Of a DNA stretch of 64,000 nt, positions 1 through 64,000 are shown in pieces (position 1 is the first letter of the stretch; each line of letters opens with the position of its first letter). The stretch is from the NCBI GenBank assembly GCA_017442855.1, contig JAFSPM010000009.1, positions 1 through 64,000 of the forward strand, given 5' to 3'. The translations under genes were made by a program, and so were the position numbers. The DNA is from Bacteroidaceae bacterium (GTDB lineage Bacteria > Bacteroidota > Bacteroidia > Bacteroidales > Bacteroidaceae). Below the pieces are notes generated by a model that saw only the letters and a program-made list of their open reading frames with translations, did not search any database and had not been told where the DNA came from.

Positions 1-1
1 A

Positions 2-223
2 TGGATTCATTTGGAGCCAGTTGCAAATGATAAAGTACTGGATACAAGTGGAGCCGGGGACTGGACGGCTGCAGCCTTAATAAACGAATTGTTCAAAAAT
101 AAGGCTTCAAGGAAGATAGAGAGCTTCTCGAGGTCAGAGATAGAAGTGGCCTTAAATAAGGCTCAGGCGATTGGGGCAAAAAGTTGCTCATATGAAGGTG
201 CTCGCGGCATGATGCAGGGATAA
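2..223 (+). CDS. PfkB-family sugar/nucleoside kinase, C-terminal end (partial)
   Basis: The reading frame is open from the left window edge and stops at 223, so only the last ~73 residues are present. The segment DTSGAGDWTAAAL is the family signature (DTxGAGD) that holds the catalytic Asp and anion hole of PfkB/ribokinase-type kinases. The substrate cannot be told from this end. The stop lies 24 bp before the deaminase-fusion gene on the same strand, so the two are probably co-transcribed. An internal TTG could be mistaken for a start, but the frame continues upstream of it. Confidence 0.75.
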   Translation, partial: WIHLEPVANDKVLDTSGAGDWTAAALINELFKNKASRKIESFSRSEIEVALNKAQAIGAKSCSYEGARGMMQG

Positions 224-247
224 ATAATAAATTTTGAAAGATATACT

Positions 248-1741
248 ATGGTAGAACTGACAAAAGTACAGATTAGAAAGTACATGGAAGAGGTGGTGGA
301 GGTAATGAGGAACTCCATAGCAGAAGTGAGGGTTGACGGTAAGCCAACGCCTAAGGTTGGCGCTTTGATTGTGAAACCTGATGGGACCACCGAAACTGCC
401 TATAGAGGCGAACTGCGCGAAGGAGACCACGCAGAATATACGCTTATAGAACGCAAATGTAGAGACCAGAATCTCACGGGTGCAGTTCTATTTGCCACTC
501 TTGAACCATGTGCTCCGGGAGCCAGAAAGTCTCCTAAGCTTTCATGTGCTGAACGCATAACCAATGCGCGTATTGCTAAGGTCTTCTATGGGATTGAAGA
601 TCCTGACCCAACGGTGAGTGGCAAAGGTTGTGCTCATCTAAAAGCAAATGGCGTAGAAGTCGCTTTATTTGACCGGGATCTGCAAGATGTAATCAGGGAG
701 TGTAACACCGAATTCCTTAATGCGGCAAATGAAAGGAGTCTGCTAGCTAAAGAAGAGCCTAAAGAATTGAATATTGCGGCAGGCTCATTGGATGCCCCGG
801 TAAAGAATTGCACCCTTGAAATGCTTGATGCAGAACTCGTTCAAGATTTCTTGGATAAGGCAGGGTGGAATGTGAAGTTCGGTGAAAAGGACGGTCTAGA
901 ATTGCTGACCCAGTTTGGGATTTTAGTATCTACAGAGAATGGATATGTTCCGTCTGGCACTGGATTATTGCTTTTCGGAAAGCATCCTGAGGCATCGTTC
1001 CCTAATGCGGTAATCAAAGCAACATTCCTTAACGATGATGGTTCTGAGGGTGATATTGTTAACATTGCAGGACCGTTGGTGAAACAGCCAGACAATGCGT
1101 ATAACTGGTATGAACAGAAAATTGGTAAGCAGATTGACCGGTCGCATCCGGAAAGGCAACCCATTTATGATTATCCGTTGAAGGTAATTAGGGAAGTTCT
1201 TATTAATGCAATCATACATCGCCAATATGAAATTGCGGGTGCTCCTATCTATCTCACAATCAGCAATAGTGAGATTGTTGTGAAATCTCCTGGATACCCT
1301 GTAGAGCCTATAACCCTAGAGCAGATAAACAACTTCTCAGCACCCACAGTAAGCCGTAACGCCAGAATGATGTTCGTATTTGGCGTTTTGAATTTGTCTG
1401 AGCAAAGAGGCTTGGGCTTCAAGACCGTGCGTGATTTGCCTGAGGTCTATAATTTCCCCTTGCCTGTAGCACAATGGGATGCTCCGTATCTTTCTCTTGT
1501 ATTGTCTCGTAAGCCGGAGGGTATCAAAGAAGAAGGATTGACGGAAAAAGAAAGGAAAGCATTTGACTACATTCGTTTAAACGGAGATACGCCTAGAAAG
1601 AAAATTGAGGAGTATCTGAAGTTGGAGAAAAAGACGGCAGAACGTTTACTGAATTCTCTTATTGAGAAGCAGAAGATAGTTCGTAAAGGTGTAGGTAGCA
1701 ATACTGTTTATTCCGCTAGCGAGGACAGCCGGGAAGAATGA
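248..1741 (+). CDS. RibD-like deaminase fused to a HATPase (RecG-C-like) and winged-helix protein
   Basis: This 497-residue protein has three parts. Residues 1-~160 look like a RibD/CMP-type zinc deaminase: HAE at 61-63, LEPC ending at C88 and a second cysteine at C100, followed by DPDPTVSGKG as in RibD. Residues ~195-420 match the C-terminal HATPase_c_4 region of 'RecG-like' regulators (GLLLFGKHP, an E/N box in REVLINAIIHRQY at 315-327, RGLGF near 387-391). Residues ~425-490 form a winged-helix-like tail. In the usual family an AlbA_2 (Schlafen-type) domain precedes the HATPase; here a deaminase sits in that place. No reductase domain of RibD is present, so riboflavin synthesis is unlikely. 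Role is unknown; nucleotide sensing or phage defence is a guess. Confidence 0.7.
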   Translation: MVELTKVQIRKYMEEVVEVMRNSIAEVRVDGKPTPKVGALIVKPDGTTETAYRGELREGDHAEYTLIERKCRDQNLTGAVLFATLEPCAPGARKSPKLSCAERITNARIAKVFYGIEDPDPTVSGKGCAHLKANGVEVALFDRDLQDVIRECNTEFLNAANERSLLAKEEPKELNIAAGSLDAPVKNCTLEMLDAELVQDFLDKAGWNVKFGEKDGLELLTQFGILVSTENGYVPSGTGLLLFGKHPEASFPNAVIKATFLNDDGSEGDIVNIAGPLVKQPDNAYNWYEQKIGKQIDRSHPERQPIYDYPLKVIREVLINAIIHRQYEIAGAPIYLTISNSEIVVKSPGYPVEPITLEQINNFSAPTVSRNARMMFVFGVLNLSEQRGLGFKTVRDLPEVYNFPLPVAQWDAPYLSLVLSRKPEGIKEEGLTEKERKAFDYIRLNGDTPRKKIEEYLKLEKKTAERLLNSLIEKQKIVRKGVGSNTVYSASEDSREE

Positions 1742-1762
1742 TGAGCTCTATCGAGACACTTC

Positions 1763-1843
1763 TTGCGACATTGTGTCGCGACAACCGAATTCTGGTGAGA
1801 TTTTGATGTTTCTCGCGACATTTCTCGCGACATTGTGTCGCGA
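1763..1843. repeat. Cluster of TCGCGACA motifs forming two small hairpins
   Basis: Directly after the deaminase-fusion gene, TGCGACA-TTG-TGTCGCG lies at 1764-1780 and a perfect 8-bp hairpin TCGCGACA-TTG-TGTCGCGA at 1825-1843. The 12-mer TCTCGCGACATT is repeated twice in tandem at 1811-1834. This could be an operator array. It could also be decayed coding sequence, because HATPase/wHTH regulators of this family often have low-complexity SRD-rich tails. Confidence 0.6.
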
Positions 1844-1857
1844 TGAATGTCTCTAGC

Positions 1858-1929
1858 CATACTCCAGGCTCGCTCTAAGCTGCTTCTATGCATACTCTAG
1901 GCTTACTCGGTGAGTATGGGTAGAGCGAG
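1858..1929. repeat. Nested inverted repeats upstream of the small 76-aa gene
   Basis: The outer arms CTCGCTCTA (1869-1877) and TAGAGCGAG (1921-1929) pair over 9 bp. Inside them CATACTC (1891-1897) pairs with GAGTATG (1912-1918). A further CATACTC copy lies at 1858-1864. The structure ends 17 bp before the start codon at 1947, so it would sit in the leader of that gene and may regulate it. Confidence 0.55.
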
Positions 1930-1946
1930 AATAAAGCGAGATAAAT

Positions 1947-2177
1947 ATGACCCAAGACGAACGCTGGCTTGAGAAATACAATGAGGTGAAAACCTTCATT
2001 GAAACAAACAAGCGTAACCCATCTAAGCATCGCATAGAAGAACACCTGATGCTCAACTTCATCAAGCATAACAGGAAGCTCATGAATGCCGGTGCTATGA
2101 AGCCGGAGAGAATAGAGGCTTTCAATGAGCTGCTGGAAACTATAGAAGAGTATAAGCGTAAGAACCAGTACGAGTAG
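1947..2177 (+). CDS. Small helicase-associated-domain-like protein
   Basis: A 76-residue protein of charged, helical composition. The spacing of aromatic and charged residues (W8, Y12, FI near 18-19, NPSKH, and the ending FNELLETIEEYKRK) resembles the helicase-associated (HA) repeat found in some Bacteroidetes proteins. The start follows the nested inverted repeats. It stands ahead of the exopolysaccharide remnant on the same strand, but no functional link can be shown. The family call is tentative. Confidence 0.5.
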   Translation: MTQDERWLEKYNEVKTFIETNKRNPSKHRIEEHLMLNFIKHNRKLMNAGAMKPERIEAFNELLETIEEYKRKNQYE

Positions 2178-2243
2178 CCCTTCGACAAGCTCACCAACCG
2201 CTAATCGGCAAAACTAATAAGAATTAAAAACGAATAACAAGAT

Positions 2244-2921
2244 ATGATTTGGACGTATGTAATTATTGCTGCTATCCTGTTGATTGCAGAGCTGATGTAC
2301 TTTAAGATAGCAGACCATTTCAACATCATTGACAAACCGAACGAGCGGTCGAGCCACAGTACGATTGTGCTGCGCGGAGGCGGTATCATCTTTAGCCTGT
2401 CCATGATTGTGTGGGCGGTGATGATGGTGGTGCAGGGGAATGACATTGTGCCGTACTTGCCTTTCCTGTGCGGCCTGGTGATGATTTGCGGCATCAGTTT
2501 CTGGGATGACATTCACTCGTTGCCGGATAGCGTGCGCATGGTGGTGCAGATTGTATCCACGCTGCTGATGTTCTGGTCTATAGGCCTGTGTGCGGCATTC
2601 GACAACTGGGTATGGATGGTGGTGGTTGCAGCCGTGGCGTTGTTCTTCTGCGTGGGGGCTACGAACATCATCAACTTTATGGATGGCATCAATGGCATTA
2701 CGGCTGCGTATGCGTTTGCCATGCTGCTGCCCATGTTACTCTTGGATTCAAGTTCTAAGTTCCAAGTTTCAGGTTTCATTGAGTCGTCGTACCTGGTGGT
2801 GGCTATCATTGGGGTGCTGGTGTTTAGCATCTTCAACTTCAGGCCCAAGGGTAAGGCGAAGTGCTTTGCAGGGGATGTGGAGAGCGTGGGTATTATTAAA
2901 GAAATAGGATATGGTTATTGA
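2244..2921 (+). pseudogene. Initiating glycosyltransferase (WecA/MraY-type), C-terminally truncated
   Basis: The protein resembles polyprenyl-phosphate GlcNAc-1-phosphate transferases of glycosyltransferase family 4. It is a multi-pass membrane protein with a DD motif (WDDIHSLPDS), NFMDGINGI and a CFAGDVES segment like the family GDxxS loop. Normal members are ~320-370 residues; this one stops at 225, just after that loop, with the odd tail GIIKEIGYGY overlapping the next gene. The later membrane helices and the HxH region are missing, so activity is doubtful. The segment SSSKFQVSGF near residues 170-180 is encoded by a repeat-like insert. The gene would have started O-unit or capsule synthesis. 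Confidence 0.75.
2748..2780 (+). repeat. AAGTTCCAAGTTTCA-type repeat inserted in frame in the glycosyltransferase
   Basis: The stretch reads as degenerate repeats of AAGTTCTAAGTTCCAAG and encodes the low-complexity peptide SSSKFQVSGF between two predicted membrane helices. Short repeats of this style are typical of Bacteroidales intergenic DNA and have no counterpart in the normal enzyme as far as I can judge. Confidence 0.5.
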
Positions 2922-3327
2922 TAAAGATTTTTTGGAACAACTTTTTCTGCAAGCTGCGGAGAATCCTCGAAAGAGGATGAACTTTGACATGCGTACATCG
3001 ACGGAAGATGGGAGCCAGCGTATGCTGAATGCTATTCTTCCTGGCTCGGTGGTGGCTATTCATCGGCATCCCAGAAGTAATGAGAATATGATTCTGCTAA
3101 CTGGGAAGCTGGACGTGGTGCTGTATGAGGAGGTGGCGGACTGTGGGGATGTGCCTCGTAAAGAGAGAATGAAGGAAGTGGAGCGATATCACTTGTGTGT
3201 GGCTGAGGGGAAGTATGGCTGCCAGGTGCAGAAAGGGGTGTGGCATACGGTAGAGGTAATTGAACCGTCGGTGATATACGAGGCTAAGGATGGTAAGTAT
3301 GGCGAAGATGGAAGTGAGGGGGTGTGA
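2911..3327 (+). CDS. WbuC-family cupin-fold metalloprotein
   Basis: A 138-residue cupin with the metal-binding motif IHRHPRSNENMILLTGKLDV in the first half and a later WHTVE histidine. The amino end (VIDKDFLEQL, PRKRMNFDMR, DGSQRMLNAI) matches the WbuC family found in O-antigen and exopolysaccharide loci, whose exact reaction is unsettled. The start overlaps the end of the truncated glycosyltransferase by 11 bp. The spacer before the export gene carries a GAGAATGGAGAATTG repeat and a TAATTTTG promoter-like -7 box near 3373-3380. Confidence 0.75.
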   Translation: MVIDKDFLEQLFLQAAENPRKRMNFDMRTSTEDGSQRMLNAILPGSVVAIHRHPRSNENMILLTGKLDVVLYEEVADCGDVPRKERMKEVERYHLCVAEGKYGCQVQKGVWHTVEVIEPSVIYEAKDGKYGEDGSEGV

Positions 3328-3418
3328 ATGCAATAATTGAGAATGGAGAATGGAGAATTGAAAAATAATTACTAATTTTGCAGGTTGAATGTTGAATTAA
3401 TAAGTGTAAGATAAAAAT

Positions 3419-6124
3419 ATGAAGAAAAGATGGATGATGTTGGTGGGGGCGATGGTGCTGACATTGGTGTTGCCAATGGTGATGATGGCACAGTCGCGGG
3501 CTACCATAATGTTAATGGCTCAGGATGAGCTGCAGAGACGTGGACTGACATTGCCGGAGGTGCGTGCTCGTCTGATAGAGAACGGTATAGATGTGGATAA
3601 CATCCCTCCGTCGGAGTATCCTAACTATGAGGGTAGGGTGATGGAAATCCTGAACCAGATGCAGGCTGAGAAGGCGGCTGCACAGACAAATCCTGCGGCT
3701 GCGGCTACGGGTGGCGTGGCTGTGGTGACAACTGCAGGGGATACACCTCAGACAACGACTGGCGAGGCGGCTGCAGAGGCTGCGCTTGAGGATGCACTGG
3801 TGGTAAATGACGTATCGCCAACAGCAGGTGATGACATTTATGGCCATTCGTTGTTTACGGGTACATCAATGGATGTGTTCCGTACTACGGATGGTGCCCA
3901 GGCGCCTGATACGTATGTGTTGGGGGATGGTGATGAGGTGCATATCTCTATCTTTGGCTCTTCGCAGACGGAGATTCATCAGCGTATCGATGCTGATGGC
4001 TCTATACAGCCGGCCGGGGCATCGAAGATTTTCCTGAAAGGATTGACAATGGCACAGGCTCGTGCCGCTATTCGTACGCGTCTGGCTGCCCACTACTCGT
4101 TCCGTGAAGATCAGATTGCGGTGACCATCACGACGGCTCGTACGGTAATGGTGAGCATCTACGGTGAGGTAGGTGTGCAAGGTGGCTTTACCTTGTCGGC
4201 CCTGAACTCTGCGTTTAACGCTTTGGCTGCTGCAGGTGGCCCGACGGCCATTGGTTCGGTACGTAACGTACAGATGAGTCGTGGGGGCAAGAACAGTCGC
4301 CTGGACTTGTATGCTTATATGACGAGATCGAACCCTGCCCTGAACTACGACCTGCAGAATGGTGATGTGTTGTTTGTGCCGGTGGCGCAAAAGGTGGTGA
4401 CGATAGAGGGCGCTGTGAATCGCCCGATGCGATATGAGATGATTGAGGGGGAGGGCGTGAAGGAACTGGTGGAATATGCCGGTGGCTTGCTCTTCAATGC
4501 TTTCATGGAAAATGTGCAGGTGGAGCGCTTTGAGAATGGTGAACGTAAATACTTAGAGTTTAATCTGGGTGAGGTGATGCGTGGCACGAAGAAGGCGGAT
4601 CTGCATAATGGTGATATCGTACATATCTACCGTACGGACAGGCCGATACAGAACTTTGTGGGCATACGTGGTGATGTGTATTATGAGGGAAACTATGATG
4701 CACAGCAGAATAGCTCTCTGAAGGGACTGATTGAGAAGGCGATGCCGAGGATAACCACTAAGACGGACTATGTGTTTGTGGAGCGTATGGCACCAGACTC
4801 GACAATCACGGTGCTGACAGTGCCTTTCCCTGGTGTGAATGGTAATCCTGACTTCAAGCTGCAGCCGCGTGATGTGGTGCGTGTGCTGCAACAGTCGGAC
4901 TATGCGGATGTGGCAAACATCACGGTGAGTGGTGAGGTGCGTCAGCCGTTCACACGTGAGTTCCGTGTGAACGACCGTATGACGGTGAGTCAGGCGATAG
5001 AGCTGGCGGGTGGCGTAAGGCCGAGCACGTTCCCAGTGGCGTATATCGTTCGCAGGGATATTGCTGACCGTACAAAGATGCAGTATAAGCGGGTGTCTTT
5101 GGATACTGATGGAGAGACTTTGCTGCAGCCTGGTGACAGCCTGAACGTATATGACAACTCGTTGTACTCGAACGTGGGGGAGGTAAGAATCAGCGGTGCG
5201 GTGAAGCAGCCGTTTGGCACTACCTACGACGAGTCGCTGACATTGCATGATATGATTGAGATGGCGGGTGGCTTCTCGGTAGGGGCTGCCTATAACAGGA
5301 TAGAGGTGTTCCGTACGCATGTGTCGATGAAGGATACTCCTACCACTGAAAAGATTACCTTGGAGGTGGATAAGAACTATAACCTGGTGGGCAGTAGCTT
5401 CCGCCTGCAGCCGTATGACCATGTGGTGGTGCGTATGGTGCCTGACTTTAATACGGGTCGTACGGTGGAGGTGAGTGGCCGTGTGAAGTATCCGGGTGTG
5501 TATGTGCTGGATGATAATCGTACGCAGCTGTGGGATATTATTCAGTTAGCGGGTGGTCTGCTGGATGATGCTGACCCGTATGCGCGTTTGTTCCGTACCT
5601 ACAACGGCAGGGGTAACATCGCCGTGAACCTGAAGCAGGCAAAGGCAAACAAGGGTAAGGTGTCATCGGATCCTATTCTGATGGATGGGGATGTGGTGAA
5701 CATCCTGCGTCAGGAGAACACGGTGTTTATCCGTGAGACGGGTACGCGTATTGCACAGTATGCTCCGGATGAGTTCACGCCCGAACAGACAGCGGTCATC
5801 TACCAGGGGCCCAAGAGCGCCAAGTGGTATATCAAGCACTATGCGGGTGGCTTCCAGCGCTTTGCCGACAAGAAGAGCGTGACAGTGACCATGCCAAGTG
5901 GACAGGTGGAGTCAGTGAAAAAAGGATTGTTTGGCATTCGTATCTATCCAACGGTGGAGCCGGGAAGTGTTATCTCCATGCGTATGAACGAGGAGAAGAT
6001 CCGTGACTATAACCGTGAGATGGAACAGCCGAAGCAGAAGTTTGACGTGCAGGATTTCCTGACAAGAACCGTTTCTGTGATTACTTCGTTGGCATCTATC
6101 ATTATTCTGGCAAGCAAACTGTAA
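3419..6124 (+). CDS. Outer-membrane polysaccharide export protein with multiple SLBB domains
   Basis: A 901-residue secreted protein with a signal peptide (positive start, hydrophobic core, cleavage near residue 24). After a low-complexity Ala/Thr region it has a Poly_export domain (about 165-240, beginning YVLGDGDEVHISIFG). Several soluble ligand-binding beta-grasp repeats follow, each marked by a 'V.v.GeV..P' start and an 'ELAGG'-like segment. A hydrophobic helix ends the protein. It is the Wza-type channel for capsule or EPS export, in the long form usual in Bacteroidetes (Wza itself is ~380 residues). The Wzz gene follows 7 bp later. Confidence 0.88.
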   Translation: MKKRWMMLVGAMVLTLVLPMVMMAQSRATIMLMAQDELQRRGLTLPEVRARLIENGIDVDNIPPSEYPNYEGRVMEILNQMQAEKAAAQTNPAAAATGGVAVVTTAGDTPQTTTGEAAAEAALEDALVVNDVSPTAGDDIYGHSLFTGTSMDVFRTTDGAQAPDTYVLGDGDEVHISIFGSSQTEIHQRIDADGSIQPAGASKIFLKGLTMAQARAAIRTRLAAHYSFREDQIAVTITTARTVMVSIYGEVGVQGGFTLSALNSAFNALAAAGGPTAIGSVRNVQMSRGGKNSRLDLYAYMTRSNPALNYDLQNGDVLFVPVAQKVVTIEGAVNRPMRYEMIEGEGVKELVEYAGGLLFNAFMENVQVERFENGERKYLEFNLGEVMRGTKKADLHNGDIVHIYRTDRPIQNFVGIRGDVYYEGNYDAQQNSSLKGLIEKAMPRITTKTDYVFVERMAPDSTITVLTVPFPGVNGNPDFKLQPRDVVRVLQQSDYADVANITVSGEVRQPFTREFRVNDRMTVSQAIELAGGVRPSTFPVAYIVRRDIADRTKMQYKRVSLDTDGETLLQPGDSLNVYDNSLYSNVGEVRISGAVKQPFGTTYDESLTLHDMIEMAGGFSVGAAYNRIEVFRTHVSMKDTPTTEKITLEVDKNYNLVGSSFRLQPYDHVVVRMVPDFNTGRTVEVSGRVKYPGVYVLDDNRTQLWDIIQLAGGLLDDADPYARLFRTYNGRGNIAVNLKQAKANKGKVSSDPILMDGDVVNILRQENTVFIRETGTRIAQYAPDEFTPEQTAVIYQGPKSAKWYIKHYAGGFQRFADKKSVTVTMPSGQVESVKKGLFGIRIYPTVEPGSVISMRMNEEKIRDYNREMEQPKQKFDVQDFLTRTVSVITSLASIIILASKL

Positions 6125-6131
6125 AGGAAAT

Positions 6132-7268
6132 ATGGAGCAAACGGATAATAATTATAATATGTATAATATGCCGCCTGAGGAAGAGGATGGCATTGATATC
6201 ATCGCGCTGCTGAAGTCGTTGTGGGAGGGTCGAAAGACCGTTCTGATCTGCACGGGCGTGTTTATCGTACTGGGTCTCGTGGCAGCACTGACAATGAAAC
6301 GTACCTACACTGTAAGTACAGTCATGGTACCGCAAGTGAGCAGCGGGGGCAGTTCGTCATCGCTGAGTAGCCTGGCATCATTAGCGGGTATCAACTTGAG
6401 CTCTGGGTCATCGGGCAGTGAGTTGTCGCCTGTCATCTATCCGCAGATAGTGAACAGCGTGCCGTTCCGCAGGGAGCTGATATATGCGCCGTTGCACTAT
6501 GCTGAAGTGGATAGTGCGGTGAGCATGTTTACGTATAGCACGGAGATTGCCAAGCCTACTGTGATGGGGTCTATCCGTAAATATACCGTAGGACTGCCAG
6601 GAGTGATTCTGGGTGCCATTCGTGGTAAGAAAGAGCCGTTAGTGATGCCTTCGGATGGTACTGATGAGGGTGGCGCAAAGCCTTTGGTGATAGGTGAGGA
6701 TGAGGAGAAACTGCTGAAGGCTGTGGGGAATTCCGTGTCGCTGTCAGTGGATAAAAAAGAGGGCTATCTGACGCTGACAGTGAATGGTGTGGAGCCTATC
6801 ATGACAGCTGAGCTGGCGCTGAAGGCGCAGCAGTTGCTGCAGGAGGAGATAACACGCTTCCGCGTGGAGAAGTCGCAGAGCGAGCTGGAGTATATCCAGG
6901 CGCGTTATGATGAGGTGAAGGCGGAGACGGAGCTGTATCAGGAGCAGTTGGCGCATGTGACGGACCGCTCGCAGGATGTGACCACCACACGTGCTCGTAT
7001 AGGGCATGACCGCATACAGGCGAAATATAACCTCTCCAACTCTATCTATACGGACATTGCGAAGCAGCTGGAGCAGGCAAAGATGCAGGTGAAAAAGGAT
7101 ACGCCTGTGTTCACGATCATTCAGCCTGTGGCAGTGCCTACACAGCCTTCTAATAGTCGTGCCAAGACGTTGATTATTTGGACGTTTTTGGGCATTGTGC
7201 TGGGCTGTGGCATTGTGCTGGGTAAGGAGTACTGGGGGAAGCTGCGGGAGCAATTCGTTGAGAATTAA
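6132..7268 (+). CDS. Wzz/GumC-type chain-length determinant
   Basis: A 378-residue inner-membrane protein with one membrane helix near 38-58 and another near 347-366. Between them lie a periplasmic domain and a coiled coil (about 225-300), the architecture of polysaccharide co-polymerases. No C-terminal tyrosine kinase domain is present. It lies 7 bp after the export gene, so the two should form one operon controlling polymer length and export. The typical PxxP-type Pro-rich segment before the last helix ([10 protein letters not shown]) is visible. Confidence 0.88.
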
Positions 7269-7282
7269 TAATTGATAATTAT

Positions 7283-8266
7283 ATGGGAACAGGAAATGTG
7301 AGGCCAGCTGATATGGAGCGTATTACGACGCCCGCTCTGGCTCAGAAGTTTATTGATGAACAGATCAAGGAGCTGCGTGCTCAGATAGGTGATAAGAAGG
7401 TGCTGCTGGCACTGTCTGGCGGTGTGGACTCTTCAGTGGTGGCTGCACTGCTGATAAAGGCTGTGGGTAAACAGCTGGTGTCGGTGCATGTGAATCATGG
7501 CTTGCTGCGTAAGGGGGAGCCTGAGCAGGTGGTACGTGTGTTCCGTGATGAGCTGGATGCTAACCTGGTGTATGTGGATGCTACTGACCGCTTCTTGAAT
7601 AAGTTGGCGGGGGTGGCTGATCCTGAGCAGAAGCGTAAGATTATTGGTGCTGAGTTTATTCGTGTATTTGAAGAGGAGGCGCGTAAGCTGGAGGGTATCA
7701 GCTTCCTGGCACAGGGTACTATCTATCCTGACATCATTGAGTCGGGCCCTGTGAAGTCACACCACAACGTGGGTGGTCTGCCTGAGGATCTGCAGTTTGA
7801 GCTGGTAGAACCTATCAAGTTGCTGTTCAAGGATGAGGTACGTGTGGTAGGTAAGGAGTTGGGGCTGCCTGACAATATGGTGTATCGTCAGCCGTTCCCT
7901 GGTCCTGGCTTGGGCGTTCGTTGCACGGGTGCCATCACGCGTGATCGTCTGGAGGCGCTGCGTGAGAGTGATGCTATCCTTCGTGAGGAGTTTGCGAAGA
8001 ATGGCTTGGAGGGCAAGGTGTGGCAGTATTTCACCATCGTGCCTGACTATAAGTCAACTGGTGTGAAGAATGACAAGCGTAGCTGGGATTGGCCAGTGAT
8101 CATCCGTGCCGTGAATACACGTGATGCTATGACGGCTACCATCGAGGAGATCCCATACGCTTTGCTGCATCATATCACCAAACGTATTATTACGGAGGTG
8201 CCTGGCGTGAATCGTGTCTTGTATGACTTGACGCCGAAACCAACGGGAACCATCGAATGGGAGTAA
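7283..8266 (+). CDS. guaA: GMP synthase ATP-pyrophosphatase subunit (no glutaminase domain)
   Basis: The 327-residue protein has the PP-loop [16 protein letters not shown], the HHNVGGLP segment, FPGPGLGVR and the C-terminal dimerisation part ending PTGTIEWE. This is the complete synthetase half of GuaA, which converts XMP to GMP with ATP and ammonia. The ~190-residue class I glutaminase half found in ordinary bacterial GuaA is missing, and the preceding gene is Wzz. Either a separate glutaminase is encoded elsewhere, free ammonia is used, or this is a second copy. It starts 14 bp after Wzz, so it may be co-transcribed with the polysaccharide genes. Confidence 0.88.
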
Positions 8267-8282
8267 TTAATTGATAATTGAG

Positions 8283-9947
8283 ATGGAGTGGATTAACAGC
8301 TTGCTCTTTGAACAGTCACCGATACAGACGGTAATCATCCTCTCGGTGATCTGTGCTGTGGGACTTGCCTTTGGCAAACTCCGCGTAATGGGTGTTTCGC
8401 TCGGAATAGCCTTCGTCTTTTTCATCGGAATCTTTGCAGGACATCTCGGGTTGACAGTGAACCCGGCCATGCTCGACTATGCGCAGAGTTTCGGACTGAT
8501 TCTCTTTGTGTATGTGCTGGGACTCAGCGTAGGACCAGGTTTCTTCGGTTCTCTCGCACATGAAGGAGGAGCGATGAACCTCTGGTGTCTGGCCGTGATA
8601 CTGCTGGGAACGGGCATGGCCTTGGCGCTATGTCCTGTAACGGGCATCTCTTTGCCTGACATGGCGGGCATCCTTTGCGGTGCCACCACCAATACGCCTG
8701 CCCTGGGTGCTGCCCAGCAAACGCTCTCACAAATGAACCTGTCACATGAGGGGGCGGCCTTGGGCTGTGCGGTGACCTATCCTTTAGGAGCAGTGGGCGT
8801 GATTCTCGCCATTGCCCTCATGCGCAAACTGTTTGTGAAGGATTCGGATTTGGCTGTCAGGCGTCAACATCCGGAAAAGGAGACCTATATCGCCCGTTTT
8901 AATGCGGTGAATCCTGCCATCAACGGAAAGACGATTGCTGAAATCGTCCAGATGACGCATTTCAATTATATCGTTTCGAGAATGTGGCGGAAAGGGGAAG
9001 TAATCGTTCCGAAGTCGTCTTCTGTGATTATGCTGGGCGACCGCCTGATGGTGGTGACGACGAGAGACGAGGCCGATTCGCTGGAGCTTCTTTTCGGAGA
9101 GCGCATCAAGGACGAGAACTGGAACCGTGAGGAGGTGGACTGGAATGCCATCGACTCGAAGGTGGAGAGCCGGGTCATCGTGCTCACGCGTCCGCTGCTC
9201 AACGGCAAGCTGCTGGGCGACCTGCAACTCAGGAAACTATACAAGGTGAATGTGAGCAGAATAACCCGCGGCGATGTGAAACTGCTGGCCACTCCCGATT
9301 TGCGACTGCAATATGGCGACCGTCTTCACGTGGTGGGCGATCATGAGGCCGTGAACCATGTGGAGGCTTTTCTGGGCAATGCCGTACAGAGTCTGAACGA
9401 GCCTAATCTGGCTGCCATTTTCATCGGCATCATTCTCGGACTGGCATTGGGGGCCATTCCCCTTAGATTCCCAGGCATGAGCGTCCCCGTGAAACTGGGC
9501 ATTGCCGGCGGTCCGATCATCGTGGGTATCCTCGTAGGTGCCTTCGGTCCCCGTTTCCATCTCATTACCTATACCACCCGTTCGGCTTCCCTGATGCTGA
9601 GGAAGTTAGGCCTCTCGCTCTATCTGGCATGTCTGGGTCTGGAAAGCGGTGCCCATTTCTTTGAGACGGTGGTGCGTCCTGAAGGACTGATGTGGGTGGG
9701 CGTAGGATTTCTGCTGACCATTGTTCCCGTCTTGATCGTAGGTCTGACAGCCCTGAAGATGAAGAAATATGACTACGGAACCATTTGCGGCATTCTCTGC
9801 GGTTCGATGGCAAATCCGATGGCACTGGCCTATGCCAACGACACGATCAAGGGAGATACCAGTTCGGTGAGCTATGCGACGGTCTATCCGCTGGGGATGT
9901 TCCTCCGTGTGATTATCGTACAGATGATGCTGATGTTCCTGCTTTAA
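8283..9947 (+). CDS. AspT/YidE/YbjL-type putative transporter with two TrkA-C domains
   Basis: I place the start at the ATG at 8283, because the upstream in-frame TTG at 8271 lies in an ATTGATAATTG intergenic repeat. The 554-residue protein has ~5-6 membrane helices, a cytoplasmic middle with two RCK_C/TrkA-C-like domains (about residues 200-370), and a second membrane half that repeats the 'AspT duplication' pattern (GLxLGxIPL, GGPIIVGILVGAFGP). The family includes the aspartate:alanine exchanger and uncharacterised YidE/YbjL proteins. Substrate is not predictable from sequence. Confidence 0.85.
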   Translation: MEWINSLLFEQSPIQTVIILSVICAVGLAFGKLRVMGVSLGIAFVFFIGIFAGHLGLTVNPAMLDYAQSFGLILFVYVLGLSVGPGFFGSLAHEGGAMNLWCLAVILLGTGMALALCPVTGISLPDMAGILCGATTNTPALGAAQQTLSQMNLSHEGAALGCAVTYPLGAVGVILAIALMRKLFVKDSDLAVRRQHPEKETYIARFNAVNPAINGKTIAEIVQMTHFNYIVSRMWRKGEVIVPKSSSVIMLGDRLMVVTTRDEADSLELLFGERIKDENWNREEVDWNAIDSKVESRVIVLTRPLLNGKLLGDLQLRKLYKVNVSRITRGDVKLLATPDLRLQYGDRLHVVGDHEAVNHVEAFLGNAVQSLNEPNLAAIFIGIILGLALGAIPLRFPGMSVPVKLGIAGGPIIVGILVGAFGPRFHLITYTTRSASLMLRKLGLSLYLACLGLESGAHFFETVVRPEGLMWVGVGFLLTIVPVLIVGLTALKMKKYDYGTICGILCGSMANPMALAYANDTIKGDTSSVSYATVYPLGMFLRVIIVQMMLMFLL

Positions 9948-9962
9948 AGACTCCCCTCCCTA

Positions 9963-10193
9963 TTAAGATAACAGCATCACGAAGACGGAGATAATGGTCA
10001 CTACCGTGGTGAAAATACGGAATGCCCGTTCAGGCAGCCATTTCACAATCTTAATACCGATATAGCCACCCACCAATACGAATGGGATGGCACAGGCATC
10101 GATGGCCAGGGTGGTCAGGTTGATGTTGTTCCACGCAAAATACTGAAGCGGAAGTTTCAGATGGCCTTTACTCCATGCAAATGCAGGGAGCCA
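9963..10193 (-). pseudogene. TSUP (TauE/SafE) permease remnant, C-terminal end
   Basis: The minus strand reads, in one open frame to a stop at 9963, a peptide running from WLPAFAWSKGH through ACAIPFVLVGGYIGIKIVKW to a final hydrophobic helix. This is the C-terminal end of a sulfite-exporter/TSUP family membrane protein. No start codon or amino-terminal domain follows upstream, and the frame is lost near 10193. I read it as a decayed gene. The rest of this spacer to 10438 has an inverted repeat (CCTGTAAG/CTTACAGG around 10270-10310) and a terminator. Confidence 0.6.
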
Positions 10194-10324
10194 TTACTAT
10201 ATTTGCCGCAAACATCAAAAGAATCCTCAAACTCATCTGAGCAGAGAGTATTCATGCCTATACGAAGGCCTGTAAGACGAAATACACCACTATAACGGCT
10301 TACAGGCTATCAAAAAAACAAAAC

Positions 10325-10374
10325 AAAAGCAGATTGCAAATCCGCATATTAACGGTTATATGCAATCTGCTTTT
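10325..10374. terminator. Bidirectional terminator-like hairpin
   Basis: AAAAGCAGATTGCA (10325-10338) pairs with TGCAATCTGCTTTT (10361-10374), a perfect 14-bp stem with A/T runs on both sides. It lies between the transporter gene and the 3' end of the copper ATPase gene. Confidence 0.7.
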
Positions 10375-10438
10375 TGTTAATAATCGAGAAGCCTTACTAA
10401 CTTGAAGGGTTTTTCAGTGCCCTCCATTTCTGCAGCCT

Positions 10439-12376
10439 TTATTTTTGTATCTTCAGGCGAAGGCTGTTAAGGACGACACTGACGCTTGAGAACGCCATAA
10501 GAGCACTGGCCAGCATCGGAGTGATTTGCCAGCTATAGCCGAAGAGGTAGGGGAGACCAGCAGCCAAAGGGATGCATACCAGGTTGTAGATGAAAGCCCA
10601 GAAAAGGTTCTGGTGAATCATGTTGACCGTGCGCTTGGATAGTTTGATTGCATCAGGAATTCTCCTGAGGTCATTGCCGATAAGCGTTACTTGCGCTACC
10701 TCCATTGCCACGTCGGTACCTTGTCCCATAGCGATGCTCACATCGGCAGCAGCCAAAGCTTGCGAGTCGTTAATACCATCACCCACCATAGCTACATGTT
10801 TGCCTTCGCCCTGTAATTTGCGTACTAAGTCCTCTTTATCTTGCGGCAACACTTTGCTTTGGTAGTGTGCAATACCCGCCTTCTCTGCCCAATAATGGGC
10901 AGCTTCTTCCTTGTCGCCACTCATCATGAACAGCTCTATACCGTGATGTTTTAATTGTTGAACTGCTTCAATGGCACTGTCCTTTAGCTTTTCACCATTA
11001 TAATTGATAGTTGATAGTTGATAATTGATAATTGGCTTCGCCCCATCTCCATTATCCATTATCAATTGTCCATTATCCATTACCAATTCCGTCAGGGTAC
11101 CTGTCTTGTCGAACACCATGGCATTGATGGCACAAAGACCCTCGAGGGCGGTGGCATCCTTGATGAGGATGTGTTGCTCAGCTGCCTTGCCAATGCCAAC
11201 CATCAGGGCGGTTGGAGTGGCTAAGCCCATGGCACAAGGACAAGCTATAACAAGCACTGACACAGCAGACAAGATGGCCTGTGGCAGTTTGTCCATGCCA
11301 CCCAATGCCAACCATAGAACGCAAGTGAGCAGGGCAATGGCCATCACTGTAGGTACAAAAATCAGGGCAATTTTGTCAACGGTGCGTTGTACGGGCGCTT
11401 TTGACCCTTGTGCCTGCTGTACCATTTTAATAATACCTGCCAGAACGGTGCTTTCACCCACTTGCTGGGCCTCAAACTGGAAGGTGCCCTGACGTACGAT
11501 GGTACCTGCCAGTACCTTATCACCTACTTGTTTCTCTACTGGTACTGCCTCACCGCTAATCATCGACTCATCAATATAGGTAGTGCCTTCGGTCACCACA
11601 CCATCCACTGGCACTTTCTCACCGGGGCGCACCTCTAAGACATCTTCAGGCTGTATGGTCGCCAATGGCACCTCGGAGAGCTCCCCCATTTGTAGCACTC
11701 TGGCTGTCTTAGGCTGTAATCCCATCAAGGCACGAATAGAGGAGGCCGTACCGTTCTTGGCACGTTCTTCCAGCAAGCGACCTGTTAGCACAAAAGTGAT
11801 GATCATGACGGATGCATCGTAATAGGTGTGCCAGTCCATGCCACGGCTACCCCAGAAGCTTTCACCCCAGAATGTGTTGAACACACTGAAGGTGAATGAA
11901 ACGGCAGTTGACAGTGCAACTAATGTATCCATATTGGCTGAACCATGCTGTAACTGTCGCCAGGCAATGCTATAGAATAGTCGTCCACAGTATATTAAAT
12001 TGATGATTGATATAATCATCATCAATATATTGTTTATCAGTGTATTGCCAAAACTAATATAATGCATAGAGATGGCCATACAAAGGATGGCTAATATCCA
12101 AGACACGATGACCCTTCTACGCAAGTTGAGGTAGCTTTGCCGCTCTATGGCCTCTAGGTCACGATCAGGTTCAGTCACCAGATCGTAGCCGATGCCTTGC
12201 AGTGCTTCCTTCATATTGTCAAGGCTCACCACCTCGGGGTTATAGTCCACCAAGGCTGTCCTGCTGGCCAACGACACGGCACAACTTTCTATGCCCTGCA
12301 ATCCGCTGAGTTTTCTCTCAACGTTTGCAGCGCATACTGCACACATCATTCCAACTATTGGTATAGTTTGTTTCAT
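10439..12376 (-). CDS. copA: Copper-type P1B ATPase lacking the nucleotide-binding domain
   Basis: The 645-residue protein starts with a heavy-metal domain (MCAVC at 11-15). It has the CPC ion site (379-381), the actuator motif SGEA, the phosphorylation motif DKTGTLT (423-429) and GDGIND (532-537). It is therefore a CopA/CopB-type exporter. The ~110-residue N-domain that normally lies between DKTGTLT and the second half of the P-domain is missing; only a ~31-residue low-complexity linker (430-460) remains. Family members are usually ~730-750 residues. Without the N-domain normal ATP binding is not expected, so the gene is either a decayed ATPase, a recombination product, or an assembly error. 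Next gene on the strand is the C_GCAxxG_C_C protein. Confidence 0.85.
   Translation of the reverse strand: MKQTIPIVGMMCAVCAANVERKLSGLQGIESCAVSLASRTALVDYNPEVVSLDNMKEALQGIGYDLVTEPDRDLEAIERQSYLNLRRRVIVSWILAILCMAISMHYISFGNTLINNILMMIISIINLIYCGRLFYSIAWRQLQHGSANMDTLVALSTAVSFTFSVFNTFWGESFWGSRGMDWHTYYDASVMIITFVLTGRLLEERAKNGTASSIRALMGLQPKTARVLQMGELSEVPLATIQPEDVLEVRPGEKVPVDGVVTEGTTYIDESMISGEAVPVEKQVGDKVLAGTIVRQGTFQFEAQQVGESTVLAGIIKMVQQAQGSKAPVQRTVDKIALIFVPTVMAIALLTCVLWLALGGMDKLPQAILSAVSVLVIACPCAMGLATPTALMVGIGKAAEQHILIKDATALEGLCAINAMVFDKTGTLTELVMDNGQLIMDNGDGAKPIINYQLSTINYNGEKLKDSAIEAVQQLKHHGIELFMMSGDKEEAAHYWAEKAGIAHYQSKVLPQDKEDLVRKLQGEGKHVAMVGDGINDSQALAAADVSIAMGQGTDVAMEVAQVTLIGNDLRRIPDAIKLSKRTVNMIHQNLFWAFIYNLVCIPLAAGLPYLFGYSWQITPMLASALMAFSSVSVVLNSLRLKIQK
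10997..11089. repeat. Intergenic-type repeat replacing the ATPase N-domain
   Basis: The stretch is made of TTGATAATTGATAATTG and CCATTATCCATTATCAATTG units. The same kind of sequence occurs between genes at 15143-15170, 21905-21940 and 21973-22024, where a GGCTTCGCCC motif is also shared. Here it is in frame within the copA reading frame and encodes MDNGQLIMDNGD and INYQLSTINYN on the minus strand. Confidence 0.8.
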
Positions 12377-12457
12377 TTTCTTTAATATTGACCAAATGAA
12401 TGGAGGAAGCGGATGTTTAGGCTTGCCGTGAGGAGCGTTCCATTCATTTGGTTATAT

Positions 12458-12949
12458 TTATGCATCTATCTTAGTTTTTAAATAGTCTGCAAAAATTCGA
12501 GCAGCAGACTCAACCTTGGCAGCACAGGGGCGTGTTTTGTAGTACTCCGCGGTGCGAGGGGAGGCGATGTAGCTGTTAGGTGCTTTCTCGTGCCCTTTAA
12601 TGCCAAGGATCTCGGCACAAATCAGACTGCCATTGACTTGCTCCGACCGGGCAAGGAGGTCTTGCACTACTTTGTAACAGGCGGATTTGCCTGCATTGTC
12701 GCTACCCTCGGTTTGTCCACAATCCAAGCCTACCAGCATGACGATGCCTGACACCGCGCCACACATCATGCGGAGGCGTCCTACACCACCACCAAAGCCG
12801 GCTGCTATGCGCTTGGCCATGATATCGTCCAGGTCGTATAGGTCGGCAAAAGCGGCTACTACGCTTTGGCAACAGCCGTAGCCTGCCATGAAGTTATCGA
12901 CGGCTTGCGCCACTCTCTTATCCAGCTCTTCTTTTGTTATTTCTTTCAT
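12458..12949 (-). CDS. C_GCAxxG_C_C family redox-type protein
   Basis: A 163-residue protein with many cysteines in the family pattern: GYGCCQS near 24-30, MCGAVSG near 62-68, DCGQ, SACYK, ICAE and RPCAAK. It has glycine-rich helical parts (AAGFGGGVGRL). Members of this family are small, probably redox-active or metal-binding, and often neighbour transport genes; the function is not established. It precedes the copper ATPase gene on the same strand (82 bp gap), so a metal-related role is possible but unproven. Confidence 0.75.
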   Translation of the reverse strand: MKEITKEELDKRVAQAVDNFMAGYGCCQSVVAAFADLYDLDDIMAKRIAAGFGGGVGRLRMMCGAVSGIVMLVGLDCGQTEGSDNAGKSACYKVVQDLLARSEQVNGSLICAEILGIKGHEKAPNSYIASPRTAEYYKTRPCAAKVESAARIFADYLKTKIDA

Positions 12950-12978
12950 ATTTATCTATTTTTAATCTTGTTATCATA

Positions 12979-13190
12979 TACCCCTCAGTCCTTCGGACAG
13001 CTCCCCTAAACAGGGGAGCAGCATAAGGACGTTAATTCGTGCTAGCTCATCCCTAAACAGGGGGCAGCATAGGGTGCTGCTTCGCCGTTGTGTACCCCTC
13101 AGTCCTTCGGACAGCTCCCCTAAACAGGGGGGCAGCATAAGGGCGTTAATTCGTGCTAGCTCATCCCTAACCAGGGGAGCAGCGTAGGGA
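12979..13190. repeat. Two tandem copies of a 114-bp intergenic repeat
   Basis: The unit starting TACCCCTCAGTCCTTCGGAC occurs at 12979 and again at 13093. Each copy holds hairpins (GTCCTTCGGAC, CCCCTAAACAGGGG) and the segment GTTAATTCGTGCTAGCTC. The second copy ends near 13190. The rest of the spacer to 13408 holds a -7-like TAATTTTG at 13315-13322 and the palindrome TTGGCC-TC-GGCCAA at 13353-13366 upstream of the scaffold gene. Confidence 0.8.
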
Positions 13191-13408
13191 GATTGAGTGT
13201 GTTTCTGGAACAAAGGTACAAACTTTCGCGTTGAGGGACAAAAATCTTCGTTTTTTCTCTGTTAATAGTTCTTAAATGGAGCTTTGAACCGTTGATTATA
13301 TCGGGTTTTCTTCTTAATTTTGTATTTTGATAATTGGACCTTGCATAACTATTTGGCCTCGGCCAATATGTGGTACGTAAAAACAATTTTATTAACTAAT
13401 AAAAAATT

Positions 13409-14110
13409 ATGATTTATTCAACTGAAGTTAAGAACATGTGTAGCGTCGCTAAAGGCGCTTACCACGGTCCTGCTCCAATACCTGAGGAAGGTAAGTGGAT
13501 TCAGGCTAAAGAGATCAAAGACATCTCAGGTTACACTCATGGTATTGGCTGGTGCGCTCCTCAGCAGGGTGCTTGCAAGCTGAGCTTGAACGTGAAGGAC
13601 GGTGTTATTCAGGAAGCATTGGTAGAGACCATCGGTTGTACCGGTATGACTCACTCAGCTGCTATGGCCAGCGAGATCCTGCCTGGCAAGACTATCCTCG
13701 AGGCACTGAATACCGACCTCGTTTGCGATGCTATCAACACCGCTATGCGTGAGCTCTTCCTGCAGATTGTCTATGGCCGTACACAGAGTGCTTTCTCAGA
13801 GGGTGGTCTGGCTATCGGTGCTGGTCTGGAAGACCTCGGCAAGGGCCTGCGTTCACAAACTGGTACCCTCTATGGCACAGTGGCTAAGGGTACTCGCTAC
13901 CTGGAGCTTACCGAAGGTTACATCACCAAGCAGTTCCTCGATGCTAACAACGAGGTTTGCGGTTACGAATATGTACACCTTGGCAAGATGATGGAAGCTA
14001 TCAAGAATGGCATGGACGCTAATGAGGCTATCAAGAAGTTTACCGGCTCATACGGTCGTACAACCGAAGAGCAGGGAGCAGTAAAGGCTATTGATCCACG
14101 TAAAGAATAA
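13409..14110 (+). CDS. Iron-sulfur cluster scaffold-like protein (NifU_N-like) paired with GGGtGRT
   Basis: The 233-residue protein carries an IscU/NifU-like core: GWCAPQQGACKLSLNV, ETIGCTGMTHSAAMASEIL and a KTILEAL helix, with cysteines near 53, 59 and 80. Such scaffolds hold a transient Fe-S cluster. It stands 12 bp before the GGGtGRT gene, and I know this pairing as a recurrent but uncharacterised unit in anaerobic bacteria. The 5' region has a palindrome (13353-13366) that could bind a regulator. Confidence 0.7.
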   Translation: MIYSTEVKNMCSVAKGAYHGPAPIPEEGKWIQAKEIKDISGYTHGIGWCAPQQGACKLSLNVKDGVIQEALVETIGCTGMTHSAAMASEILPGKTILEALNTDLVCDAINTAMRELFLQIVYGRTQSAFSEGGLAIGAGLEDLGKGLRSQTGTLYGTVAKGTRYLELTEGYITKQFLDANNEVCGYEYVHLGKMMEAIKNGMDANEAIKKFTGSYGRTTEEQGAVKAIDPRKE

Positions 14111-14122
14111 GGAGGAACGACG

Positions 14123-15139
14123 ATGATTAGAAAAGTACAGTTTGAGAGTCAGGAACGCCGTATCAACCAAGTTCTTGCAGCTCTGAAGGAGAATGGCATC
14201 AACAGTATTGAAGAGGCCAACGAGATTTGTGAAAAGGCTGGTGTTGACCCATATCTGATGTGCGAGGAAACACAGCGTATCTGCTTTGAGAATGCCAAGT
14301 GGGCATATGTTTGTGGTGCTGCTATCGCTATCAAGAAGGGTGTAAAGACTGCTGCTGATGCTGCCGAGGCTATCGGTATTGGTCTGCAGAGCTTCTGCAT
14401 CCCTGGTTCTGTGGCTGACGACCGTAAGGTAGGTATCGGTCATGGTAACCTGGCTGCTCGTCTGCTGCGTGAGGAGACTGAGTGCTTCGCTTTCTTGGCT
14501 GGCCACGAGAGCTTTGCTGCTGCTGAGGGTGCAATCAAGATTGCTGAAATGGCTAACAAGGTGCGCAAGAAACCTCTTCGCGTGATCTTGAACGGTCTGG
14601 GAAAAGATGCTGCACAGATCATCAGCCGTATCAATGGCTTTACATACGTACAGACTCAGTTTGACTACTTTACTTCTGAACTGAAGGTTGTTCGTGAGGT
14701 TCCTTATGGCAACAATCCAAGTCGTCTGAAAGTAAAGTGCTATGGTGCTGACGATGTTCGTGAGGGTGTGGCTATCCTGTGGCATGAGAATGTTGACGTG
14801 TCTATCACCGGTAACTCTACCAACCCAACTCGCTTCCAGCATCCAGTAGCTGGTACATACAAGAAGGAGCGTGTATTGGCTGGCAAGCCTTACTTCTCAG
14901 TAGCTTCTGGTGGTGGTACGGGTCGTACTCTGCATCCAGATAACATGGCTGCTGGTCCTGCTTCTTACGGTATGACTGATACACTGGGTCGTATGCACTC
15001 AGATGCTCAGTTCGCAGGTTCTTCTTCTGTACCTGCTCACGTTGAGATGATGGGATTCTTGGGTATTGGTAATAACCCAATGGTGGGTGCAACGGTGGCA
15101 ATTGCTGTTGCAATTGATCTTGCTCTTAATAAGAAGTAA
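14123..15139 (+). CDS. GGGtGRT family protein
   Basis: The 338-residue protein contains the naming motif SGGGTGRTLHPDNMAAGPAS near residue 255 and many conserved glycines. The family has no assigned reaction; the consistent partner is an iron-sulfur scaffold-like gene, here immediately upstream. A strong Shine-Dalgarno sequence (AAGGAGG, about 14108-14114) precedes the ATG, which is unusual for Bacteroidetes and suggests high translation. Codon choice looks strongly biased, also hinting at high expression. A terminator follows at 15174-15200. Confidence 0.8.
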   Translation: MIRKVQFESQERRINQVLAALKENGINSIEEANEICEKAGVDPYLMCEETQRICFENAKWAYVCGAAIAIKKGVKTAADAAEAIGIGLQSFCIPGSVADDRKVGIGHGNLAARLLREETECFAFLAGHESFAAAEGAIKIAEMANKVRKKPLRVILNGLGKDAAQIISRINGFTYVQTQFDYFTSELKVVREVPYGNNPSRLKVKCYGADDVREGVAILWHENVDVSITGNSTNPTRFQHPVAGTYKKERVLAGKPYFSVASGGGTGRTLHPDNMAAGPASYGMTDTLGRMHSDAQFAGSSSVPAHVEMMGFLGIGNNPMVGATVAIAVAIDLALNKK

Positions 15140-15142
15140 TTT

Positions 15143-15170
15143 TTCAATTGATAATTGACAATTGATTATT
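15143..15170. repeat. AATTGATAATTG-type intergenic repeat
   Basis: Overlapping copies of CAATTGATAATTGACAATTG between the GGGtGRT stop codon and its terminator. The same family occurs at several intergenic positions and inside copA. Confidence 0.7.
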
Positions 15171-15173
15171 AAA

Positions 15174-15200
15174 GGCTGCTCAATCGAGCAGCCTTTTTTT
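15174..15200 (+). terminator. Rho-independent terminator after GGGtGRT
   Basis: GGCTGCTC-AAT-CGAGCAGCC followed by seven T. Near-identical hairpins follow glyA, the OmpA lipoprotein and the glycine-rich protein. Confidence 0.85.
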
Positions 15201-15214
15201 GTTTCTGTTCCTTT

Positions 15215-15389
15215 CTTCGGCGCGAAGAAAGAACCAAAGAAGCATTTCCCCCTTACCAAACCATCCCCCAGGGGATGACTTAATTGACTACGGACTAACG
15301 TCCTTCGTCAAGGTCGTCTTGTATCGCTCGCAAGCTTGCGCCCTTCGGGCGAGCGATAGATTTTTATATGAATAACTTGATGGGTGGAG
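15215..15389. repeat. Dispersed repeat, copy 1
   Basis: This ~175-bp stretch matches 25961-26216 over most of its length: a CGAAGAAAGAA start, CCCCCTTACCAAACCATCCC, GGGGATGACTTAATTGAC, AAGGTCGTCTTGTATCGCTC and a final AATAACTTGATGGGTGGAG. It contains a strong hairpin (TATCGCTCGC/GCGAGCGATA with inner CAAGCTTG). It holds no gene. Confidence 0.85.
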
Positions 15390-15393
15390 ATAT

Positions 15394-17997
15394 TTAGTCT
15401 ATTATAGTAAAGCGGGCGAAGCGGAGGAGGAGCTGCTTCTCGCCGGCATTGACAAACCTGATGGTGGCTTTGGCATTGTCGCCAGTGCCTTCGACCTTGA
15501 TAACTTCGCCAATACCGAAGCGCTCGTGCTGAATTTTCTGGCCAACTTTGAGCGTTAACCGTTGACCGTTGACCGTTGAGGATTGACCATTATGGGGGCT
15601 GACGAGGGTGCTGCTAACGCGCTTGAATCTTCCTAATGAGCTAGCGGTCATACTCCCCCGGCCTGCGGCCACCCCCTCTATCTTAGAGTGGGAGCTAGCG
15701 GTCATACTCCCCCGGCCTGCGGCCACCCCCTCTATCTTAGAGTGGGAGCTAGCGGTCATACTTCCCCGGCCTGCGGCCACCCCCTCTATCTTAGAGTGGG
15801 AGCTAGCGGTCATACTCCCCCGGCCTGCGGCCACCCCCTCTATCTTAGAGTGGGAGTTAGCGGTAGAGTGGGAGATAGTGGTAGAGTGGGAGCTATATGG
15901 CCGTTCTTCTTGCCAGTAACGCTGGGCGGAGGCGGTGTGGAGGCGGTCGAGGTGCTCTTCACCAGGGACATAGTCCCAACGGCCAAAGGAGTTGTTTTGG
16001 CGGAAGGTGGGACGGGTTAAGTCGGGCGACTGCTTGTCGGTGTGGAGGTACTGCGGATCGATGTCGCGAATGAAACGACTGGGGGTGCAGAACTCCATCT
16101 TGCCGTAGCGGAAACGTGACTTTGCATAGCTGAGGAAGCAATGCTCCTCGGCACGGGTGAGGGCGACATAGAACAGGCGGCGCTCTTCTTCGAGACCCTT
16201 GATGCTGTTGCAACACATAGGACTGGGGAAAAGGTTTTCTTCCATACCCACTATGAACACAGTGCCAAACTCCAAGCCCTTGGCAGCATGGATGGTCATG
16301 ATGGTGACCTTGGCATCGTCATCGCCTGTATTGGTGTCCTGGTCGGTGAGGAGTGATACTTCGCTAAGATAGTCGGTGAGGTAGATGTGTTCATTGTCTT
16401 CCTCACGGTGTGTCTGCGTGAAGTCCTGTAGGCCGTTCACCAGTTCTTCGATATTCTCCTGACGGCTCATGCTCTCGGCTGTACGGTCTTGCATCAGCTC
16501 GCCCATGATACCCGAGGTCTTGATGATGGCGGTACCCAGTTCGTAGGCATCGGTGGTAGCGACCTTCTCAATAAAGCCATTAATGAGGGTTCGGAAGCCC
16601 TCAAGCTTAGTCAGTGTGCCTTTGTTTACATTCAGCTCGTAAGCAGTGGGCTGTGTAATCACTTCCCACAAACTTACACCATGTTGCGTAGCTGCACCGA
16701 TAATCTTGGCCACGGTGGTGTCGCCTATGCCTCGGGCGGGGTAGTTGATGATGCGCTTGAACGCCTCTTCGTCGTTGGGATTGACCACCAAGCGGAAGTA
16801 GGCAATGACATCCTTCACCTCCTTACGCTGGTAGAACGACAGGCCGCCATACACACGGTAGGGGATGCCCTTCTTACGCATCACCTCCTCGAAGATACGG
16901 CTTTGGGCGTTGGTGCGGTAGAGGATGGCTATCTCATCGTAGGCCACCTGTTCACGTCGGTGCAGCTTACTAATCTGGTTGGCCACGATATCGCCTTCTT
17001 CCACATCGCTGTAGGCTTCGGTAACTTGCAGGCGTTCGCCTTGTTCCTTCTCGGAGAAGACATCCTTGTGAATCTGTCGCTTGTTCTTGGCTATCAGACT
17101 ATTGGCTGCTTCTACAATGGTTTGTGTAGAGCGGTAGTTCTGCTCCAGCTTGAATATCTTAGTTCCTTGGAATTGCTTGGTGAAGTTGAGGATATTGTCT
17201 ATCTCTGCTCCACGGAACGAGTAGATGCTCTGTGCATCGTCGCCCACGACACATACTCGCTGGTGCTGGGCAGCAAGTTGCAGTACGATGCAGTGCTGGG
17301 CATAGTTGGTGTCCTGGTACTCGTCCACCAAGATATACTTAAACTGCTGCTGGTTTTTGGCCAGTACGTCGGGGTGCTCCTTAAAAAGAAGAAAGGTGTA
17401 GAACAGCAGGTCGTCGAAGTCCATGGCATTGGCCTGACGGCATCGGTTCCAGTAACGACGGTAGATTTCACCTGTCTGTGATATCTTGGCATCACGGTCG
17501 GCCTCCTGCAGGTCATAGCTGTCGAGGTACTGCTGGGGTGTCACCAATCGGTTCTTGGCGTTGGAGATGCGTTCTTCTATCAGGCCGGGCTTGTAGGTCT
17601 TGTCATCGAGGTCCATTTCCTTAATAATGGCTTTGATGAGACTCTTGCTGTCGGAGGCATCATATACAGTGAAGTTGGCGTTGAAGCCGATGCGTTCGTG
17701 CTCGTAGCGCAAGATGCGGAGGAAGATGGAGTGGAAGGTGCCCATCCAGAGGTATTGGGCGCGCTTGATGCCTACTTGTTTGGCGATGCGGTCTTTCATC
17801 TCTCGTGCTGCCTTGTTGGTGAAGGTCAGGGCGAGGATGTTCCATGGGTCGTATCCTTGTTCTTCCATCAAGTAGGCTATCTTGTAGGTCAACACGCGGG
17901 TCTTGCCAGAGCCGGCACCGGCTATGACGAGTGATGGGCCGTTGCAGTATTCTACGGCTTTGCGTTGGCCTTCGTTTAATTCTCTTTCGAAATTCAT
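15394..17997 (-). CDS. pcrA: UvrD/PcrA-type DNA helicase
   Basis: The 867-residue superfamily 1 helicase has Walker A GAGSGKTR, NILALTFTNKAA (motif Ia), VDEYQDTN (motif II), an NYRST motif, a VTIMTIHAAKGLEF motif and a C-terminal Tudor-like end (KVGQKIQHERFGIGEVIKV). It unwinds DNA in repair and plasmid or replication restart. I start at the ATG at 17997. A longer frame to 18081 only adds translated palindromic repeat sequence. Between the helicase core and the C-terminal domain are four exact-looking 18-residue repeats encoded by a 54-bp tandem array, plus a short NGQSSTVNGQ stretch from another intergenic-type repeat (about 15553-15590). Confidence 0.92.
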   Translation of the reverse strand: MNFERELNEGQRKAVEYCNGPSLVIAGAGSGKTRVLTYKIAYLMEEQGYDPWNILALTFTNKAAREMKDRIAKQVGIKRAQYLWMGTFHSIFLRILRYEHERIGFNANFTVYDASDSKSLIKAIIKEMDLDDKTYKPGLIEERISNAKNRLVTPQQYLDSYDLQEADRDAKISQTGEIYRRYWNRCRQANAMDFDDLLFYTFLLFKEHPDVLAKNQQQFKYILVDEYQDTNYAQHCIVLQLAAQHQRVCVVGDDAQSIYSFRGAEIDNILNFTKQFQGTKIFKLEQNYRSTQTIVEAANSLIAKNKRQIHKDVFSEKEQGERLQVTEAYSDVEEGDIVANQISKLHRREQVAYDEIAILYRTNAQSRIFEEVMRKKGIPYRVYGGLSFYQRKEVKDVIAYFRLVVNPNDEEAFKRIINYPARGIGDTTVAKIIGAATQHGVSLWEVITQPTAYELNVNKGTLTKLEGFRTLINGFIEKVATTDAYELGTAIIKTSGIMGELMQDRTAESMSRQENIEELVNGLQDFTQTHREEDNEHIYLTDYLSEVSLLTDQDTNTGDDDAKVTIMTIHAAKGLEFGTVFIVGMEENLFPSPMCCNSIKGLEEERRLFYVALTRAEEHCFLSYAKSRFRYGKMEFCTPSRFIRDIDPQYLHTDKQSPDLTRPTFRQNNSFGRWDYVPGEEHLDRLHTASAQRYWQEERPYSSHSTTISHSTANSHSKIEGVAAGRGSMTASSHSKIEGVAAGRGSMTASSHSKIEGVAAGRGSMTASSHSKIEGVAAGRGSMTASSLGRFKRVSSTLVSPHNGQSSTVNGQRLTLKVGQKIQHERFGIGEVIKVEGTGDNAKATIRFVNAGEKQLLLRFARFTIID
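15638..15853. repeat. Four 54-bp tandem repeats inside pcrA
   Basis: Units start at 15638, 15692, 15746 and 15800, each beginning GAGCTAGCGGTCATACT and containing CCGGCCTGCGGCC. One unit differs by a C/T change. The length is a multiple of three, so each unit adds 18 residues (KIEGVAAGRGSMTAS and flanks) to the linker of the helicase. Copy number may vary between strains. Confidence 0.92.
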
Positions 17998-18022
17998 GTT
18001 GTTTCTTTTTTTTCTTCGCTTC

Positions 18023-18086
18023 GCATTAGTGGATGTGCCGACGACTGACTGCAAGCAGATATGTCGTCTACACACATCCACTATGC
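18023..18086 (+). repeat. Structured palindromic element, copy E1
   Basis: A 64-bp hairpin. Outer arms are AGTGGATGTG/CACATCCACT plus GCAT/ATGC. The internal loop is CCG on the left and CTACA on the right. The inner stem is ACGAC/GTCGT and the apex is CTGC-AA-GCAG. It lies just upstream of pcrA. A second copy in inverse orientation follows at 18160, like a REP doublet. Confidence 0.85.
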
Positions 18087-18159
18087 TACGCTTAGTTAAT
18101 ATATGTCGGCTTTATTTATCTAACAACACATATTAGCTGAAAGTCCAAACGTAGGCGGA

Positions 18160-18222
18160 ACATTGTATATATGTGTAGACGGCATATCTGCTCGCAGTCA
18201 GCCGTCGGCATATATACAATGT
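18160..18222 (-). repeat. Structured palindromic element, copy E2
   Basis: On the minus strand: arms ACATTGTATATATG/CATATATACAATGT (14 bp, perfect), internal loop CCG/CTACA, inner stem ACGGC/GCCGT, apex CTGC-GA-GCAG. Arm sequence differs from E1 but pairing is kept. The rest of the spacer from 17998 to 18329 has only a weaker inverted repeat near 18094-18140 and AT-rich DNA. Confidence 0.85.
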
Positions 18223-18329
18223 GGAGCCCATTGGTAGTTTTCGTTGTGCAAATTTACGAATTAATTTTGGCTTTTCAACGAATAATCCTTAACTTTGAAG
18301 GCTAGAAAAAGATAAATCAATTCAACGAT

Positions 18330-19394
18330 ATGGAAAACAGAAGTTTAGTGACCATAGCCGACTACACGAAGGAGAAGATTCTCTACATGTTGGAGATGGC
18401 CAAGGAATTTGAGGCGCATCCTAATCGCCATCTGTTGTACGGAAAGGTAGTCGCTACCTTGTTTTTCGAACCCTCTACACGTACTCGCCTGAGTTTTGAG
18501 ACGGCTGCCAACCGCCTCGGGGCTCGTGTGATTGGTTTCAGTGACCCGATGTCGACCAGTTCGAGTAAGGGTGAGACACTGAACGACACCATCAAGATGG
18601 TGAGCAACTATGCTGACATCATTGTGATGCGTCACTACTTGGAGGGGGCTGCCCGTTATGCCAGTGAGGTAACGCATGTGCCGGTAGTGAATGCGGGTGA
18701 TGGAGCGCATCAGCATCCGTCGCAGACTATGCTGGACTTGTACTCTATCTACAAGACACAGGGCTCGATGGAGAACCTGCAGATCTATCTGGTGGGTGAT
18801 TTGAAGTACGGTCGTACGGTGCATTCGCTAATCCAGGCGATGCGTCACTTCAATCCTACGTTCCACTTCATTGCTCCCGACGAACTGCGTATGCCTGAGG
18901 AGTACAAGATTTATTGTCGTGAGCATGACATCAAGTTCGTGGAGCATAAGGATTTTACCGCTGAGAGCATTGCGGATGCTGATATCCTGTATATGACGCG
19001 TGTGCAGCGTGAGCGTTTCACTGATCTTGACGAATATGAGCGTGTGAAGAACGTGTATATCTTGCGTAATGCGATGTTGGAGCATACGAAGCCTAACCTG
19101 CGCATCTTGCATCCGCTGCCTCGTGTGAATGAGATTGCTTACGATGTGGATGCCAATGAAAAGGCGTATTACTTCCAGCAGGCTCAGAATGGTCTGTATG
19201 CCCGTGAGGCGATTCTTTGCGATGTACTTAGCATTACGCTGGATGAGGTGAAGGCGGATTCCTTGAAGATTGAGGCTACTGAGAAGGTGAGTGGGGCGGT
19301 GAAGAACATCACTGACGATCTGCCTGAGGTGATTAATAACTTCAAGGATAACGTTGAAAAAGTAGTGAATTCTGTGAAAGAGACGTTCAAGTAA
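18330..19394 (+). CDS. pyrB: Aspartate carbamoyltransferase catalytic subunit with C-terminal extension
   Basis: The protein catalyses carbamoyl phosphate + aspartate to carbamoylaspartate, the second step of pyrimidine synthesis. The carbamoyl-phosphate loop [12 protein letters not shown], the SSSKGE loop, HPSQTMLDL and the HPLPRVNEI motif are all present. It is 354 residues long, against ~305-315 for the family. The extra ~45 residues after residue 309 form a charged, probably helical tail (for example [17 protein letters not shown]). The regulatory subunit gene pyrI follows after the E3 element. Confidence 0.95.
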
Positions 19395-19402
19395 ATTGCT
19401 TC

Positions 19403-19466
19403 GCATTAGTGTATATGCCGCCAACTGACTGCAAGCAGATATGTTGGCTACACATATACACTATGC
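19403..19466 (+). repeat. Structured palindromic element, copy E3
   Basis: A 64-bp hairpin between pyrB and pyrI. Arms are AGTGTATATG/CATATACACT plus GCAT/ATGC, internal loop CCG/CTACA, inner stem CCAAC/GTTGG, apex CTGC-AA-GCAG. Compared with E1, four base pairs differ and every change is compensated on the opposite arm. In the pyrBI transcript it could fold in the intercistronic spacer. Confidence 0.88.
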
Positions 19467-19503
19467 TTCGCTTGAGAATTTTAAATTTATAAATTAAACT
19501 AGT

Positions 19504-19965
19504 ATGCGGGAGAAGAAAGAAGAAATGCAGGTGGCTGCTCTGAAGAACGGCACTGTGATTGACCATATACCGAGTGATAAGTTGTTTACTGTGGTGGCAT
19601 TGTTGGGACTGGAGCATGAGACGAACAACATTACGATTGGTAATAACCTGGACAGTAAACTGCTGGGCAAGAAGGGCATTATCAAGATTGCTGATAAGTT
19701 CTTTACTAATGACGAAATCAACCGTATTGCGGTGGTGGCTCCGAATGTACGGATGAACATTATCCGTGACTATGAGGTGGTGGAGAAGCGTCAGCTGGAA
19801 CTGCCTGATGAGTTGATTGGCATTGTGAAGTGCTCGAACCAGAAGTGCATCACGAACAATGAGCCGATGCCGACACGCTTCCATGTCATTGATAAGGAGA
19901 ACTGTGTAATCAAGTGCCATTACTGTGAGAAGGAGCAGCATCGTGAAGATATTCAAATAATATAA
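19504..19965 (+). CDS. pyrI: Aspartate carbamoyltransferase regulatory subunit
   Basis: The 153-residue subunit has the allosteric domain (KNGTVIDHI near 14-22, [16 protein letters not shown]) and a C-terminal zinc domain with four cysteines in CSNQKC and CHYC. It binds ATP/CTP and joins PyrB in the E. coli-type dodecamer. The stop codon overlaps the start of the flavin reductase gene by one base (TAATG). Confidence 0.95.
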
Positions 19966-20537
19966 TGGAAAGAATAGATTGGAAACCTGGAACGTTGATT
20001 TATCCGCTGCCTGCGGTGCTGATAAGCTGTGGCAGTAGCCCAGAGGAGTATAACGTCCTCACCGTGGCATGGACGGGTACAATTTGCAGCAACCCGCCGA
20101 TGTGCTATATCTCGGTAAGACCGGAACGCTATTCTTATCCCATTATCAAGAAGAACATGGAGTTTGTCATCAACCTCACCAACGAACGGTTGGCAAAGGC
20201 TACCGACTGGTGTGGGGTACGTTCGGGTAGGGACTACAACAAGTTTGAGGAGATGCATCTCACGCCTGGTCCTTGCAGTGTGGTGAAGGCTCCGTTGATA
20301 GAGGAGTCGCCCGTGAATATCGAGTGCCGCGTGAAAGAGATCGTACCATTGGGCTCACATGATATGTTCATCGCTGATGTGGTGAACGTGCGGGTGGACA
20401 GTCAGTATCTCAACAATGAAACGGGGGCATTTGATATGGCTTCGTTCAATCCGTTGGTGTATGTGCATGGCGGTTATTACAGCTTGGGGCACAAGATAGG
20501 GAAGTTTGGCTGGTCGGTGGAGAAAAAAAAGAAATAA
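19965..20537 (+). CDS. Flavin reductase-like (FMN-binding split barrel) protein
   Basis: A 190-residue protein of the flavin-reductase-like domain family, with PLPAVLISCG near the start, NVLTVAWTGTICSNPP and SVRPERYSYPII, the segments that form the FMN pocket. It is translationally coupled to pyrI (1-base overlap). The physiological substrate is unknown; no clear link to pyrimidine synthesis can be read from the sequence. Confidence 0.85.
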   Translation: MERIDWKPGTLIYPLPAVLISCGSSPEEYNVLTVAWTGTICSNPPMCYISVRPERYSYPIIKKNMEFVINLTNERLAKATDWCGVRSGRDYNKFEEMHLTPGPCSVVKAPLIEESPVNIECRVKEIVPLGSHDMFIADVVNVRVDSQYLNNETGAFDMASFNPLVYVHGGYYSLGHKIGKFGWSVEKKKK

Positions 20538-20626
20538 GTAGGTTATTCGCTCTTTTTGTAGTAACTTCGCAGCCAAATTAGAAGATAAACATAATAGCAT
20601 ATCATTTATTAATACAATAACAAATC

Positions 20627-21907
20627 ATGAAAAGAGACGATTTGATTTTCAATCTGATTGAGCAAGAGCACCAGCGTCAGCTGAAAGGTATGGAACTCAT
20701 TGCTTCAGAGAACTTTGTGAGTGACCAGGTGATGCAGGCCATGGGCTCATGCATGACTAACAAGTATGCCGAAGGCTATCCCGGCAAGCGCTACTATGGC
20801 GGTTGTGAGGTGGTGGATCAAAGCGAGCAGATTGCCATTGACCGTGTGAAGGAACTGTTTGGTGCTGAATATGCCAACGTACAGCCTCACTCGGGTGCAC
20901 AGGCCAATGCGGCTGTGCTGCTGGCTGTGCTGAATCCTGGTGATAAGTTCATGGGTCTGAACCTCGATATGGGTGGCCACCTGTCTCACGGCTCGGCTGT
21001 GAACACTTCTGGCATCCTGTATCATCCTATTGCTTACAGTCTGAACAAGGAGACGGGTCGTGTGGACTACGACGAGATGGAACGTCTGGCCCTTGAGGAG
21101 AAACCAAAGCTGATTATCGGTGGTGGCTCGGCTTATTCTCGTGAGTGGGACTATGCCCGTATGCGTAAGATTGCCGATGAAGTAGGGGCATTGCTGATGA
21201 TTGACATGGCGCATCCTGCAGGTCTGATTGCTGCTGGTTTGCTGGACAACCCACTGAAATATGCTCATATCGTCACTTCTACGACACATAAGACGCTGCG
21301 TGGTCCGCGCGGTGGTATCATCCTGCTGGGTAAGGACTTCGAGAATCCTTGGGGCCTGGCTACCAAGAAGGGTGAGATCAAGATGATGTCAACACTGTTG
21401 AACTCTGCTGTGTTCCCAGGACAGCAAGGTGGTCCGTTGGAGCATGTGATCGCTGCTAAGGCTGTGGCCTTTGGTGAAGCTTTGCAGCCTGAGTTCAAGG
21501 AATACCAGAAGCAGGTGAAGAAGAATGCTGCCGTACTGGCACAGGCACTGGTGGATCGTGGCTTCCACATCGTTTCTGGTGGTACCGACAACCACTCTAT
21601 GCTGGTGGATCTGCGTACCAAGTATCCTGATTTGACAGGTAAGGTGGCTGAAAAGGCGTTGGTAGCTGCTGACATCACAGCCAACAAGAACATGGTGCCA
21701 TTTGACACCCGCAGTGCATTCCAGACCTCTGGTATCCGCTTGGGTACACCTGCCATCACGACTCGTGGTGCGAAGGAAGACCTGATGCTGGAGATTGCCG
21801 AATTGATTGAGACCGTGCTGAATGCTCCTGAGGACGAGGCTGTCATCGCTAAGGTTCGTGCACACGTTAACGAGACGATGGTGAAGTATCCGATGTTTGC
21901 TTATTAA
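20627..21907 (+). CDS. glyA: Serine hydroxymethyltransferase
   Basis: The 426-residue PLP enzyme interconverts serine and glycine with tetrahydrofolate. Visible motifs are [11 protein letters not shown] near the start, HLSHGS, the DMAHPAGL segment and the PLP-lysine motif [13 protein letters not shown]. Length and sequence are typical. A terminator follows at 21943-21968. Confidence 0.97.
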
Positions 21908-21940
21908 TAATGGAGAATTGAGAATTGACAATGGAGTATT
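21905..21940. repeat. GGAGAATTGAGAATTG-type intergenic repeat
   Basis: TAATGGAGAATTGAGAATTGA and related units immediately after glyA. A second block lies at 21973-22024 (GGCTTCGCCCTATTTCCATT and ATTAATTATTAATTAATTC), just before the end of uvrB. The latter shares its GGCTTCGCCC core with the insert in copA. Confidence 0.7.
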
Positions 21941-21942
21941 AG

Positions 21943-21968
21943 GGCTGCTCATTCGAGCAGCCTTTTTT
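21943..21968 (+). terminator. Terminator after glyA
   Basis: GGCTGCTC-ATT-CGAGCAGCC followed by T6. Confidence 0.85.
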
Positions 21969-22025
21969 CGTTATTCATTGGCTTCGCCCTATTTCCATTA
22001 TTCATTAAGCATTATTAATTATTAA

Positions 22026-24101
22026 TTAATTCGAAGGGAAGCGTTCGTGAAGTAATTCTTCCATTCTTATTGCTTCGTCACGGTACTGGGCGGCCTCGAT
22101 GAAGTCGAGCTTCTTGGCGGCCTGGCGCATGCGTTTCTTGGTCTGCTCGATGCTCTTCTCTAACTGCTCGCGTGACATATACTGCACAATAGGATCGGCT
22201 GCTGCGGAGATGGTGCCCACTTGTTCGATGTAAGGACGAGGAGTGGCCAGTTCGGCACTGCGGTGACTGATAGTGGCCTTGGCATCGACGGTAGCTTCGA
22301 TATTGGGTGCAAAGACGTCGAGGTTCTTGCCCTTGACAATCTGGCGGGGTGTGATGCCATGCTCCTGATTATAACGGAGCTGTTTCTCACGCCTGCGGTT
22401 GGTCTCGTCGATGGTCTGCTGCATGCTCTCGGTAATCTTGTCGGCATACATGATGACCAAGCCATTGACATTGCGGGCTGCACGGCCAGCTGTCTGTGTC
22501 AGAGAACGATGGGAGCGCAGGAAGCCTTCCTTGTCGGCATCGAGGATAGCCACCAGAGATACCTCTGGCAAGTCTAATCCCTCACGCAACAGGTTGACGC
22601 CAATCAGTACGTCGTAGAGTCCTTCGCGCAGGTCGGCCATAATCTTGACGCGCTCCAGCGTATCTACATCGCTATGGATATAGTTGCAACGCACCCCATG
22701 GTTGAGGAGGTATTCGGTGAGCTCCTCTGCCATGCGTTTGGTAAGGGTGGTGACCAATACACGCTCCTCACGTTCCACACGTAGCTGTATCTCTTCCATC
22801 AGGTCATCCACAGGGTTAAGGGCAGGACGTACCTCAATCTTGGGGTCAAGCAGACCTGTGGGACGGATAACTTGCTCCACCACGATGCCCTCGCTCTGCT
22901 GCAGTTCAAAGTCGGCTGGCGTAGCACTGACATAGATGACCTGACGGGCCATGTCCATGAACTCGGGGAAGGTGAGGGGACGGTTGTCCTTGGCGGCCGG
23001 TAGGCGGAAGCCATATTCCACCAGGTTTTCCTTACGGGCACGGTCGCCTCCATACATGGCCTGTATCTGTGGTACGCTGACATGACTTTCATCAATCACC
23101 ATAAGGTAATCCTTCGGGAAGAAGTCGAGCAGACAGTACGGACGGGTACCTGCCGGTCGTCCATCGAAGTAACGCGAGTAGTTCTCTATGCCCGAACAAT
23201 GACCCAGTTCGCGGAGCATCTCCATATCGTAGGTGACACGCTCGTAGATACGTTTTGCCTCGAGCATTTTTCCTTGTTCCTCAAAGAATTGCACCTGTTT
23301 GTGCAAGTCATCCTCTATCTCATGAATAGCCCGCAAAGTAGATTCCTTGGTGGTCATGAACAGGTTGGCGGGGTAGATTTTATAGTCGTCGAAGGCACCT
23401 GTGGTTCGCCCTGAAATAGCATCTACTTCCTCAATACTCTCTATCTCATCACCCCAGAAGACGATGCGCAGGATATGGTCGGCATAGGCCAGGAATATAT
23501 CCACTGTGTCGCCCTTCACACGGAAGTTACCACGGTTCAGTTCGAAGTCGTTGCGCACGTAGAGGCAATCGACCAACTGGCGCAGGAAGACATTGCGACT
23601 GAACATCGTACCTCGCTTCACCTCAATGACATTGTTGTAGAAATCAGCCGGGTTGCCCATGCCATAGATACAAGAGACAGATGATACCACAATGACATCG
23701 TTGCGTCCTGACAACAAGGAAGAGGTGGCTGCCAAACGCAGTTTGTCGATTTCATCGTTGATAGCTAAGTCCTTCTCGATATAGGTATCAGTGCTGGGCA
23801 TGTAGGCCTCTGGCTGGTAGTAATCGTAGTAAGAAACATAGTATTCAACGGCATTATGGGGGAAGAAACTCTTGAACTCGCTATAGAGCTGTGCCGCTAA
23901 GGTCTTGTTGTGACTAAGCACCAGCGTGGGCTTGTTGACGTTGGCAATGACATTGGCAATGGTGAATGTCTTGCCAGAGCCAGTGACACCCAACAGCGTC
24001 TGGGCAGGATCGCCTGCTAATACACCTTCTGTGAGTTGTTTGATAGCCTCGGGCTGGTCGCCTGTGGGCTGATAGTATGATGTAAGTTCGAATTTGTTCA
24101 T
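22026..24101 (-). CDS. uvrB: UvrABC excinuclease subunit B
   Basis: The 691-residue protein has Walker A GVTGSGKTFT, the beta-hairpin YYVSYYDYYQPEAYMP, helicase motifs (LRSHRSLTQTAGRAARN) and a C-terminal UVR domain (KRMRQAAKKLDFIEAAQYRD). It loads onto damaged DNA with UvrA and recruits UvrC. Length is normal. It is divergent from bamD. Confidence 0.97.
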   Translation of the reverse strand: MNKFELTSYYQPTGDQPEAIKQLTEGVLAGDPAQTLLGVTGSGKTFTIANVIANVNKPTLVLSHNKTLAAQLYSEFKSFFPHNAVEYYVSYYDYYQPEAYMPSTDTYIEKDLAINDEIDKLRLAATSSLLSGRNDVIVVSSVSCIYGMGNPADFYNNVIEVKRGTMFSRNVFLRQLVDCLYVRNDFELNRGNFRVKGDTVDIFLAYADHILRIVFWGDEIESIEEVDAISGRTTGAFDDYKIYPANLFMTTKESTLRAIHEIEDDLHKQVQFFEEQGKMLEAKRIYERVTYDMEMLRELGHCSGIENYSRYFDGRPAGTRPYCLLDFFPKDYLMVIDESHVSVPQIQAMYGGDRARKENLVEYGFRLPAAKDNRPLTFPEFMDMARQVIYVSATPADFELQQSEGIVVEQVIRPTGLLDPKIEVRPALNPVDDLMEEIQLRVEREERVLVTTLTKRMAEELTEYLLNHGVRCNYIHSDVDTLERVKIMADLREGLYDVLIGVNLLREGLDLPEVSLVAILDADKEGFLRSHRSLTQTAGRAARNVNGLVIMYADKITESMQQTIDETNRRREKQLRYNQEHGITPRQIVKGKNLDVFAPNIEATVDAKATISHRSAELATPRPYIEQVGTISAAADPIVQYMSREQLEKSIEQTKKRMRQAAKKLDFIEAAQYRDEAIRMEELLHERFPSN

Positions 24102-24190
24102 TTGACGTGCGAAATAAAACGAACGAAGATAGGAAACAAGTTTGAAATATGCAAGTAAATGCGCCTTTTTGTTTTTTTAATAGGTAAGAT

Positions 24191-24222
24191 TTTGCATTAT
24201 TCGTGGATTAGTCGTACCTTTG
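24191..24222 (+). promoter_or_regulatory. Bacteroidetes-type promoter of bamD
   Basis: TTTG at 24191-24194, 20-bp spacer, TACCTTTG at 24215-24222: a full match to the TTTG/TAnnTTTG consensus, ~39 bp before the bamD ATG at 24261. Confidence 0.75.
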
Positions 24223-24260
24223 CCAAGATTTTGGCCAAATACGGTCTATTTCTATTGAAA

Positions 24261-25091
24261 ATGAAGAGAAATATTATCATCATACTGCTCTTAGGCCTCG
24301 TGATGTCGTCATGCGGAAGCTTCACCAATCTGTACAAGCACAAGGTGGCTGACAAGGATTACGACTACCTGTATGAGGCTGCAAAAGAGTACTATACGGC
24401 AGGACAATATACACAGGCTATTACAATACTGAACGACCTAATTACCATTCTGAAGGGTTCGGATCGTGGCGAAGAGTCGGTATATATGCTGGCGATGTGC
24501 TACTTGAAAGACAAGGACTATTCCACTGCTGCGCAGTCGTTCCAGCAGTATTATACTTCTTATCCTCGTGGTAAATATACGGAAAGGGCCCGTTTCAATG
24601 CCGGCAAGGCACTGTGGATATCTACCCCTGAGTCGCAGCTTGACCAGTCGGATACCTACAAGGCTATACAGGAACTGCAACTGTTCCTGGAGTTTTTCCC
24701 TAACTCCATGTTCCGCGATGAAGCGCAGCAAATCATCTTCGATGCACAGGATAAGTTGGTGGAGAAGGAATATGACAATGCGAAACTATACTATCACTTA
24801 GGTACTTACCTGGGAAATAACTATCAGTCGTGTGTCATCTGTGCACAAAACGCGCTGAAGGATTATCCCTATACGAAGTACCGTGAGGACCTCTCTCTGT
24901 TGGTGGTAAAGGCTAAGTATGAGATGGCGGTGAACAGTGTGCATGATAAAAAGGGCGACCGCTACCGTGAAGCAGTGGATGAGTGCTATGCTTTCAAGAA
25001 TGAGTTTCCTGAAAGTAGCAGTATAAAGACTGTGGATGAGTTGCTGGAGAAATCAGAAGAGGCCTTGAAGGACCTGCCTGAGGAAGAATAA
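24261..25091 (+). CDS. bamD: Outer-membrane assembly lipoprotein BamD
   Basis: I start at 24261, where the protein begins with a lipoprotein signal ending VMSSCGS; a longer frame to 24159 would bury this signal and include the promoter. The 276-residue protein consists of TPR-like helical repeats (YYTAGQYTQAITILNDLI, YLKDKDYSTAAQSFQQYY), as in the BamD/YfiO component of the outer-membrane beta-barrel assembly machine. It is followed by the omega-like RNA polymerase subunit gene, an arrangement common in Bacteroidetes. Confidence 0.9.
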   Translation: MKRNIIIILLLGLVMSSCGSFTNLYKHKVADKDYDYLYEAAKEYYTAGQYTQAITILNDLITILKGSDRGEESVYMLAMCYLKDKDYSTAAQSFQQYYTSYPRGKYTERARFNAGKALWISTPESQLDQSDTYKAIQELQLFLEFFPNSMFRDEAQQIIFDAQDKLVEKEYDNAKLYYHLGTYLGNNYQSCVICAQNALKDYPYTKYREDLSLLVVKAKYEMAVNSVHDKKGDRYREAVDECYAFKNEFPESSSIKTVDELLEKSEEALKDLPEEE

Positions 25092-25127
25092 GTATTGAAT
25101 AAAAACAACTTAACTAACATAAGATTT

Positions 25128-25472
25128 ATGGATTACAAAAAGACAAATGCTGCTACCACCACCGTCACCAGAGACGTTGTGCAGCTGTGCGAGGATACTG
25201 GCAATGTTTATGAGACCGTAGCCATTATCGGTAAGCGTGCTAATCAGATTAGCGTGGAGATCAAGAATGACTTGTCGAAGAAACTGGCAGAGTTTGCTTC
25301 TTACAGCGATAATCTGGAGGAAGTGTTTGAGAACCGCGAACAGATTGAGATTTCCCGTTACTATGAGAAGCTGCCAAAGCCTACGCTGATTGCAACGCAG
25401 GAATATAAGGAGGGAAAGATTTATTACCGCAATCCTGCCAAGGATAAGCAAAATATGGACGATTTCTCATGA
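25128..25472 (+). CDS. rpoZ: RNA polymerase Rpb6/omega-like subunit
   Basis: The start is placed at the ATG at 25128 (114 residues). A TTG at 25095 would add an unlikely 11 residues. The sequence VAIIGKRANQISVEIKNDLSKKL is the Rpb6/omega core. Omega helps to assemble RNA polymerase. The stop overlaps the DUF4293 start by 4 bases (ATGA). Confidence 0.85.
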   Translation: MDYKKTNAATTTVTRDVVQLCEDTGNVYETVAIIGKRANQISVEIKNDLSKKLAEFASYSDNLEEVFENREQIEISRYYEKLPKPTLIATQEYKEGKIYYRNPAKDKQNMDDFS

Positions 25473-25924
25473 TACAGCGCATTCAATCGGTATATTGGCT
25501 GGTCATCACCGCACTGCTGGTGGTGACCATGTTGTCTCCAATGGGTTTCTTTACAGAGGCCGGTGGGGCGTTTGACAGTGTGCTGAAACCGCTGGGTCTG
25601 ACGATGGCGAATGGCGAGTATGAGAGCACCTGGGGATTGTTTGCTATTCTGCTGCTGAATGCTGTTGTGGCGTTTGCAACGATTTTCTTGTACAAGAACC
25701 GTATGTTGCAAGTACGTATGTGTGTGTTCAGTGCGTTGCTGCAGATTGGCTTTTATGCGGCTGTAGGGGTGTTCATTTATTTGCTGCAGCATGACATGGA
25801 GGCTTCGTTCCGTCCGGGTTGGGCGTTGGCGCTGCCTTTTGTCTGCATCGTTCTGAATTACCTGGCGTTCCGAGCAACATACGCTGATGAAGTAATGGTC
25901 AGGGCTTCAGAGCGACTTAGATAA
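25469..25924 (+). CDS. DUF4293 membrane protein
   Basis: A 151-residue protein with four hydrophobic helices (near 8-27, 53-73, 82-105, 117-135) and the characteristic start MIQRIQSVYWL of the Bacteroidetes DUF4293 family. The function is unknown. It is coupled to the omega gene by a 4-base overlap and followed by a terminator at 25924-25953. Confidence 0.82.
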   Translation: MIQRIQSVYWLVITALLVVTMLSPMGFFTEAGGAFDSVLKPLGLTMANGEYESTWGLFAILLLNAVVAFATIFLYKNRMLQVRMCVFSALLQIGFYAAVGVFIYLLQHDMEASFRPGWALALPFVCIVLNYLAFRATYADEVMVRASERLR

Positions 25925-25953
25925 AAAAAGGCTGCAGAAATGCAGCTTTTTTT
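25924..25953. terminator. Terminator after DUF4293 gene
   Basis: GCTGCA-GAAA-TGCAGC with A7 before and T7 after, so usable from both sides. Confidence 0.8.
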
Positions 25954-25960
25954 ATCTTCC

Positions 25961-26216
25961 TTTTCTTTGGCGCAAAGAAAAGAAGCAAAAGAAAACACTC
26001 CCCCTTACCAAACCATCCCCCAGGGGATGACTTAATTGACTTCGGGCTAACGCCCTCGTCAAGGTCGTCTTGTATCGCTCGCAAGCTTGCGCCCTACGGG
26101 CGAGCGATAAGATTTTACTCGCTTCGCGATTATTACGCCTCTCCAATTATGCTCTTAACTATGCAATAATTCAATACCGGTAGTTTTTGCGACACAGAAT
26201 AACTTGATGGGTGGAG
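25961..26216. repeat. Dispersed repeat, copy 2
   Basis: Matches 15215-15389, with the same CCCCCTTACCAAACCATCCC, GGGGATGACTTAATTGAC and TATCGCTCGCAAGCTTGCGC segments and the same AATAACTTGATGGGTGGAG end. About 65 bp of extra AT-rich DNA lies inside this copy before the end segment. No gene here. Confidence 0.85.
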
Positions 26217-26250
26217 TCGGCGAAGCCATCAAATATGATGAAAGCAAAGA

Positions 26251-26278
26251 AAAAAAGCAGCCGAAGCTGCTCTTTTTT
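26251..26278 (-). terminator. Terminator of the zinc metallopeptidase gene
   Basis: AGCAGC-CGAA-GCTGCT with A-run on the left and T-run on the right. It lies two bases from the stop codon of the minus-strand peptidase gene. Confidence 0.75.
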
Positions 26279-26280
26279 AT

Positions 26281-27144
26281 TTATAGGTCGTTGTAGTTGG
26301 GTGAGAAGGTGTCGCCTTGGTTGATGTCGCCAGTGCGAAGACCTTTGGTCAGCCAATTCTGACGCTGTTGCGAGGTACCGTGGTTGAAGGATTCTGGTAC
26401 TGCATAGCCACGAGCCTTCTTCTGCAGGTAGTCGTCACCAATCTTTGACGCACAGTTGATGGCCTCTTCCAAATCGCCTGCCTCGAGCGAGCCAAACATC
26501 TTGTTGTCGTTGTTAGCCCACACACCAGCATAGAAATCGGCCTGCAGCTCCAAGCGTACGCTGATCTGATTGCTGAGTGTCTCGCTGGCACGTGACATCT
26601 GACTGTGTGCCTGATCGAGCGTACCTAAGAGGTGTTGCACATGATGTCCCACCTCGTGGGCAATCACGTATGCATAGGCGAAATCGCCATCAGCACCCAG
26701 TGTCTGCTTCATCTCAGTAAAGAACGAAAGGTCGATATAAACTGTCTCGTCGCCTGAGCAGTAGAACGGACCTACCTGTGAGGTAGCACCACCGCAGGCT
26801 GTCTTCACGCTACCGGTATAAAGCACCATCTTGGGCGCACGATAGGTTCTGCCATACTGCTGGAATATCTTGGTCCACACATCCTCTGTACCTGCCAGTA
26901 CCTGACTGGAGAATTTAGCCAAAGCTTCTTCTTCAGCTGTGAATTCACGGTTGTTATCTGTCTGTGTGGAGACCATGCTGCCCAGATCGGCATCTGACAA
27001 CACACTTAATGGGTTACCACCCATGAACCAGGTAATCAGGGCAACGATAATAAGACCACCAATACCCAGACTGGCCTTGCCACCACCACTCATTCTTCGA
27101 CGATCGTCCACATTGGAACTCTCGCGTCTTCCGTCCATTTTCAT
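26281..27144 (-). CDS. YpfJ-type neutral zinc metallopeptidase
   Basis: The 287-residue protein has one membrane helix (about 25-45) after a charged start and a zincin motif HEVGHHVQH near 165. The downstream helix ELQADFYAGVWAN carries the third ligand. This is the 'putative neutral zinc metallopeptidase' family (YpfJ). The substrate is unknown. It is divergent from the OmpA lipoprotein gene. Confidence 0.88.
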   Translation of the reverse strand: MKMDGRRESSNVDDRRRMSGGGKASLGIGGLIIVALITWFMGGNPLSVLSDADLGSMVSTQTDNNREFTAEEEALAKFSSQVLAGTEDVWTKIFQQYGRTYRAPKMVLYTGSVKTACGGATSQVGPFYCSGDETVYIDLSFFTEMKQTLGADGDFAYAYVIAHEVGHHVQHLLGTLDQAHSQMSRASETLSNQISVRLELQADFYAGVWANNDNKMFGSLEAGDLEEAINCASKIGDDYLQKKARGYAVPESFNHGTSQQRQNWLTKGLRTGDINQGDTFSPNYNDL

Positions 27145-27312
27145 AATTTAGTCCAATTTAAGGTTCAACATTTACTTGCAAAAATACATAAATAATCTTC
27201 ATATCGAACTATTTTCCTCAAAAAAGTAAAAAATAGTGGCAGACAAAAACTAACAATTCAGCTAATAATGTATATTTGCAGAGGAAACATAACTAATTAA
27301 ATATATTGTATT

Positions 27313-27999
27313 ATGAGAAAGACAAAGATTACAGCTATTCTTTTGAGCGTTGCCTTGGTATTTGGCAGCTGCGGTACAATGAACAACACAGCTAAGGGTA
27401 CTGCCATTGGCGGTGGCGGTGGTGCTGCTGTTGGAGCCATTTTGGGTGGTATCATAGGTGGTAGTGGTAAGGGTGCTTTGATTGGCGCTGCTATCGGTGG
27501 TGCCGTGGGCGCTGGCACTGGTGCTATCATCGGTCGTAAGATGGATAAGAAGGCGGAAGCAGCAAAGCAGATTGAGGGCGCTGAGGTGGAGAAGGTGCAG
27601 GATACCAATGGTCTCGATGCCGTAAAGGTTACTTTCGCTTCTGGTATTTTGTTTGGTTTCAACTCATCGGCTTTGAGCAACGACTCTAAGAAGTCACTCA
27701 AGGAGCTGGCTGATATCTTGGCAGAGGACAAGACTACCGACGTTGCTATTGTGGGACATACCGACAAGGTGGGTACTCAGGAGGCAAACATCAAGGTGTC
27801 TAACCAGCGTGCACAGGCTGTTGAGGGTTACCTGAAGCAATGTGGTGTGCCTGATGCTCAGTTCAAGTATGTTGAGGGTGTGGGCTTTGATCAGTATGAT
27901 GAGAGTAAGTCGGCTGCTGAGAATCGTCGCGTGGAGATCTTCATGTATGCTAGTGAGAAGATGATTCAAGAGGCTGAAGCAGAGGCTTCAAAGGATTGA
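27313..27999 (+). CDS. OmpA-family lipoprotein with glycine zipper
   Basis: The 228-residue protein begins with a lipoprotein signal ending VFGSCGT. A glycine-zipper region (about 35-80, many GAAIGG repeats) and a C-terminal OmpA domain follow; the latter has the peptidoglycan-binding pattern VGHTDKVGTQEANIKVSNQR and a later NRRVEI. It probably anchors the outer membrane to peptidoglycan. A TATATTTG promoter-like box lies at 27271-27278 and a terminator at 28091-28118. Confidence 0.9.
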   Translation: MRKTKITAILLSVALVFGSCGTMNNTAKGTAIGGGGGAAVGAILGGIIGGSGKGALIGAAIGGAVGAGTGAIIGRKMDKKAEAAKQIEGAEVEKVQDTNGLDAVKVTFASGILFGFNSSALSNDSKKSLKELADILAEDKTTDVAIVGHTDKVGTQEANIKVSNQRAQAVEGYLKQCGVPDAQFKYVEGVGFDQYDESKSAAENRRVEIFMYASEKMIQEAEAEASKD

Positions 28000-28090
28000 C
28001 AATTAACTACGTTGATTTTTGTCACGACTCAGCCAACTAAGCGAGCTTAAAGGCTTTCGCTGCTCCAAAAATTGATAATTGAAAATTAAA

Positions 28091-28118
28091 GGCTGCTCAA
28101 ATCGAGCAGCCTTTTTTT
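28091..28118 (+). terminator. Terminator after the OmpA lipoprotein gene
   Basis: GGCTGCTC-AAAT-CGAGCAGCC followed by T7. An AATTGATAATTG repeat precedes it at 28071-28090. Confidence 0.85.
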
Positions 28119-28125
28119 GCTAGTT

Positions 28126-28292
28126 ACCAAACTAGATTCTAAAAGGGCATATTTGGAGAGGCGTGAAGAAATTTCGAGTTTTTACGTTAAAAGAAAAAAT
28201 CCAATAAGACCTTTGGTCGTCTATTTTTTCTTAGTAAAAACGAAGAAAGTTTAGCCTCGGAGGATCAGCCCTTTTAGAACCTAGAGTTTGGT
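28126..28292. mobile_element. 167-bp fold-back element (MITE-like)
   Basis: The two halves are imperfect inverted copies. The left end reads ACCAAACT, then GATTCTAAAAGGGC; the right end, on the other strand, reads ACCAAACT, then GGTTCTAAAAGGGC. The similarity continues inward through GTTTTTAC and AGAAAAAAT to a central GACC-TTT-GGTC. No coding sequence fits inside. It lies between two terminators in a convergent spacer, a tolerant place for a miniature inverted-repeat element. No direct target duplication is obvious. Confidence 0.65.
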
Positions 28293-28304
28293 GGTAAATA
28301 AAAC

Positions 28305-28330
28305 AAAAAAGGCAGCGGGAACGCTGCCTT
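28305..28330 (-). terminator. Terminator of the tricorn-like protease gene
   Basis: GGCAGCG-GGA-ACGCTGCC with an A6 run on the left, that is T6 on the minus strand. Confidence 0.8.
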
Positions 28331-28349
28331 TAATGGTTAAGATTATAAC

Positions 28350-31300
28350 TTAATTGTTTAAGTGGAGATCTTTGAATGTGCGAGGAGCAGGAACGCCTGG
28401 GAGAGGCTTGCGATCCTTGAGCTGCTCGAGCGCCACCTCGATGGCCTTGTTCAGCTGCTGGTCTTCGCCGGCCTGTTCCTTGATAGGATCATTGTCGAGC
28501 AAGATATCAGGATCGACACCGTGGTTCTCAACGATCCACTGACCCGTCTTGGCATCGTAGTTGGTGAAGAACGGAACGCGTACATCAGTGCCATCCATGT
28601 AAGGCAGTGAACCACTGATACCGATGATACCACCCCAGGTGCGAGTACCAATAACAGTACCCAGGTTGTTGGCCTTGAAGCTCCATGGGAAGAGGTCGCC
28701 ATCAGATGCAGAGTACTTGTTGACCAGCAACACCTTCGGACCATGATGTGCACCATCAGGCACAGTATTGGTCGTGTTGGATGTACGGCTCATGGTCATA
28801 CGATAAGGCTCACGCAACAGGCGCTCAATAATCATAGGAGAAACATTACCACCACCGTTGGCACGATCGTCAATGATCAACGCTTCCTTATCCAGCTGTG
28901 GATAGTAGTAACGCACGAACTCGTTCAGACCTTCAGCACCCATATCAGGAATGTAGATATAACCCACACGTCCGTTGGTTGCCTTCTCCACGGTCTTGAT
29001 GTTGTTCTGTACCCAAGCGTAGTGGTAGAGTGGGTATTCGTCAGCAATAGGCTTGATCACCACCTTGCGACCACCCGCTGCAGCTGTGCTGTTCACCGTC
29101 AGTTCGGTCAGCACATCAGCCTTGCCAATCAGCAGTTCGTATATGTTGCTAACAGATGTGGTAGGCACACCATCGATAGCCGTGATGAACTCGCCTTCCT
29201 TCACGTTGATGCCCGGCTCAGTGAGCGGTGAACGCAATTCCTCACGATAAGGAGCGCCCTCCAGAATCTTGGTAATCTTGAAATAACCACTCTTGTCGCG
29301 ACTCAGTTCGGCACCCAGCAAGCCCATGTCAATGCGCTCAGCCTCAGGCTTCTCGCCTGTAGAGATGTAAGCATGGCCGCAGGCCAATTCAGAAATCATC
29401 TCACCAATTACGTAGTTCAAATCCAGACGTGTCTTTACGTAAGGCAGCAATACCGCATACTTAGCCTTGATGGCTTTCCAATCCACACCGTGCATGTTCT
29501 CCAGATAGAAACCATCGCGGAAAGCACGCCATACCTCGTCGAAGATCTGTGGCCACTCCTGTGAGAAATCAACGGTAGCCATTAGTTTGTCAGTTTCGAT
29601 AGGCTTGTCAAGTTTGATGTGCTCAGATGGAAAGTCAACGATATAGTACTTGTTCCTGTCAGCAATCAAAGCCTTCTTGCCACCAGCAGTATAGCCAGTC
29701 AGACGACCGTCCACCACCTTGGTATCCTCTTGTTTCTCGAAGTCATAGACCATGATGCTGCGACCGCTCTGGTACCACAGCTTCTTGCCATCGCTGAAGA
29801 AGAAACTCATGTAACCTTCACCACCACGAACCGGCATTTTCACGATTCTGTTGAAGATACCGTCAGTGTCAATCTGCACATTCACATCCTTCTTGGCATC
29901 AGCCTCACCTAGTTTGCCTGGACCCTGAGGACCAGCAGGTTTGCTGTCGTTGCCACTACTAATCTGGTCATCCTTTGGCAACAGAGGTGAAGGAGTGTCC
30001 TTAGATAAGGTAGCGAAGTAGATGCCACCCATACTGGTATAGGCATAATCCCATTCTACACGACTATAGATAGGATTGAGGTCACGGTTTGAGTTGAAGA
30101 ATAACAGCTTACCATCGGTGCTGAATACAGGAGATGATGAGTCGTACCACCTCTCGGTAACAGGATATTCCTTGTTGGTCTTGAGGTTATAGACATACAC
30201 CACGCTCATGTCGTTCTTCTCCGGACGGGTATAGGTAATCCACTGACTGTCGGGAGAGAACTGCACCTGACGGAACTCGCTCTCCGGACAAGTCAGTACG
30301 GTGCGCTTGGTCTTGGCAGCTACATTTACCTCTACCAGACGGTTCTTGCGGTCGGTATAGAGGATGGTCTTGCTGTCCGGACTCCAAGTCAGTGCGCGGA
30401 TATAAGTATCGTTGTTCTTGGTCAGCTGTACAGGCTCGCCACCTGTCTCTTCCTGCAACCAGATTTCGGTCTCACCAGTCTTGTCGCTGATGTAGGCAAT
30501 GTACTTGCCATCAGGACTGATCTGTGCACCACGGTCGTTGGCACCAGGTGTGCGGGTGATGTTCTTCACCACACCCTGCTTGCCAGGAACATCGAACACC
30601 TCACCACGGGCGGTGACTGCCAGACGTTTGCCATCGGCAGAAAGACTGGCAGCTGTAATGTCTTCAGCTACATTCCTCAGCTCTGTACGTCCGTAGATGA
30701 AATCAGAAGTCAGGGTGATGTTAATCTGGGTGCTCTGACGTGTCTTAGGGTCGAGCTTATAGAGATAACCACCTTTCTCATAAACGATAATCTGACCGTT
30801 GGTGCTGGGGAACTTCACGTCATAGTCGGTGTAGTTGGTCACCTTCTCGGTCTGCTTGGTCTGGGTGTTATACACGAAGATGTTCATCGTCATGTCACGG
30901 TCGGAGATAAAGAATATCTCGTTGCCGATCCACATAGGCATGATATCCTGTGCATCGTTCTTGGTCACGTTCTCCACCGTCTTTGCCTGTGGGTCGTAGA
31001 TCCAGATATCGTCGGCCATACCGCCACGATAGTATTTCCACGTACGGAACTCACGCATCACACGGTTGTATGCCAGCTTCTTGCCATCAGGAGAGTAGCT
31101 GCAGAAACCGCCCTCAGGCAGAGGAATCTGCTCGCTCATACCGCCCTCCTTGGAGATGGTCCACAGTTTACCGTCGAAGCCATCGCTGATGCGGTTACGA
31201 TACACCACGCTCTTGCCGTCTGGCGTCCAGGTAAGCACCATATTGTTCGGACCCATACGGTCGCCCAGATCGTCACGCGAGTTGGTAGCAGTAAAGGTCA

Positions 31301-31601
31301 GGCGCTTAGGCTCACCACCGTTCTTGGAGATAAGATACACCTCACGGTTGCCGTCGTATTCGCCAGTGAAAGCGATGGACTGTCCATCTGGTGAATAACG
31401 TGCAAACATTTCGTAACCCACATGAGAGGTCAGGCGCGTAGCCTCACCACCGTTGATGGATGCCTTAAATAGGTCGCCTCCGTAAGAGAAAACCACTTCC
31501 TGACCATTGGTAGCCGGGAAACGTAGCAGTCTGCCTTCGTCGGCATAGCCGCTCATTGCAGCTCCTGCCAACAGCAGGGATAATAAAATTTGCTTGTTCA
31601 T
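28350..31601 (-). CDS. Tricorn-like S41 protease with beta-propeller domains
   Basis: I start at the ATG at 31601, which gives a clean signal peptide (LLSLLLAGAAMSGYA); the frame runs on to 31679 without a better start. The 1083-residue secreted protein begins with two propeller-like sets of PD40 repeats (YSPDGQSIAFTGEYDG, ISPDGKYIAYISD). A linker, a PDZ region (GAELSRDKSGYFKI to GEFITAIDGVPT) and an S41 catalytic domain follow, with RANGGGNVSPM and the nucleophile region YSASDGDLFPW. It resembles archaeal tricorn protease and Bacteroidetes S41 homologues, probably degrading peptides in the periplasm. Confidence 0.9.
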   Translation of the reverse strand: MNKQILLSLLLAGAAMSGYADEGRLLRFPATNGQEVVFSYGGDLFKASINGGEATRLTSHVGYEMFARYSPDGQSIAFTGEYDGNREVYLISKNGGEPKRLTFTATNSRDDLGDRMGPNNMVLTWTPDGKSVVYRNRISDGFDGKLWTISKEGGMSEQIPLPEGGFCSYSPDGKKLAYNRVMREFRTWKYYRGGMADDIWIYDPQAKTVENVTKNDAQDIMPMWIGNEIFFISDRDMTMNIFVYNTQTKQTEKVTNYTDYDVKFPSTNGQIIVYEKGGYLYKLDPKTRQSTQINITLTSDFIYGRTELRNVAEDITAASLSADGKRLAVTARGEVFDVPGKQGVVKNITRTPGANDRGAQISPDGKYIAYISDKTGETEIWLQEETGGEPVQLTKNNDTYIRALTWSPDSKTILYTDRKNRLVEVNVAAKTKRTVLTCPESEFRQVQFSPDSQWITYTRPEKNDMSVVYVYNLKTNKEYPVTERWYDSSSPVFSTDGKLLFFNSNRDLNPIYSRVEWDYAYTSMGGIYFATLSKDTPSPLLPKDDQISSGNDSKPAGPQGPGKLGEADAKKDVNVQIDTDGIFNRIVKMPVRGGEGYMSFFFSDGKKLWYQSGRSIMVYDFEKQEDTKVVDGRLTGYTAGGKKALIADRNKYYIVDFPSEHIKLDKPIETDKLMATVDFSQEWPQIFDEVWRAFRDGFYLENMHGVDWKAIKAKYAVLLPYVKTRLDLNYVIGEMISELACGHAYISTGEKPEAERIDMGLLGAELSRDKSGYFKITKILEGAPYREELRSPLTEPGINVKEGEFITAIDGVPTTSVSNIYELLIGKADVLTELTVNSTAAAGGRKVVIKPIADEYPLYHYAWVQNNIKTVEKATNGRVGYIYIPDMGAEGLNEFVRYYYPQLDKEALIIDDRANGGGNVSPMIIERLLREPYRMTMSRTSNTTNTVPDGAHHGPKVLLVNKYSASDGDLFPWSFKANNLGTVIGTRTWGGIIGISGSLPYMDGTDVRVPFFTNYDAKTGQWIVENHGVDPDILLDNDPIKEQAGEDQQLNKAIEVALEQLKDRKPLPGVPAPRTFKDLHLNN

Positions 31602-31736
31602 AAATACTATTTTAATTGTTTTTTGAATTCGTGATACAAATATAATGAATAGTTTTTGAATATCGCTTCTTAAAGTCATTTTTCTGAAAGATGACCGAAA
31701 GGAAAGCTCTCATTGGGAGATGATACTTAGATAATA

Positions 31737-31767
31737 CAAAAAAATCCCCCTCGAAGTGGAGGGGGAT
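31737..31767 (-). terminator. Terminator of the GIN-domain lipoprotein gene
   Basis: ATCCCCCTC-GAAGTG-GAGGGGGAT (31744-31752 with 31759-31767) with A7 on the left, so T7 on the minus strand. Confidence 0.8.
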
Positions 31768-31785
31768 GATAGTGTATTTCAACAC

Positions 31786-32649
31786 TTATTCCATTTTGTA
31801 AACACCCTTCTTACTGATGTCCACCTTAGTTGGGTTGCCCTTGTAGCCAATGCTGCCGCTGCCCGTTCTGTTAGCTTCGATAGATTGTGAAGCATAGCAA
31901 GTGATGTCGCCGCTGCCAGAAGTACGAGCTTTCACCTCTTCGGTGAGCAAACCATCGGCTGCAATATCGCCACTGCCTGTGATGCTGTAGTCAGCCTTCA
32001 AAGCTTTGCCTTTCAACTGAATATCGCCACTGCCAGAGATGTGTGCATCGACGTCGCCAGCATTGATGTTTTTGAGTTCGATGTCGCCTGATCCTGTGAT
32101 AGACACTTTCAGGTCGCCGCACTGCAGACCGCTGTTCTCAATATCGCCGCTGCCAGAGATGGATATATATACATCGCCTGTGCAGTTGACGTTGTTAGCC
32201 ACCATATCACCTGAGCCAGTCACGGTCATTCTCAGTTTATCGGTCTCCAGTCCGTTCATCAGCTTGATAGTTCCCGATCCGCTGATATTCATCTCCTTCA
32301 AGGCTGCTGCATTGATGGTGTAATCCAGTTTCTTCCAATACTTAATGTTGTAGCCTTTCTTAATCTTGAGTTGCAGCATGCCGTTTTCTACATACACATC
32401 CAACACTTCAGCCACATTGTCGGAGGTAACTACAGAAACTGCCGGTGCTCCAGGTTGCTGGGTGAAAAACACTTTGCCTGAGCCCACCAGATTGATCTTG
32501 TCGAATTCGTTTACCTTATACTCTTTTGTCACGAATGTGTCGCTGGCTTTGATGGGTTTGCCCATGAAGCTGCCATCTACGTTGAGGTTGCATGCTGCGA
32601 TGCTGGTGCCGAGCATCATAGTTGCTAAAATTGTTGCAATTGTTTTCAT
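31786..32649 (-). CDS. DUF2807 (GIN domain) lipoprotein
   Basis: The 287-residue protein starts with a lipoprotein signal ending TSIAAC. It consists of GSGDI-type repeats (ITGSGDIELKN, ISGSGDIQLKG and similar) that form a beta-helix, as in the DUF2807 'head GIN' family of Bacteroidetes. The role is not known. The 5' flank contains structured element E4. Confidence 0.85.
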   Translation of the reverse strand: MKTIATILATMMLGTSIAACNLNVDGSFMGKPIKASDTFVTKEYKVNEFDKINLVGSGKVFFTQQPGAPAVSVVTSDNVAEVLDVYVENGMLQLKIKKGYNIKYWKKLDYTINAAALKEMNISGSGTIKLMNGLETDKLRMTVTGSGDMVANNVNCTGDVYISISGSGDIENSGLQCGDLKVSITGSGDIELKNINAGDVDAHISGSGDIQLKGKALKADYSITGSGDIAADGLLTEEVKARTSGSGDITCYASQSIEANRTGSGSIGYKGNPTKVDISKKGVYKME

Positions 32650-32740
32650 AATTTTTAGTCGTTTTATTAGTTCTTTGTTGTGTTAGACGAAGTAGCTCTG
32701 CAAAAAGTTGCAAGGTTTGCCATTTTTTTTATCTATTTGA

Positions 32741-32802
32741 CGAAATGGATGTGTGTAGGCGACATTTTAGGCCTGACGTCAGTCGCCGGCACATCCATTT
32801 CG
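32741..32802 (-). repeat. Structured palindromic element, copy E4
   Basis: On the minus strand: arms CGAAATGGATGTG/CACATCCATTTCG (13 bp, perfect), internal loop CCG/CTACA, inner stem GCGAC/GTCGC. The apex differs from the other copies (TGACGTCAGG...). It lies between the agmatine deiminase stop and the GIN lipoprotein gene. Confidence 0.82.
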
Positions 32803-32811
32803 GCTTATATG

Positions 32812-33930
32812 TCAAACAATAACCCCTTTCGGAAACTGCATGGAAACACAATGCAACGAGCCATGCTGCTTGATAAGCGCACGGCAATCAATGCCAATAA
32901 TATCTTTGTCAGGAAAGGCAGCCTGCAACACCCCTTTGGCACGCTCATCATTAGTAGGTTGGTTATAAGTAGGGTAGAGCACCTGCTGGTTCATGATCAG
33001 GAAATTGGCATAGGTAGCTGGTAAGCGCTCACCCTCAAAGACAATCTTGTCGGCCATAGGCAATGGCAACAAGCGATAGGGCTGACCAGTAGGGGTGACG
33101 AACGTTTGCAACTGTGCCTCCATCTTCGCCAGTTCGTCGTAATGTTCGTCTGATGGGTCATCGCATTTCACATAGGCGATAGTATCAGGAGAACAGAAAC
33201 GTGCCAAGGTGTCGATATGACTGTCGGTATCGTCGCCACTCAGGTAGCCATAATCCAGCCACAAGATGCGATGGATATGCAGCGCACGCTTGAGATACTC
33301 CTCTATATCTACCTTATTATATTGAGGGTTCCTGTTGGGATTCAGCAAGCAGGCAGAGGTGGTGAGCAAGGTACCTTGACCGTCACTCTCGATAGAGCCA
33401 CCCTCCAACACAAAATCAAGGTGACTGACATACTTGCCATGCAGGAACCCGTTGTCGAAAGCCTGACGTGTCACCGCATTGTCTTTCTCGGCAGCAAACT
33501 TATTACCCCAGCCGTTGAAGCAGAAATCAAGGATTTGCGGACCTTGTGGGTCGGTAAGGGTGATAGCGCCATGATCGCGTGCCCAGGTGTCGTTGGTGTT
33601 GCAGCGCAGGAACCGCACATTACGCATCATCACCTTGGCCTCAGTGAGTTGCAGCTGCACCTTCTGAGGTTCAGGCGTCACAATCAGCAGCAGTTCGCGA
33701 CGTGCTATCTGCTTGGCAATCTGTGTAAAGCAAGCCGACACCTCATCCAACATAGGTGCCCAGTCGGTAGCGACATGCGGCCAAGTAAGCTGCACACCGC
33801 TCTGCTCAGCCCATTCGGCGGGCAGGGTAGGACAGCTCTGCTCTACCACCAGTTCCGTGAAACGGGATGCATCAATCTGCAGTTCGTCTTTCCTGCGGCC
33901 ATAAAACGGGTTTTGTACTTGAATACTCAT
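32812..33930 (-). CDS. aguA: Agmatine deiminase
   Basis: The start is taken at 33930 (372 residues). A longer frame runs into the tRNA-Gly gene and cannot be coding. It has the agmatine deiminase/PPAD signatures TWARDHGAI, FVLEGGSIESDGQG, GDDTDSHID and the catalytic cysteine region GSLHCVSMQFPKG. The enzyme turns agmatine into N-carbamoylputrescine. With nspC (34753-35892) it suggests polyamine synthesis by the carboxyspermidine route. Confidence 0.93.
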   Translation of the reverse strand: MSIQVQNPFYGRRKDELQIDASRFTELVVEQSCPTLPAEWAEQSGVQLTWPHVATDWAPMLDEVSACFTQIAKQIARRELLLIVTPEPQKVQLQLTEAKVMMRNVRFLRCNTNDTWARDHGAITLTDPQGPQILDFCFNGWGNKFAAEKDNAVTRQAFDNGFLHGKYVSHLDFVLEGGSIESDGQGTLLTTSACLLNPNRNPQYNKVDIEEYLKRALHIHRILWLDYGYLSGDDTDSHIDTLARFCSPDTIAYVKCDDPSDEHYDELAKMEAQLQTFVTPTGQPYRLLPLPMADKIVFEGERLPATYANFLIMNQQVLYPTYNQPTNDERAKGVLQAAFPDKDIIGIDCRALIKQHGSLHCVSMQFPKGVIV

Positions 33931-33986
33931 ACGCGTCAGTTTGCTTAAAACAAAAAAGAGACTCATCTTACGATGAATCTCTCTTG

Positions 33987-34059
33987 AGCGGAAAACGAGA
34001 CTCGGACTCGCGACCCCAACCTTGGCAAGGTTGTGCTCTACCAACTGAGCTATTTCCGC
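33987..34059 (-). tRNA. tRNA-Gly (GCC), copy 1
   Basis: On the minus strand the acceptor stem GCGGAAA pairs with TTTCCGC, the anticodon loop reads TTGCCAA (GCC), the TTCGAG-like arm is GAGTCCGAGTC and the discriminator is T. The sequence appears identical to the copy at 34422-34494. A perfect 10-bp hairpin (CGCGAAATGC-TTT-GCATTTCGCG, 34057-34079) overlaps its 5' end. Confidence 0.95.
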
Positions 34060-34080
34060 GAAATGCTTTGCATTTCGCGA

Positions 34081-34151
34081 GATTGTTGGCTGCGCCTCAA
34101 CAAACTCAAATAAATTTGGTTTGTATTCGGCTTGCACAACAATTCCGCAAA
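34081..34151 (-). repeat. tRNA-flanking repeat, copy 1
   Basis: Shares AACTCAAATAAATTTGG, TTGCACAACAATTCCGCAAA and spacing with 34515-34587 (AGCTCAAGTAAACTTGG, TTGCACGACAATTCCGCAAA). Both copies lie on the 5' side of a tRNA-Gly(GCC) gene, after a small hairpin, suggesting that the tRNA-Gly unit was duplicated with its flank. Confidence 0.65.
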
Positions 34152-34183
34152 CCTCTTGCAAAGCAAGGCTTGCTACCTTTTTG

Positions 34184-34265
34184 TGCCCAAGAAAGGACTC
34201 GAACCTTCACGCCTCTCAGCACACGCACCTGAAACGTGCGCGTCTACCAATTCCGCCACTTGGGC
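34184..34265 (-). tRNA. tRNA-Leu (CAG)
   Basis: Acceptor GCCCAAG/CTTGGGC with discriminator A, D-arm GCGGAATTGGTAGACGC, anticodon stem CACGT/GCGTG with loop TTCAGGT (anticodon CAG), and a long variable arm as in all leucine tRNAs. Confidence 0.93.
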
Positions 34266-34301
34266 ATGGGATTATAGATAGCAAATATCTTTATGAACAG
34301 G

Positions 34302-34385
34302 TGAAGAGAAGGAGACTCGAACTCCCACGACACAATTGTCACTACCCCCTCAAAGTAGCGCGTCTACCAATTCCGCCACCTCTCC
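34302..34385 (-). tRNA. tRNA-Leu (GAG)
   Basis: Acceptor GGAGAGG with TCTCTTC and discriminator A (two G-U pairs), the same D-arm as the CAG tRNA, anticodon stem CTACT/GGTAG with loop TTGAGGG (anticodon GAG), long variable arm. Confidence 0.92.
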
Positions 34386-34421
34386 ATTTGTTAACATTAT
34401 CAATCAAAGATCTCTTGTTTG

Positions 34422-34494
34422 AGCGGAAAACGAGACTCGGACTCGCGACCCCAACCTTGGCAAGGTTGTGCTCTACCAACTGAGCTATTTCCGC
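34422..34494 (-). tRNA. tRNA-Gly (GCC), copy 2
   Basis: Same sequence as copy 1 at 33987-34059. A small hairpin CTTTTG-CCTTG-CAAAAG flanks it at 34495-34511. First tRNA of the minus-strand cluster. Confidence 0.95.
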
Positions 34495-34514
34495 CTTTTG
34501 CCTTGCAAAAGTCG

Positions 34515-34587
34515 GCATTGTCAGGCTGCACTCGGCATAGCTCAAGTAAACTTGGCTCTGCCCTCGTTTGCACGACAATTCCGCAAA
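34515..34587 (-). repeat. tRNA-flanking repeat, copy 2
   Basis: Second copy of the flank described at 34081-34151. It lies between the tRNA promoter and tRNA-Gly copy 2. No gene lies between 34495 and 34752. Confidence 0.65.
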
Positions 34588-34677
34588 AAGCTGTGAAGTG
34601 TCGGCAGCACCATAATCAATTCGTCTTTTGCTAGACTTCAAGAAGTCAAATATCGTTTGCTATCTTAGTAGCGGATG

Positions 34678-34707
34678 CAAAGGTAGGCATTTTCTTGAAA
34701 CCTACAA
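34678..34707 (-). promoter_or_regulatory. Promoter of the tRNA cluster
   Basis: On the minus strand TTG (34707-34705), 19-bp spacer, TACCTTTG (34685-34678). It reads toward the four tRNA genes. Confidence 0.7.
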
Positions 34708-34752
34708 ACTATTTTGAGAAAAAAATGCAAAAAAATATCGTTTCCCACCACC

Positions 34753-35892
34753 TTAACACATGCGGTCACGATAATCCTCGTATTTGAATTCCTTATAAAT
34801 CACGGCTTTATTATCGGTGGTCCACAAGGCAAGGGCAGGGTGGTGAATGCCATTGAACATGGTGGTTTTCACTGTGGTGTAGTGAATCATATCCTCAAAT
34901 ACGATGCGCTCACCCACCTGCAACTCATGGTCGAAGCTCCAGTTGCCTAAGAAATCACCACTCAGGCAGGAGTTGCCACCTATTCTATATATATAAGGAC
35001 CTTCGTCACCCATCTGGGCACCCGTGATAACAGGCTGGTAGGGCATCTCCAAGCAATCGGGCATGTGACAGGTGAAGCTCACGTTCACAATGGCCGTGCG
35101 AATGCCGTGATTCTCAACAATATCCACCACCTCAGACACCAGTACACCTGTTTGCCAAGCAAAGGCAGAGCCAGGTTCGAGGATGATGCACAGGTGTGGG
35201 TAACGGTGCTGCAAATCTTTCAAAAGACCTATCAGATGCGCCACATCGTAATCTTGGCGCGTCATCAGGTGTCCACCACCCAAGTTCAGCCATTTTAGGT
35301 GCTGCAACCATTTATCGAACTTAGGCAGCAAGTGCTCCAAGGTGTGTTCCAAAGCGTAGGACGATGACTCACAATGACAATGACAATGGAAGCCTTCGAT
35401 GCCTGCAGGCAACTCATCGGGCATCTGATCGGCTGTGATACCAAATCTCGAACCAGGGGCACAAGGGTTATACAGTTCTGTTTCTATCTCCGAATACTCA
35501 GGGTTGATGCGCAAGCCACAAGAGACGGGTTCGTTATGGGCCTGCACCATAGGGTAGAAGCGGGCAAACTGCGTGAGCGAGTTGAAGGTGATGTGACTGC
35601 TGCAACGCAAGATATCAGCAAACTCCTGCTCCGTATAGGCAGGCGAGTAGGTGTGTGCCTTACTGCCAAACTCCTCGAAGGCCAGGCGGGCTTCATACAG
35701 TGAACTGGCGGTGGTGTGATGGATATACTCGCGGAAGATGGGGAACGACTTCCAGAGGGCAAAAGCTTTGAAAGCCAGAATTATCTCTACTCCGGCTTCA
35801 TCGGCCACATGCTGGATAAGGCGCAGGTTCCGCCGCAGCAAATCTTCCTCCATGATATAGCAAGGAGATGGAAAAAGACTGTAATCTATCAT
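34753..35892 (-). CDS. nspC: Carboxynorspermidine/carboxyspermidine decarboxylase
   Basis: The 379-residue fold-type III PLP decarboxylase begins SLFPSPCYIMEEDLLRRNL. It has the PLP-lysine segment ILAFKAFALW near 39-48, HCHCHCESSSY near 172, LNLGGGHLM, LEPGSAFAW and the catalytic cysteine region IGGNSCLSGDFLG. It makes spermidine or norspermidine from the carboxylated form. Agmatine deiminase lies on the same strand after the tRNA cluster, giving two steps of one pathway. Confidence 0.93.
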   Translation of the reverse strand: MIDYSLFPSPCYIMEEDLLRRNLRLIQHVADEAGVEIILAFKAFALWKSFPIFREYIHHTTASSLYEARLAFEEFGSKAHTYSPAYTEQEFADILRCSSHITFNSLTQFARFYPMVQAHNEPVSCGLRINPEYSEIETELYNPCAPGSRFGITADQMPDELPAGIEGFHCHCHCESSSYALEHTLEHLLPKFDKWLQHLKWLNLGGGHLMTRQDYDVAHLIGLLKDLQHRYPHLCIILEPGSAFAWQTGVLVSEVVDIVENHGIRTAIVNVSFTCHMPDCLEMPYQPVITGAQMGDEGPYIYRIGGNSCLSGDFLGNWSFDHELQVGERIVFEDMIHYTTVKTTMFNGIHHPALALWTTDNKAVIYKEFKYEDYRDRMC

Positions 35893-35981
35893 CTCTTATC
35901 AAATATTTATGCCACAAAGGTAACAATTATTGAATAATAATGTCTATATTTGAACCATAAAAACCAATTAAACCAATCAAT

Positions 35982-36887
35982 ATGAGAAAAATCATCTTAT
36001 TATGTGCCAGTCTGTGTGTAGCTGTCTTTGCACAGGCTCAGATGACGGCCGACAACTGGGATGCTTATTTGAACAGAGCGTATGTAACGGGTAATGCTAT
36101 TGATGTGGAACTGTGGCCCAATGGCGCACCCAATAGTAATGGAGTGACCTACGACCAACCCATCATCATGGGACAGGGAACGGTGGATGTGAAGCCCGCC
36201 TTGAAGGTGGTGCTGCCTCGCAAGAGCGACAAGCCATCAAAGGCCGTAGTTGTTTGTCCTGGTGGCGGTTATGCCATGTTGGCAACCATGCACGAGGGCA
36301 TCATGTGGAACTTCTTCTTTGGTCGTGAGAACGTGGCTACCATCATGCTGACCTACCGCTTGCCTCATGGCAATCATGAAGTACCCGCCAGCGATGTCTA
36401 TCAGGCTATCCGCATCGTGAAAGAGCATGCCAAGGAGTGGAACATCGACCCCAACCAGATTGGTGTGATGGGTTCATCAGCAGGCGGACACCTGGCATCT
36501 ACCGTAGCTACCCATGCTGCCGATGATGTGCGCCCCGCCTTCCAGATTTTGTTCTATCCTGTGATTACCATGGACAAACGCTATACCCACATGGGCACGC
36601 ACGACAACCTGATAGGCAAGGATGCTACCCCTGAGATGGAAACCCTCTACAGCAACGAGAAGCAAGTGACCGAGAAGACCCCACGTGCCTTTATCGTACT
36701 GGCCGATGACGACGATGTGGTGCCATCCATTAACTCAGCTTGGTATTTCGCTGCCCTGAAGGATCATGGCGTACCAGCTAATATGCATGTCTATCCTACG
36801 GGCGGTCACGGCTTTGGCAACTCCCAGAGTTGGAAGTACAATGCCGATATGTTGCAGAACCTATCTGACTGGCTCAATAGCTTTTAG
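35982..36887 (+). CDS. Secreted alpha/beta-hydrolase (acetyl-xylan esterase-like)
   Basis: The 301-residue protein has a signal peptide (cleavage after AQA near 20), an oxyanion segment VVCPGGGYAML, the nucleophile elbow GVMGSSAGGHLAS, an acid region ADDDDVVP and the histidine in PTGGHGFG. These are the features of esterases that remove acetyl groups from plant polysaccharides. No PUL genes accompany it, so the substrate is inferred only. Confidence 0.85.
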   Translation: MRKIILLCASLCVAVFAQAQMTADNWDAYLNRAYVTGNAIDVELWPNGAPNSNGVTYDQPIIMGQGTVDVKPALKVVLPRKSDKPSKAVVVCPGGGYAMLATMHEGIMWNFFFGRENVATIMLTYRLPHGNHEVPASDVYQAIRIVKEHAKEWNIDPNQIGVMGSSAGGHLASTVATHAADDVRPAFQILFYPVITMDKRYTHMGTHDNLIGKDATPEMETLYSNEKQVTEKTPRAFIVLADDDDVVPSINSAWYFAALKDHGVPANMHVYPTGGHGFGNSQSWKYNADMLQNLSDWLNSF

Positions 36888-36988
36888 TCGGTAAAAATGC
36901 GTTTTTCGTCGATTTTATATACAAGTGATTAAACTTTTTATTTTATTTGTAGTCAAATAATGCGGAAAAGATTTTAAATTCAATAAAC

Positions 36989-37573
36989 ATGAAAAAGACA
37001 ATTCTATCATTAGCAGCTATGCTCTGCATGACATTAGGCATGGCACAGAATCCAGGTCAGGGTGCTCCACAGGGAGGTCCACAAGGACAGCGTCCACAGC
37101 GTCTCACCGTGGCTCAGGTAAACACAAAGATGCAAGAAGAACTGAAGTTAGACGCAGCTCAGCTGAAGGAAGTGGAAAAACTCAACAAGAAGTACTCATC
37201 ACTCTATGAAGGCATGTCTATGGGTGGTGGTGCCGGCATGGGCGGCGGTCGTCCTATGGGTGGCGGTGGCGCTCCTATGGGCGGTGGCGGCGGAGGTGAC
37301 TTCGGCGGCGGAGGCGGCGGTAGCATGGGCGGTGGCATGGGCAATGCCAACGGCGTGCGCTTCACCCCTTCACAGACCACTCCAGAGCAGCTGGCCAAGA
37401 AACAGCAGATTCAGCAAGAGGCATACGAGAAGAAACTGAAGAAGATCCTCTCTGAAGAGCAGTATGCTACCTACGAGAAGGTATTCCCAGCATTGATGCC
37501 GAAGCCAGGACAGCGTCCTGCAGGTGCTTCTGGTGCTGGCGGCAGGCCTGGCGGCGCCGCTCAAGGCAATTAA
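36989..37573 (+). CDS. Secreted Gly/Met-rich protein with Spy-like helical ends
   Basis: The 194-residue protein has a signal peptide (cleavage after GMAQ). A helix (KMQEELKLDAAQLKEVEKL) resembles LTXXQ/DUF4890-type proteins, and a glycine/methionine-rich middle (about 75-118) follows. A second helix (YEKKLKKILSEEQYATYEK) and a proline/glycine tail end it. The two helices suggest a periplasmic Spy-like or stress protein. The Gly-rich insert is unusual. No function is assigned. Confidence 0.6.
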   Translation: MKKTILSLAAMLCMTLGMAQNPGQGAPQGGPQGQRPQRLTVAQVNTKMQEELKLDAAQLKEVEKLNKKYSSLYEGMSMGGGAGMGGGRPMGGGGAPMGGGGGGDFGGGGGGSMGGGMGNANGVRFTPSQTTPEQLAKKQQIQQEAYEKKLKKILSEEQYATYEKVFPALMPKPGQRPAGASGAGGRPGGAAQGN

Positions 37574-37592
37574 GGATTTTCCTATTATTAAC

Positions 37593-37622
37593 AAGGGCTG
37601 CTCATCTGGGCAGCCCTTTATT
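37593..37622 (+). terminator. Terminator after the Gly-rich protein gene
   Basis: AAGGGCTGC-TCATCTGG-GCAGCCCTT followed by a short T-run. Confidence 0.75.
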
Positions 37623-37740
37623 ATGTTTTGTCTAAGTCCAGCTGATACAATTCGATTTCACCTTTTGCACCGTCAAGTGCACTTTGATACATAGTTGTTG
37701 CCATAGCTATCTGCTTTTCCTCTTCTTACACCCCAATTTT

Positions 37741-37782
37741 TAATCCCTAACGAGGGATTATTTTTTCCCTCGTTAGGAATTA
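37741..37782. repeat. Long hairpin in the 37.6-37.9 kb spacer
   Basis: TAATCCCTAACGAGGGA (37741-37757) pairs with TCCCTCGTTAGGAATTA (37766-37782): 16 of 17 pairs with an 8-base T-rich loop. The spacer also has short CAGTAGGACAGTAGAACAGT repeats near 37860 but no gene. Confidence 0.7.
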
Positions 37783-37895
37783 ATAAAACGTCACTAATGG
37801 AGTCAGTAGTTTCAATAGTTTCAGTTATTTTGCATAACCACTTTTTGCTGGAGACCGAACAGTAGGACAGTAGAACAGTAAATATTTGCATACCC

Positions 37896-38543
37896 TTACC
37901 TCAAATAAGGGTTACATGCTTTTTCGTGAAGCATGGTTGATTTCTTCCCATGACTAGGATAAATCACAGTGTCATCGTTAAGCCTGCGAACAATTAACTC
38001 AAGGCTTTCTGCCATTTGTTCTCTGTCACCACCAGGGAAGTCTGTACGTCCAATGTTCATTGATAACAGAGTATCTCCTGTAAATGCAATATTCTCTTCT
38101 TTACAGAAAAACACCACAGAACCAGGCGAATGCCCTGGCGTATGTATTACTTTCAATTGATGGTTTCCAAAGTTGATGAAATCTCCACCTTTGAAAGTTT
38201 TCCCTGGCATTGGGATAGGATAGGGGTAGTTGTCCCCATATATTTCTTTGATACGTAAGGGGAGTATGTAAATCATGAAGTTTTTTTCAGCTTCATGTAT
38301 CTCTGGTAGGAGCCCATATTTATCCAAAATCAAATCATTTCCATATATGTGATCATGGTGCGAGTGCGTTAAAAGCAAATGCACAGGTTTCAGTTGTTCT
38401 TTCTCAATATACTCAACCAACCGCTTCCGTTCATTGGCGTAATATACACCACAATCAATAATAACAGCCTCGCCAGTTTCGTCAGAAACGACGTGAGTGC
38501 ATTCTTGGCAAGGGTTTACAACCCACTTTTGAATTTTCAGCAT
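37896..38543 (-). CDS. MBL-fold hydrolase (glyoxalase II-like)
   Basis: The 215-residue metallo-beta-lactamase-fold protein has the metal motif THSHHDHIYG, HTPGHSPGS, TGDTLL and YPSHG, all ligands present. It is clearly related in sequence to the amino-terminal part of the gene before it (38547-39917), so the pair is a tandem duplication. Probable activity is thioester or phosphodiester hydrolysis; the substrate is unknown. It starts 3 bp after the fusion gene. Confidence 0.85.
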   Translation of the reverse strand: MLKIQKWVVNPCQECTHVVSDETGEAVIIDCGVYYANERKRLVEYIEKEQLKPVHLLLTHSHHDHIYGNDLILDKYGLLPEIHEAEKNFMIYILPLRIKEIYGDNYPYPIPMPGKTFKGGDFINFGNHQLKVIHTPGHSPGSVVFFCKEENIAFTGDTLLSMNIGRTDFPGGDREQMAESLELIVRRLNDDTVIYPSHGKKSTMLHEKACNPYLR

Positions 38544-38546
38544 AAC

Positions 38547-39917
38547 TTATAGAATTTTTAGCTTTTCTTTCAATATGTCAATACCTGTCAGGGCTGTGGT
38601 CTTGATATGTTCAAAACCGTATATGTTCTCTGCCCAAAACTCACCAGGATCAATGATGTAGCAGGGTATCTTCCAAGGTATGTGTTCTATCAGACCTGCT
38701 GCAGGATAGACTTGAAGTGATGTGCCAATAACTACAAATATATCTGCATCCTTTACAATTCTTTCTGCTTGTTTCATATTGGGTACATTCTCACCAAAGA
38801 AAACGATAAACGGTCTCATCTGAGAGCCATCTGCCGCTTTTTCGCCTATTTGGATTGGCTCATCAAGAGGCTTTTCAACTATACAGTTGGAATCATTCGG
38901 ATTGTTAGACCCAGTGACTTTCGTTAATTCCCCACGCAAATGCAGAACATTGGTTGAGCCAGCACGTTCATGCAGATCATCCACGTTTTGGGTGATTATT
39001 GAGACAATATAGTCCTTTTCCAGTTCAGCAAGCACTTTGTGGGCATGGTTTGGCTCAACAGTCAACAAATTCTGTCTTCTGGCATTATAGAAGTCCAATA
39101 CTGCCGCTCGGTTTCGCCTATATCCCTGAATACTAGCCAAGTCTTGGGCATTGAAGTTCTGCCACATTCCATCCTTGTCGCGGAAAGTAGAGAGACCACT
39201 TTCCTTGCTGATGCCTGCTCCAGTTAATACAACTAAATGTTTCATACCTTCGTTCTTTTTATACCAAGTTGGTAAGAGATAATTGTTCTTTTTCTTCTCA
39301 AATCCAATAGTAGAATCCAAATCATGCCCTGGATATATTGTACAGTTGTTAGGCAACGTTGTTGTGATGTATTTCAGGCTGTTCATTAAGTCTTCTATCC
39401 ATCCAAACAACAAATCACTTCTTCCAATACTCTTTCGAAGCAATGTATCACCAGTAAACGCGATATGTTCTGCTTCACAATAGAATACAACACTACCAGG
39501 AGAATGTCCTGGAGTATGAAGAGTGATAAGATAGTGAGAACCAAATGTTATGACTTCATTATCTTGCAAATAATGTTCGGGTTTAACTATATCATATTCA
39601 AAGCCTCCTTCTCCAAAGACTTCTTCAATTTTCATTTCAATACGGCCCATCCATAACTGGTCCCTATGATGAACTTCTGGAAATAATCCAAATTCATCAC
39701 GAACTTGGTCACATGACAAAAGATGGTCATAATGCCCATGCGTTAAAAGACATCTTACAGGCTTTAATTGCTCGTCATGGATATATTGACGGAACAACTC
39801 CCTTTCATAGCTGTCTTGAGCACATGGGTCAATGATGACACATTCCTTTGTTTCATCACTTACTACATAGCAATTTGCTCGTGCAGTATTAAAACCGAAT
39901 CTTCTAACTGTTATCAT
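38547..39917 (-). CDS. MBL-fold hydrolase fused to a sirtuin (SIR2) deacylase
   Basis: Residues 1-~210 are an MBL-fold domain with THGHYDHLL, HTPGHSPGS, TGDTLL and YPGHD. Residues 225-456 are a complete CobB-like sirtuin with TGAGISKESGLSTFRD, TQNVDDLHERAGS, the catalytic HLRGEL and VIGTSLQVYPAAG. The zinc cysteines of many sirtuins are absent, as in Bacteroidetes CobB. The join lies at KKNEGMKHLVV, and a possible internal start (ATG at 39245 with GAAGG before it) could also yield free sirtuin. A combined deacylase/thioesterase role is inference. Confidence 0.85.
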   Translation of the reverse strand: MITVRRFGFNTARANCYVVSDETKECVIIDPCAQDSYERELFRQYIHDEQLKPVRCLLTHGHYDHLLSCDQVRDEFGLFPEVHHRDQLWMGRIEMKIEEVFGEGGFEYDIVKPEHYLQDNEVITFGSHYLITLHTPGHSPGSVVFYCEAEHIAFTGDTLLRKSIGRSDLLFGWIEDLMNSLKYITTTLPNNCTIYPGHDLDSTIGFEKKKNNYLLPTWYKKNEGMKHLVVLTGAGISKESGLSTFRDKDGMWQNFNAQDLASIQGYRRNRAAVLDFYNARRQNLLTVEPNHAHKVLAELEKDYIVSIITQNVDDLHERAGSTNVLHLRGELTKVTGSNNPNDSNCIVEKPLDEPIQIGEKAADGSQMRPFIVFFGENVPNMKQAERIVKDADIFVVIGTSLQVYPAAGLIEHIPWKIPCYIIDPGEFWAENIYGFEHIKTTALTGIDILKEKLKIL

Positions 39918-40110
39918 CGAGTTTCATTATATATTTTGGTGATTCACCATATTCATTCTTCTCTATATCAGAATCCTTGCAAAACCAAGTAAACACGAGG
40001 ATTCCGCCCCAAATTGGGAAAAACCACCACAGTGCCCCCCAGCCACTTATATCGATGTCATGAAGACGTCTTATAGTGACAGATAGTAATGGTATAATCG
40101 GGTAAACTGT
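39904..40110 (-). pseudogene. DUF805 membrane protein, C-terminal remnant
   Basis: The minus strand encodes VYPIIPLLSVTIRRLHDIDI, SGWGALWWFFPIWGG and CKDSDIEKNEYG, the end of a DUF805 protein. The first ~80 residues of a normal member are missing. It overlaps the cut-off 3' end of the peptidase T gene in another frame, so a deletion seems to have joined the two. It also overlaps the MBL-SIR2 start by 14 bp. Confidence 0.6.
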
Positions 40111-41203
40111 ATGCAATACTTTCATATTGCATTTTATCATCAGTTTTCTTGGCCTCTACAAAAGGAAATGCCGCTTGCACCTTTTTGAGGTTTTCTTCCA
40201 TCAATTGCTTTTGATACGCGCCTTCTTCCTTATCGAAGTAACGCAATCGAACTTTTACATCAAAGTCCGTTTTAATTGTGTCACCTTTTGGAGTAACATG
40301 TTTGGCCAAAGAATAACAATGTATATATCCGTCTTTTCCGTCTCTCGCACTGGGATGCATCTCTGGTGGTACTAAACCCATGAAATAAGTAGCAGCCGCC
40401 AAAGCGTCAGCATATCTTTCAGCAGGATGAATATCATTCCCCTTGAAGTAATAAGTTTGACCTATGGCGGTAAAGTTAGCTATAGACATTTTGCCATAAT
40501 CCCCACCATCTATATCAACAACCACATCTGGTTTGTCAACAAACGCTTTAGGGTCATACCTATCAGCAGCCCTTCCAATATCCTCATTTTGACTAAGGCA
40601 GACCATGACACGACCATGCTTAAACTTAGGATTCTTTATAAGTTCTTCCACCATCGTAACTAAAATGGCACATCCAGTCTTATCATCTGCTCCGAGTAAT
40701 GTTGTGCCGTCACTCGTTACGATAGTCTTTCCTGTCAAATCCTTCAAATGAGCACATTGTGGATTGTTTGGACTTATCGTAATACCACCAGGGAGACAAA
40801 TATCTCCACCGTCATAATTTCTGTGAACTATTGGCTTAATGCCTTTTCCCGGTACCTCTGGAGTAACATCCATATGAGCCATAAACAGTACTGAAGGAAC
40901 ATTCTTCTTGATGTTCGATGGAATGTCGATATATACGTAGTAATCATCAGAAAGAGTGACTTTCACATCTTTTCCACCAAAGCCTTTCACCTCATTATAT
41001 ATGAACTTAGCTATTTCCCTTTGTCCTTCGGTCATTGGGAATGATGTCATACTTGATTCATCAATCGATTGGCTCTCAATCTTTACATAGGATAGGAAGC
41101 GCTCAAGCATTTTCTCTTGAGACACTTTTCCTGAGACAGGAATTTGGGCATTGCATGCAAAAATGCAGAAATAACACAATAGGGATATGACAGTTCTTTT
41201 CAT
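40058..41203 (-). pseudogene. pepT: Peptidase T-like M20 peptidase, C-terminally truncated
   Basis: The 381-residue frame starts with a signal/lipobox-like segment (CIFACNAQ). It contains M20 motifs: AHMDVTPEV, GADDKTG, NEDIGRAADRYD and DIDGGDYG near residues 230-240. It matches PepT (E. coli 408 residues) except that the last ~70 residues, holding the GGTDG segment and the last metal-binding histidine, are gone, and the frame ends in an unrelated LPDYTITICHYKTSS tail in DUF805 DNA. Activity is unlikely. The 5' side has a long structured leader. Confidence 0.7.
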
Positions 41204-41275
41204 GGCTTAGCACTATTGTTATGCCTCCAAACTCCCCAAATTGGCGGTTAATATTTGACTTTACTGAATGGCAAT

Positions 41276-41597
41276 AAAAAAAGGCATGGGAGTTTCTACA
41301 TCTGCCCATCCCTGATCTCAGGCCTTCGCATTGCCCCCATACAAGGATTAGCAACGCAGTCAGCCCACGCCAAGCGATTATATATACAACTATTTGCTAT
41401 ACATTTATATATAGCTATAGCTGGGATATAATCTCCCTACGCAGACGCTTATCGTTGCATTATCTCTGTGTATGGTTTCTAAGTTGCGAAGTTAGAGATC
41501 ACAGAATGATAACGTCCGTAAACGCCTTTTCGAGACTTGCCCTACAAACGGCATACTGGTCTCATTCCATCAATGTCTTGAAGGATATGCACCCTTC
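41276..41597 (-). ncRNA. Structured leader or free-standing ncRNA upstream of pepT
   Basis: On the minus strand a promoter (41603-41633) precedes ~320 nt of foldable sequence. Hairpin 1 is GAGAC...TGCC-loop-GGCA...GTCTC. A long stem follows: CGTTTA/TAAGCG, CGTTATC/GATAATG, TCTGTG/CACAGA, TCTAA/TTAGA. Next is GATTATAT/ATATAATC (41426-41433 with 41376-41383). The final domain is GGCGTGGG/CCCATGCC with inner GCGTTGC/GCAATGC and CCTGA-GA-TCAGG, ending in T7 (41276-41282). Downstream GGGGAGTTT (41229-41237) could pair with AAACTCCC of the terminator arm. No known RNase P, tmRNA or SRP core motif was seen. Confidence 0.55.
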
Positions 41598-41602
41598 ATC
41601 CG

Positions 41603-41633
41603 CAAAGATAGTGCAAGATGAAGACAAAAGCAA
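41603..41633 (-). promoter_or_regulatory. Promoter of the pepT leader / ncRNA
   Basis: On the minus strand TTG (41633-41631), 20-bp spacer, TATCTTTG (41610-41603), a full match to the Bacteroidetes consensus. Confidence 0.72.
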
Positions 41634-41824
41634 GTTTTCTCTCCAAAAAAACAAGTAAATGCTTGGAATATTAGTATTATGGAGTGCAGACCAAAGAAAC
41701 TAATCAGGCAGTAAAAAAACAATAATCGAAAAGTGTACCACTAATGCATTTATATATATTTCTCACGAATAGTTTTCTGTAGTTTTGTTGTTCCGACCAA
41801 TTTGTCTGATGATTATGAGAATGA

Positions 41825-41857
41825 TATTTTGATGTCGCAATTTGCGACATCAAAATA
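41825..41857. repeat. Perfect 15-bp palindrome
   Basis: TATTTTGATGTCGCA (41825-41839) and TGCGACATCAAAATA (41843-41857) with a 3-base loop. No T-run follows, so it is not a classic terminator. The rest of 41634-42186 is AT-rich with no convincing gene; a translated stretch near 41950-42060 is interrupted by stops and was not recognised. Confidence 0.75.
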
Positions 41858-42186
41858 ATAAATGACTAAATTAACAGCGCCCCCGCTGATTAGCGATGGC
41901 TTTTGTTTTACTTATGTTGTAACTTCGCATTGACGATCTGAAAAATACTGCCTGCCATGTTTGAAGGGAGACGTCCCCAAGATCCGGCGCAGTATCTGGA
42001 GCGAGTGAAAGGAGATATTCCTATAGGGGGATGGAAGATACTGCGATGACTCTTGGCGGATACTGCGACCACCAGAGGAAGACTTTTTTTCACTTCGTGG
42101 AAAGTTTTCCTACGGTAGATAGTCAGCTATGGAAAGACCAATAATAGGTATTGCATCGAATCGAAGCGATTTGAAACGGTCTTTGG

Positions 42187-42804
42187 CTATCCGTTCACCT
42201 TGTAGGGCATTCGATTGATAATGGAGCGACCAAGGGTTACCTCATCAGTATATTCCAGTTCGTCACCTACACTGACACCACGGGCCAGGACGCTGAGTTG
42301 CACAGGGTAGTCCTTGAGGCGGCGGGAGATGTAGAAGCTGGTGGTGTCGCCCTCCATGGTGGTGCTTAAGGCAAAGATGACTTCTTTGATGTCGCCACTG
42401 GCCACTCGTTCTATCAGGCTGTCAATCTCGAGGTTCTTGGGACCCATGCCGTCCATCGGACTGATAAGTCCGCCCAGCACATGATAGAGTCCATTGTATT
42501 GCTGGGTGCTCTCGATGGCCATCACGTCGCGGATGTTTTGTACCACACAGATGGTGGTGCTGTCGCGCCTGGGGTTGGAGCAGATGTTACACACATCGGT
42601 GTCGCTGATGTTGTGACACACCTTGCAGTATTTCACTTCGCGCTTGAGCTGGATGATGGCATTGCCAAAAGCCTCGACGGTGGCGGTGTCTTGGTTGAGC
42701 AGATGCAACACCAGGCGCATGGCGGTCTTTGTGCCTACACCAGGCAGTTTGGCAAACTCGCTGACTGCTTTCTCTAATAACAAGGATGGGTATTGGTTGT
42801 TCAT
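42187..42804 (-). CDS. recR: Recombination protein RecR
   Basis: The 205-residue protein has the helix-hairpin-helix [12 protein letters not shown], a four-cysteine zinc finger ([16 protein letters not shown]) and a Toprim domain ([27 protein letters not shown]). It works with RecF/RecO at gaps. Its start overlaps the end of addB by 4 bases, forming an operon with two recombination nuclease genes. Confidence 0.95.
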
Positions 42805-45680
42805 AGCTTTTCTTTTTTAATCTTACACAATTGGGCATAGTCGCACCAACGACAGGCATCGGGGCGATATTGGGTTTGCTGAAATGGTATGTTGCGGTCG
42901 AATATCTCGGCTAACAGGGCCTGCAGACGCTTACGGAAATCGGCATCCAGCTGACTGAAATCACTGACGGCAACCTTGTCGAGAAGGATGTCGGTGGTGA
43001 AATCGTTGGAGGCTGCACGATGGATGAGCAACAGGCCTGGAGTGACCTTCAACGGCTGCTTGTGACACATGACAGAGGCATAGAGGAAAGTCTGGAAGAT
43101 GCGGTGGTCGCGCTTCTTGCCTGCAAAGATGGCATCCATATCGGTGGCCTTGGGGATTTGTCCGCCTGTCTTGTAATCGATGATGCGCAACACGCCGTCT
43201 TTGCTGTCCATGCGGTCGATGGTGCCGCCTACCTTGACTTGCAACATCTGGTTGGCCACTGGCACCTGGAAGGTTTCTGTCTCTACCTTCTCGACATCTA
43301 CCAGGGTGAAGGGCACGTGCTTCATGTCGAAGCGGATGAGGTTCTCCAAATAGCGGATGATGACACTGCGGTTGATCTGCTGGGTGCCGTTATAGGCGGC
43401 TCTCTCATGTGGGTCAATCTGGAAGAACAGGTGCTTGAAGGCATTATCTACATAGGCATACAGACGGGGCTTGTCTTTCAGCACTTTCTCTAAATCAGTG
43501 GCGTTGATGACATTGCCATGGGCGGTGAGGTCTTTGTAGAGCTTCTCGGCTGCTTCGTGGAAGATGCTGCCAAACACGGCATTGTCGATCTCGGACGATA
43601 CTTCTTCGGGCTTGCGGATGCGGGCTACATATTTATAATAGAAGCTCAGCGGACAGTTGAGGTAGGTGTTGAGGGCAGAGGGCGAAATGTACCAATCGTC
43701 TTGCTGCGGATTGGCATAGTTATCTACCAACAGCTGGTATATCTCTGGGGTTTTGACAACGGTGATCTCTCGCTCGTGTGCAGGTGATTGTCCGGCTTCG
43801 AGCTGCTCTCGCCGGATGGCTTGGGGCGACTCGGTGAGCAGTTGCAGCATGAAGCGTGACATCTCTCCACGGTTCAGTCCTTCGGTCGAGGTGTTATACA
43901 TCATCGTCACCGTCTCGGCTCGCTGTATGAGGCGGTAGAAATAGTAGGCATAGACCGAGTTCTTGTGCTCGATGGTGGTGAGGCCAAAGGCTTTGCGCAG
44001 GTTATAGGGGATGAACGAGGCATTGCTTTCTGTCTTGGGCAGCTGTCCTTCGTTGACGGATAGCAGGAGCAGGTGCTTGAAGTCCAGGTTTCTGGTTTCC
44101 AAGATGCCCATGATCTGCATACCGATGGCCGGCTCTCCGTGAAATGGGATGGTGGCGCTGCTGAAGATGCGGTTCAGCAACTTGCGCAGGGTATTGGTGT
44201 TGACCGTGAGGTCGCCTTGCTGGATGAGGGTGAGCAAGCGGTTGATGAGGGTGTAGCTCTTGAACAATGATTCGCGGTAGAGCTGCGAGAAGATCTCGTG
44301 CTCGTCTGACTCGTCATTGCGGAACAAGGTGGTGGCATCCAACAGCATGTTGACCAGGTAGGTGCATAGGGCTTGGTTGCCGCTGACTGGGGTAAATGCC
44401 TTGCTGAGGAAGTCGTCTGCTTTAAGCTCATCGGGTTGGGGGAAGAAGCGGTTCTTGCTGGTGAGTTCCTGCTCGATGGTACTGGCTGCTGGCGACAATT
44501 GACGGGTGTAGGGATGACGCAGGAAAGCCAGTACTTGTTCGTAGATATAATGTCCGTTCTTGGCTTGATAGCCAATGGTTTGCAGGTCGGCCAGCACATT
44601 GATGAAGCTAAACACGGGCGTTTGTGACAGCGGGAAGCCCATGGTGACATTGACATGCTGTACCTCTTGGGGCAGGGCATGCAGCACGGGTTGCAGCAAA
44701 CGCTCGTTGCACAACACCACAGCATTTTCTTTCTCTGCACCATCGTGCGAGAGCTGGGCGTACCATTGTGGGATGTAGCGCGCCTGAGCATTCTCAGTGG
44801 GGGCAGCGATATACTTGATTTGCTTGGGTTGCTCCATCTGCTGGAAATGCTCCTCGCTGAGGGCATTGGGGAACAGCTGCATGTTGCGCATGATGAACTC
44901 GCCCGCCTCGTGGGTGAACGGGATAGCCGCTTTTCGTGGTTGTATGGTGTAACTGATGTCGTAATTCCAGTAGAACAGGGCTTTATCTGCTTCTTGCAGT
45001 CGCTTGAACAGGGTGGTCTCTACACGATTCAATACGTTGAAGCCCACAAAAACCAGACGTTCGTAAGGCAGCTGACTGACATCCAACCGTTCGATGATAT
45101 CTCGGTAGAGCATGCCTTCATAGGCAATGCCCAACTGACTAAGATCCTTGCGGAAATGCTGGTAGATGGCGCCTAGTTTGTTCCATACACCGATGAAACG
45201 CTGCTTGAGCTCGGATGTCTTTTCGATCGAGAAATGACTGAAGAACTGACGGATGGCTTCCTGCTGTTCTTCAGTGAGGTAGCTGAGGTCTTCCAGGTCT
45301 TTCAGGTCTTGCAGGTTGCCAAACAGCTGTGTGGCGTCGGCCATATTCTTATCTACATCGTCGAAATCGCTGATGAGCAGTTCGCCCCAATAGTAGAAGT
45401 CGTCGAGCGATTCTTCGCTCTGTGTCTCTTCGCGATATACCTTATATAATTCGCATACCAGACGGATGGGGTCGCCCGTTTTCAAAGTGGAGAGGGAGGA
45501 GAACAGTTCTTGTATGCTGATGTAGGCAGGTGACCATACAGGGGTGGATGCCTGACGGGCGAGGTGTTCGCTGAAGAACAAACTGGCTCGCTTGTTGGGG
45601 AACACCACTGCTGTGTGCGAAAGGTCGGTACCTATGCGCTGATAGAGGTCGTGTGCTACTATTTCCAAGAATGTTTTCAT
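42801..45680 (-). CDS. AddB-like PD-(D/E)XK nuclease/helicase-like protein
   Basis: The 959-residue protein starts with an inactivated helicase-like region ([20 protein letters not shown]). It ends with a RecB-type nuclease: [34 protein letters not shown] and a terminal [10 protein letters not shown]. The four cysteines (one before the nuclease, three at the end) fit the Fe-S staple of AddB. With the neighbouring AddA it should process DNA double-strand ends. Stop and start codons overlap both neighbours (ATGA). Confidence 0.88.
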
Positions 45681-48600
45681 ACGCTTTCTATTTGATTTTC
45701 ATCTACGTACCATAGGTAGCCCGTGATGTTTCGGTAGCTCATGCGCTTGAGCAGGTCGATATAGGTCTGTACCTGTCGGCGGTGACTTTGCTTGGGCTTA
45801 CCGAACTTGAAATCCACTACCACCATCTCGTCGCCTCGCAGCATCACACGGTCTGGTCGGCGTTGCTGTAGGCCGTTGTCCGTCATCCAAATAATCTCAC
45901 ACTCGTTGAACAGCTGCCAAGTACCATCATACCAGGGCTGTATGGCTGGGTGGGCAAAAGCTCGCTGTACCTCATCACGTATTTCCTGTTCACTTACCAC
46001 ACCTCCGACAATGCCTTCGGCTATCAAGTTGCTGATGGCTGGTTCTATATCGTCTTTGGTGCGTATGGAGGCAAAGAGGGTGTGCAGGATGCTGCCTCGG
46101 TTCATGAATCGCTGCGACGATTCGGCTTCGTCAATGCCTGCGATGAAGTCGGCCGAACGGTTCGATTCGCGGAACTCTATGTCGGGATGGTGGCTTACCA
46201 TCTGGATATTCATCGAGCAGGGCTGTTGTGCCAGGATGTTTTGTGATGTCTGCTGTTGTTCTTCCTGATAGCCCATGAGCTGTCCGTATTCAAAAACGCT
46301 TTCTTCCTCTTGCCAACTAGCTGCCAGAGGGGCGGCAATATCGTGTAATGATATGCGTAGCAGTTCGCTGATTCTTCCTTTCTTTGTATCTTGATTACTG
46401 AAGATAATCATATTCTTCTCTGCTCTTGTCAAGGCCACGTAAAGGATGTTGAGATTATCTACCCAAAGCTGCAATCGCTCACGCAGGAAATCGTCTTTGA
46501 ATACCGATTTCAGCATTTTTTCGGAATACCTGACTGGCACCATATCGAGGGCATCGTAAGGAGCTGACTGCGGTGAGCACCATACCAGTTGCTCCATTTG
46601 TGAATCCAAGGTCATGGTCCAGTCGCAGAAAGGCACCAGTACGGTATGGAATTCCAAGCCCTTGGCGGCATGGACGGTCATGATGCGTATGCCGTCGATC
46701 TCGCCACTGGGGATGGTCTGGTAGCAGAGTTTGTCGTCCCAATACTGCAGAAAGGCGGTAAGTTCTGACGAGTGGTCGTTGAGGTATTCGCTCACGGCGT
46801 CGTAGAACTTGAACAGATAGGCATCCTGTTGCTCAATCTGTTGCAACGAGAAGATGTCGAACAGTTCCTCCACCAGTTCGTACAAAGGCATTTGCTGCAG
46901 TTCTTTCCTGCGCTCGAAGAAGGCTGCTGGCAACAGCTCAGTGATGGGTGCGGTAAGCAGGGCGTGTTGGTCGGTGATGTCTCGATGCAGTACTTGTTGC
47001 TGATAATCGGTCAGCAAAGCTGCCTCTGCGATATGATCATCTGGGTCGGAGAGGCATCGCAGGGCATTAATAATAATATGTATGGCGGTTGATGCGTCTA
47101 ACCTGAATGCTTCGTTTGACACCACTGGGATGTGTAGCTCTCTGTCGAACCAGGTGGCGATGTTGCCCAACTGTCGTTTACTGCGTAGGAGAATCACCAT
47201 CTGATTCAGGGGAATGCCCTTTTGCTGCAATTGGGTGACCTCTTTGCCCAAAGCACGGATGGTATTGTCCTCGTAGCTGTCGGACTCCTCGTCTTTTCCT
47301 ATGAACGATACCTTTACATATCCTTCGTCTGTCTCTTTCTTTGTTAACTGTTTTACATCGCTATAGGCATGGAGTAGGGGCAGACAATCTTCATCCAGCT
47401 CTTCACGGTATTGCTTGTTCAGGTTCTCTACCATCTTCTCAAACAGATGGTTGTTGAACTGAATGATATGCCACTTGCTGCGATAGTTGTACGAAAGCGG
47501 CACGATGCGTATTTTATGGGGCGTCTCTTGATCGTGCATGTCGTTGAGGATGTTCCAGTCGCCATTGCGCCAGCGATAGATGGACTGTTTCACATCGCCC
47601 ACAATCAGACTGTCAGCTCCTTGGGCTAGTCCTTCATCCACCAGCGGCTTGAAGTTACTCCACTGCAAACGACTGGTGTCTTGGAACTCGTCGATCATGA
47701 TGTGGGTAATATGGGTGCCTATCTTTTCGAAAATAAAGGCCGAGTCGCTGTCGCTGATCAGGTTAGCCAGCAATTGGTTGGTGTCGGCCAACAGAAAACG
47801 GTTCTTTTCGTGATTCTCAAGGGTGACAGCCTCGCGTATGGCATTGATGAGCTGCAGCTGGTATAGGTATCGCGTACCCATGTCGCAGCTGCGACTGATG
47901 GCCACTGTCTGAGCACGATAGGTTTCGGCTTCATTGAGCAGAGGCATGAGCTTTTGCTCTACCACTGAGGCAAGTTGCTCTTTTTGCTTGGCTTTGGCAT
48001 TGACCCAACTGTCAACGTTCTGCAGTTTTTCTTCTATGCGCTTGCCGGGCAGTTTGTCGTCATCGAATTTATCTTTATTCAATTTTTCGAAATAGCCAAT
48101 GACGGTGGAGCCATATTTGAGGTCAGTGTCGAAGATGCGATGCTCGTTCATGATGTCGGTAAAACGCTGTCTGTATGGGGCTAATCCGTCGATGGCTTCC
48201 TGCTTTATCAGTTTGAGGTGTTGCTGGTAATCCTTGATAATATGACTGTCTTTCAATTGCTCGTGCAGTCGTTTGCTCTTTTCTACGAAGCCCTCGTCAA
48301 AGATATGCCGTCCAAATGACTTCAACTCATCATCGACTTGCCAGCGGGTAGCATCGTTGATCTTTGCATCGATATAGCTGAGTATCCAGGATAATTCTAT
48401 GGAATGCTCATCGAGTTGGGCAATCATGTGATCGACTACTTCATCGAGTACGGCCTTATTATCCAGCTCAATGTTCAGGTTGGAACCGATGCCTAATTCT
48501 CGTGCCAGGTTGCGCGTGACTGTCTGGAAGAAGGAATCGATGGTGGTGACTTGAAAGCGGTTGTAGTCGTGCAAGATGCGATGTAGTGCATCACCAGCCC

Positions 48601-48877
48601 GTTGTCTGATGTCAATGGTGCTGAACGAATGTCCCGTTTCTTGCAGTCGTTTTATCAAAGCATCCAGATAGGGTGCTGAAGCTGCATCGTCTTGCCAAAT
48701 GCCCCACATCTGTTGCAGGATGCGTTCTTTCATCTCTGTGGTGGCCTTGTTGGTGAACGTCACGGCCAAAATATGTCGATAGGCGCTGGGGTTAATGATA
48801 AGGTGCATGATATACTCCACCGCCAAGGTGAAGGTCTTGCCAGAACCTGCTGATGCCTTATAAATGAGTAATTCCAT
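45677..48877 (-). CDS. AddA-like UvrD-family helicase-nuclease
   Basis: The start is placed at 48877 (1066 residues); a frame from 48904 adds nine unlikely residues. Walker A ASAGSGKTFTL, TFTNKATTEMKERIL, IMIDEFQDTSRLQW, VAKQSIYRWRNGD-like motif III (GDVKQSIYRWRNGD), IRIMTVHAAKGLEFHTV, ALTRAEKNMIIF and a terminal nuclease motif (VVVDFKFGK). This is the RecB/AddA partner of the AddB-like protein. The pair resects double-strand breaks before recombination and also limits phage DNA. Confidence 0.9.
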   Translation of the reverse strand: MELLIYKASAGSGKTFTLAVEYIMHLIINPSAYRHILAVTFTNKATTEMKERILQQMWGIWQDDAASAPYLDALIKRLQETGHSFSTIDIRQRAGDALHRILHDYNRFQVTTIDSFFQTVTRNLARELGIGSNLNIELDNKAVLDEVVDHMIAQLDEHSIELSWILSYIDAKINDATRWQVDDELKSFGRHIFDEGFVEKSKRLHEQLKDSHIIKDYQQHLKLIKQEAIDGLAPYRQRFTDIMNEHRIFDTDLKYGSTVIGYFEKLNKDKFDDDKLPGKRIEEKLQNVDSWVNAKAKQKEQLASVVEQKLMPLLNEAETYRAQTVAISRSCDMGTRYLYQLQLINAIREAVTLENHEKNRFLLADTNQLLANLISDSDSAFIFEKIGTHITHIMIDEFQDTSRLQWSNFKPLVDEGLAQGADSLIVGDVKQSIYRWRNGDWNILNDMHDQETPHKIRIVPLSYNYRSKWHIIQFNNHLFEKMVENLNKQYREELDEDCLPLLHAYSDVKQLTKKETDEGYVKVSFIGKDEESDSYEDNTIRALGKEVTQLQQKGIPLNQMVILLRSKRQLGNIATWFDRELHIPVVSNEAFRLDASTAIHIIINALRCLSDPDDHIAEAALLTDYQQQVLHRDITDQHALLTAPITELLPAAFFERRKELQQMPLYELVEELFDIFSLQQIEQQDAYLFKFYDAVSEYLNDHSSELTAFLQYWDDKLCYQTIPSGEIDGIRIMTVHAAKGLEFHTVLVPFCDWTMTLDSQMEQLVWCSPQSAPYDALDMVPVRYSEKMLKSVFKDDFLRERLQLWVDNLNILYVALTRAEKNMIIFSNQDTKKGRISELLRISLHDIAAPLAASWQEEESVFEYGQLMGYQEEQQQTSQNILAQQPCSMNIQMVSHHPDIEFRESNRSADFIAGIDEAESSQRFMNRGSILHTLFASIRTKDDIEPAISNLIAEGIVGGVVSEQEIRDEVQRAFAHPAIQPWYDGTWQLFNECEIIWMTDNGLQQRRPDRVMLRGDEMVVVDFKFGKPKQSHRRQVQTYIDLLKRMSYRNITGYLWYVDENQIESV

Positions 48878-48986
48878 GTGGTAAAGATACAGAAAAAAAG
48901 GCAAACAATAATGTTTTTTGACATAAAACTTAAAAATAGTTGATAAAAATTTTTTAGTTTTAAAATATTTACTTAAATTTGTGCCA

Positions 48987-49143
48987 CATTACCTGATTGA
49001 CGTGATAGTATGTGAATATAATCTGGTCATACAAATGCATGTATTTTTGCATTGACAGGATAATTGAATAGTAGTTTTGTCGTGTTTTATTTTGTGTTTG
49101 TGTTGTAGACTAGGCTTTGTTGAGAAACAAGGCCTAGTTTTTT
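48987..49143 (+). ncRNA. Candidate small RNA between addA and padR
   Basis: A TAAATTTG -7-like box at 48974-48981 is followed by a three-way fold: closing CCTG/CAGG (48992-48995 with 49056-49059), GTATG/CATAC (49008-49012 with 49028-49032) and ATGCA/TGCAT (49035-49039 with 49048-49052). It ends with a strong terminator (ACTAGGC...GCCTAGT, T6, to 49143). There is no open reading frame to account for this terminator, and the nearby addA gene points the other way. The -33 box is weak. Confidence 0.45.
49109..49143 (+). terminator. Terminator of the candidate small RNA
   Basis: ACTAGGC-TTTGTT-GAG-AAACAA-GGCCTAGT followed by T6; about 13 base pairs. Confidence 0.8.
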
Positions 49144-49220
49144 GTAGAACGGTATGACCTAGGCGAAAAGGTCGTAAGAATGGGATAAGTGTTAAATAAT
49201 GTCAAATTATGGAAGATTTA

Positions 49221-49264
49221 TAGTACTATGTATTGCAAGGTACTAAAATAATTTCATATCTTTG
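49221..49264 (+). promoter_or_regulatory. padR promoter with overlapping operator-like palindrome
   Basis: TTG at 49233-49235, 21-bp spacer, TATCTTTG at 49257-49264. The inverted repeat TAGTACTATG...AAGGTACTA (49221-49245) covers the -33 box. Its AGTACTATGTA..TGCA..GTACT layout resembles operators of PadR-type regulators, so autoregulation by the next gene is likely. Confidence 0.65.
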
Positions 49265-49329
49265 CAAAACCAAAGGTTGCCTATATGACAACATTTGGTG
49301 TGTATTCACTACATAAAACATATAAAGAT

Positions 49330-49683
49330 ATGAGTAACGAAAATGCAAAATCACAGATGAGGAAGGGGATGCTGGAGTATTGTGTGTTGTTGCTGTTGCA
49401 CAGAGACGCTGCCTATGCTTCTGACATTCTCTCACAGCTGAAAGAGGCTGAACTGTTGGTGGTGGAGGGAACACTTTATCCCTTGCTGACCCGACTGAAG
49501 AACGACGGGCTGCTGAACTATGAATGGCGAGAATCGACACAAGGTCCGCCCAGAAAGTATTATTGTCTGACGGAACTTGGTGTGGAGGCGCTGAAAGCGA
49601 TGGATGAGGCATGGGTTGGACTGACGCATACGGTAGAGGTGCTGAAATCGAGCATCACCGACCCAAAATTCCTGATTGTTTAA
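49330..49683 (+). CDS. PadR-family transcriptional regulator
   Basis: The start is set at the ATG at 49330 (117 residues). The winged helix (MLEYCVLLLLHRDAAYASDI, VVEGTLYPLLTRLKNDGLL) and the wing/helix end (GPPRKYYCLTELG) are typical of PadR. It is 23 bp before the PspC-domain gene, a pairing known in Bacteroidetes for envelope stress. It probably represses its own operon through the palindrome at 49221-49245. Confidence 0.9.
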   Translation: MSNENAKSQMRKGMLEYCVLLLLHRDAAYASDILSQLKEAELLVVEGTLYPLLTRLKNDGLLNYEWRESTQGPPRKYYCLTELGVEALKAMDEAWVGLTHTVEVLKSSITDPKFLIV

Positions 49684-49706
49684 TTGATTAAGAAAAACCT
49701 ACTAAT

Positions 49707-50831
49707 ATGAAAAAGAATATTAACATCAACATGTTTGGCGTGATCTACGCCATTGACGAGGATGCTTACGATCTGCTGAAAAAGTATCTGGAGAATATGC
49801 GCAGCTATTATAGCCGTCGCAGTGGTGGGGAGGAAATTGCCAACGATGTGGAGAGTCGTGTGGCTGAACTCTTTGCTGACCTGAAGGCTCAAGGGGTGGA
49901 GGCTATCACCATAGAGCATGTGGAGGATATCATCAAGCGTATTGGTGACCCACAGCAAATGGATGAGGAGGCTGATGTGAAAAGTGAGCGTGTAATGGAC
50001 GGTGGCTATGCAGAGGCTGTTGATGATAAGTCCGTTAGGAAATTGTATCGTGACCCAGACGACAAAATTTTGGGCGGTGTGATATCAGGTCTTTGCCATT
50101 ACTTAGGTATTGAAGATCCTGTAATAGCACGATTGATATTCTTGTTGCTGGTGTTCTTCTCACATGCTATTCTGGTGGTGGTCTATGCTGTTTGCTGGGC
50201 ACTGATTCCTGAGGCCAAGACGGCTGAGGAACGCTTGCAGATGAAGGGCAAACGAGTAACTCCGAATGCCATTAACGAGGAACTGATGCAGGGTGTGGAT
50301 CGTGCGAAGAAGTTTGTGAACGATCCTGAGAATCAGCGCAAAGCTAGTGGATGTCTGGCTACTTTCGTGAAGGTATGCTTCTTCTCGTTCTTGGGATTCT
50401 TGACACTTATATGTGGCTCTATATTGCTCTGTGTGCTGGTAGCCTTATTTGTGTCGTTGGGTGCTACTATGTTCGGTATTGGGGGTACTATGATAGGTTT
50501 AGGCATTGACCCTGATTTTGTGAATATGCTCAACACCGTACCGACATGGGTACAGTGGACTTTCGCTGGTGCTACTATACTGGTACTTGCTATTCCATTG
50601 TTCATGCTTTTGCATAAGCTGTTGAGTAAGCCCGAGAAGTCGATGTCAACAGGGGCAGTGGTAACGATGATTATCGTTTGGATACTGGCTTTGGGCGTAG
50701 CTATCTCAACGCTGGTACCCATAGCTGCCAGCTTTGCTGAAAAAGAATATAACTTTCATAAACACTACAGAGCTGAAGTTGTAGTAGAACAACCAGCTAC
50801 TGCCGAAGCAGAAGCAGTATTTGTATCATAA
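49707..50831 (+). CDS. PspC-domain membrane protein
   Basis: The 374-residue protein has a cytoplasmic amino-terminal region (DUF-like; VFGVIYAIDEDAY-type start and a coiled segment). A PspC domain follows (KLYRDPDDKILGGVISGLCHYLG near 112-134). About four further membrane helices (about 140-165, 215-245, 275-297, 310-335) and a short tail end it. Its role is likely envelope stress, under the PadR regulator upstream. Confidence 0.85.
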   Translation: MKKNININMFGVIYAIDEDAYDLLKKYLENMRSYYSRRSGGEEIANDVESRVAELFADLKAQGVEAITIEHVEDIIKRIGDPQQMDEEADVKSERVMDGGYAEAVDDKSVRKLYRDPDDKILGGVISGLCHYLGIEDPVIARLIFLLLVFFSHAILVVVYAVCWALIPEAKTAEERLQMKGKRVTPNAINEELMQGVDRAKKFVNDPENQRKASGCLATFVKVCFFSFLGFLTLICGSILLCVLVALFVSLGATMFGIGGTMIGLGIDPDFVNMLNTVPTWVQWTFAGATILVLAIPLFMLLHKLLSKPEKSMSTGAVVTMIIVWILALGVAISTLVPIAASFAEKEYNFHKHYRAEVVVEQPATAEAEAVFVS

Positions 50832-50865
50832 TTGCATCTGCTGGTAAGAAATACGTTGGATTATG

Positions 50866-50897
50866 TAAAGGGGTGTTGTTTTACAGCACCCCTTTAT
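50866..50897. terminator. Bidirectional terminator between pspC-type gene and ispE
   Basis: TAAAGGGGTG...CACCCCTTTA, a 10-bp stem. It overlaps the last codons of ispE, whose stop is at 50881-50883. Confidence 0.75.
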
Positions 50898-51714
50898 AGT
50901 AGAAGTAGTCTGTGCTTAGTGTCAGGTTAGGCAGTTCTGTGTTGGGCTTGAATAAACCAAAAACAGATGACCCAGAGCCACTCATAGAAGCGTATTCAGC
51001 TCCATTGTCGTATAGTAGCTGTTTGATGGCCTCGATTTGAGGATGTTGCGGGAAGATGCTCGCCTCGAAATCGTTGACTAAATTTTTGCGCCATTCTGAG
51101 ATAGGTGCTTGCAGTACATCGACAATAGATACCGTTGGACGTTGAGGATGGATATGTGCAAATGCTTCCTTGGTGGAAACAAACACATTGGGCTTGATGA
51201 TAATGATCTGGTAGTCCTTGAGTGACAGACTGATGGGAGAGAAAACATCACCAATGCCTGTGGCAAAAGTAGGCTGATTCTGGATGAAGAAAGCACAATC
51301 GGCTCCCAACTGAACAGCCAACTGTTCGAGCTGTGCTGTTGAAAGATGCAATTCAAATAACTGGTCAAGTAGTTTGAGCATGAAGGCAGCATCGGCAGAG
51401 CCACCTCCCAAACCTGCTCCAGAAGGGATATGCTTGAGCAAGTGGATATCTACAGAGCACAGGTCAGGATATGATTCCTTGAGCAATTGATATGCTTTGA
51501 TCACCAAGTTCTTGTCGGCATCGCAATCGAGCGTGTTACCATATTGTTGAAAGGTGTATCCTCTTTCCACAGGGCCGTTAGTGACAGTAATCTCCAGTGC
51601 GTCATGAAGGCCTGTCACAGGATAAAAAACCGTCTCTAAATCGTGATAGCCGTCAGCACGGCGGTTCACGATGTTCAACCCCAAATTAATTTTGCAGTTC
51701 GGAAAGCAAATCAT
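50881..51714 (-). CDS. ispE: 4-diphosphocytidyl-2-C-methyl-D-erythritol kinase
   Basis: The 277-residue GHMP kinase has INLGLNIVNRRADGYHDLET at the start, the ATP loop IPSGAGLGGGSADAAF and a third motif MSGSGSSVFG. It acts in the non-mevalonate isoprenoid pathway. The upstream side is a repeat-bearing spacer shared with dnaB. Confidence 0.95.
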   Translation of the reverse strand: MICFPNCKINLGLNIVNRRADGYHDLETVFYPVTGLHDALEITVTNGPVERGYTFQQYGNTLDCDADKNLVIKAYQLLKESYPDLCSVDIHLLKHIPSGAGLGGGSADAAFMLKLLDQLFELHLSTAQLEQLAVQLGADCAFFIQNQPTFATGIGDVFSPISLSLKDYQIIIIKPNVFVSTKEAFAHIHPQRPTVSIVDVLQAPISEWRKNLVNDFEASIFPQHPQIEAIKQLLYDNGAEYASMSGSGSSVFGLFKPNTELPNLTLSTDYFYYKGVL

Positions 51715-51745
51715 ACTAGTTTCAGCCTGTTTTTTTTGCCACCTT

Positions 51746-51881
51746 TCAGTTATTCCGCAACAACAGCGAGAGGCTTAGGTCGCAGCAATCAGTTATTAAC
51801 TGCGGTTTCAATACACTGTCGCTGCGGAGCGGTGAGAGGCAAGGACAGCAGTCATCAGTTATTAACTGCAAAGTTAATAAC
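51746..51881. repeat. Direct and inverted repeats between ispE and dnaB
   Basis: The palindrome-containing 14-mer CAGTTATTAACTGC occurs at 51790-51803 and 51856-51869, each after a GAGAGGC segment; a partial CAGTTATT lies at 51746. The second copy also forms a hairpin GTTATTAAC/GTTAATAAC (51858-51866 with 51873-51881). A promoter-like TACCTTTG for dnaB lies at 51932-51939. Confidence 0.65.
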
Positions 51882-51960
51882 TTCTTGAAAACTTATCGCC
51901 ATAATTGATGCGAAATTTCAAAATATCGTATTACCTTTGTCACACTAAAGGAATTGAATT

Positions 51961-53502
51961 ATGGCAGAACAAACCAGAAGAGGCAGGGGCCAACGAACAA
52001 CAACCAACGCCCAGCCTGTGAATGATTATGGAAGAATTCCGCCTCAAGCCACTGATTTGGAGGAAGCTGTGCTTGGGGCATTGATGATAGAGAAAGATGC
52101 TTATTCGCTGGTGAGCGAACTGTTACATCCGCAGTCGTTTTATGAGCATCGTCATCAGTTGCTCTATACAGCTATCACCAACTTAGCCATCAATCAGCAA
52201 CCTATTGACTTGCTGACGGTGAAGAATGAGTTGGAGAAAGAGGGTACGCTGGATGAAGTAGGGGGACCTTTCTATATTACTCAGCTAACCAGTAAGGTAG
52301 CATCAGCTGCCCATGTGGAGTTTCATGCCCGTATCATTGCTCAGAAAGCATTGGCCAGGGAATTAATTTCCTATTCTAATGCTATTCAGAGCAAGGCTTT
52401 TGATGAGACGCAGGATGTGGAAGACCTGATGCAAGAGGCTGAAGGTAAGCTGTTTGAGATTTCTCAACAGAACCTTAAGAAAGACTATACACAAATCAAC
52501 CCCATTGTCGAGGAGGCTTATAAGCAGATTCAGAGTGCTGCCTCTCGAACAACAGGATTAAGTGGTTTGGAATCTGGTTTCCATGATCTGGATAAAATTA
52601 CATCGGGTTGGCAAAACTCCGATCTGGTGATTATCGCTGCTCGTCCGGCTATGGGTAAGACGGCTTTCGTATTGTCGATGGCTAAGAATATGGCGGTGAA
52701 TTACCAATATCCTGTGGCATTCTTCTCGCTCGAGATGAGTAACTTGCAGCTGGTGAACCGACTGATAGCCAATACTTGTGAGATTGAGAGTGACAAGATT
52801 AGGAGCGGACGCTTGCAACCTCATGAGTGGGAACGTCTTGACCGTAAATTGAACGACCTGTTGGGAGCACCGTTATATATTGATGACACACCGTCGTTGT
52901 CGGTGTTTGAATTGCGTACCAAAGCACGCCGACTGGTACGTGAACATAAAGTGAAAATTATCTTTATTGACTATCTGCAGCTGATGAATGCCAGTGGTAT
53001 GAGCTATGGTAACCGTCAGGAGGAGGTGAGTACCATCTCGCGTTCGCTGAAAGGCTTGGCGAAGGAGCTAAACATTCCTATTATTGCATTGTCACAGTTA
53101 AACCGTAGTGTGGAGTCACGAGGTAATGCCGACACGAAAGGTGATGCAAATAGCCGTCGTCCCCAGCTGAGCGACTTGCGTGAGTCGGGTGCCATTGAAC
53201 AGGATGCCGATATGGTATGCTTTATCCACCGCCCTGAGTACTATAAGATTTATACGGATGAAAACGGAAATGATATTCGTGGACAAGCAGAGATTATCAT
53301 TGCCAAGCATCGTAATGGCGCTGTGGGTGATGTGCATCTGAGGTTCATTGGCGAATATACTCGTTTCCAGAACCTTGACGATGAATTGTTGGCTAATGCT
53401 TTTGTGCCTAAGCCACAGACATTCCGTTCGAAGATGAATACCCCGATTGGAAACGACTCTCCAGCTCCACCTCCCATGCCGGATGGAGATGTTCCTTTCT
53501 AA
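51961..53502 (+). CDS. dnaB: Replicative DNA helicase DnaB
   Basis: The 513-residue protein has the DnaB amino-terminal domain (PPQATDLEEAVLGALMIE) and a RecA-like C-terminal domain. The Walker A is ARPAMGKTAF, with EMSNLQLVNRL and IFIDYLQLM following. No intein or insertion was seen. It unwinds the replication fork. Confidence 0.95.
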   Translation: MAEQTRRGRGQRTTTNAQPVNDYGRIPPQATDLEEAVLGALMIEKDAYSLVSELLHPQSFYEHRHQLLYTAITNLAINQQPIDLLTVKNELEKEGTLDEVGGPFYITQLTSKVASAAHVEFHARIIAQKALARELISYSNAIQSKAFDETQDVEDLMQEAEGKLFEISQQNLKKDYTQINPIVEEAYKQIQSAASRTTGLSGLESGFHDLDKITSGWQNSDLVIIAARPAMGKTAFVLSMAKNMAVNYQYPVAFFSLEMSNLQLVNRLIANTCEIESDKIRSGRLQPHEWERLDRKLNDLLGAPLYIDDTPSLSVFELRTKARRLVREHKVKIIFIDYLQLMNASGMSYGNRQEEVSTISRSLKGLAKELNIPIIALSQLNRSVESRGNADTKGDANSRRPQLSDLRESGAIEQDADMVCFIHRPEYYKIYTDENGNDIRGQAEIIIAKHRNGAVGDVHLRFIGEYTRFQNLDDELLANAFVPKPQTFRSKMNTPIGNDSPAPPPMPDGDVPF

Positions 53503-53506
53503 AATA

Positions 53507-53542
53507 ATAAAGCCCTGAGAGATTATCTTCCAGGGCTTTATT
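53507..53542. terminator. Bidirectional terminator between dnaB and the DUF1460 gene
   Basis: AATAAAGCCCTG pairs with CAGGGCTTTATT, 12 bp. Confidence 0.8.
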
Positions 53543-53558
53543 GTTGGGTGTCATCCTT

Positions 53559-54365
53559 TTAGTGTTTCACTACACGCAGTACTCGGATGCCTGTCCACTT
53601 AGGATTGTCTTCCAGCATCTTCTTGATGGTGACTTTGGAAACCTCCACTCTCTTTTCAACGGATGAAGCATGCATGATTGTCAGCTTACCACTGATATTG
53701 AAGGCCAAGCCCATGTGAGCGATGTCGAGACCAGGCTCGTTGGTGGTGAACATAATGATATCACCATCGTGTATCCATTTTAAACCATCATTGGGTAAGT
53801 TGGATGCTGGTACATAATGAACGGTGGTACCATTGATGCTCTGCTCGATGGCACGCATCTTCTCCATGTTCTGTGGATTGTTGGCCAGATGCTTGTATAG
53901 GTTAGGATGGTTGGTCATATAACCCGTCTGAACCTGCATGGTGTTCTTGCTGTTTTTTTCTGCTACATCCTCCAGGATACCAGCCTTGATGGCGTTCTGT
54001 GCCCATTCGGTCATGTAGTGCAGTCGAGAGGTGTAACCATCAATCTTACCATCGCGATAACGCAGTTTCTGTACATAATCAGCGAACACTTCCTCATCTT
54101 TATAATTGTTTTCCTTCACAGGAGCCAACGCCAGGGCTATGGCGTATTCTACGAAGGTAGTGCAATCCATTTCATCGGTGTTCAATACTAATTCTTCCGT
54201 GTCATTCTGATCGAGCACTCCTGCTACGTAAGGTACATCCAAATAATCCACTGCATTGGTAAGTACGTCGTTAGCTGCATTCTGTGCGAATGCCTGTGTT
54301 GAAAATAAGGTGGCACATAAGGTGCCAATGAGCATAAGCGAAATTTTTTTCTTAGTGAAGTTCAT
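53559..54365 (-). CDS. DUF1460 (NlpC/P60-like amidase) protein
   Basis: The 268-residue protein has a signal peptide (cleavage after AFA near 27) and a cysteine-peptidase-like core with MDCTTFVEYA near 66-75 and later HASSVEKRVEVS. DUF1460 proteins are N-acetylmuramoyl-L-alanine amidase-like periplasmic enzymes. It starts 4 bp after the OPT transporter gene, so it may be co-transcribed and linked to peptide recycling. Confidence 0.82.
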   Translation of the reverse strand: MNFTKKKISLMLIGTLCATLFSTQAFAQNAANDVLTNAVDYLDVPYVAGVLDQNDTEELVLNTDEMDCTTFVEYAIALALAPVKENNYKDEEVFADYVQKLRYRDGKIDGYTSRLHYMTEWAQNAIKAGILEDVAEKNSKNTMQVQTGYMTNHPNLYKHLANNPQNMEKMRAIEQSINGTTVHYVPASNLPNDGLKWIHDGDIIMFTTNEPGLDIAHMGLAFNISGKLTIMHASSVEKRVEVSKVTIKKMLEDNPKWTGIRVLRVVKH

Positions 54366-54369
54366 ATTA

Positions 54370-56364
54370 TCAGTTTTTATTATTTTTCATTGTGTATTTA
54401 ATAAAGAATACAATCAGCAGGATGTAAGCTACCAAGGATGCTGCTTCTGACAACGGGTTGTTCAGCCAAGCCTCGTTGGTGAGGTTAATGTCAGCAAAAC
54501 GCATACCGGCACTTATAACTCCCATCAAGGCTCCACCTGCAATGAAACCAGAAGCCAGCAGCGTTCCTTTTTCTCCTCGTGCCTTGTTGACTTCCGCATC
54601 TTTGCTGCGTGTGGTAACATACCAATTGATGGCGCCACCCACTACCAAAGGAATGTTTAACTGCAACGGGATGAACATACCCAATGCAAAGGCGAGGGCA
54701 GGGATCTTACACCAATTAAGGATAATAGCTAACAAAGCGCCGATGCCGTAGAGCAACCACGGAGCACCTACACCACTCATCAGTGGTTCGATGACGGCGG
54801 CCATTGCATTGGCCTGAGGAGCAGCTAACTGTCCGGTAGTAAAGCCATAAGCCTTGTTCAGTATAATCATTACACCACCTACGGTAGCTGCAGAAACGAT
54901 GGTTCCTAAGAATTTCCAGGCTTCCTGTTTAGCAGGTGTTGTACCAATCCAATAACCAATCTTCAGATCAGTAACGAAACCACCTGCCATTGACAATGCC
55001 GTACATACCACACCACCCATTACAAGGGCAGCTACCATCCCTTCAGGGCCACGCAGACCTACGCCTACCATGACCACAGAAGCCAGTATCAGTGTCATTA
55101 ATGTCATACCTGATACGGGGTTCGTACCCACAATAGCAATGGCATTGGCTGCAACAGTAGTGAAAAGGAAAGCAATGACAGTTACCAGCAACAAAGCCAC
55201 AATGGTAAAGAGCACATTGCCTTTCATGACATCAAAATAGAAGAACAGCAGTACCAGGATGATGGTGATGATAGAGCCAATGGCCACCACCTTCATGGGC
55301 AGATCGCGTTGTGTACGCTGTGCGCCAGTATCTGATGATGCTTTACCACCCATCTCCTTCATGGCCAAACTTACAGCACTCTTGATGATGCCCCAGGATT
55401 TGAGGATACCAATGATGCCTGCCATAGCGATACCACCAATACCTATGCTCTTGGCATAATTGGTGAAAATTTCTTCAGGCGACATGTCGCCAATAGCTGT
55501 GGTGATGGCAGGGTTCCACTGATTCAGTACGCTGTCTCCCCATATCAGTGACATACCTGGAACGATAATCCACCATACAACCAATGATCCGGCACAGATG
55601 ATGGAGGCATATTTCAACCCCACAATGTAGCCCAAGCCCATGACAGCAGCTCCTGTGTTTACCTTAAACACCAGTTTCGCCTTATCGGCCAGCATCTCAC
55701 CAAAACCAACTACACGGGTTGTGAAATTCTCATTCCACCAACCAAAAGTGGAAACGATAAAATCGTACAATCCACCTACGATACCTGCAATCAGCAAAGG
55801 CTTAGCCTGATTGCCTCCTTGTTGGCCTGATACCAATACCTGTGTGGTAGCTGTAGCCTCAGGGAATGGATATTTTCCATGCATCTCGCTCACAAAATAC
55901 TTTCTGAACGGGATGAGGAACAGTATGCCCAAACAACCGCCTAAAAGGCTGCTGATAAATACTTGGGTAAAGGTAACTGTAATGTCATCAGGATAGGACT
56001 CCTGCAAGATGTAAAGTGCCGGTAGGGTAAAGATGGCACCAGCCACAATGACACCCGAACTAGCGCCGATGGATTGTATGATGACATTCTCGCCCAACGC
56101 ATGTTTGCGTTTGGCGGCACTGGAGATGCCTACAGCAATGATGGCAATAGGAATAGCTGCCTCAAATACTTGACCTACACGTAATCCCAAGTAGGCAGCA
56201 GCGGCAGAAAACAATACTGCCATCAGTAAACCCCACATGACTGACCATGCGTTTACCTCAGGGTAAGTCTTGTCGGGGCTCATCAATGGATTGTACACCT
56301 CACCTGGTTTCAGTTCACGATAGGCATTATCGGGTAGGGAGGTACGTATCTCTTCTTCTTTCAT
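54370..56364 (-). CDS. OPT-family oligopeptide transporter
   Basis: The 664-residue protein with many membrane helices has the OPT signatures SIGASSGVIVAGAIFTLPAL and KYPFPEATATTQVLVSG near residue 165, together with WSVMWGLLMAVLFSAAAAYL near the start. It imports oligopeptides or metal chelates. It lies 12 bp from the DUF1573 gene. Confidence 0.92.
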   Translation of the reverse strand: MKEEEIRTSLPDNAYRELKPGEVYNPLMSPDKTYPEVNAWSVMWGLLMAVLFSAAAAYLGLRVGQVFEAAIPIAIIAVGISSAAKRKHALGENVIIQSIGASSGVIVAGAIFTLPALYILQESYPDDITVTFTQVFISSLLGGCLGILFLIPFRKYFVSEMHGKYPFPEATATTQVLVSGQQGGNQAKPLLIAGIVGGLYDFIVSTFGWWNENFTTRVVGFGEMLADKAKLVFKVNTGAAVMGLGYIVGLKYASIICAGSLVVWWIIVPGMSLIWGDSVLNQWNPAITTAIGDMSPEEIFTNYAKSIGIGGIAMAGIIGILKSWGIIKSAVSLAMKEMGGKASSDTGAQRTQRDLPMKVVAIGSIITIILVLLFFYFDVMKGNVLFTIVALLLVTVIAFLFTTVAANAIAIVGTNPVSGMTLMTLILASVVMVGVGLRGPEGMVAALVMGGVVCTALSMAGGFVTDLKIGYWIGTTPAKQEAWKFLGTIVSAATVGGVMIILNKAYGFTTGQLAAPQANAMAAVIEPLMSGVGAPWLLYGIGALLAIILNWCKIPALAFALGMFIPLQLNIPLVVGGAINWYVTTRSKDAEVNKARGEKGTLLASGFIAGGALMGVISAGMRFADINLTNEAWLNNPLSEAASLVAYILLIVFFIKYTMKNNKN

Positions 56365-56376
56365 CTTGATCGTCTG

Positions 56377-56769
56377 TTATTTGACATCCGCCAGTACTTC
56401 ACCTTCAATGAAAAGTCTTACTGTTTCGGTCTTTGCATTAGTGCGTAAGGTCACCGACTTCTTAAAATGACCTGGATATTTGTCGCGTGCATCGTAGGTA
56501 ACCTTAATAGTACCCGTCTTTCCTGGCAATACAGCTTCCTGACTGTATTCTGGAACGGTGCAACCGCAAGATGCTACTGCTTGATGTATTACCAAAGGAG
56601 CAGTACCTACGTTGGTGAAAGTAAATACAGTACTAACAGTACCCTTTTCCTGAGAAAAAGCGCCAAAATTATGTTCAGTCTTGTCAAACTTAATGTCAGC
56701 TTGATTTTGTGCAACTGCATATCCGATACATAATGACAGCATCGCGAAAACTAACATGATTTTTTTCAT
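56377..56769 (-). CDS. DUF1573 secreted protein
   Basis: The 130-residue protein has a signal peptide (ending YAVAQ) and an Ig-like beta domain with HNFGAFSQEKGTVSTVFTFTN and ASCGCTVPEYSQEA. This is the DUF1573 family of Bacteroidetes; the function is unknown. It heads the operon with the OPT transporter and the DUF1460 gene. Confidence 0.85.
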   Translation of the reverse strand: MKKIMLVFAMLSLCIGYAVAQNQADIKFDKTEHNFGAFSQEKGTVSTVFTFTNVGTAPLVIHQAVASCGCTVPEYSQEAVLPGKTGTIKVTYDARDKYPGHFKKSVTLRTNAKTETVRLFIEGEVLADVK

Positions 56770-56895
56770 CTCTATATCGTTTTAGTTTATAATTTCAATG
56801 TTCAAGTAATCATTTTACTGCGCAAATATACAAATTTTCTTGTATATCTAACGATTTTTAGCGAATTTTGTAAGCCTAATTCAATGATATGACGT

Positions 56896-57882
56896 ATGAA
56901 GGAAACAATCAAGATACAAGATCTTTCCATCGGCTATGTGAGCAAGAATGATGTAAAGGTGGTGGCACAGCACATCACAGCTACCATCTACAGTGGTGAA
57001 TTGACCTGTCTGTTGGGTGCCAATGGAGTGGGAAAGAGTACCCTTCTGCGTACGCTCTCAGCTTTTCAGCCAAAATTGGAGGGGAAAATATTCATTGAAG
57101 GTAAGGAAATTGACGAATTCACCGACAAACAGCTGTCGCATGTCATCAGTGTAGTACTTACCGAGAAGCCTGACATCCGCAATATGACTGTAGAAGAGCT
57201 GGTGGGCTTGGGAAGAAGTCCCTATACTGGTTTTTGGGGAACACTGACCAAAGATGACAAGGCTATTGTAAACAGAGCTATCCATCTGGTGGGTATTGAT
57301 GCCCTGCAAGGAAGAATGATTCAGACGCTGAGCGATGGTGAACGCCAGAAGGTGATGATTGCCAAAGCATTGGCACAAGAAACGCCTGTAATCTATCTGG
57401 ATGAACCTACCGCTTTTTTGGATTATCCCAGTAAAGTAGAGATGATGCAATTATTGTTCAAGTTGAGCAGGGAAACCGACAAGACCATTTTCCTTTCTAC
57501 CCATGATCTGGAGTTGGCATTACAAATAGCCGACAAGCTGTGGCTGATGGATAAGCAAAAAGGGGTGAAGATTGGAGCACCCGAAGACCTTTCTTTAGAT
57601 GGAAGTCTGGCCAGCTTCTTTGCTCGCAAAGGCATTGTGTTCGACCAAGAGACAGGCCTGTTTAGGGTAGAGAACGAAACTACCAGAAAGATAGGTTTGC
57701 AAGGAGAAGGAATAAGATATACAATGGTTTATAAAGCATTGAAACGCATAGGAATACAGGCTGATGCTAAATCAGAGAATGAAGATGAAATAACCATTTT
57801 GCCCGATAGCTATTTACTTAAGTTAGCGGGCAATGAAATCATATGTAAAACGATTGCTGATATCTTAGAAGGACTGAACTAA
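56896..57882 (+). CDS. ABC transporter ATPase (FecE/HmuV-like), orphan
   Basis: The 328-residue protein has Walker A LLGANGVGKST, a Q-loop, the signature LSDGERQK, Walker B VIYLDEPTAFLD and H-loop LSTHDLE. The sequence resembles iron-siderophore/heme ABC ATPases. The last ~80 residues, after about 250, extend past the usual ATPase end. No permease or binding protein is next to it. Its 3' end overlaps the convergent XRE gene by 4 bases. Confidence 0.88.
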   Translation: MKETIKIQDLSIGYVSKNDVKVVAQHITATIYSGELTCLLGANGVGKSTLLRTLSAFQPKLEGKIFIEGKEIDEFTDKQLSHVISVVLTEKPDIRNMTVEELVGLGRSPYTGFWGTLTKDDKAIVNRAIHLVGIDALQGRMIQTLSDGERQKVMIAKALAQETPVIYLDEPTAFLDYPSKVEMMQLLFKLSRETDKTIFLSTHDLELALQIADKLWLMDKQKGVKIGAPEDLSLDGSLASFFARKGIVFDQETGLFRVENETTRKIGLQGEGIRYTMVYKALKRIGIQADAKSENEDEITILPDSYLLKLAGNEIICKTIADILEGLN

Positions 57883-58223
57883 CCTTCTTTTACTTCTCCG
57901 TACTTATCTTTCAGCGTTTTGCAAACGTTCAGCAACTCTTGCAGTGAAGAGGGCTCATAGTGCTCACCATAACAAAGGATGATGGCATTTAGCTTTACTT
58001 TTGAAAACTTCCCTAATCTTTTTCCTTTAACAGTATTGTTACATTCCTGTTCAGCCAATAGCTCAGATGGAGTCACATTCAGTGCTTTCGAAATCTTTTG
58101 GATGGTTTGGAGAGTAGGGTTACGGAGACCTGCATATAAATTTGCTTGTTTCAAACCGGCTTTCTTAGCCAGCTGACTCTTGTTCATTCCATTCTGCTTC
58201 AGAAATTTGTCTACGTTTAGCAT
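57879..58223 (-). CDS. XRE-family helix-turn-helix regulator
   Basis: The 114-residue protein has an HTH (MNKSQLAKKAGLKQANLYAG, TLQTIQKISKALNV) followed by a ~50-residue tail of unknown fold. The 4-base overlap with the convergent ATPase gene is unusual. The AT-rich 5' region to 58425 has no further gene. Confidence 0.85.
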   Translation of the reverse strand: MLNVDKFLKQNGMNKSQLAKKAGLKQANLYAGLRNPTLQTIQKISKALNVTPSELLAEQECNNTVKGKRLGKFSKVKLNAIILCYGEHYEPSSLQELLNVCKTLKDKYGEVKEG

Positions 58224-58425
58224 ATTAAATAATAATTTGTAAGTTTTTGACGCTGCAAAATTAATATATTATTTGAAATAAACAAAAGAATTGGGTTGCT
58301 TTTAATGATAAAAACGTTGAATAGTGTTGAATAACAACCTTAAAAGGTCCAATATCCCTTTTTGTAGAGAAATTACGGACATTAAATGCTTATATTGTGA
58401 TAATTAGCTTCTTAAAGCAACGGTT

Positions 58426-59466
58426 TTATTTCCGAAGAACCCATGCTGCATCGAATTGTCCGTTTGCCTCGTATTGGTGGATAGCACGATAGGCATCCGC
58501 TTCCTTTTCAAAAGAATCTACACAGACACGTGCCTTTCCGTCACCGATAATTGCTTTGGCGTGTGAATATCCCAGTTGAATGAGGCGTTGTACTTCTTTT
58601 TGTGCCGATTCAGCACTTCCTACACTGGCCACAATTACATTATACAACTTTTTGCCGTTAATAGATACTGCTGTGTTGGTAGCAGTGGTGGGAGAGTTAG
58701 CTGCTTGATTTGTTATTTGTCTTGTTGGTTCTTCAGTAGTAGCATCTGCTTGCTTTGTAGGTGTTGGATGGGTGACGATGGAACTTATATTCAACGATTC
58801 TTTCAGTACCTCTTTGGAAATAACACTTGCCTCGCTATTATAAGTACCCGATTTCTCAAAAGGAGAAATAAAGAAGAATGAACCTATCAATAAGATGAGT
58901 ACAGCTGCTACGGCTGCAATGTTACGTAAATAATTATTGAATTTCACCACCTTAACAGACGTTTCGTTCTTAGCGGTAAATACTGGTTTGCTTTCTGGTT
59001 CTATGGTGATGGCGGTGACCGCTGGTACTTGCTCTATAGGCAAGTCCTTCAGTTCTTGCATCTTAAAACTGTCCAATCCATAGAATGCAGGGGTAGCTAA
59101 ACGATGGTCAAAAGGCGTGAATTCATATTTCCCGTGAATGTCGTAACGAAGCTCACCTATGTTGTCTAACTCCATAAAGCCTGTTTCATGGATGTTTTCT
59201 ATCAGTGCTTCCGACTCCTGTCGTATTACCTTAACAGCATCAGGGAAAGAAGAACCATATACTGACATATAGGATTGCGCCAATAACCCATCGTTGATGC
59301 GCAATTGCGGGTTAAAGCCGATTACACGCGTAGGAGGCAAGAAAATGCTTTCTTCATTTACTTGCTGAGCAGGGATATAATGGGTAATAAAACCTCCGAA
59401 ATCTGGGATGATTACACAATCATTCTCCAGTAATAATGACGCAATATGTCTGGCCAGTTCATTCAT
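58426..59466 (-). CDS. HU-CCDC81 and SPOR domain protein
   Basis: The 346-residue protein has two HU-like domains at the front (ELARHIASLLLENDCVIIPD, DDGLLAQSYMS-like region), one membrane helix (IAAVAAVLILLIGSFFFI, ~188-206) and a C-terminal SPOR domain (VIVASVGSAESAQKEVQRL). It binds septal peptidoglycan and is typical of Bacteroidetes cell-division genes. It is divergent from the DUF4738 lipoprotein. Confidence 0.85.
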   Translation of the reverse strand: MNELARHIASLLLENDCVIIPDFGGFITHYIPAQQVNEESIFLPPTRVIGFNPQLRINDGLLAQSYMSVYGSSFPDAVKVIRQESEALIENIHETGFMELDNIGELRYDIHGKYEFTPFDHRLATPAFYGLDSFKMQELKDLPIEQVPAVTAITIEPESKPVFTAKNETSVKVVKFNNYLRNIAAVAAVLILLIGSFFFISPFEKSGTYNSEASVISKEVLKESLNISSIVTHPTPTKQADATTEEPTRQITNQAANSPTTATNTAVSINGKKLYNVIVASVGSAESAQKEVQRLIQLGYSHAKAIIGDGKARVCVDSFEKEADAYRAIHQYEANGQFDAAWVLRK

Positions 59467-59540
59467 TATTTGATGCGAAGTTACGAAAACATTTCATACT
59501 ATCAAAAAAAAAGATTAATTTTGTGGTCTATTAAAATGAG

Positions 59541-60347
59541 GTGTTATCATTGATAAGGTTTGTTAAGTACATATTGTTATTGTGTTTGGTCATGTTCGCT
59601 GCCTGCCAGAGAGGTACACGCTTACAACGTATGTCTGATGACAAGGTGGCCAAGGAACTGCTCCAAGGTGTTTGGGTGAACGATTCCACCGATATGCCTT
59701 TCTTGCTGGTGGAGGGAGATACACTGTATTATGCCGATCCCAATGCAGTACCTGTCTTCTTCAAGATCATCCGTGATTCTATTTATCTGTTGGGTGATGA
59801 TACGCTCTCTTATAAGATAGCGCGTCAAGGGGAGAATACGTTCTGGATGAACACGGCTACTGACGTACTCATAAAACTACATCGTTCTGAATTTGAAGAA
59901 GATCAGTTGGCCTTTACTCCTCAAACAGAGCCTGTAACACCGAGTATTATTCAGGAATATGTGGAGAAAGATAGTGTGATTGTGTATGATGAAGTACGCT
60001 ATCGAGGCTATGTCTTTATCAACCCGACTCATTACAAAGTAGTACGCACGATCTACGATGATAACGGCATTGGTGTAGAGAGCGTTTATTACGACAACAT
60101 CATTCATATCTGTGTGTATAGAGGGGCTGACGAACTCTATGGCAGAGATATCGATAAAAAGCTGTTCAGTGATTATGTGGATGCTGATGAATTGGCAGCT
60201 TCCATTTTATCGGATATGGACTTTACGGCTGTGGATGCTGATGGATACCACTATCGCGCCATATTGACAGTGCCCGAGAGTGCTGCTTCTCGTTACATCG
60301 ACCTTATCATTTCACCCCAGGGAGTCCTTCAGATTCAAGCAGAATAG
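59541..60347 (+). CDS. DUF4738 lipoprotein
   Basis: The 268-residue protein has a lipoprotein signal ending CLVMFAACQ. The start is GTG at 59541, or possibly TTG at 59550; the in-frame region before it is closed. The rest is the DUF4738 family of Bacteroidetes (LLQGVWVNDSTDMPFLLVEGD). Role unknown. Confidence 0.75.
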   Translation: MLSLIRFVKYILLLCLVMFAACQRGTRLQRMSDDKVAKELLQGVWVNDSTDMPFLLVEGDTLYYADPNAVPVFFKIIRDSIYLLGDDTLSYKIARQGENTFWMNTATDVLIKLHRSEFEEDQLAFTPQTEPVTPSIIQEYVEKDSVIVYDEVRYRGYVFINPTHYKVVRTIYDDNGIGVESVYYDNIIHICVYRGADELYGRDIDKKLFSDYVDADELAASILSDMDFTAVDADGYHYRAILTVPESAASRYIDLIISPQGVLQIQAE

Positions 60348-60408
60348 TATTAAGATAGGCAACTGCTGACAGCAAGCTATTGTTCGATGTCGGCATTATT
60401 CATGAAGA

Positions 60409-61617
60409 TTATTTTCTTTTCGAACCCTTTTTCTGTGTGACAGGTTGGTGATTCTTTGTCTTTGGATGATAGGCAGGAGTCTCTCCCAGCTCTGCTGGAA
60501 CAGGAATCTTATAGATGTCTTTACCAATGAAATCTTCGATTTTCTTGAATTCTGTCTGCTGATCGTCACTCACGAATGTAATGGCCAGACCGTCATTGTT
60601 GGCACGAGCCGTTCTTCCCACACGATGCACATAGTCTTCACAGTCATAAGGCACGTCATAGTTCACCACCAGTCGGATATCATCCACATCAATACCTCTT
60701 GAGAGGATATCAGTAGCCACCAATATATCTATCTTTCCCGCCTTGAAACGATACATCACATCATCGCGCTGCGATTGCTCCAGGTCAGAGTGCATCGCAT
60801 CAGCATTCAGTCCTTTTTGTTTCAATGCGTTAGCCAGTTCCTTTACTTTGATCTTCTTGGACGCGAAAATAATCACCCGCTCGGGTTTGGTGTCGTTAAA
60901 CAGACTCAGTATGATGCCCAGTTTCTGTGGCTCATGACAGATATAAGCCGCTTGTATGATTTTCTCTGCAGGTTTAGACACTGCTATCTTCACCTCTACA
61001 GGGTCATCGAGTATTTTCTTGGCCAACAACTGAATCTTATCCGGCATGGTGGCGGAAAACATGATGGTTTGTCGGTATTTGGGCAGGAAACTCACTATCT
61101 GCATGATGTCATCATAGAAACCCATGTCCAGCATACGGTCGGCTTCGTCCAAGATAAAGAAACTCACCTTGGAGAGATCTACGTACCCCAAGCTCAGGTG
61201 CGCCAACAGTCTGCCAGGAGTGGCAATCACTACATCGGCACCCATCGTCAGTCCACGTTTCTGCTGTTCGAAAGCCACACCATCGCCACCGCCGTAGATA
61301 GGCACACTGCTCACATTATCCATGTAATAAGAGAAACCTTGCATTTGTTGGTCAATTTGCTGGGCTAATTCGCGGGTAGGGGCCATGATAATGCAATGAA
61401 TGGCATCTTGAGGCAGGGCACCAGTAGCCAATTTGTCGAGCACCGGCAACAAGTATGCCGCAGTCTTTCCCGTACCAGTCTGCGCTACACCTATCAAGTC
61501 GCGCCCTTCTAACAATACGGGTATGGCTTGTTCCTGTATCGGCGTACAGTCCTCAAAATGCATATCCCATAGTGCATCAAGCACGTCATCATGTAAGTCA
61601 AGATTCTCAAATTTCAT
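60409..61617 (-). CDS. RhlE-type DEAD-box RNA helicase
   Basis: The 402-residue protein has the Q motif (PIQEQAIPVLL), GVAQTGTGKTAAY, APTRELAQQI, LDEADRML, SATMPDKI and VHRVGRTARA. The basic, lysine-rich tail (KKGSKRK) is short. It remodels RNA or ribosome precursors. Confidence 0.93.
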   Translation of the reverse strand: MKFENLDLHDDVLDALWDMHFEDCTPIQEQAIPVLLEGRDLIGVAQTGTGKTAAYLLPVLDKLATGALPQDAIHCIIMAPTRELAQQIDQQMQGFSYYMDNVSSVPIYGGGDGVAFEQQKRGLTMGADVVIATPGRLLAHLSLGYVDLSKVSFFILDEADRMLDMGFYDDIMQIVSFLPKYRQTIMFSATMPDKIQLLAKKILDDPVEVKIAVSKPAEKIIQAAYICHEPQKLGIILSLFNDTKPERVIIFASKKIKVKELANALKQKGLNADAMHSDLEQSQRDDVMYRFKAGKIDILVATDILSRGIDVDDIRLVVNYDVPYDCEDYVHRVGRTARANNDGLAITFVSDDQQTEFKKIEDFIGKDIYKIPVPAELGETPAYHPKTKNHQPVTQKKGSKRK

Positions 61618-61835
61618 CTCTTCGCCTTGTTTTCGACTGCAAAATTAGGCAAAATTTCAGCCTCTTTTGCTAAATAAGATAAAAATAATGGTATCAAAAA
61701 CATGTTTTTTAGCATAAATTTTGGCAGTTTTGGGAATTATCCTTTATTTTGCGCCCGATTTCGTGAAGAAATTAGGATAAGAACGAACGGCTCCGGTCGT
61801 TGAATCTTACTTTAGTATTAACTAAAACGAATTTC

Positions 61836-62366
61836 ATGAGGTATTATGTAAATTGGTTTTTTGTTGTATTATTGATTAGTTCCTTGACATCATTTATTGA
61901 AAAAGATAGACCTGTTGAAGGTCTAAGCATTGGAGAATACGCACCAGATTTCGTGATGAGCGGTGATGACTTTGATGCAGCAAATGCAGTACATAGCAAG
62001 CTTTCCACGTTGCATGGCAACTATGTACTGGTTAATTTCTGGGCTTCTTACGATGCTCCGTCACGCATGCGTAACATTGAGCTGAATCGTGCTTTGCTTG
62101 ACGATGAGTATTCCCGGAAACAGGTAGAATTCGTTTCCGTATCATTCGACGATTATGCGTCAATCTTCCGTGAAACGGTTCGTAAGGACGGTATAGTGGG
62201 TGCCGGCTGCTTTGTTGATACAGACGGCGCAAAATCCAGCATCTTCAAGGATTACAAACTGAAGAAGGGATTTACCAACTATCTACTGGATGAAAATGGT
62301 ATGATTATTGCCAAAAACATCTCGGTTGCAGAGCTTTCATCTTATCTGAATGCGCGTCATTCATGA
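61836..62366 (+). CDS. Thioredoxin-fold (AhpC/TSA-like) protein without CxxC
   Basis: The start is placed at the ATG at 61836 (176 residues, signal-like amino end). The fold is visible (GEYAPDFVMSG, GNYVLVNFWASYDAPSRM, VEFVSVSFDD), but the usual CxxC after FWA is replaced by SYDAPS, so thiol-disulfide activity by the normal mechanism is excluded. A terminator follows at 62424-62467. Confidence 0.75.
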   Translation: MRYYVNWFFVVLLISSLTSFIEKDRPVEGLSIGEYAPDFVMSGDDFDAANAVHSKLSTLHGNYVLVNFWASYDAPSRMRNIELNRALLDDEYSRKQVEFVSVSFDDYASIFRETVRKDGIVGAGCFVDTDGAKSSIFKDYKLKKGFTNYLLDENGMIIAKNISVAELSSYLNARHS

Positions 62367-62423
62367 CCAAGCAGAACAAATAAGCTGATTGTTTACAAAC
62401 TCGAGGACTGATACAACAAAACT

Positions 62424-62467
62424 AAAAGCGGCTGTAGTTTCACGCTAGAAACACAGCTGCTTTTTTC
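62424..62467 (+). terminator. Terminator after the thioredoxin-fold gene
   Basis: AAAGCGGCTGT...GTTTC/GAAAC...ACAGCTGCTTT with T6. Confidence 0.75.
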
Positions 62468-62507
62468 TTTTAATGCTATTTGTTATATTGAAAGAATCGC
62501 TTATTTG

Positions 62508-63905
62508 TCAGAACTTGAAGTCCATACCAATACCAATCACATGATTGGTTCTTGAAAAGACCTCGGTGCCAAAGCTGGCTGCTTTCTCATAATCTGAATA
62601 GATAGAGCAGAAATAGCCGGCATTCAGGCGAACCTTCTTGCTGATGTTCCAAGCACCACCCAGGCCAACGCTATAACTATCGCAAGCAAAAGAGGTGTCC
62701 TGCTCGTAACCATCACTCAAACCGTAATCAGTACGCTGACCACCACAGCTGATGGTGAATTTATCATTGATATCATATTCAATACCAGCCAAGAACTCGT
62801 GTGTGCCATGCTTCAACTCGTTCTGACGGTCATTCGCCATCTTGGCGTTCTTATCATCGAAGAAGTGATACTCCAGGGTGGCACGCAATTTTTGGGTGAA
62901 TTCATAACCCACAGCGAAGGTCAGCAATGCAGGCATGTCGTAACGAGTGCGTGCACCATCCTGATAAGGAGCTACATAAGCGTCAAAGCCGCTAGCCATC
63001 TTCTCCTGAATCCCCTTGCCAATGGCAGCAGCCTGTTCTGCAGTAATTGCACCGCCAATCACCAATTGTGTCAAAGGCTCAGTAATCATAGCAGTAGTGT
63101 TCAGATTTGCATCCAGCACGTTGGTATCATTCTTCGTACTGATCTTAGTGCGGAACTCATAACGGGCAGCCAATGTCAGCGGACCTTTGTGGAAGTTCAA
63201 ACTGATGATAGGAGTGAGGCCCCAACCTTTTTGGTCAACATCCAACTCTAACTTAGCCAATGTACCCTTGGTAGCATGATTGCCAGCAATCACATGACCA
63301 CGATAGTAGCCGTCATAGTAGTTGGCGCGCAAGCCCACGGCACCAGAGAAGTTATCCGTAAACTTATAGGTGAAGTTCAGCTGTCCTCCATATATGTATT
63401 GTTTACCCTTCATGGATGAGTCAAAGCTGTATTGGTCAGGAGTAATAGCAGGAATTGCACCTCCTACAGCTTGAGAAAGACCACCCGTCAATTGAGTGAT
63501 GGTGTTAGAGATGAGTGCATTGAACATTGGCACACCATTCTTATATTCTACAAACCCACCTGAACCCACGATACCAATCATGGTAGAAATGGCCCAACGG
63601 TCTTTCTTGTAAGAAGCGAAGATGGCTGGCACGATAGGAGCCGATGCCTTTCCTTCGTAAAGTATGCCATTACTCTTAATGTCGCGATACTGCCAAGGCT
63701 TCTGGAAGTTAACAGAGAATTGCCAACCCTCATGTCCCCAGGCCAAACCTGCTGGGTTAGAGAAGATAGCATCGATGTCGAAGCTTGCGCCACGCGCCAT
63801 CATACGGTCAAAAGCAATGTGATAATTTGTATTGGTCATCAAACCACCAGCCTGGGCGATGATGCAGGTACTGAGTAACAGTCCTAAGAGAAAGCTTTTC
63901 TTCAT
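62508..63905 (-). CDS. FadL/OmpP1-family outer-membrane transporter
   Basis: The start is taken at 63905 (465 residues; 24 more residues in the longer frame precede the signal peptide). A signal peptide (ending AQA) is followed by GASFDIDAIFSNPAGLAWGH, the FadL/OmpP1 NPAG motif, and alternating beta strands. The last residue is Phe, as in outer-membrane barrels. It transports hydrophobic compounds across the outer membrane. Confidence 0.9.
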   Translation of the reverse strand: MKKSFLLGLLLSTCIIAQAGGLMTNTNYHIAFDRMMARGASFDIDAIFSNPAGLAWGHEGWQFSVNFQKPWQYRDIKSNGILYEGKASAPIVPAIFASYKKDRWAISTMIGIVGSGGFVEYKNGVPMFNALISNTITQLTGGLSQAVGGAIPAITPDQYSFDSSMKGKQYIYGGQLNFTYKFTDNFSGAVGLRANYYDGYYRGHVIAGNHATKGTLAKLELDVDQKGWGLTPIISLNFHKGPLTLAARYEFRTKISTKNDTNVLDANLNTTAMITEPLTQLVIGGAITAEQAAAIGKGIQEKMASGFDAYVAPYQDGARTRYDMPALLTFAVGYEFTQKLRATLEYHFFDDKNAKMANDRQNELKHGTHEFLAGIEYDINDKFTISCGGQRTDYGLSDGYEQDTSFACDSYSVGLGGAWNISKKVRLNAGYFCSIYSDYEKAASFGTEVFSRTNHVIGIGMDFKF

Positions 63906-63943
63906 AGATGTTCTTGTTTTGTTAGTTTCAAATGTAACTTTTG

Positions 63944-63973
63944 CAAAGGTAGTAATAAAAGTTTCACGTGCAA
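63944..63973 (-). promoter_or_regulatory. Promoter of the FadL-type gene
   Basis: On the minus strand TTG (63973-63971), 19-bp spacer, TACCTTTG (63951-63944), ~39 bp before the start codon. Confidence 0.75.
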
Positions 63974-64000
63974 CCATGCAAGGCCGTATATTCTACCGAA

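Follow-up and report, generated by a model that had tools for sequence, protein, structure and literature searches.

A candidate switch-like leader RNA upstream of a pepT-like gene belongs to a multi-copy family of the Bacteroidales

Introduction

Members of the Bacteroidales are major constituents of the human gut flora, and these bacteria do not rely on Shine-Dalgarno sites. To our knowledge, few of their regulatory RNAs are understood. For most riboswitches, the target genes share a pathway.

Among the described systems closest to the RNA reported here, the FopS and GibS sRNAs constitute a multi-copy Bacteroidaceae RNA family behind canonical promoters, and FopS reportedly consists of a single-stranded 5' stretch and a terminator hairpin, acts in trans and has been deposited in Rfam (PMC11697453). 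Leader-dependent control of a Bacteroides gene is represented by the roc mRNA of B. thetaiotaomicron, whose leader measures 54 nt (PMC10294740). A third study describes HMP2_1881, a 108 bp Bacteroidetes candidate near radical SAM domains that is expressed in 13/13 places, among main candidates of 27-219 bp (PMC8040213).

Here we analyze a window, i.e., the whole 64,000-nt stretch of DNA under study, in which an RNA of approximately 300 nt precedes a pepT-like gene. The RNA is one copy of a family (class I) that has a sister, class II. It resembles large riboswitches and attenuators such as the cobalamin and T-box RNAs, as we know them, in its long structured 5' leader, its long-range contacts, its rival pairings and the terminator-like end of class I, but differs from them in having no Rfam match, in a loop strand (C') that appears anchored to the start codon beyond the terminator, and in functionally unrelated targets. 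Multiple copies behind promoters are shared with FopS and GibS; in contrast to FopS, the new RNA is about 300 nt long, folded over long distances and tied to its own locus, and this architecture does not fit such short seed-plus-terminator sRNAs (PMC11697453). The roc leader, which is similar in controlling a gene through its leader, was set aside because its description, as far as covered here, gives 54 nt and no such fold (PMC10294740). HMP2_1881, compared by description only, shares with the RNA its origin in Bacteroidetes, a size near that of our 3' domain and a radical SAM neighborhood (TIGR04117 follows 9/102 class I copies), and judged by that partial description alone it might be a fragment of the new RNA; given their size range, the main candidates do not include the full RNA as one unit (PMC8040213).

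Results

The element occupies approximately 41600-41205 on the minus strand of the window, between a recR-like gene (42804-42187, assigned by eye) and the pepT-like gene (41203-40058). Its features, all on the minus strand and each with its basis, are as follows.

41603-41633, minus strand: Bacteroidota-type promoter TTG-N20-TATCTTTG, read from the sequence
41580-41600, minus strand: 5' hairpin GATGAAGGGTGCATATCCTTC, which follows the class II type in this copy; sequence similarity to class II copies L002, L004 and L005
41550-41559, minus strand: strand A CCAGTATGCC, weak in this copy, with the A' extension GGGCTGACTG (41366-41357) as partner; family-wide cis test
41522-41530, minus strand: strand B AAAAGGCGT, pairing with ATGCCTTTT of the 3' arm; covariation
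41469-41501, minus strand: strands a TGATCTC (41501-41495), b CTTCGCA (41491-41485) and c CCATACA (41475-41469); covariation
41453-41458, minus strand: strand D GCAACG, able to pair with CGTTGC (41356-41351); covariation
41374-41433, minus strand: variable hairpin, limits approximate; length and sequence vary among copies
41278-41371, minus strand: conserved 3' domain (model R1) with A' GGCGTGGG, P2, a GGC hairpin with b', c' and a', then C (AAACTCCC) and B' (ATGCC and the following T); covariance model
41371-41364 and 41290-41283, minus strand: GC stem GGCGTGGG/CCCATGCC, read from the sequence
41276-41282, minus strand: T7 tract after the stem, read from the sequence
41223-41245, minus strand: downstream hairpin GCC..GGGGAGTTT..GGC, whose loop strand C' (41237-41229) pairs with C (41295-41288); cis-versus-swapped test and spacing
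40058-41203, minus strand: PepT-like peptidase gene with an N-terminal signal-like stretch, C-terminally shortened; NCBIfam

The original prediction of a large structured leader was borne out by folding, as the window RNA reached a minimum free energy of -113.1 kcal/mol compared to -88.2 ± 5.25 kcal/mol in 100 dinucleotide shuffles (z = -4.74), with 0/100 shuffles as low. The GC stem with a T7 tract, placed about 70 nt before the pepT start, is likewise present, 72 nt separating T7 from the ATG at 41203, and the promoter proposed to read into the leader (41633-41603) fits TTG-N20-TATCTTTG, which we take to be the consensus Bacteroidota form. Downstream of the stem, GGGGAGTTT (41237-41229) is complementary to AAACTCCC (41295-41288), and C' starts 34 nt upstream of the ATG. 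A generic scan for sigma-70 promoters and terminators lists neither the promoter nor the terminator of the window RNA, since the former does not belong to the type scanned for and the latter has a stem that closes on a large loop. Approximately 30 nt around the promoter recur with 88-91% identity at other sites of the own genome (G000; C47:7473, C31:48774, C20:49241, C15:94889, and C15:47026); the C47 site, the one inspected, stands before unrelated sequence, and the recurring region is probably a common strong promoter form.

At the 5' hairpin, 44-61 nt are 85-87% identical to the class II copies L002, L004, and L005. The 5' end of this class I copy (41566-41610, minus strand) is thus of the class II type, which suggests an exchange of 5' modules between the two classes, and because of this 5' end the A-A' pairing is weak in the window copy (just -11.1 kcal/mol). 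The best NCBIfam PepT match to the downstream ORF covers profile positions 2-324 of 409 and stays below the cut-off, and the gene looks truncated or fused; past the stop codon, a hydrophobic tail that by eye looks DUF805-like is encoded in a different frame (window 39900-41203, minus strand). Elsewhere in the window, the minus strand carries a tRNA cluster at 33986-34494, made up of two genes for Gly (gcc) and two for Leu (cag, gag).

Rfam 15 at the gathering threshold, a check that had been proposed with the prediction, identified no family on the window RNA, returning only four tRNAs elsewhere in the window, and on 20 homologous loci it returned one tRNA and nothing else. T-box, group I and II introns, 6S, RNase P, tmRNA, and SRP gave no match by Rfam or ARAGORN, in agreement with the original prediction, in which the RNA was not recognized as RNase P RNA, tmRNA, SRP RNA or a T-box. 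At a low threshold (E up to 10), Rfam gave three weak and implausible matches on the window RNA; low-threshold candidates rejected as implausible or off-target were a microRNA, a snoRNA, PreQ1 (on the other strand), and RAGATH-7 (outside the RNA). Bacteroides-1 and Bacteroidales-1 (Weinberg 2010) gave no Rfam match, and Bacteroides-2, which has no Rfam number there, falls outside this comparison. No description of the RNA was found in the open PMC literature (supplements and preprints being beyond its scope), including the available parts of PMC7366714, PMC2864571, PMC11109978, and PMC7160235, and four sequence fragments of the RNA did not occur in the texts of the open PMC papers searched. 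Within the known kind of structured cis-regulatory leaders, the RNA apparently forms an undescribed class of unusual design.

A nucleotide search revealed further partial copies in the same genome, 68-74% alike where BLAST aligned them, and matches in 15 of 60 relatives. From 26 copies we built a covariance model (R1) that spans the 3' domain of 94 nt, and the 3' domain of the window, itself one of these seeds, scored 93.5 bits (E = 2.9e-22). R1 matched 108/149 genus genomes, where a single genome had as many as 12 matches and the own genome had 7, and 48/247 genomes of the order, spread over 37/173 genera. In a phylum-wide sample, 2/296 genomes were matched, the own genome and a weak one (E = 5e-4); searches over more than 40 genomes used stricter filters that lose weak matches. 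On the reverse strand, R1 matches were weak (8 matches of 22.5-28.8 bits vs. mostly 60-106 bits forward). By a pattern scan, at least 116 stretches were found among the matches listed, where the carriers include metagenome-assembled genomes (MAGs) labeled Bacteroides, Parabacteroides, Prevotella, Alloprevotella, Paraprevotella, Muribaculaceae, and others, as well as the isolates Bacteroides bouchesdurhonensis, Xylanibacter rarus, and Prevotellamassilia timonensis. R1 confirmed 79/80 of the pattern loci scored, L132 giving no match; L125 (cut off) was left out and 36 loci (L160-L195) lay outside the scoring. Three records labeled Clostridia or Lachnospiraceae are MAGs that may be misbinned. Class I gave no match in plasmids or phages and no exact pattern in viral contigs. 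The view of the RNA as a leader of pepT holds in that a structured leader lies upstream of this gene, but not in that it is a single one, as it is one copy of a multi-copy family standing before many different genes. Matches in G541 (C13, C15), G519 (C24, C36), and G660 (C25) begin 14-338 nt from contig starts and may represent near-identical recent copies that break assemblies. After removal of 3 duplicates, 124 distinct class I copies were available, which are top-scoring or exact-pattern matches and not a random sample.

Three loci of the own genome share just 44-61 nt with the window RNA at the 5' end and carry the second RNA, class II, in which the elements follow the same order as in class I with different sequences. 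R1 barely detects it (L004 at 23.5 bits), and a DNA similarity search found it in 37/80 genus genomes. Class II also matched 7 plasmid-collection records from Bacteroides, Phocaeicola, Parabacteroides, and Prevotella (one a 1.77-Mb replicon), 10 viral-collection contigs and 2 phage records, of which one reached 83.3% across 70% of the query, the other being weak. Plasmid-borne copies are L237 and L241 (Parabacteroides distasonis plasmids) and L238 (B. uniformis pBUN1). On plasmids, class II directly precedes a DUF4433 gene in one case and a beta-lactamase gene in another, both times following backbone genes (toprim and mobV, or hypothetical), and a further copy lies approximately 380 nt before a DUF6088/AbiEii pair. 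At G103:C96, a class I copy (10369-10462, plus strand) and a class II copy (10630-10801, minus strand) stand within approximately 170 nt of each other on opposite strands. The class II alignment (A2) comprised 29 sequences, L002 and L225 being left out and L218 lying outside it; L218, L231, and L241 were not recognized in one class II scan.

Covariation in class I was assessed on 112 of the 124 sequences (12 left out). Helix b was paired in 99.6% of cells with 100 double-changed cells vs. 40 ± 11 in shuffled alignments, P2 in 99.4% (103 vs. 30), and the 3' domain alone in 99.5% (24 vs. 8.0). For helices a and c, pairing reached 69.3% (184 vs. 66) and 61.8% (213 vs. 113), respectively; among slid controls, c shifted by -1 paired 65% (190 double-changed cells), a by +1 64% and B by +2 80%, and the high values for a and c indicate that both are loosely aligned. 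D was 95.1% paired (10 vs. 2), yet 91% when slid by -3. Loop sequences are strongly conserved. The class II rod B-a-b-c-A/A'-c'-b'-a'-B' was paired in 87.3% of cells with 115 double-changed cells vs. 47.3 shuffled (29 sequences), compared to 38.9-44.0% pairing for slid rods; its helix b occurs in the variants CGUAGGAAA/UUUCCUACG, CCUAGGA/UCCUAGG, and CCUGAGA/UCUCAGG, its weakest helix is c (65.1% paired), and local alternative pairings, which may also form, gave 20 double-changed cells vs. 10 shuffled. The comparison of homologues that had been recommended thus shows pairings kept through compensatory change, e.g., in helix b, as expected of a structured RNA family.

The 3' strand of the terminator stem is C-B'. 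In class I, B' has one partner close to the 5' end, B (AAAAGGCGU; paired in 91.9% of cells, 53 double-changed vs. 29 ± 4 shuffled), and another in A' (GGCGUGGG) of the terminator stem (97.8%; 30 vs. 9). Since B and A' both covary with B', they compete for it as in a two-state RNA. The C-C' pairing was tested by partner swapping because MAFFT misaligns the C' region. In class I the energy was -10.39 kcal/mol in cis and -9.00 kcal/mol when swapped (0/5000 permutations; 116 of 124 copies, 8 left out with an unrecognized arm), and per copy cis surpassed the median swap in 81/116 and fell in the best tenth in 28/116. Class II gave -10.88 vs. -7.91 kcal/mol (0/5000; 27 of 29 copies, 2 left out). Likewise, A-A' reached -15.63 kcal/mol in cis and -13.22 kcal/mol swapped (0/5000; 103 of 124 copies, 21 left out), and a control stretch further upstream had a slight cis excess (144/5000). 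Two copies before HTH genes (L032 and L034) have no C', their ATG lying 18-21 nt past the model end. The original prediction had noted that the pairing of AAACTCCC with GGGGAGTTT excludes the terminator arm; given the rival pairings and the better fit in cis in both classes, this mutual exclusion holds and is a property of the family. When states were forced, B-B' surpassed the terminator in 106/112 class I copies (mean -9.9 kcal/mol); a gap of just 1.4 kcal/mol separates the two states in the window copy. Of the 112 unforced class I minima, computed by a program without pseudoknots, 32 contained B-B' and 1 contained the terminator stem, while 79 had neither of them.

A TAnnTTTG box precedes the RNA in 73/101 class I copies (23 of 124 left out), where 3.5 are expected from shuffles, and in 27/29 class II copies. 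Downstream, 75/104 class I copies (20 of 124 left out) are followed within 130 nt by the start of a sense ORF of 100 aa or more, compared to 655/2080 random points and 10/104 on the other side. From C' to the ATG, the class I median is 34 nt with quartiles of 31-37 and a MAD of 3.0, compared to a permuted mean of 12.7 (minimum 8.0 in 5000); this count covers 67 of 124 copies, the other 57 having a weak C' or a distant or no ORF. The quartiles of the stem-to-C' distance are 23.5-40.5. The standard deviations of the two distances are nearly equal (9.9 and 10.9, respectively) because of outliers, and the tightness is visible in the quartiles. Among class II copies, 36/45 (33/42 with distinct proteins) have 44-60 nt between B' and the ATG. 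The start codon thus looks like the anchor. The own promoter form, the sense orientation and the near-fixed position before genes are marks that point to a cis-regulatory leader.

The anatomy of an attenuator, i.e., GC stem, U-tract and rival antiterminator, is present in class I, while the tail of class II is mostly weak. The first 8 nt past the stem held at least 5 T in 107/116 class I and 18/29 class II copies, and the first 10 nt held an unbroken run of 5 or more T in 95/116 and 7/29, respectively (8 of 124 class I copies left out with an unrecognized arm).

The 148 downstream proteins fell into 91 clusters, of which 75 were singletons. The largest groups are repeat-rich surface proteins (15, a loose cluster), small HTH regulators (12), peptides with a Cxxx radical-SAM-target signature (9), and lipoproteins (8). 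N-termini of proteins of at least 100 aa were exported-like in 59/83 cases for class I (p = 5e-7) and 28/35 for class II (p = 1e-5) vs. 243/583 in the background, which consists of other ORFs of class I loci; a home-made heuristic made all of these calls. Class II stands before an EcoRI-type methylase gene in the own genome, before an annotated DUF4433 gene, and before a beta-lactamase gene on a B. uniformis plasmid; Pfam DarT was found in one protein of the target set. The protein set used (A3) leaves out 6 of the 148 targets, and two A4 candidates, including the beta-lactamase, are also outside it. Pfam and NCBIfam revealed no common pathway among the targets in the first 25 families listed. 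A shared target pathway, which is usual for riboswitches though not strictly defining, was therefore not found, and the downstream genes lend no support to the peptide, amino-acid or metal ligands suggested earlier for probing. For one lipoprotein gene, the RNA stands at the same place in 5/6 orthologues (at least 65% identity, query genome included) and is absent from one, and a seventh, remote match (28%) has no RNA, suggesting that the module can be gained or lost.

Discussion

On balance we lean towards the RNA being a cis-acting switch leader of a new multi-copy Bacteroidales family with two or more sister classes, which would act mainly at translation start with a terminator exit chiefly in class I. 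Comparison of the copies shows the helices, the competing pairings, the promoter box and the anchoring to the start codon, and the leaders probably control the genes downstream of them. We infer two states with different expression, an action mainly at translation start, and a common cue that shifts the RNA between the states. The promoter box lies just before the 5' hairpin, and the RNA forms the long-range helices a, b, and c and the closing helix B-B'. The 3' strand C-B' has rival partners, either A' upstream or B upstream together with the loop C' downstream. In one state, B would take B' and the rod, through its C strand, would dock with the C' hairpin immediately upstream of the ribosome landing zone. 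In the other, A' would take the 3' strand, which gives class I its terminator-like stem and U-tract, and the C' hairpin would be freed. A small molecule, a protein or a physiological cue would shift this balance and thereby set the expression of the downstream gene, mainly at translation start, a stop of transcription being an extra exit chiefly in class I.

Alternatively, termination alone could account for the design, as in a classical metabolite riboswitch or attenuator in which a ligand bound to the rod stabilizes B-B' and so blocks the A'-B' terminator. The T-rich tails (5 or more T among the first 8 nt past the stem in 107/116 class I and 18/29 class II copies), the advantage of forced B-B' over the forced terminator in 106/112 class I copies and the strongly conserved loops are consistent with such a device. 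However, C' lies downstream of the U-tract, too late to decide termination, and it nevertheless covaries and stays at a steady distance from the AUG; being beyond the U-tract, it can matter in read-through messages only, and the best-conserved spacing, that to the start codon, points to control at or near translation start. Moreover, an uninterrupted run of 5 T occurs in only 7/29 class II copies and the targets have no common pathway, and we consider control by termination alone unlikely. Termination may instead be one exit, clearest in class I, the shared design acting on the read-through message near the start codon. Of the riboswitch or attenuator and the free ncRNA envisaged originally, the large leader, its exclusive pairings and the lack of a known family thus stand, whereas the terminator holds in part only (class II run of 5 in 7/29), and a free ncRNA with a decaying gene is not favored as a rule of the family, though the pepT-like gene looks truncated.

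A free RNA would also result if the promoter and the terminator-like end of class I delimited a stand-alone sRNA of approximately 325 nt that acts in trans on mRNAs with GGGGAG hairpins, and multi-copy sRNA families such as FopS are known in Bacteroides (PMC11697453). C and C' fit better within a locus than between loci, the position before a sense gene is steady and class II mostly lacks a clean terminator tail, all of which makes a trans-acting sRNA improbable. The many copies per genome, their location before accessory and plasmid-borne genes and the occurrence of class II in 10 viral-collection contigs, 7 plasmid-collection records and 2 phage records could rather recall a mobile or recombination DNA element, an imperfect palindrome like attC, REP or a MITE, that spreads with accessory genes and folds only secondarily. 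Against this, the orientation, the promoter box at one end and the distance to the start codon are all kept, so that insertion regardless of gene orientation was not observed; reverse-strand matches are weak (22.5-28.8 bits vs. mostly 60-106), the pairings cross, and copies within a genome are only 68-74% alike where BLAST aligned them. We regard a mobile element as very improbable, and we attach still less weight to a self-cleaving ribozyme that would process the message near the C-C' junction, which could draw on the nested and crossing helices known from compact ribozymes by analogy but matched no Rfam ribozyme or intron family at gathering score.

Beyond the preferred reading of a cis-acting switch leader, we tentatively put forward, as a possibility in which we have distinctly less confidence, a superfamily of approximately 300-nt switch RNAs across the Bacteroidales in which the RNAs, numerous in each genome, would make a kissing contact with the C' hairpin, some 34 nt before the AUG, and thereby gate the translation of dozens of unrelated, often exported accessory proteins on one global cue, as a general-purpose gate and not a pathway riboswitch. 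An RNA family that matches in 108/149 genus genomes and lies upstream of plasmid cargo and of genes for small regulators, surface proteins, modification enzymes and radical-SAM peptide targets would constitute control on the scale of a regulon that annotation has missed. If true, docking at a place set by the start codon would couple the fold of a leader to translation in a manner that is new, without reliance on Shine-Dalgarno sites.
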